A DNA stretch of 22,371 nt from Cochliopodium minus (taxonomy: Eukaryota > Discosea > Himatismenida > Cochliopodiidae). This document shows, piece by piece, positions 1 to 22,371 of this stretch. The position numbers were made by a program, and so were the translations under genes. Position 1 is the stretch's first letter, and each line of letters opens with the position of its first letter. Under the pieces are notes generated by a model. It was not told the DNA's origin. It did no database searches and saw only the letters and a program-made list of their open reading frames with translations. Location of the stretch: the NCBI GenBank assembly GCA_024220525.1, contig JAMYWO010000061.1, forward strand, positions 126,440 to 148,810. Direction: 5' to 3'.

Positions 1-489
1 AATTACTTTTGGGAAGTATTCAGAAGTTACAAAATGAAGAGGTGTTCCCTTGGAAATCCTGGATAAAGAATTGACATCCAGCTTTTCTGAAATTAGGAAA
101 TCGATTATTGAAGTGTCCATTCCTTTCATACAAGCAAAATGAAGAGCATTCATATCAGCTTTTGGAGAAAAATTGAGATCAGCTTTGAATGAGATGAATA
201 GTGAAATTTGTTCTATTGTTGGCTTTCTATTCATCAAATATTGTAAATTGGTTCTATAACCAATGAAATAATTTGGATTGGCTTTTTTCTTCAAGAAAAA
301 TTCATAATTATTGCTTTTTTTATTAATTTCTTCATTCAATAAAACTGAATATTTTTTCTCATCATCTTGATCGGGAACTTTTGGATCTTCTATTTTAATT
401 TGAGTATATCCAGAACTTTTACCATAATTTGTTTCATTTTCAAAGAATGAGATATTATCGATTGAATTATTTTGTAAGATTTGAGACAT
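1..489 (-). CDS. Ankyrin-repeat protein, 5' part (continues past window start)
   Basis: Reading leftward from an ATG at 489-487, the frame stays open for 163 codons and runs off the window edge. The first ~85 residues are polar and show no recognisable domain (start MSQILQNNSIDNISFFENE). From about residue 105 there is an ankyrin-type helix-turn-helix pattern: ADMNALHFACMKGMDTSIIDFLIS, whose ALHFA is the usual TPLHxA helix, then KLDVNS as the loop, then KGTPLHF beginning a second repeat. Ankyrin repeats bind proteins; partner and role cannot be told from this fragment. No intron is visible in this part, unlike most neighbours. The gene is on the same strand as the Ca2+-ATPase gene, 261 bp beyond that gene's stop. 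The domain call is fairly sure; the function is unknown. Confidence 0.75.
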   Translation of the reverse strand, partial: MSQILQNNSIDNISFFENETNYGKSSGYTQIKIEDPKVPDQDDEKKYSVLLNEEINKKSNNYEFFLKKKANPNYFIGYRTNLQYLMNRKPTIEQISLFISFKADLNFSPKADMNALHFACMKGMDTSIIDFLISEKLDVNSLSRISKGTPLHFVTSEYFPKVI

Positions 490-750
490 TATTTGAGTAA
501 ATGAAGAGAATTAGTAATTTTTCTCTTTTTTATTTATTAATTTTTTTTATTTTTTTTTATTTTTTATTTTGGAAAAATAATAAAAAACTTAAGAAAACCA
601 AAGAATTTTTTAACATCTTCCTTTCCAAAATTTTTTCAACTTTTGAGGAAATATTCATTATGCAAAAAAGTAATTTTTTGAAATTTTGAAAATGAACTTC
701 TTTAATAATAATAAAAAAAATTTTTTTTTGTTTGTTTGTTAGTGAGTTGG
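490..750. other. AT-rich intergenic spacer
   Basis: This spacer lies between the stop of the Ca2+-ATPase gene at 751 and the start of the ankyrin gene at 489. It is almost entirely T-rich on the plus strand. Short open frames across it are low-complexity Phe/Leu/Lys translations without homology-like character. I see no RNA gene or repeat. It presumably holds the 3' end of the ATPase transcript and the ankyrin gene's promoter. Confidence 0.6.
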
Positions 751-3700
751 TCAAAAAGATCCGTAATCTTTCTTCATATCCTTTCTGGACAACAAAGGAC
801 CCTTTTGCTTATGATCATCCTCAATATCCAACTCATCATTCAAAAGTTTGTTGTGAGAACTGTTGTTTCTTCTTTTGAACAAAATGTCCATGAAATGTCT
901 CTCAGGAACCTTAATGAGTCTCGATATCAAACCGAGAACTAGGGAGAACAAACCGATACCCACACAGGAGATCCATTCCACTGAGTCGAGAGGTTGTACC
1001 TTGAATACCTCTCCTGTGAACTCCACGATGATCGCTTGAAGAACAACAGTGATGGCAATCACAGACAAAAATACCCAATTTGTGAAGAATCCTAACAAAA
1101 ATGAAATTTTAAAAAGAAAAAAATTAAAAAAAAAATATTAAAAAAATAATTCAAAAAATAATTAAAATATTAAAAAAAATAAAATTAAAAATAGTAAGAA
1201 AAAAAGTAAAAAAAATAAAATTAAAAATAGTAAGAAAAAAAGTAAAAAAAATTAAAAAAAATTAAAAAAATTCTTTTTTTTTACCTTTAAATACATTTAA
1301 TTCGTCGATGATGGTTCTTGCGTTAAGTTCATTGAAGACTTGGCAGAAGACGAAAGTGTTGAATACCATGGTGTAGTGTCTGGTGGTTTTGGCAGGGATA
1401 TTCCAGATGGTTGGACCTACATACAAAATGACCATCATGGCACCGACTAAATAAAAAAAAAAATAAAAAAAAATAAATAATAAAAAATATAATAAAAAAA
1501 TAAATATGAAATAAAAAGAATAAAAAGAATAAAATAAAAATAAAAAAAATAATGTATAAATTTTTTTTTTGACCTTGATAGATAGCTTGTACGAAAATGT
1601 TTTTGATCATTCTGTTGGTGAGGAGACGTTCTTCACGACCGTGAGGACGTTCTTCCATCAAACGTTGTTGAGGCTTCTCTGTTCCGAGCGCGAGAGCAGC
1701 CATGGTGTCCATGATCAAGTTGACCCACAACAATTGAACTGCCTTCAAAGGAGCACCTATACACAAAAATGTTAGGAATTTTTAATTAAAAAAAATTAAA
1801 AAAATTAAAAAAAAAACTCTTTAAAAAGAATAAATTAAATCATCAAAAATAAGAAAACTAAAAAAAAAAATTTGTTACATTATTTTTTTATTTTATTTTT
1901 TCAATTTGAATAATTAAAACAAAAAAGTAATTAAATTTAAAGAAAAAAACAAATTAAATAAAATCAATTTATCGAGAAAATTAAATGAAAAAAAATGAAA
2001 ATGAAATGAAAAAAATTAAATAAAAAATATCAAATGAAAAAAATTATTTTGGAAAAAAAAATTAATTACCTTGTCTTGTTGCAGCTCCAATCAAAGAAAT
2101 CAAAATAGCACCAAAATTGACGGTCAACTGAAATTGAAGAAACTTTCTGATGTTTTCGAAGACACATCTTCCCCAGAGGACAGACTTGACGATGGAGTTG
2201 AAGTTGTCGTCCATGATGACGATGTCGGATGCTTCCTTGGCAACGTTGGAACCACTTCCCATAGAAAGTCCCACATCTGCTTCTTTCAACGCTTTGGCAT
2301 CATTTGTACCATCTAAAAACATGAACAAAAATTAATAAAAAAAATTAATAAAAAAATAAAAAAAAATGAACAATAAATGAAAAATATAAAGAAAAATATT
2401 TGCTTTAATTTTTTTAAAAATATAACGATAAATTGATTTTTCTTAATTTTACATTATTACTAATATTATTTTTATTTTTTATTAAATTAATTTTTATTTT
2501 TTATTTTTTTTTACCTCCAGTTACTGCAACTACTTCCCCTTCTTCTCTAAGAAGTTTGACGAATCTGAGCTTGTCGTCAGGGAGGGAACGAGCGAGGACT
2601 TTCAATCTAGGCATCACTTCTTTAACTTCCTTGTCGGTTTTCTTTCTGAAGACATCTCCACTCCAAACCACATCTCTTTCTGAAGTAACAATAGAACATT
2701 TCTCTGCAATTTTTCTAGCAGTAACTTCGTAATCACCTAATTAAATTATTTCAAAAAAAAATATTTGAATTTAAATTTTTATTTGAAATGTAAAAAAATT
2801 ATTATTTAAAAAAAAAAATTTTAAATGTGAATTAAAATTTTTGTAACAAAATTTATCATTTTTTGGATCAAAATAAAATCAAAAAATTAAATTTTTTTTT
2901 TACCAGTAATCATTCTGACAGTGATACCTGCTCTTTGACATTGATCGACAGCCCCAGGTACTTCAGGACGTACAGGATCTTCAATACCAAACAAACCTAC
3001 ATAGGTCAACTGGGTGGCCAAGGTAGGGGTGTCAGGCACGAGAATGCGCTCAGAAATGGGGTCGTTCTCAGTCTTATTCAAGTCCAACCACTCCCTCCAC
3101 TCCTCCTCTTCGAAATCGCGGTAAGCAACAAGAAGAGTTCTCAAACCATCAGTACTCAACTCCTCGACCAAGTTGGACAATTTTTCTTTGTATTCGTTGG
3201 TTGCTTCGACCAATTTTCCGTCAGGAAGAAGGATGTGGGTGAGATCCTTGATGAGCTGGTCAGGTGCTCCCTTACAAAACAATCTGCAGACGTTCTCGTC
3301 CTTTCTGAAGACGACAGTGTACATTCTCTTTATGACGGAGCTGAATGGGAACTCTCTCACAATGTTGTTTCTTTCTCTCTTACGCACTTCTTTGTGGTAG
3401 AGAGGTTTTTCGATGATTTTGTCTGCCATGTCGACGAGAGACATTTCGGTAGGGTTTCCTCCAATGACATCCCATCTTTCTGCGAGTTTTAATTGTTTTT
3501 TTTTGAAGCATCCATCGTCTTCCTCTTGGACTTCCTCTTTTTTTTGACGGACAGTCTTAGAGTTGAGGTAGATGTTGTTGATCAAAAATTCTTCTTTTAC
3601 TCTTTTGTCGATGTTAAAATTAAATTTCAAATGCATTTCTACAAACTTGCTGCTTTCGTGAGATTTCTTCTCTTCGGAAAACATTTCAAACCCAATGAAT

Positions 3701-5442
3701 CCTTTAACTACTGTCATGACATTTTGAGTCAGAGTACCAGTTTTATCAGAGCAAATGTTAGTTGCGCCACCTTTTTGTTCACAAATAAGAATTGATAATA
3801 AAAAAAAGGTCAATCAAAAAAGAAAGGAGATTAAATAGATTTACCCATTGTTTCACAAGCTTCAAGATGTCTCACAAGATTTTGATCTTTCAACATCGCT
3901 TTCATAGAGTAAGCCAATGAAATGGTGACAGCCAAAGGAAGACCTTCAGGAATAGCAACGACAAGAACTAAAAAAAAAAAAAATTAGAAAATGAATCAAA
4001 ACAATAAATATCAAATAAAAAACTTTATTTACCTGTAATTCCAATAACAAATGCATCTACAACACCATTGAGAAGACCCCAATTCCAAGATTCTTCCAAA
4101 ATAACAGCGGAGGTGTCAATAGCCCAAAATATTGACAAAATGAAGAAAACGATGAAACCGCAAGACAAACCTGCTTTACTGATAAACTCTGCCATATCAT
4201 CCAAGTACTCTTGAAGAGGAGTATCCTCATGTTCGTGATCTTGTAAATCTTTCAATGTTTGACCCCATACGGAATGAACACCTTTTATATTTTGATAAGA
4301 ATAATTTAATTAAATCAAAATAAAAAGAATATTCCATTGAATATTTATTTATAATTATATTATATTTTCAATTATCATAATTTTTTTTAAATTCAGATGA
4401 ATATTTTTATATTTACGAAAAAAAAAGAGATGTTTACCAACAGCAGTTGCGATCATAATACCGGATCCTTGCAATACCATTGTATTAGATAAGAATAATG
4501 GATCTTTATTCAAAGATTTGGTGACGGGAAGATTCTCTCCAGTCATTGAAGATTCATCAATCATGATATCATTCCCCTTTATCAAAAATCCATCACAAGG
4601 TACCATATCTCCTTCGGCCAAAATGATGATATCTCCTACAACAATGTCTGAAGCCAATATCTCTACAGGATCTCCATTTCTTCTTACTTTTGACTTTAAT
4701 ACATCTGCTTTGTTTAATTTTTTGAATTGTCTTGCTTTATCCCAATCTAATGTCGATGTTACTATTGTTACCAATAATACAGCTATGACAATCGATAATC
4801 CTTCTATCCATCCTCCCTTTCCTTTTTGGCCAGTCACTGGATCTGGTTCGTGGAAGAAAATACCCAAGATCAATGAGACTATTGCAGCAAAGCACAAGAT
4901 GATGATGGTTGTATCTGCGAATGCTCCAATGAACAATTGAAACCACCATTTGGATTTCGTTTCTGGAAGAGCATTACCTCCAAATCTACAAATAAATAAC
5001 AATAAAATTTAAAATATTTTAGATTTATAAGCTATTTTTAATCTTGAATAAGATATATTATCATAATTTTCTATCTTGATTTTTCAAATAAAAAAATTAT
5101 AAAATATTTTTATATATTTTATAAATTTGAGAAATATAACTTATATATAGTAACGAATGAGTAATCCATTCCTATATTGTTTTATAGGTTTTCACTAATT
5201 TTTTAAAAAATAAGAATATACATGTCAATTCTATTTTGTCTATCCTCTTCTCCACTCAATCCTTGATCTATTTGTACATTCAATAACTTTACAACAGTTT
5301 CTATTCCTCCGAATTCTTGAATGAATTCTCCTCTTTTGCCATTTCGAGGTTCCATTTCTAGAGTGGTGGCCATCCATTGATTTATATTTTTTGCCAAATC
5401 ATGATCTAATTCATGATTCTCATCAATCTTTTCTTTGATCAT
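751..5442 (-). CDS. Plasma-membrane-type Ca2+-transporting P-type ATPase (P2B), 10 exons
   Basis: This is an ATP-driven Ca2+ pump that moves Ca2+ out of the cytosol across the plasma membrane or into an acidic store. Exons in transcript order: 5442-5222, 4985-4438, 4281-4033, 3967-3845, 3770-2904, 2736-2515, 2312-2070, 1756-1574, 1446-1285, 1091-751; 3159 nt, 1052 aa. Seen: M1-M2 from about residue 88; the actuator-domain TGE at 222-224 (TGENLP); M4 with PEGLP at 346-350; the phosphorylated aspartate D389 in SDKTGT; the hinge TGDGTND with D744; N837 and D841 in M6 (NLIMD), the P2B Ca2+-ligand pair; four further C-terminal membrane segments; and a hydrophilic tail of about 60 residues. The order and spacing match PMCA rather than SERCA. 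The ATG at 5442 is the first in frame after a TAG at 5472-5470, but that TAG could instead be an intron acceptor, so an extra 5' exon is possible. No long calmodulin-binding extension is obvious at either end. Confidence 0.93.
1172..1243. repeat. 36-bp tandem duplication inside a Ca2+-ATPase intron
   Basis: The segment containing AAAATTAAAAATAGTAAG at 1181 recurs at 1217, with flanking A-rich bases also matching. This gives two nearly identical 36-bp copies inside the 193-bp intron before the last exon. It suggests recent slippage or unequal crossing-over and shows how introns here grow. Confidence 0.8.
1757..2069 (-). other. Large intron of the Ca2+-ATPase gene
   Basis: This 313-bp intron separates the exon carrying the TGDGTND hinge from the exon carrying M6. 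It has GTAATT at the donor and TATAG at the acceptor on the minus strand. It is nearly pure A/T, and I see no nested gene or structured element in it. Confidence 0.7.
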
Positions 5443-5782
5443 TTTCTCAACAAACAAGTGACAAAAATTCTAATTTTTAAAAATCAAGAATTTTTTTTTT
5501 TTTTTTGATTTTAAATTTTATAATATATTTATATTTTTTTTATTTCAATCAAAATTATTCAATTTATTTGAAGAGAATAAACAAAGGGGAATCATTATTT
5601 TTAAACGTAAATTGGGAGAAAATCTTTTGAATTTTTAAAATTTAGATTCAACATCTAAAATATAATTAATTATTCAATTTCATTCAACTCTTTTCTAAAA
5701 TGAAACAAAAAGTTGGAAAAAAATACATACTTCCGCTTAGTTTTTCTTATTGTAACCAAAGGTCTTTTAATTTATAATTAAT
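5443..5782. other. Intergenic spacer, Ca2+-ATPase promoter side
   Basis: These 340 bp upstream of the Ca2+-ATPase start are A/T-rich. There is a slightly less AT-rich patch around 5715-5765, but no open frame with protein-like composition. A possible intron acceptor (TAG read on the minus strand at 5472-5470) sits 28 nt upstream of the chosen ATG. This is the expected place for the ATPase promoter and leader and for the 3' end of the small gene on its other side. Confidence 0.5.
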
Positions 5783-6019
5783 TTAATTATTATAATAATT
5801 TATGCTTGGCAAATATTCTGGTTTGTAAATGTTTTCTCTTCCTAACATATTGAAACCATTTCCATTTATATTTTCATGGAATATCTCGGGTGAAGGATTC
5901 TTTCTTGGATGGTTCAGTGTTTGTTTGAGATCACTTATTTTTTCAAAATGATCAGGGGTGTGATTTGAAAAATTGAAGTCTTTATGTTTTAAATGAGTTT
6001 TATCTAAATTATTTGACAT
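5783..6019 (-). CDS. Small hypothetical protein, 78 aa
   Basis: A single-exon frame runs from ATG (6019) to TAA. The product is hydrophilic and rich in Asn, His, Lys, Pro and Ser (start MSNNLDKTHLKHKDF; end LPSINYYNN), with no signal peptide, membrane segment or domain that I recognise. It looks intrinsically disordered. The residue mix is unlike the Phe/Lys/Ile translations of random spacer in this window, which favours a real gene. It lies 82 bp downstream of another small gene of the same kind on the same strand. The two could be exons of one transcript, but each has its own ATG and stop. Confidence 0.5.
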   Translation of the reverse strand: MSNNLDKTHLKHKDFNFSNHTPDHFEKISDLKQTLNHPRKNPSPEIFHENINGNGFNMLGRENIYKPEYLPSINYYNN

Positions 6020-6101
6020 ATTTGATTTTTTTTTTTTAATTTTTTTTTATTTTTTAAATCCAAACATTAATGAAGCTAATTTTTCTTTCTATTTTTAAAT
6101 T

Positions 6102-6356
6102 TTATTTGTCATTCTTTTTAGTACTTGGGTTCAAGTATTGATCAATTTCTGATTCTTTTGGAAAAAAAGAATCTTTCTCAGTAGTTTTCAATCTGGGATT
6201 CAAATTAATGTCGATATCTTCAGGAATGGTTTTTGTGGAATAATTGTTTTTATTTTCTATTTTATTTTTGTTTTTCAAATTTAACAAATCTTCTTTCTTG
6301 TTTTCTGTTAAAACGGGGCTATTTCTAGAAAAACTGTCTCTCCTCCTATGTGACAT
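6102..6356 (-). CDS. Small charged hypothetical protein, 84 aa
   Basis: A single-exon frame runs from ATG (6356) to TAA. The protein begins MSHRRRDSFSRNSP, a basic Arg/Ser-rich stretch, followed by a Lys/Asn/Glu-rich middle and an acidic-polar end. No domain is recognised and disorder is likely. RRRDSFSR resembles a basophilic kinase site (inference). It is the middle member of three small same-strand genes with similar lengths and compositions. I cannot show homology among them by eye. Confidence 0.5.
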   Translation of the reverse strand: MSHRRRDSFSRNSPVLTENKKEDLLNLKNKNKIENKNNYSTKTIPEDIDINLNPRLKTTEKDSFFPKESEIDQYLNPSTKKNDK

Positions 6357-6552
6357 TATTTTTTAGATTATTTCAAAAATTTTTTGTTATTTATTTATTT
6401 TATTTGACATTTTATTTCATCATTATTTCAAAAAATCATAAACGAGAAAAAGGCATAATTTTCCTATTTTGCAACAATAAATTTTCAGCTTTCTTTTAAA
6501 TTTTGCAAAAATATTAATTATTAAAACTTTTTAAATAATTTATTTCTTTCTA

Positions 6553-6819
6553 TTAATTTTTGGTTTTTTGTTTTTGTCTTTTTGTTTGATTTTCTTGATT
6601 TGATTCATTGGTTTGAGGATTTTTTTCGATAGGCTTCAATGAATGGTTGTTCTTTTCATTTTGAGTATTTTTTTTGAGATCTTTCTTGTCAGTGGAGTTG
6701 GCTGCCGAAGATTCTTGTCTTTCTGCCTCCCTCTTTCATAATTTTAAAAGAAAAATATAAAATTTATGAAAATTTTGTATTACCCAACGAGGAATGTGTT
6801 TATGATGCTTGTTGGACAT
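6553..6819 (-). CDS. Small basic hypothetical protein, 71 aa, two exons
   Basis: Too short to show as one open frame. Exon 1 is 6819-6784 (12 codons, MSNKHHKHIPRW). A 51-bp intron 6783-6733 follows (GTAATA at the donor, TATGAAAG at the acceptor), then exon 2, 6732-6553, ending in TAA. Together they make 216 nt. The junction gives a smooth HIPRW-REAERQESSAA sequence with strong codon-like character, whereas unspliced reading soon stops. The rest is Lys/Asn/Gln-rich and probably disordered. A short His/Lys-rich start followed by IPRW and a charged helix may be a small conserved motif, but I do not recognise the family. Confidence 0.55.
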
Positions 6820-6975
6820 AATAAAGAGAAAATAAATTTTTTTTTAGTTTTTTTTATAAATATTTAATTCCTAAAATAAATTTAATATAAAGATTATCTC
6901 CGAAATTTCTTTATTAAATTGAAATTAAAATGAACCTAAAATAGATTAAAAGAAGAGAAGAAGGGGTTTATTAAT

Positions 6976-8277
6976 TTAAAGGTATCTGATTTTTTTTATT
7001 TCAAAATATTCTTTGGAATATGTGATTGAAACAGCAAAACGAACACCATCTTCATCGATTTTCGACAATCCATTGAGTAAACTTCTGTTATTGGCGGTTT
7101 TGGGTTTGCTGGGACAAGTGGTGATCATCTCTTTTTTTTCCAAGTCAATAACTATTTTTACATCTACAGGAGGTTCATCACCCTGAGTGTTAAAGCCACT
7201 GCTGTAAGAACTTGCGACAACTATGAAATAGTAAAAATGAAAATTAATTTAAAAGATTTTAAAAATCTTGAATTTCAAATAAATATGTAATCTAAAATCT
7301 CAAATAAACTTTAAAAGAAATTTTTTTTTTTTTAATTCAAAGTAATTTACCTCCAACTCCTTGCCCACTGTGTTGATAACTGTTCCAATTATTATAGGAA
7401 GAACTTATAACCCCTTTCATTAAAATTAAAAAATAATAAATAATTAATAAAATGAGAATGAAAATAAGGATGATCAAAAAAAAACTGAAACTAAAATTAT
7501 TTGAATAACAAAAATTTTTTTTTTTCAATTTTTTTTTTTTTTTTTTTTACCAAATGTAAACCACGAACCTCTGTTAGATTGATATGTACAAATCAATTCA
7601 ACTTTCTTTTTACCTTTAAAGACTGTTTTGGAAGGAACAGTTCTTATCACGCCATCAGCTTTGTAAATCACTTTTTTTTTGTTGATTTCAAAATGTTCTT
7701 TATTCACTGAATTTGGATCCCAATCAAAAGGGCTCAAGTGTCTGAAGTAGAGGAGATATCTGTTCATCTTCTTTTCAAACTCATCTCTCGTTGGATCCAT
7801 CATTGTTTCTTCTATTTCCTTTTCATTTAGTATTTCTTCATTCAATTCTCTTTTGCACATACTTTCCCACAAACTCCCTTTTATTTTTTATAATTTAATT
7901 TTAAATTCCCGCCTTTTAAGTGAAAAAATTATCAAATTGAAATTTCTTTATAGAAGGTCCTTGATTTCAAACAAAATTAAAATAAAAGTTGTATTCATCA
8001 AAAATATATATGAATTTATTTTATATATTTGAGTTTTAATGAGTTTTTATTTACCAACATTAGGAGAACACCATAATAATTTGAATAGAAATTTGTTCAA
8101 TCTGAATAATGCAGGAATATCTTTGGCATTTAAGAATTGGAAAATGTAACAAAGAATCATTTTGGGTAATTTTTCAAAAGAAGAATTTCCTGTTGAAATA
8201 TATTCTATATTTTTGAATATTTGATCAAAAATGAATTTTCTTTTGATTGTTTCATTCAGATCTTCTTCAATTTCCAT
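6976..8277 (-). CDS. F-box protein, 285 aa, four exons
   Basis: Exons in transcript order: 8277-8055, 7877-7551, 7413-7351, 7220-6976; 858 nt including TAA. Residues ~36-90 read as an F-box: FEKLPKMILCYIFQFLNAKD, then the helix IPALFRLNKFLFKLLW and, across the first intron, SLWESMCKRE, which matches the usual end of an F-box (LWR..C.RE). F-box proteins link Skp1/Cullin-1 ubiquitin ligases to substrates. The rest (about 100-285) holds beta-rich sequence: VELICTYQSNRGSW, a Ser/Tyr/Asn/Gly-rich linker at ~185-210, then VDVKIVIDLEKKEM and VRFAVSITYSKEYFEI. The last two resemble the later strands of a SPRY domain, giving a possible F-box plus SPRY layout. The SPRY call is weak. It is divergent from MND1, with 206 bp between the two starts. 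Confidence 0.75.
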
Positions 8278-8298
8278 TTTTTTTTTATTTTTATTTCA

Positions 8299-8453
8299 GG
8301 AAAAGAATTCAATTGGGGGAAATTCATAAGAAGCTTGAAATAGCAAAAAACTTTAAATTTCCTTTTGTAGAAGAATGTTTGGAGTTTAAATTTGAGTTGT
8401 GGCAAAATTATAAAAAATTTTCTTTGAAAATGTATAAAATAAAAAAAAATTGA
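8299..8453 (+). CDS. Exon-like orphan reading frame (uncertain)
   Basis: A T-rich tract ending TTTCAG at 8293-8298 is followed by an open stretch to TGA at 8453. It encodes a helical, charged sequence beginning GKRIQLGE or RKRIQLGEIHKKLE and containing FPFVEECLEFKFELWQNY. It looks like a last exon, but no upstream ATG exon is visible on the plus strand: that side is filled by the oppositely oriented F-box gene. It ends 30 bp before the MND1 start, so it may instead be MND1 leader sequence or a fragment of a lost gene. Coding status is doubtful. Confidence 0.2.
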
Positions 8454-8483
8454 AAAGGAAAAAATTTAACACAATAAAAGAAA

Positions 8484-9189
8484 ATGAGCAAAAAGAAAGG
8501 ATTATCAAGAGATGAGAAATTGGAAAGGATGCTTGAATTATTCAGAGAATCTGTAAAATATAAAATAAAGAGCATATTAAACATATTTCCATAATACCAA
8601 CAAATATAGACCTATATTAATACATATTAATCAATAATAGAAAGCAGTATTGACATTAAAAGATTTGGAAAAGCGTGCATTCAAAGAAAAAGGGATAGTG
8701 AAACAAACAGTGAAGGATATAGCGTTGGAATTGACGTATGATGGGAAGATATTCATGGAGAAGGTGGGAACATCGAATTACTTCTGGTCATTCCCCTCTC
8801 ATTATCTGAAGATGAGAACCTCCAAGATAGAGGAATTGACAGAGAGCATCTCCAAATCAAAGAGGAAAAGGGAGGATCTCGAAAAGAAAAGGGATGAACT
8901 GTTAGAAACAAGACAACCAACAGAAGAAAGGGAATCAAAATTGCAAAAATTGGAGGAATTGAAAGAATTGAACGATACCTACAAAAAAGAATTGTCTGAG
9001 TTCGCACAGAACGATCCAGAGTTGATCGAGGCTTACAACAACGATATCAAGATCTTCAAGGAAAGTGCTAACAGATGGACTGACAACATCTTTTCTTTGA
9101 GAAGCTACATTGAATCGAAATTCTCCATGTTGAGAGAGGATTCAGATAAAGCATTGAATATTGATGAGAATTTTGATTATATAGAATAA
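8484..9189 (+). CDS. MND1: Meiotic nuclear division protein 1 (Hop2-Mnd1 complex subunit)
   Basis: Two exons, 8484-8552 and 8641-9189, are joined over an 88-bp intron (GTAAAA donor, AATAG acceptor). They give 205 aa, the same length as human MND1. The start MSKKKGLSRDEKLERMLELF and the motifs LKDLEK, EKGIV, GTSNYFWSFPS, TEER, AANRWTDNIF-like SANRWTDNIFSLRSY, and the end NFDYIE all match the family. Domains: an N-terminal winged helix (about 10-70), a long coiled coil (about 75-150) and a C-terminal capping helix region. In known organisms MND1 pairs with HOP2 and stimulates Dmc1/Rad51 strand exchange in meiosis. Its intact state suggests that the organism keeps meiotic recombination. It converges with the secreted-protein gene downstream, 93 bp between stops. 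Confidence 0.97.
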
Positions 9190-9282
9190 AAAAATAAAAT
9201 AAATTAAAAAAAATGTGTTTAAAATTTCCAAGAATTAAAAAAAAAAATATTTTTTATTTTATGTAAAAATTCTTTAATTTCA

Positions 9283-12249
9283 CTATTTAGAACAATAATT
9301 TCCAATAGTTCCATCTTGAGACCAAATAGTTCTTGGTCCCCATACTGTAGTTTGCTTTGAGGAGAAAGGAACTAAAATTTAAATATTTTTAAAGAGAAAT
9401 CAACGAAAAATAAACAAAAAATTACAAAAAAAAAAAATTACTGTTCAAAGAAAGTTGGGAACTTACTGTCAAAGAACTTGAATATCTATTTTTGGAAAAA
9501 CAAATAAGTTATTATTTTATTAAAGAAAAAATAATTGGATATTAACGTTAATTCAGCACATAATTGGTCAGTTGTTGTATTCCATTGAGCAGCTGCAGTG
9601 ATACTAAACAAAATGAAATTGGAAAAAAAATTTTTTAAAAAAAAAAAAAAAAAATACCTTGGGTTCTTCGAAAAAAAATTATCAAAAATTAAAAAAAAAT
9701 TTAAAATATGAAGAAAAAAAATTAATAATTATTTATACAAAGTTGTAAGTGGTGGAGAAAAAGTTGTCAACATGAAAACCATAAGAAGGAGCCAAAGAGA
9801 AACAAGTGGAAGCAGTGAACCCTGCTTCTCCAGAAACCACTGGGGTCCATGTTACAATAGGGCTTGGATGAACATGTTCCCAACCAGACAAAAGACCTTT
9901 TAAGTTTTGAAAAAGCAAAAATGAAAAAATAAAAAAAATAAAAATAAAAAATAAAAAATAAAAAAATAAAATAAAAACAAAAAAATAAAATTGAAAAATT
10001 TTTTTTACCCCATTTGACGTACCAACAACTTTTTAATTTTTAAAATTAAATTTTTTAAATAATTTTTTTTTTAAATGAAATTTTTATTTTTACTCCCAAG
10101 TGTAGTTGAAGCTTGTACCGATAGTTGCAGTCGCGGTGAATTGATATTGAGAGTTGAGAGCGAAGCCCAAATCTAGGAGGAAGTAGAGGTGGACAGGAAC
10201 AGGTCCGATGTTAAAGTTTAACAAGTTTATCTCTCCTCCTATTGGAATGTTCTTGTCGATACCTTGATCAAAATTACAAATAAAAAATTGATGAAAAAAA
10301 AAATTAAATCTAAAATTAAAAAAATATAAAAAAAATCAAATCTAAAATAAAAAATAAAAAAGTTTAGTCATAATTAAAGAAATATGTTATGAGTAATTTA
10401 ATAAAAATTTGATCAAAAAAAAATCAAATCTAAAATTAAAAAGATAAAAAAATTTCAAAAAAAATGAAAAGAATTCATCAAAATCTTAATAAAAAGAATT
10501 TATAAATGAAAAAAATTTTCATAAAAAATTCGTTCATAAATAAAGAAATATGTCATGAGAAATTTTAAAATAATATTAATAAAAAATAAAAAAATTTTAC
10601 AAATAAAATAAGTTGATCATATCAAAAAAAAAAAAATTTCAAATAAATTAAAAAAATTTACAAGTAAAATAAAAGTGATAAAAAATAAAATTTTTTTTTA
10701 AAAATAATAAAAAAAATATATTTAAATTTAAAATTTTTTACCAGCACTCCAATCAATGTGAGCTTGTAATTGCATGATGAGGGAACCCAACATTTCAAGG
10801 TTGACGAAACCACCAGTGAAGCTGATACACTCGAACAAGTCGATGTGGACTTCGAGGAAAACGTCTCCTGTTAACGCGAAGAAGCAGTCCTCGCATGTCA
10901 CTGTGATGTATTGGTTATTGTAAAGTTGTAACGGTTGTGAAGCGTTGGTACATTGCTATAAAAAAAGATTTTAAAACAAGATGACAAAAAATAAAATTAA
11001 AAAATAAAATTTAAAAAATAGAAATGAATTAATAAAAAAAATAGAAATAAAAAAAAATAGCATTAAAACTAGATGACAAAATTAAATCAAAAAACGAAAA
11101 TGAGAAAAAAGAATATTATAACAAAATAACATTTTTTTTTAAAAAAAGAAATAAATATCAAAATATGAAAAATAAAATAAAAAAGAAATTAAAATAAAAA
11201 TGAGAATAAATTTAAATATTTTTGAAACTAAAATTTAATTTAAAAAAATTATTTTTTACTTCGTTTGTATTGATTCCCAAACAAAAATGGCCACTTTTAG
11301 GATTATTGAAAGCAGGGTAAGTGTGGGCAACCTTAGGATCAACAACCTCATCACCGCAAGTCTCTGAAGATGAACCAAATGAAATGTGAGCTTTGTCGAA
11401 GATCTCATCGTATCTGGAGTCGGACAAACTCAATAAGAGAGTATTGGTTCCTTCGGTGTATTCTTCAAAAGCGAACACTCTTCTTAACAATGGTTTTCCT
11501 TTACAAAAGAATGTTGGAGTTTGGGATGTGATGACTTGTTCAAAATAAAAAATAAAAATTTTTTTTGATGTTATTTATTTATTCGTTGAAATTTCGATTT
11601 TTTTATTTTATAAAAGATTATTTTTATTTACATGTTATCACTGGTTTGATTTGTGATGAAAATTGTTGCATTGATGATGAAGAAGGGAATGTTATCAACA
11701 TTGATGATGGATCTTTATAGGAGGAATTAAAGGAAGGGGGTATTGAAATTTGAAAAATTTAATTTAAATTCAAAAAAAATAAATATTGAAAAGTTTTTTA
11801 CCTAAATTACTTTATGTGGAGTAAATTATGGTTTTAAATTAAACATTTGAAGTATGATTCTTTACCATGTGATATTAGATGCTCCTATTTTTGAATTGAA
11901 AAAAAAAAATAATAATTTACTTTGTTCTTTATATTCCTCATATCTTTACCTTGTTCTTCAAGTACGAGAAAGATATTATCCACTGCAACAGATACATTGT
12001 AATTCAAATTATATATTTTCTTGTTTAAGCATATTCTCTTGTTATCAACAAAATATTTTCTTCCTTTTGATATATTGAGATTATATAATCCAGTTATATG
12101 GTTCCAATGAAATTTATTATTTTACCCTTCAATCTTTTATAGTCTGCAAATGCATGTTTCATTGGATTTGGTGGTTTATTCAAAGAAAACGAACTTGCAA
12201 CATTTATGAATAGAATTATAGACAACAATAACAAAATAAGCTTTATCAT
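9283..12249 (-). CDS. Secreted protein of unrecognised family, copy A (473 aa, 13 exons)
   Basis: Exons in transcript order: 12249-12126, 12063-11921, 11884-11845, 11712-11632, 11534-11260, 10955-10742, 10262-10094, 10028-10009, 9896-9739, 9665-9658, 9603-9547, 9485-9442, 9371-9283; 1422 nt including TAG. The protein begins with a signal peptide (MIKLILLLLSIILFINVASS) and is otherwise soluble, with many cysteines. It aligns along its length with the divergent copy B. Shared blocks: RICLN/NVCIN near the start, VITFITS and C.GKPLLRR, TCEDCF, W-E-HVHPSP, H-V-DNFFSTTYNF, ELTY, SQLSLN, and GPRTIW...GTIGNYC at the end. No enzyme motif is recognised; long alternating hydrophobic stretches suggest a beta-rich extracellular protein. 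Exon 3 (11884-11845) needs an unusual GTTTAA donor, so 11713-11884 is the least certain part. Exon 10 is only 8 nt. Confidence 0.82.
9658..9665 (-). other. 8-nt micro-exon of copy A
   Basis: On the minus strand AACCCAAG is flanked by AG (CGAAG) before it and GTATTT after it. Including it supplies Asn-Pro and the first two bases of Ser between TTYNF and ITAAAQ. This restores the frame and matches KPIIYFNAQ at the same place in copy B, where the sequence lies inside one exon. Skipping it leaves the two neighbouring exons out of frame. Confidence 0.75.
10263..10741 (-). other. 479-bp intron of copy A with decayed internal repeats
   Basis: This is the largest intron in the window, with a GTAAAA donor and TCAAG acceptor on the minus strand. 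Within it a segment around 10370-10410 (containing AAAGAAATATG) recurs in diverged form about 166 bp on, at 10536-10576. An AAATCTAAAAT motif appears three times between 10300 and 10440. The rest is A/T filler without an open frame. Confidence 0.6.
10956..11259 (-). other. 304-bp intron of copy A
   Basis: GTAAAA donor after GAA at 11260 and TATAG acceptor before 10955. A/T-rich filler; no gene, RNA or clear repeat seen. Confidence 0.6.
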
Positions 12250-12326
12250 ATTTGGTATACTGGCTTTCTATTTTTTTTTATATTTTTTAAATTCAAAAAA
12301 TAAATAAATTAAATTTTAATAAAAAA
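12250..12326. promoter_or_regulatory. 77-bp bidirectional promoter region between divergent paralogues
   Basis: Only 77 bp separate the two start codons, which point away from each other. The spacer is T-rich in its left half and A-rich in its right half. It must therefore hold both 5' leaders and any core promoter elements, and co-expression of the two paralogues is the natural inference. I see no clear TATA motif that stands out from the background composition. Confidence 0.6.
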
Positions 12327-13402
12327 ATGAAACACCTTTTGTCACTTTTGCTTGTTTTATTTTGCTGCACTTCTTATTGCTTATTGCAAGGAAATATCAA
12401 ATTAGAAAGAGATCCAAATTTAAAATCAAAAACAATTGGAAATAAGACTATTATTGAAGGTAAAAACAAATATATTGGAAAGGATCATAAAATATAATCA
12501 AAATACTGGTTATATTCCATATGGATTGTTATGGAATTTATAATTTTGAATTAATTTTGTTAATTATAGGAAAACAAAATGTCTGTATTAATCAAAAGAC
12601 TCATACATTGGAATATACAGCAGCATTAAATGCAAATAATACATATTTGTTGCTAGAAGATCCAAAATATGGAATTGTAAGACAAATTAAACAAATATAA
12701 AGGACAATATAATCTTTCTTAACATTCCCAATAGAATTCATTTACATGTAATGTGGATCCAACAGGTAAAAAAACAATTTCCAATTTAAAATTTCTTTAA
12801 AAAAAAGAATTCATTTCAATCAATTCTTAGCTGGAGTGATATTCTTCGAGAATGACGTAGTAATGTGTGATTTCATGGAATTGTTGAAATCAGTGACCAC
12901 ATTCATCACCTCCTCCAAATTCATGTGCAATGGAAAGCCAATAATAAGGAGAATGTTGGGATGGGTAATTCCAAAATAAAGAATAATTTGTAATCATATC
13001 TAATCATGAAACATCTTTTCCAATAGGCACCTGCAGGTTCAATGGTTAAAAAAAAAATTTAAAAAAAAATTTAATTTTTTATTTTTTATTTATCTTTTTT
13101 TGATTTTTTAGATTCCTTGCCTTTATGTTGCAACCAGTGATGCCTTGTATGACGAAGTATTTGAGTCCCTCGCTTTGAACTTGAGCGCCTCGGCAGTGGA
13201 CACCTTGAACTGCAAAGGAGAACATCATGTATGTATCGGATACAATCACAACACAACTTGTAAAAAAAAAATTATTATCCATTACTATTGTTTTTGATTA
13301 TTTTAATTATTTTTATTTTTTAATGTTTTATTTTTGCTTTTATAATGTTTATTTATTTTTTATTTTTTTATTTTTTTATTTTTTATTTTTTACTTTTTTT
13401 AT

Positions 13403-13448
<46 letters not shown>

Positions 13449-14887
13449 TAGGTAATGGAGCAATAGAACCTATCAACTTGTTCCAAAACTCCTTTTTGAC
13501 CATCACTTGCCAAGAATGTTTTGTGGGAATCAGCGCAGACATTTTGTTGGACATCAGCATGAAGGGTTTTCGCTTGCAAAGTTTTCAAGCAGGTTTCTCC
13601 AACATCATTCACGATTCTGGCTTCGTTCTAAAATTAGTAGCTCAAAAGAGTTGGGGAACTGGAGTTGACAAAGTTATGTAATAATAATTTTGTAAAAAAA
13701 TTATTATTTTTATTTTTATTTTATTTTATTAAAAATTAATATTCATTTTTAATTTTCTTCTTTATTTTTATTTTTTTTTAATTTTTTTGTTTTTTGTTTT
13801 TCATTTTTATATGTTAATTATTTTAGATTTTTTTAATTTTATTTAAAAATTGTTATCTTATTTTAATTTTATTCTTTAATTATAAATTTTATTTTTACGA
13901 TTTAATTTAACAAATATTTTTATTTTTTATATTAATTCACTACAATAAATATTACATATTTTTTTAAAATTATTTTTTACTTTTTTATTGTTAGGCCTGT
14001 CGTTAAATCTGCTACAGTGGTTGATTTTTTTGTTGGAGTGATACCTTTCCACATCTTCTTCGATGTTGACATTGAGTTTTCTAGTTCAATGAACATGTAA
14101 ACCCTTTTTGAGCATCTTACATTCCTTTTTAATTTTTTTTTTAATAAAAAAATGTTTTCATTCACACCTTAAACAGGATGGCAGAAGCACAAGCAGAGAT
14201 TGGAACTTTATCCACTTGGTATCTCCTTATTTATTTATTTACTAAATAAATAATTTAATAACAATTAAACATATTTAATATTTAGGAATTATGGAAGCAG
14301 TTATGTTGGATATCAAGCAGGACAAGGATGGTTTAAAAAATAAAACAAAATTTTTTATTTTTTAAATTATTTTTTAAACTATTTTTTGGAACTATTTTTC
14401 TTTGATTTTAAATTCATTTTTTTAAATTAGTTTTTTTTAAATTATTTTTTAAATTAATTTTATTTTTGATTTTTTTTTAATCAATTTTATTTTATTTTTG
14501 TTTTTTTTTTTAATTTTATTTTTGCTTACAAATAGGTATCACGTCCACCCAAACCCCACTTTGGAATGGAGAACCAAACTCAGCGAAGCAAGCGCCATGT
14601 TCAGCGCCTCGGCAGACTACTCGATCTCCCCCTCCATCACCTTCCACCTCGACAACTTCTTCCAAACCACCTACTCCTTCAAACCCATCATCTACTTTAA
14701 CGCCCAAGGAAGTACTGTTACTCAACAAGTTTGTGCCAATTTGACTTATGATCTTTCTTTTGATGTCCAATCTCAACTTTCCATCAATGTTCCTTTTGTT
14801 GACGTTCATTCTGTCACTACTTATGGCCCTAAGACCATTTATACTAGTGGTACTCAGACCATTGGTTCTGTTTGTGAAAAGATTTGA
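12327..14887 (+). CDS. Secreted protein of unrecognised family, copy B (445 aa, 11 exons)
   Basis: Exons: 12327-12459, 12570-12676, 12735-12765, 12831-12964, 13027-13044, 13112-13259, 13452-13677, 13995-14096, 14177-14218, 14286-14330, 14536-14887; 1338 nt including TGA. It starts with a signal peptide (MKHLLSLLLVLFCCTSYC). Paralogous to copy A throughout: NVCINQK, FITSSKFMCNGKPIIRR, TCQECF, GW-Y-HVHPNP, FHLDNFFQTTYSF, NLTY, SQLSIN and GPKTIY...TIGSVC at the end. NxS/T sequons (for example NNT, NLS, NTT, NLT) suit a secreted glycoprotein. No catalytic motif is recognised. The first three introns sit at the same places and phases as in copy A; most others differ. The last exon carries what copy A spreads over five exons and shows a sharp change in codon use near 14707. 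Donors GTTAAA (13045) and GTTTAA (14331) are unusual but are required by the frame. Confidence 0.85.
13678..13994 (+). other. 317-bp intron of copy B
   Basis: Donor GTAATA directly after AAAGTTAT and acceptor TTGTTAG. Strongly T-rich filler; no open frame, RNA or repeat seen beyond simple T/A runs. Confidence 0.6.
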
Positions 14888-15258
14888 CAGAAGAAAAAAA
14901 TATTGAAAATAAAAAATAAAAATTGTTTTTTTTTTTGAAATTATTTTTTTTTTGAAAATGTTGTTATGTACCATTATTGGATCTCTACTTAAGATACTCT
15001 TTTTTTTGTTTTTCTTTTTAATTGATCCTTTTTGATCATTTTTACTAAATAATTTTCTTTACACTTGTGACTTTGTTCTTTGTTGTTTTGTTATCTTTAA
15101 AAATTTAAAAAATCAACAATTGATAATAAAAGAAAACTTCTGAAATTTAAAATTGCACAGATCAAACTTTTAAAATTAATTAAACTTTAATTTTGCTTAT
15201 TTGTTAGTCCCGATATGAAATGGACCTGGTCCTTTTTTAAAATTAATTAAAAAAAAAG
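14888..15258. other. Intergenic spacer with a tiny upstream ORF
   Basis: These 371 bp lie between the stop of copy B and the start of the nuclease gene. The sequence is A/T-rich with no protein-like frame of useful size. An 11-codon upstream ORF (15215-15250, ATG to TAA) ends 8 bp before the nuclease ATG. A palindromic GGACCTGGTCC lies at 15222-15232 inside it. If transcribed in the leader, the small ORF could dampen translation (inference). Confidence 0.4.
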
Positions 15259-18200
15259 ATGTTCAAAGTAATATTCTATCTATCCATATTATTAATATCA
15301 TTCGGCCTAGCAAATTGCTGGTGGATGGAAGGCGTAAGACAAATTATATCAACAAAATAAAAAAAAATCATATTTATTTTTTCTCCGTTCTGAATATAAT
15401 AAACCTTTTCAAATGAAATAGCATCTGACCGTAGTAGAAATAGCAATAATGGTAAAAAATATTTTCTTAAATATTTTCCAAAAAAAAAAAAAAAAAAAAA
15501 AAAGAGATGCCAAGCAATCAATTCATTATTTCTTTCCCTCCTTTGATATTAGAGATTGAATAACTCAAAGACGTACAAATTGGCTGAAATGCTCGCAGAA
15601 CAGCTCAAAGATTATTTTCCAGCCAACCCCGATCTTTTGAACAGTGCAACATGGTGAGTAAAAGAATAAAATAATGTACATAAAATTAAAATGAATATGA
15701 TATAGGATGGATGATTTAAGAGCATTGGGATTCAAGATGTTCGATCAATGGCATTACATGTATAAAATAAAAAAAAAAAATCTGATTTAAATTTAAATTT
15801 AAAAAAAAATACCAACAGAAACAAACCATTCATAAACGAAGATAATTTTACCTTAAATTGGTGTCTTCCAGATCATAATGTAAATTTCATTTTTTTTGTA
15901 CATTTTATTTTTTTAAAATTTTTTTTAAATTTTTTTTATTATTTGAATATTTTTTTCAACATTAATCACAATTTAAAATCATTTGTTAATTTTTTAATAA
16001 AGGTTGTTTATGCAATTCAACAATGTTCCGAAAACTTTAAAACTGCAACACCAAACACTTGGTTGTTTTTATTTTCATTGAGAATTTTAACCCATTTGAT
16101 AGGAGACATTCACCAAGTAAAAAAAAAATTTTAAAATAAAAAAATAATAATTCAAAAAAAAATAATAAAAAAATTATAAAAAATTTAAAAAAAAAATTTC
16201 AAAAAAAATGATAAAAAAAAAAATTAATAAAAAAAATTAATAAAAAAAAATTAATAAAAAAAAATAAAACGATTTTTTTTAGCCTATGCATTCAATTAGT
16301 CTCTTCAACAACCGATTCCCAAGTGGGGATCAAGGAGGAAACCTTTTCTATGTCAACATTGATAGTAAACATTTTTTCATTTTTTCCCCAAATTATCTTT
16401 GATTTTAAACAAAAAAATTATGTCATCACAGCCAATGACAACATTGTAAGGTCAAATATGCATAGGTAAAAAAATTTAAAATTTATTTAAATTTTTTAAA
16501 TTTCAAATTTTTTTTTAAATTTTTTAAATTTCTAATTTTTTTAATTTTTTTTTACATTTTTTTTATTTTTTTAACCAAATAAAAGTGTTTGGGACAGTGT
16601 TGGGTAACTAATTAAAAAAAAAAAATTTTTTTGAGATGCATTTCAAACCTTTTTTTTTTACCAGTTTCTATTATACAACAACTTACGAAATGTAAAAAAA
16701 TTTTCACAAAAAATAAAAAAACAATTTTATAATAATAAAAAAAAAAAAATTTAAATCAAAAATAAATAAATAAATTTAAAAATAAAAATAAAAAATAAAA
16801 AAATAAAAAAATAAAAAAATAAAAATAAAATAAAAAATAAAAATAAAATTTAAACATAAAAATTTAAAAACAAAAATAATGAACAAAAAAAAAAACAAAT
16901 TTTAATTAGGCCTGTAAACAAAACTACCATTGGAGTTATCAGAGAACACGCACAAACACTAATCAACAGATTTCCTTATGACACCCTTGAAGAGAAATAC
17001 GATCTCACTCAAATAAACTCGTCTCTGTGGCAACAAGAAAGTTACGACATTGGTGCAGAGTTTGCTTATATCAATGGTACTTTGCCCTTTAACTCCACTT
17101 TGGACATCAATTTCATTCAAACTGTTCAAGACAAAGCTCTTGAAAGAATAGTTCTTGCTGGTAAAAATAAAAAATTATTTAAAATTTTTCTATTTATTTT
17201 CTTTTTTTATACATACATTTTTTTTTTTTATTAGATAATGGAAAGATTTATAGGAGTGGTCTATGGGATGGGGAAAACCACAAAAAATTTGTAGAAGTTA
17301 ATATGGACGATGTTGTTTCTTTTTCCAACGGAAAACTTCATTTCTTGTTTTTAAAAAGTAAAAAAATTTTTTTTTTTTTTTTAATTTTTATTTTTATTTT
17401 TTAAAATATTTTTTTGTGAATTTTTTATTATTTTATTTATTATTTTAAAATTTTGTCTTTAATATTTTGTTATTGTCATTTTATTTTATTTATTATTTTA
17501 TTTTATTTTTATTTTATTTTTATTTTATTAAATTATTTTATTAATTTTTTCACTTTATTATTTTTTTTAAAAAAGAAAATGGGGAAATATGGACGATGGG
17601 ATCAAACTCATTCGGGGAATGTGGCCTCACTCATAAAAACCCAAAAGAACCTTCTCTCTTGATGACTGACAAAAATGCCATTAGCGTTTCTTGTGGTTAT
17701 TGGCACTCTTTCATTTTAACACGTAAAAATTGTTTTAAATTAATTAAAGAATACAATGAAAATAAATTTGAAAAAAATTTCAAGTAATTGTATAATTTAA
17801 ATTTAAAAATAAAATTAAATATTAATAACAAAATAAATAAAAATAAAAAAAAATAATCAGAAAAATTTATAATAAATGAAAATTAAATTTACAATAAATA
17901 AAAATAAATTTAAAATAAATTAAAAATTATCAAAATAAAATTAAAAATAATTATTAGAAAAATTAAAGTAAAAAAAAAAACAAAAATAAATGTAAAATAA
18001 ATTAATTAATATTTCAAAATTTTTTATTAAAATTAAAAATGAATAATTTAAATTTTATTAATTCAATTTTTTTAGGAGATGAAAAAGGAAATAGTGTGTT
18101 GAAAGGCTTTGGAAGAAATAGTAGTGGACAATTAGGAGTGGCGAATTCCGAAACCAAAAGATTAATTTCGTCCATCACTCACATTCCCAACATTTCTTCA

Positions 18201-19313
18201 ATTCATTGTAGCGAAAACTTTACCTTTATATTGACAGGTTGAAATTTTTCAAAAAAAAATTTAAAAAATTAGTAAAAATTTAATATTGAAATTTAGTTTT
18301 AATTTTTAAATTATTTCATTTTCATTATTTTTATTTTTTATTAATTGTTTTTTTTATTTTTTTTATTTTTTTAATATTTTTTATTTTTATTTTTTATTTT
18401 TTAAAATTTATTTTTTAAATTTTTTAAATTTTTTTGTTTTAAATTTAGAATCTAGTTTTTTGTTTTGAATTTTTTTATTTTTTTTTTACTTTCATTTTAT
18501 TTTTTAAAAGATAAAGGTGAAGTTTATGGGAGTGGTGAAAACAGCTATAAACAAATCAAAAATTCCAGTACCAGAGCTTATTTTGAATTTAAAAAGCTTT
18601 CTCTCAAAGACATTTGCTATGTTTCAACTGGAGTCAAACATGCCCTTTTTGTTGACAGTAAAAAAATTTTCCTCTCATTTTTTATTTTTTAATTTTATTT
18701 TTTTTAATCATTTTAGATTTTGATTTTTATTTTTTTGATTTTTATTTATTTTTATTATTAAAACTTATTTTTGATTGTTTATTTTTATTTTTATTTTGAT
18801 ATTTTTTGATTTATTTTCATTTTTTATTAATTTTTTAATTTATTTTTTTTATTAGTTATTTCTTATTATTCAATTATTTTTTTATTTTTATTTTTAATTA
18901 AATGCTCATTAAAATCTAAATTAATAAGAGATGAACCAAATCTTTGTTTCTGGTGGTTCTGACCTTGCAAATATAGTTAAAGGAGAAAATACTTTTTCTC
19001 CTCTAGATTTTGATGATCTGAAATTAATGCAAAACCATGAACTTTTCCTCGTAAAAATTTTTTTTTTAAAATAAAAAAATAAAAATTTTTTTCAAAAAAA
19101 TAAAAAATTTCATTAATTGAATTCTTCATTTTTTTTAATTTACTTTATAAAAAAAAGGAATGGACAACAAGTTCCCATTTGCAATTTGACAGGGCATTCA
19201 GAGAAAGAGTTTTAGTTTTTGTATTGTGTTTGAAGCATTCTCGAATCTTCATCCTCAAAAAGATTAAGATCCCAAAACCTGTTCAACACATCATAATTAA
19301 AGCTTCATTTTAA
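15259..19313 (+). CDS. S1/P1 nuclease joined in frame to RCC1-like repeats (567 aa, 17 exons)
   Basis: Nuclease exons: 15259-15333, 15422-15451, 15553-15653, 15706-15759, 15819-15879, 16003-16116, 16283-16364, 16432-16465, 16586-16603, 16665-16691, 16910-17160. RCC1 exons: 17235-17357, 17576-17722, 18076-18237, 18511-18657, 18929-19050, 19158-19313. The sum is 1704 nt with TAA. Residues 1-20 are a signal peptide ending ANC. The mature Trp21 and the S1/P1 zinc ligands are all present: W21, H26, D71, H85 (WHY), H138 and D142 (HLIGDIHQ), H148, H183 and D187 (HSVWD). This predicts a secreted or lysosomal single-strand-specific DNA/RNA nuclease. The family's final ALAG-RLA-LN segment breaks off at VLA. 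Residues 283-520 then show about five RCC1 blades (KIYRSG, EIWTMGSNSFGECG, KGFGRNSSGQLG, EVYGSGENS, QIFVSGG), and a basic tail follows. It could be a true fusion, two damaged genes joined by a deletion, or an assembly misjoin. Confidence 0.7.
17161..17234 (+). other. Junction intron between nuclease and RCC1 parts
   Basis: This 74-bp T-rich tract begins GTAAAAAT and ends TTATTAG. It has phase 1, like the introns between the RCC1 blades. Read unspliced from the nuclease frame it has no stop until the TAG formed by its own acceptor. Retention would therefore give a 306-residue nuclease with a Lys-rich then strongly hydrophobic C-terminal tail. No start codon, promoter-like spacing or poly(A) signal that would separate two genes is obvious here. 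Confidence 0.55.
17723..18075 (+). other. 353-bp intron in the RCC1 part
   Basis: Donor GTAAAAAT after ACAC and acceptor TTTTTTTAG before GAGATG. An A-rich middle is built of AAATTAAAAATAA-like words. No gene or structured element seen. Splicing is supported because an RCC1 blade resumes immediately after the acceptor in the same phase. Confidence 0.6.
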
Positions 19314-19378
19314 CATTTCATAAAATCTTTTATTCAATTCTAAATTTCTTGAATATTATTAAAAAATTAAAAAAAAAA

Positions 19379-20495
19379 ATGAAGAAAGAGGTGAGACTTA
19401 CTTTGGATGAAATTCATATTGAAGCCAAATCTATTTATGACAGAATATTAACTGATATGACTCTCACAGATGATGAATCAGAAGAATTGCACGAGAAATT
19501 GAATGATTTGTATTCATCAACCGAAATCAAAGGAGAAGATTTTACGATTGATATGAACACAAGTATGGATTTCATAATTTCTATTAATTCTTTGATATAT
19601 TTGGCATAAAATATTTTTTATATCTTACTTATTTTGTTTGTTATACAAATTATATCCATCATTCATAAAGGATTATTGTTTAATATGAATATTTTATAAA
19701 GTATCAAATATTTGATTGCATATTCAGTTTGATATTATTATATGTTTTTACTTGTATTTGTGAAAAACTAATATTTCATATTTCAAGCTTCAATGTTACT
19801 CAATTGGACAAAACTAAGATTCAGAATGAAAAAATACCCAAACAAATATGTCTCCACTGAAAAATTAATTTCAAGAGCAAGTGAATTGACTCAAAAATGG
19901 AAAATCAAAGCAAAGGGATCGATGGAAGAGACTGTAAATATTTATATTGAACAATGTGAAAAAATAAAAACATGTTTGGAAGTGGATGCTGATGATTTGA
20001 TAGAAATAAGAGCAACATTAGAATATGAAAACAAGGTATGAATCTATATTTCTTTATTTTTTTCATTGATTGATTTTTGAAATAAGCTTGCTGGATTTAA
20101 ACATAAAGAATTGACAGATCTTTTATCTCAAACAAATAAATACAGGTAAAAATAAATACGAACATTTCAAATATAATTTCCATAATCTTGTAATATTAAG
20201 AAGATAATGAACATAATATATTTTCTCTTTCAAAATAAATTTAAAAAGTAATATTCATAAATATTGTATAATACAATATTTTTTTATTATTTCCGTTAAA
20301 TTTTAAAGATTGTTGGATGGAAAGAAAGAATATGTTCCTCCGAGAGAATATGAGAATGTAATTGTGGATGAAAGTCCTCCATTCTTCTCTTTCTTTGACA
20401 GCGACAGCGATGAGGAAGATAAAAAAGAAGTAAAGAATGAACCAACAAAAGATCCGAATGAAAAAGTTGAAGAAAGTTTTTGTTCGATATTTTGA
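19379..20495 (+). CDS. Small acidic hypothetical protein, 225 aa, four exons
   Basis: Preferred model: 19379-19562, 19788-20035, 20087-20145, 20309-20495; 678 nt with TGA. The first exon (MKKEVRLTLDEIHIEAKSIY) and the second (NWTKLRFRMKKYPNKYVSTE) join in phase across a 225-bp intron with donor GTATGG and acceptor TTTCAAG. The unspliced alternative is two genes: 76 codons ending TAA at 19609, and a 162-aa protein from ATG 19793. Residues ~10-150 are predicted to be helical and charged, possibly two similar helical bundles. The C-terminal third holds VPPREYENVIVDESPP, then an acidic DSDSDEEDKKE tract typical of CK2 sites. No family recognised. Confidence 0.6.
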
Positions 20496-20960
20496 ATCCA
20501 TCTTCAATAAAATTAACATTGTATTGCCAAAATTTTTTTTTTTTATTCTTTAAATATTCCCAGCAAATATTCAATTATAAAAAAAAAAAAATATTCAATA
20601 AAAAAATAAGAAAAAAAAAAAATATTTTATGGATCAGCCTACTGGAAGACCATCTTATTTGCAAAGGGAGTCCCTCTACAATAATTCGCGATCATCAACA
20701 ATTTTCACGCTCAGGTTTTCTAGTTATAGCTCATCTTCTCCATATATTAGTAATTCAACTTAAATTAGTAAGTTGTTATTATTGCTCTAACTACAGTAAT
20801 GATCCCAAAGAGTTAGTCACACGTAAAATAATTGGTCTAAAAAAATAAATTTTTGAATGTTTTTTTTGTTATTTTCTTTTAAAAAAAGGGTTTAATTTTT
20901 AATTTTTTTTTTTTTTTTGAATTCAATTTTATTTTTCCGATGTTGGATTATTTTTTTTTA
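20496..20960. other. Intergenic stretch with a less AT-rich island and a 44-codon ORF
   Basis: After A/T filler (20520-20620) a clearly less AT-rich island runs from 20625 to about 20840. It contains an ATG-initiated ORF, 20625-20759, of 44 codons (start MDQPTGRPSYLQRESLYNNS, Ser-rich end, TAA). A textbook GTAAGT donor-like hexamer lies at 20768 and a CTACAG acceptor-like site ends at 20795, but no splicing of these makes a convincing protein. The base composition is that of exons elsewhere in the window, so a short gene, a gene remnant or a non-coding RNA is possible. I did not recognise a tRNA or snRNA. Confidence 0.35.
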
Positions 20961-22185
20961 TTATAAACTTGTTGTGACTTTCCATACAGTGTATTCATTT
21001 TTCTCACTTTGACATACAACTTCTGCTGCCAAAGCATGATCGTTGTTCTGTTCAATCAAGAACTTTTTCTCATCGGACAATAAATAGCAGCCAGTGACTA
21101 AATGTCTTAATCTAAACTTCATGTTCAATTTTAAATAATTTTCCTTCTCATCATCCTTTCAAAAAAAAAAATATAAAAAAAAAATGATTTTTAACAAATA
21201 AAAAAAAATAAAAAAAAAATAAAAAATAATAATTTTTTTTTTGTATTATTTCTTTTACATTTACGTATTCCAATACCCATTTCATCAGCTCAAAGTCTTG
21301 TTCCTTGGTTGTTTCGTTAGTTTTCACGTTGTCAGAAAAATAAACTTCTTGTCCTCTTCCCAAAGGAGAAACCAAACCATAATTTGTATGAAGATATCTT
21401 ATTTTTAAAAAAAAATTAAAAAAATTTAAAAAAATTAAAAATTAATAAAATCTGAAAATTAAAATGAATTAAAAAATTTAAAATCAATTAAAATTAAATA
21501 AAGTTTAAATTAATTTTTTTTTACTTTGTAACACCATAGGCTATGGCTAATTGATGTTGGATGATGACTGAATCTCCATTTTTGAAGAGTTTTCTCCCAT
21601 TGGAGTTGATCAGCACCATGTAATTGTTGTTGTTGGGTTCTGCCACAATGATCTGGAACTCGTGAGAACCTGAATTAAAAACAAAATAAAATTGAAAATT
21701 AAAAAATAAAAATTAAAATTAAAAAAATTAAAAAGATTAATAAAATTAATAAAATTAATAAAACTAATATAATATCAATAAAATTGAAATAAAAATTAAA
21801 AAATTAAAATTAAAATTAAAAAAATTAATATTAAAATTAATAAAATTGATAAAATTAATAAGTTAATAAAATTAATATTAAAATTTTAAAAAAAAAATAA
21901 CAAAAAATTAAAAATTAATAAAAAATTAAAAATTAAAAAATCAAAAATTTTTGTTACTGTTTTTTTCTGCAAAATATCTCAATCCGTGAGAATGCATGTT
22001 CAATCCCAATTTATCTCTGGAAATGATGACTATGCTTGAAGACTTTATACTGATTTTGAACTCCTCTTTGTAATGAAGGAGGAACTTCTCGTTGAGTTCG
22101 GAGTATTCTTTTGACTTGCAAAAAGAATCGAATGATTTAATCTTTTCTTTTTGTTCATCGGAAAGTGCAGAAATTTCAGATTTAC
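20961..22185 (-). CDS. MIR-domain protein, 3' part (last four exons)
   Basis: Visible exons in transcript order: 22185-21958, 21669-21525, 21397-21265, 21155-20961, ending TAA. The gene continues beyond the window through an intron that starts at 22186. Junction phases are consistent. Two or three MIR-type beta-trefoil repeats are seen: GLNMHSHGLRYFAEKN; then NGDSVIIQHQLAIAYGVTKYL with HTNYG; then MKFRLRHLVTGCYLL with a closing YTVWKV. MIR modules occur in protein O-mannosyltransferases, SDF2-type ER proteins and inositol-trisphosphate/ryanodine receptors. Here the repeats form the C-terminal end with no membrane segment after them, so an IP3-receptor channel is unlikely unless this is a stand-alone fragment. 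An N-terminal helical stretch (DEQKEKIKSFDSFCKSKEYS) precedes them. Function uncertain. Confidence 0.7.
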
Positions 22186-22295
22186 CTTTAAAAATACAAT
22201 CAAAATAATAATTGAAATAAAAATGAAAAATTAATTAAAATGAATAAAAAAATGTAAATCAAAAATAAAGTTATTAAGAAAATAATAATTAATCA

Positions 22296-22371
22296 AAATA
22301 AATAAAATAAATAAAATAAATAAAATAAATAAAATAAATAAAATAAATAAAATAAATAAAATAAATAAAAT
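22296..22371. repeat. 9-bp tandem repeat at the window end
   Basis: From about 22296 to the last base the sequence is a nearly perfect array of a 9-bp unit of the form AAATAAAAT, about eight copies, continuing out of the window. It lies in an intron of the MIR-domain gene and is a microsatellite-like expansion of the common intronic A/T words. Confidence 0.85.

Follow-up and report, generated by a model that had tools for sequence, protein, structure and literature searches.

We found that one gene model in the analysed DNA joins most of an S1/P1 nuclease to the later repeat units of an RCC1 protein, and the origin that we favor, with moderate confidence, is a genomic fusion by rearrangement that would give a secreted nuclease whose RCC1 tail is incomplete. 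The assembly itself contains the join, an open frame across it and ordinary splice sites at it, and the ends of the two partners that should lie there are missing. The window (the whole stretch of DNA that was analysed, 22,371 nucleotides) lies at C61:126440-148810 within a 44.65-Mb assembly of 598 contigs, and its composition is that of an AT-rich genome of a single-celled eukaryote (18-39% G+C per 1-kb window). The model runs from 15259 to 19313 in 17 exons (1,704 nt; 567 amino acids; frame 0; no internal stops), with GT..AG ends at all 16 introns. The eleven nuclease exons and six RCC1 exons given in the preliminary description were reproduced base for base, with a total length divisible by three. 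It was noted that both Pfam domain matches, to the S1/P1 nuclease and to the RCC1 repeats, are beyond doubt as non-chance matches. The agreement of frame across the junction is no more than a one-in-three coincidence, since in the paralogs the RCC1 exons share a frame to begin with, and it does not count as strong proof. The features of the gene are as follows.

15259..17160, plus strand: S1/P1-type nuclease in 11 exons, residues 1-282 plus one base, with a signal-peptide-like start
15259-15333, 15422-15451, 15553-15653 and 15706-15759, plus strand: nuclease exons 1-4
15819-15879, 16003-16116, 16283-16364 and 16432-16465, plus strand: nuclease exons 5-8
16586-16603, 16665-16691 and 16910-17160, plus strand: nuclease exons 9-11
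17157..17162, plus strand: GCTGGT, the end of the nuclease side, read in its frame as Ala-Gly; the Gly codon supplies the splice donor GT at 17161-17162
17161..17234, plus strand: junction intron, 74 bp, phase 1, GTAAAAAT...ATTAG
17235..19310, plus strand: RCC1 part in 6 exons, repeat units 3-7 of 7
17235-17357, 17576-17722, 18076-18237, 18511-18657, 18929-19050 and 19158-19310, plus strand: RCC1 exons
17303..17305, plus strand: first in-frame ATG past the junction, the Met of VNMDDVV, within an RCC1 repeat and not the family start
19158..19313, plus strand: last exon with its stop, carrying the family C-terminal box EW..SSH..F...FRERVLVFVLCLK...KIPKPVQHIII

The nuclease part was assigned to the S1/P1 family (PF02265) over residues 21-279, covering profile positions 1-242 of 258 with an E-value of 2.3e-39 and a score of 136.2 bits against a curated cut-off of 29.5. 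Its N-terminus reads MFKVIFYLSILLISFGLANC, followed by W21, and has the look of a signal peptide by eye and by hydropathy. In an alignment to 8qjl, all nine positions aligned with columns that we take to be the zinc ligands of S1/P1 nuclease are kept (W21, H26, D71, H85, H138, D142, H148, H183 and D187), and the signal peptide and full set of ligands described earlier were recovered at the level of these comparisons. The window nuclease resembles its family, for which solved chains include 8qjl (S1/P1 Nuclease), 3w52 (Endonuclease 2) and 5fb9 (Nuclease S1), in its signal-peptide-like start, the Trp next to it, the nine ligand positions and profile positions 1-242. It differs from the family in that the final 16 of the 258 profile positions are gone, with RCC1 sequence in their place.

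The second half of the model matches RCC1 repeats (Pfam; E-values 7.2e-21 and 8.2e-18), and the region of the last exon (19158-19313) gave no Pfam match at E <= 1. At least 205 RCC1 exon matches were found in the genome. Paralogs were picked among the best scorers against the window; a spliced aligner that carried a penalty on long introns yielded models of 15 of them from 18 fetched stretches. One of these models, on C9 (L053), contains a stop and gives no phase call at the junction position; another (L058), cut by a contig end, was included in the intron counts and excluded from the profile, deviation and tree counts. We recovered the family start (about M..NSxSCFSxHN.FM) in 14 of the 15 models, 13 of them aligned from the Met and the fourteenth having an in-frame ATG four codons upstream of its first aligned residue. 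The fifteenth model is cut by its fetched stretch, and its unit-1 exon is visible upstream at C111:86388. By eye, none of the family starts carries a signal peptide.

Complete models of this RCC1 family have seven repeat units, whereas the window RCC1 part consists of units 3-7 alone and is without the family start and units 1-2, about 115 amino acids. The earlier remark that the RCC1 part lacks its own start was thereby borne out. Over units 3-7 and the C-terminal box, the window follows the family (C41, C115, C403, C7, C497 and others) exon by exon, with the same phase-1 introns and 40-51% identity. The window has the box itself, as do 13 of the 15 models; it is absent from the C403 model, and the C181 model runs off its contig. 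A search for the missing RCC1 start, which had been suggested beforehand, returned 186 start-region matches (150 of 723 candidates scored), and these were too many for an orphan to be singled out. The missing start could sit among the many RCC1 genes of the genome.

The preliminary description had the nuclease passing into the RCC1 repeats through a normal-looking phase-1 intron, and this agrees with our comparison of the junction intron (17161-17234; codon split G|AT, Asp283) with other introns of the RCC1 family. Against 120 introns of the 15 paralog models, the junction donor falls at the 97th-98th percentile and the acceptor at the 73rd, and the length of 74 is near the family median of 76. 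In a smaller set of 105 introns, which excluded the models L053 and L058 and any intron longer than 900 bp, the donor falls at the 98th percentile and the acceptor at the 70th, with a median length of 74. On these measures, nothing sets the junction intron apart from the usual introns of the RCC1 family. A codon split in phase 1 occurs at the junction position in 14 of the 15 RCC1 models, and it is for this reason that the RCC1-side break is placed in a conserved, pre-existing intron.

The nuclease side was examined against three further nuclease genes of the genome, on C183, C7 and C339, of which C183 is closest to the window nuclease. In hand-spliced models, two of them being C-terminal pieces, these paralogs extend to positions 258, 258 and 257 of the profile, and in C183 the last eight profile-matched residues lie beyond a hand-chosen splice. 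Compared with them, the window nuclease stops at 242, and the loss of its usual tail, previously reported, is confirmed. Past the position of the window's break, all three paralogs were read by eye as coding onward (GYRIA, SVRLA and SIRLA), and an intron at that position was seen by eye in none of the three; spliced alignments were informative for C183 only and spurious for C7 and C339, whose introns were read by eye. Since the three paralogs are coding there without an intron, the nuclease probably broke within a coding exon, its Gly codon GGT doubling as the splice donor. It was noted from the spliced alignment that some intron positions differ between the window nuclease and C183, and the former may therefore have had an intron of its own at the break. 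The hand-spliced C183 nuclease ends in a tail that looks membrane-spanning.

It had been proposed that both breaks fall inside introns of the same phase, as intronic recombination (exon shuffling) would give. This holds for the RCC1 side, where 14 of 15 models have the phase-1 intron, and is not supported for the nuclease side, where the sequence reads by eye as coding and a pre-existing intron was seen in none of the three paralogs. The missing nuclease tail, which was also to be sought elsewhere in the genome, was searched for with a query from the closest paralog, and the only two matches at E <= 1 were both C183 itself.

The favored account is that a chromosomal rearrangement (a deletion or a translocation) joined the 5' part of a secreted S1/P1 nuclease gene to an RCC1 gene. 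The nuclease gene would have been cut about 16 profile positions short of its end, and the RCC1 partner would have been joined at the intron ahead of the unit-3 exon of a seven-unit gene. The intron would thus have retained its RCC1-family look, with a donor GT that now coincides with the nuclease Gly codon. The nuclease GGT may have met or replaced the end of the RCC1 exon and its donor; that a short GGT was shared between the two is a guess. One mRNA would be spliced from 17160 to 17235, and its predicted product would be a secreted nuclease followed by a partial RCC1 tail. As two of the seven RCC1 units are missing, the canonical ring could probably not close in such a protein. An unfused relative of this arrangement was not found.

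Two other loci were considered as sources of the partners. On C7, a nuclease gene is followed 4.7 kb downstream, on the same strand, by an RCC1 paralog that is the nearest to the window's (50-51% identity; sister support 0.88, or 0.49 with earlier gene models), and this pair hints at a past nuclease-RCC1 neighbourhood. It was not upheld as the parental arrangement, with other coding sequence seen by eye between its nuclease and RCC1 genes. The C7 nuclease is also distant from that of the window, being absent from the matches in the window-nuclease search and not the closest paralog, and no neighbouring genes are common to the C7 locus and the window, the 10-kb flanks of the window included. 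A match at the DNA level, on C33, was rejected as the lost partner; examined to about 470 bases beyond the matched part, it proved to belong to a further RCC1 gene, which has its start and its units as far as unit 4.

The condition of the RCC1 exons bears on whether the fusion at the DNA level is matched by a fusion of proteins. We regard it as rather unlikely that the nuclease mRNA stops within the junction intron or close to it, leaving the RCC1 exons as a silent relic. Such a message would read through the unspliced intron, which is open for 24 codons, first basic and then phenylalanine-rich, up to the acceptor TAG at 17232-17234 as its stop, and the membrane-spanning-like tail of the hand-spliced C183 paralog is in keeping with an ending of this kind. 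At family-conserved columns, moreover, the window RCC1 part deviates by 18.5% on average, the highest value found, compared with 3-17% among 14 paralogs. However, the open intron is unremarkable and says little, because the same gene has two further introns, among its 16, that stay open throughout in the read-through frame, and the junction donor and acceptor are ordinary to strong. Scored against leave-one-out family profiles, the window RCC1 part reaches 360 bits, tenth of 15 (the 14 paralogs range from 322 to 428), and its terminal branch is no more than the fifth longest of 15. In a simulation of neutral drift that used the local base composition and ignored indels, the share of cases that kept an open frame with intact splice sites was 37% after 1% substitution, falling to 7% after 3% and to 1% after 5%; any relic must therefore be young. 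Because simulated drift breaks the frame or the splice sites so soon, either the fusion is young or the RCC1 exons are still constrained. Judged by their sequence, these exons show no decay, even if they deviate a little more than those of each of the 14 relatives. In units 6 and 7 of the window RCC1 part, glycine and leucine positions are altered, and the mild excess of odd residues fits a young fusion at least as well as constraint. It seems decidedly unlikely that the chimera arose by exon shuffling and is transcribed, translated and kept by selection, with an open five-blade RCC1 array as the binding or anchoring tail of the secreted nuclease. This would accord with the retention of all nine ligand positions, with an RCC1 part as family-like as that of intact paralogs and with the intact frame and splice sites, but not with the absence of two of seven RCC1 units, the changes in units 6 and 7, the lack of an intron at the nuclease break in all three paralogs or the failure to find a second instance in PDB sequences and IMG/VR. 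Given the two missing units and a family in whose starts no signal peptide is seen by eye, a working secreted nuclease-propeller is less likely, and the RCC1 part is more probably a young passenger than a module kept by selection. If selection had kept it, the gene would be a new domain architecture caught early, with a coding Gly codon turned into the donor of a captured intron.

The join could also be false, two loci having been wrongly linked by the assembly inside the AT-rich intron, which we think unlikely. The junction does fall in a 74-bp A+T-rich stretch, and the assembly is in 598 contigs, with one N met within a contig. Yet a 701-bp query across the junction returned one full match (40 of 1069 candidates scored, with common words skipped), and among the matches listed, none of the 105 others covers the nuclease flank (query 1-161). 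The paralog on C33 (68%) covers RCC1 exons, and the rest begin at query position 341 or later and are mostly intron. A misjoin is further opposed by the search for an orphan nuclease tail in the genome, which found none, and by the consistency of frame, phase and splice sites. Highly improbable, finally, is the presence of two genes, with the RCC1 part expressed separately from an internal start such as the ATG at 17303. This is the first in-frame ATG, but the exon upstream of it is repeat sequence too, and the paralogs start several exons earlier. In 16600-17230 we found no candidate first exon that is followed by a GTA or GTG donor and able to join in phase 1 to 17235, the RCC1-family start motif is absent from the window, and neither adjoining 10 kb contains an RCC1 model. 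A separate RCC1 start, named in the preliminary description as an objection to the chimera, was accordingly encountered in none of these regions. The right flank holds one short match to the RCC1 C-terminal box.

Fusions of RCC1 repeats are known from another protist. Tetrahymena is reported to have myosin-RCC1 and kinesin-RCC1 fusions (PMC3143110), and the window gene is like these in that protist RCC1 repeats are joined to an unrelated domain; the partner is a motor protein in Tetrahymena, whereas here it is a secreted nuclease. Gene fusion is described as the likely major mechanism of domain gain in metazoan proteins (PMC2926785), and the window gene resembles the joining of exons from neighbouring genes described there in gaining a domain by fusion. 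The search for other proteins with both domains, proposed in advance, came back empty. No single PDB sequence contained both a nuclease and RCC1 repeats (7 and 28 sequences matched, with no overlap), a pattern scan of IMG/VR matched 16 stretches of which none encodes relatives, and a pairing of RCC1 with a nuclease was not found, by title or by the start of the abstract, among the papers listed.

The gene is most likely a chimera by rearrangement, and chimeras of this kind are known; its pair of domains was not found in PDB sequences, in IMG/VR or among the papers listed. If the fusion is real, the genome contains both parent families, and the break can therefore be placed almost to the base. 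The gene is a neat example of fusion rather than evidence of a new working enzyme. If real, it would show a route by which a coding codon turns into a splice donor once its exon meets a foreign intron. It also urges caution about AT-rich protist genomes, where a pair of domains found together may be debris that a large RCC1 family has left behind.

Other genes of the window, apart from the chimera of a nuclease front and RCC1 repeats, were noted as follows.

Window 751-5460, minus strand: P-type cation-transport ATPase with many exons (extent judged by eye; one exon with a Pfam match)
Window 8490-9189, plus strand: MND1-like meiotic gene (Pfam Mnd1 HTH and LZ3wCH in exon 8650-9186)
Window 9290-12260, minus strand: gene for a putative secreted protein (by eye)
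Window 12327-14887, plus strand: gene for a putative secreted protein (by eye)

By eye, the last two genes, which lie in opposite orientation, look like related secreted proteins. A Pfam search with the last exon of the plus-strand member of the pair returned no match at E <= 0.1.

Relatives of both parts of the chimera were found on other contigs of the assembly.

C183:64836-66791, minus strand: nuclease paralog closest to the window nuclease (stretch L048)
C7:38962-47258, both genes on the same strand: nuclease and RCC1 gene pair (stretches L049 and L050)
C33:20600-22300, minus strand: RCC1 gene with its own start and units up to 4 (stretch L065)

The C-terminal exon of the C183 nuclease paralog resembles a membrane-spanning segment. 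By eye, its first exon has no clear signal peptide and no following Trp, and the Gly-Gly-Asn motif usual in the nuclease is altered. On C7, the RCC1 gene nearest to the RCC1 part of the window sits 4.7 kb downstream of the nuclease, on the same strand. Within C33:20600-22300, which contains one N, no similarity was detected past unit 4; this gene may be broken on its 3' side or may have further exons outside that stretch.

RCC1-like matches at C13:274950-275108 and C47:11659-11844 (the latter with one stop within the match) fall in open frames listed at 8,013 and 15,526 aa respectively, which are very long given the AT-rich genome. In the right flank of the window, about 11 kb past the chimera, the minus strand briefly matches the C-terminal box of the RCC1 family (L061:7350-7544; contig position about 156 kb).

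The RCC1 family is large, with at least 205 exon matches across the genome, and in the genome's RCC1 paralog models the introns separating repeat units are in phase 1 in most cases. Such a family, with mostly phase-1 introns between its units, is a ready substrate for frame-preserving joins.
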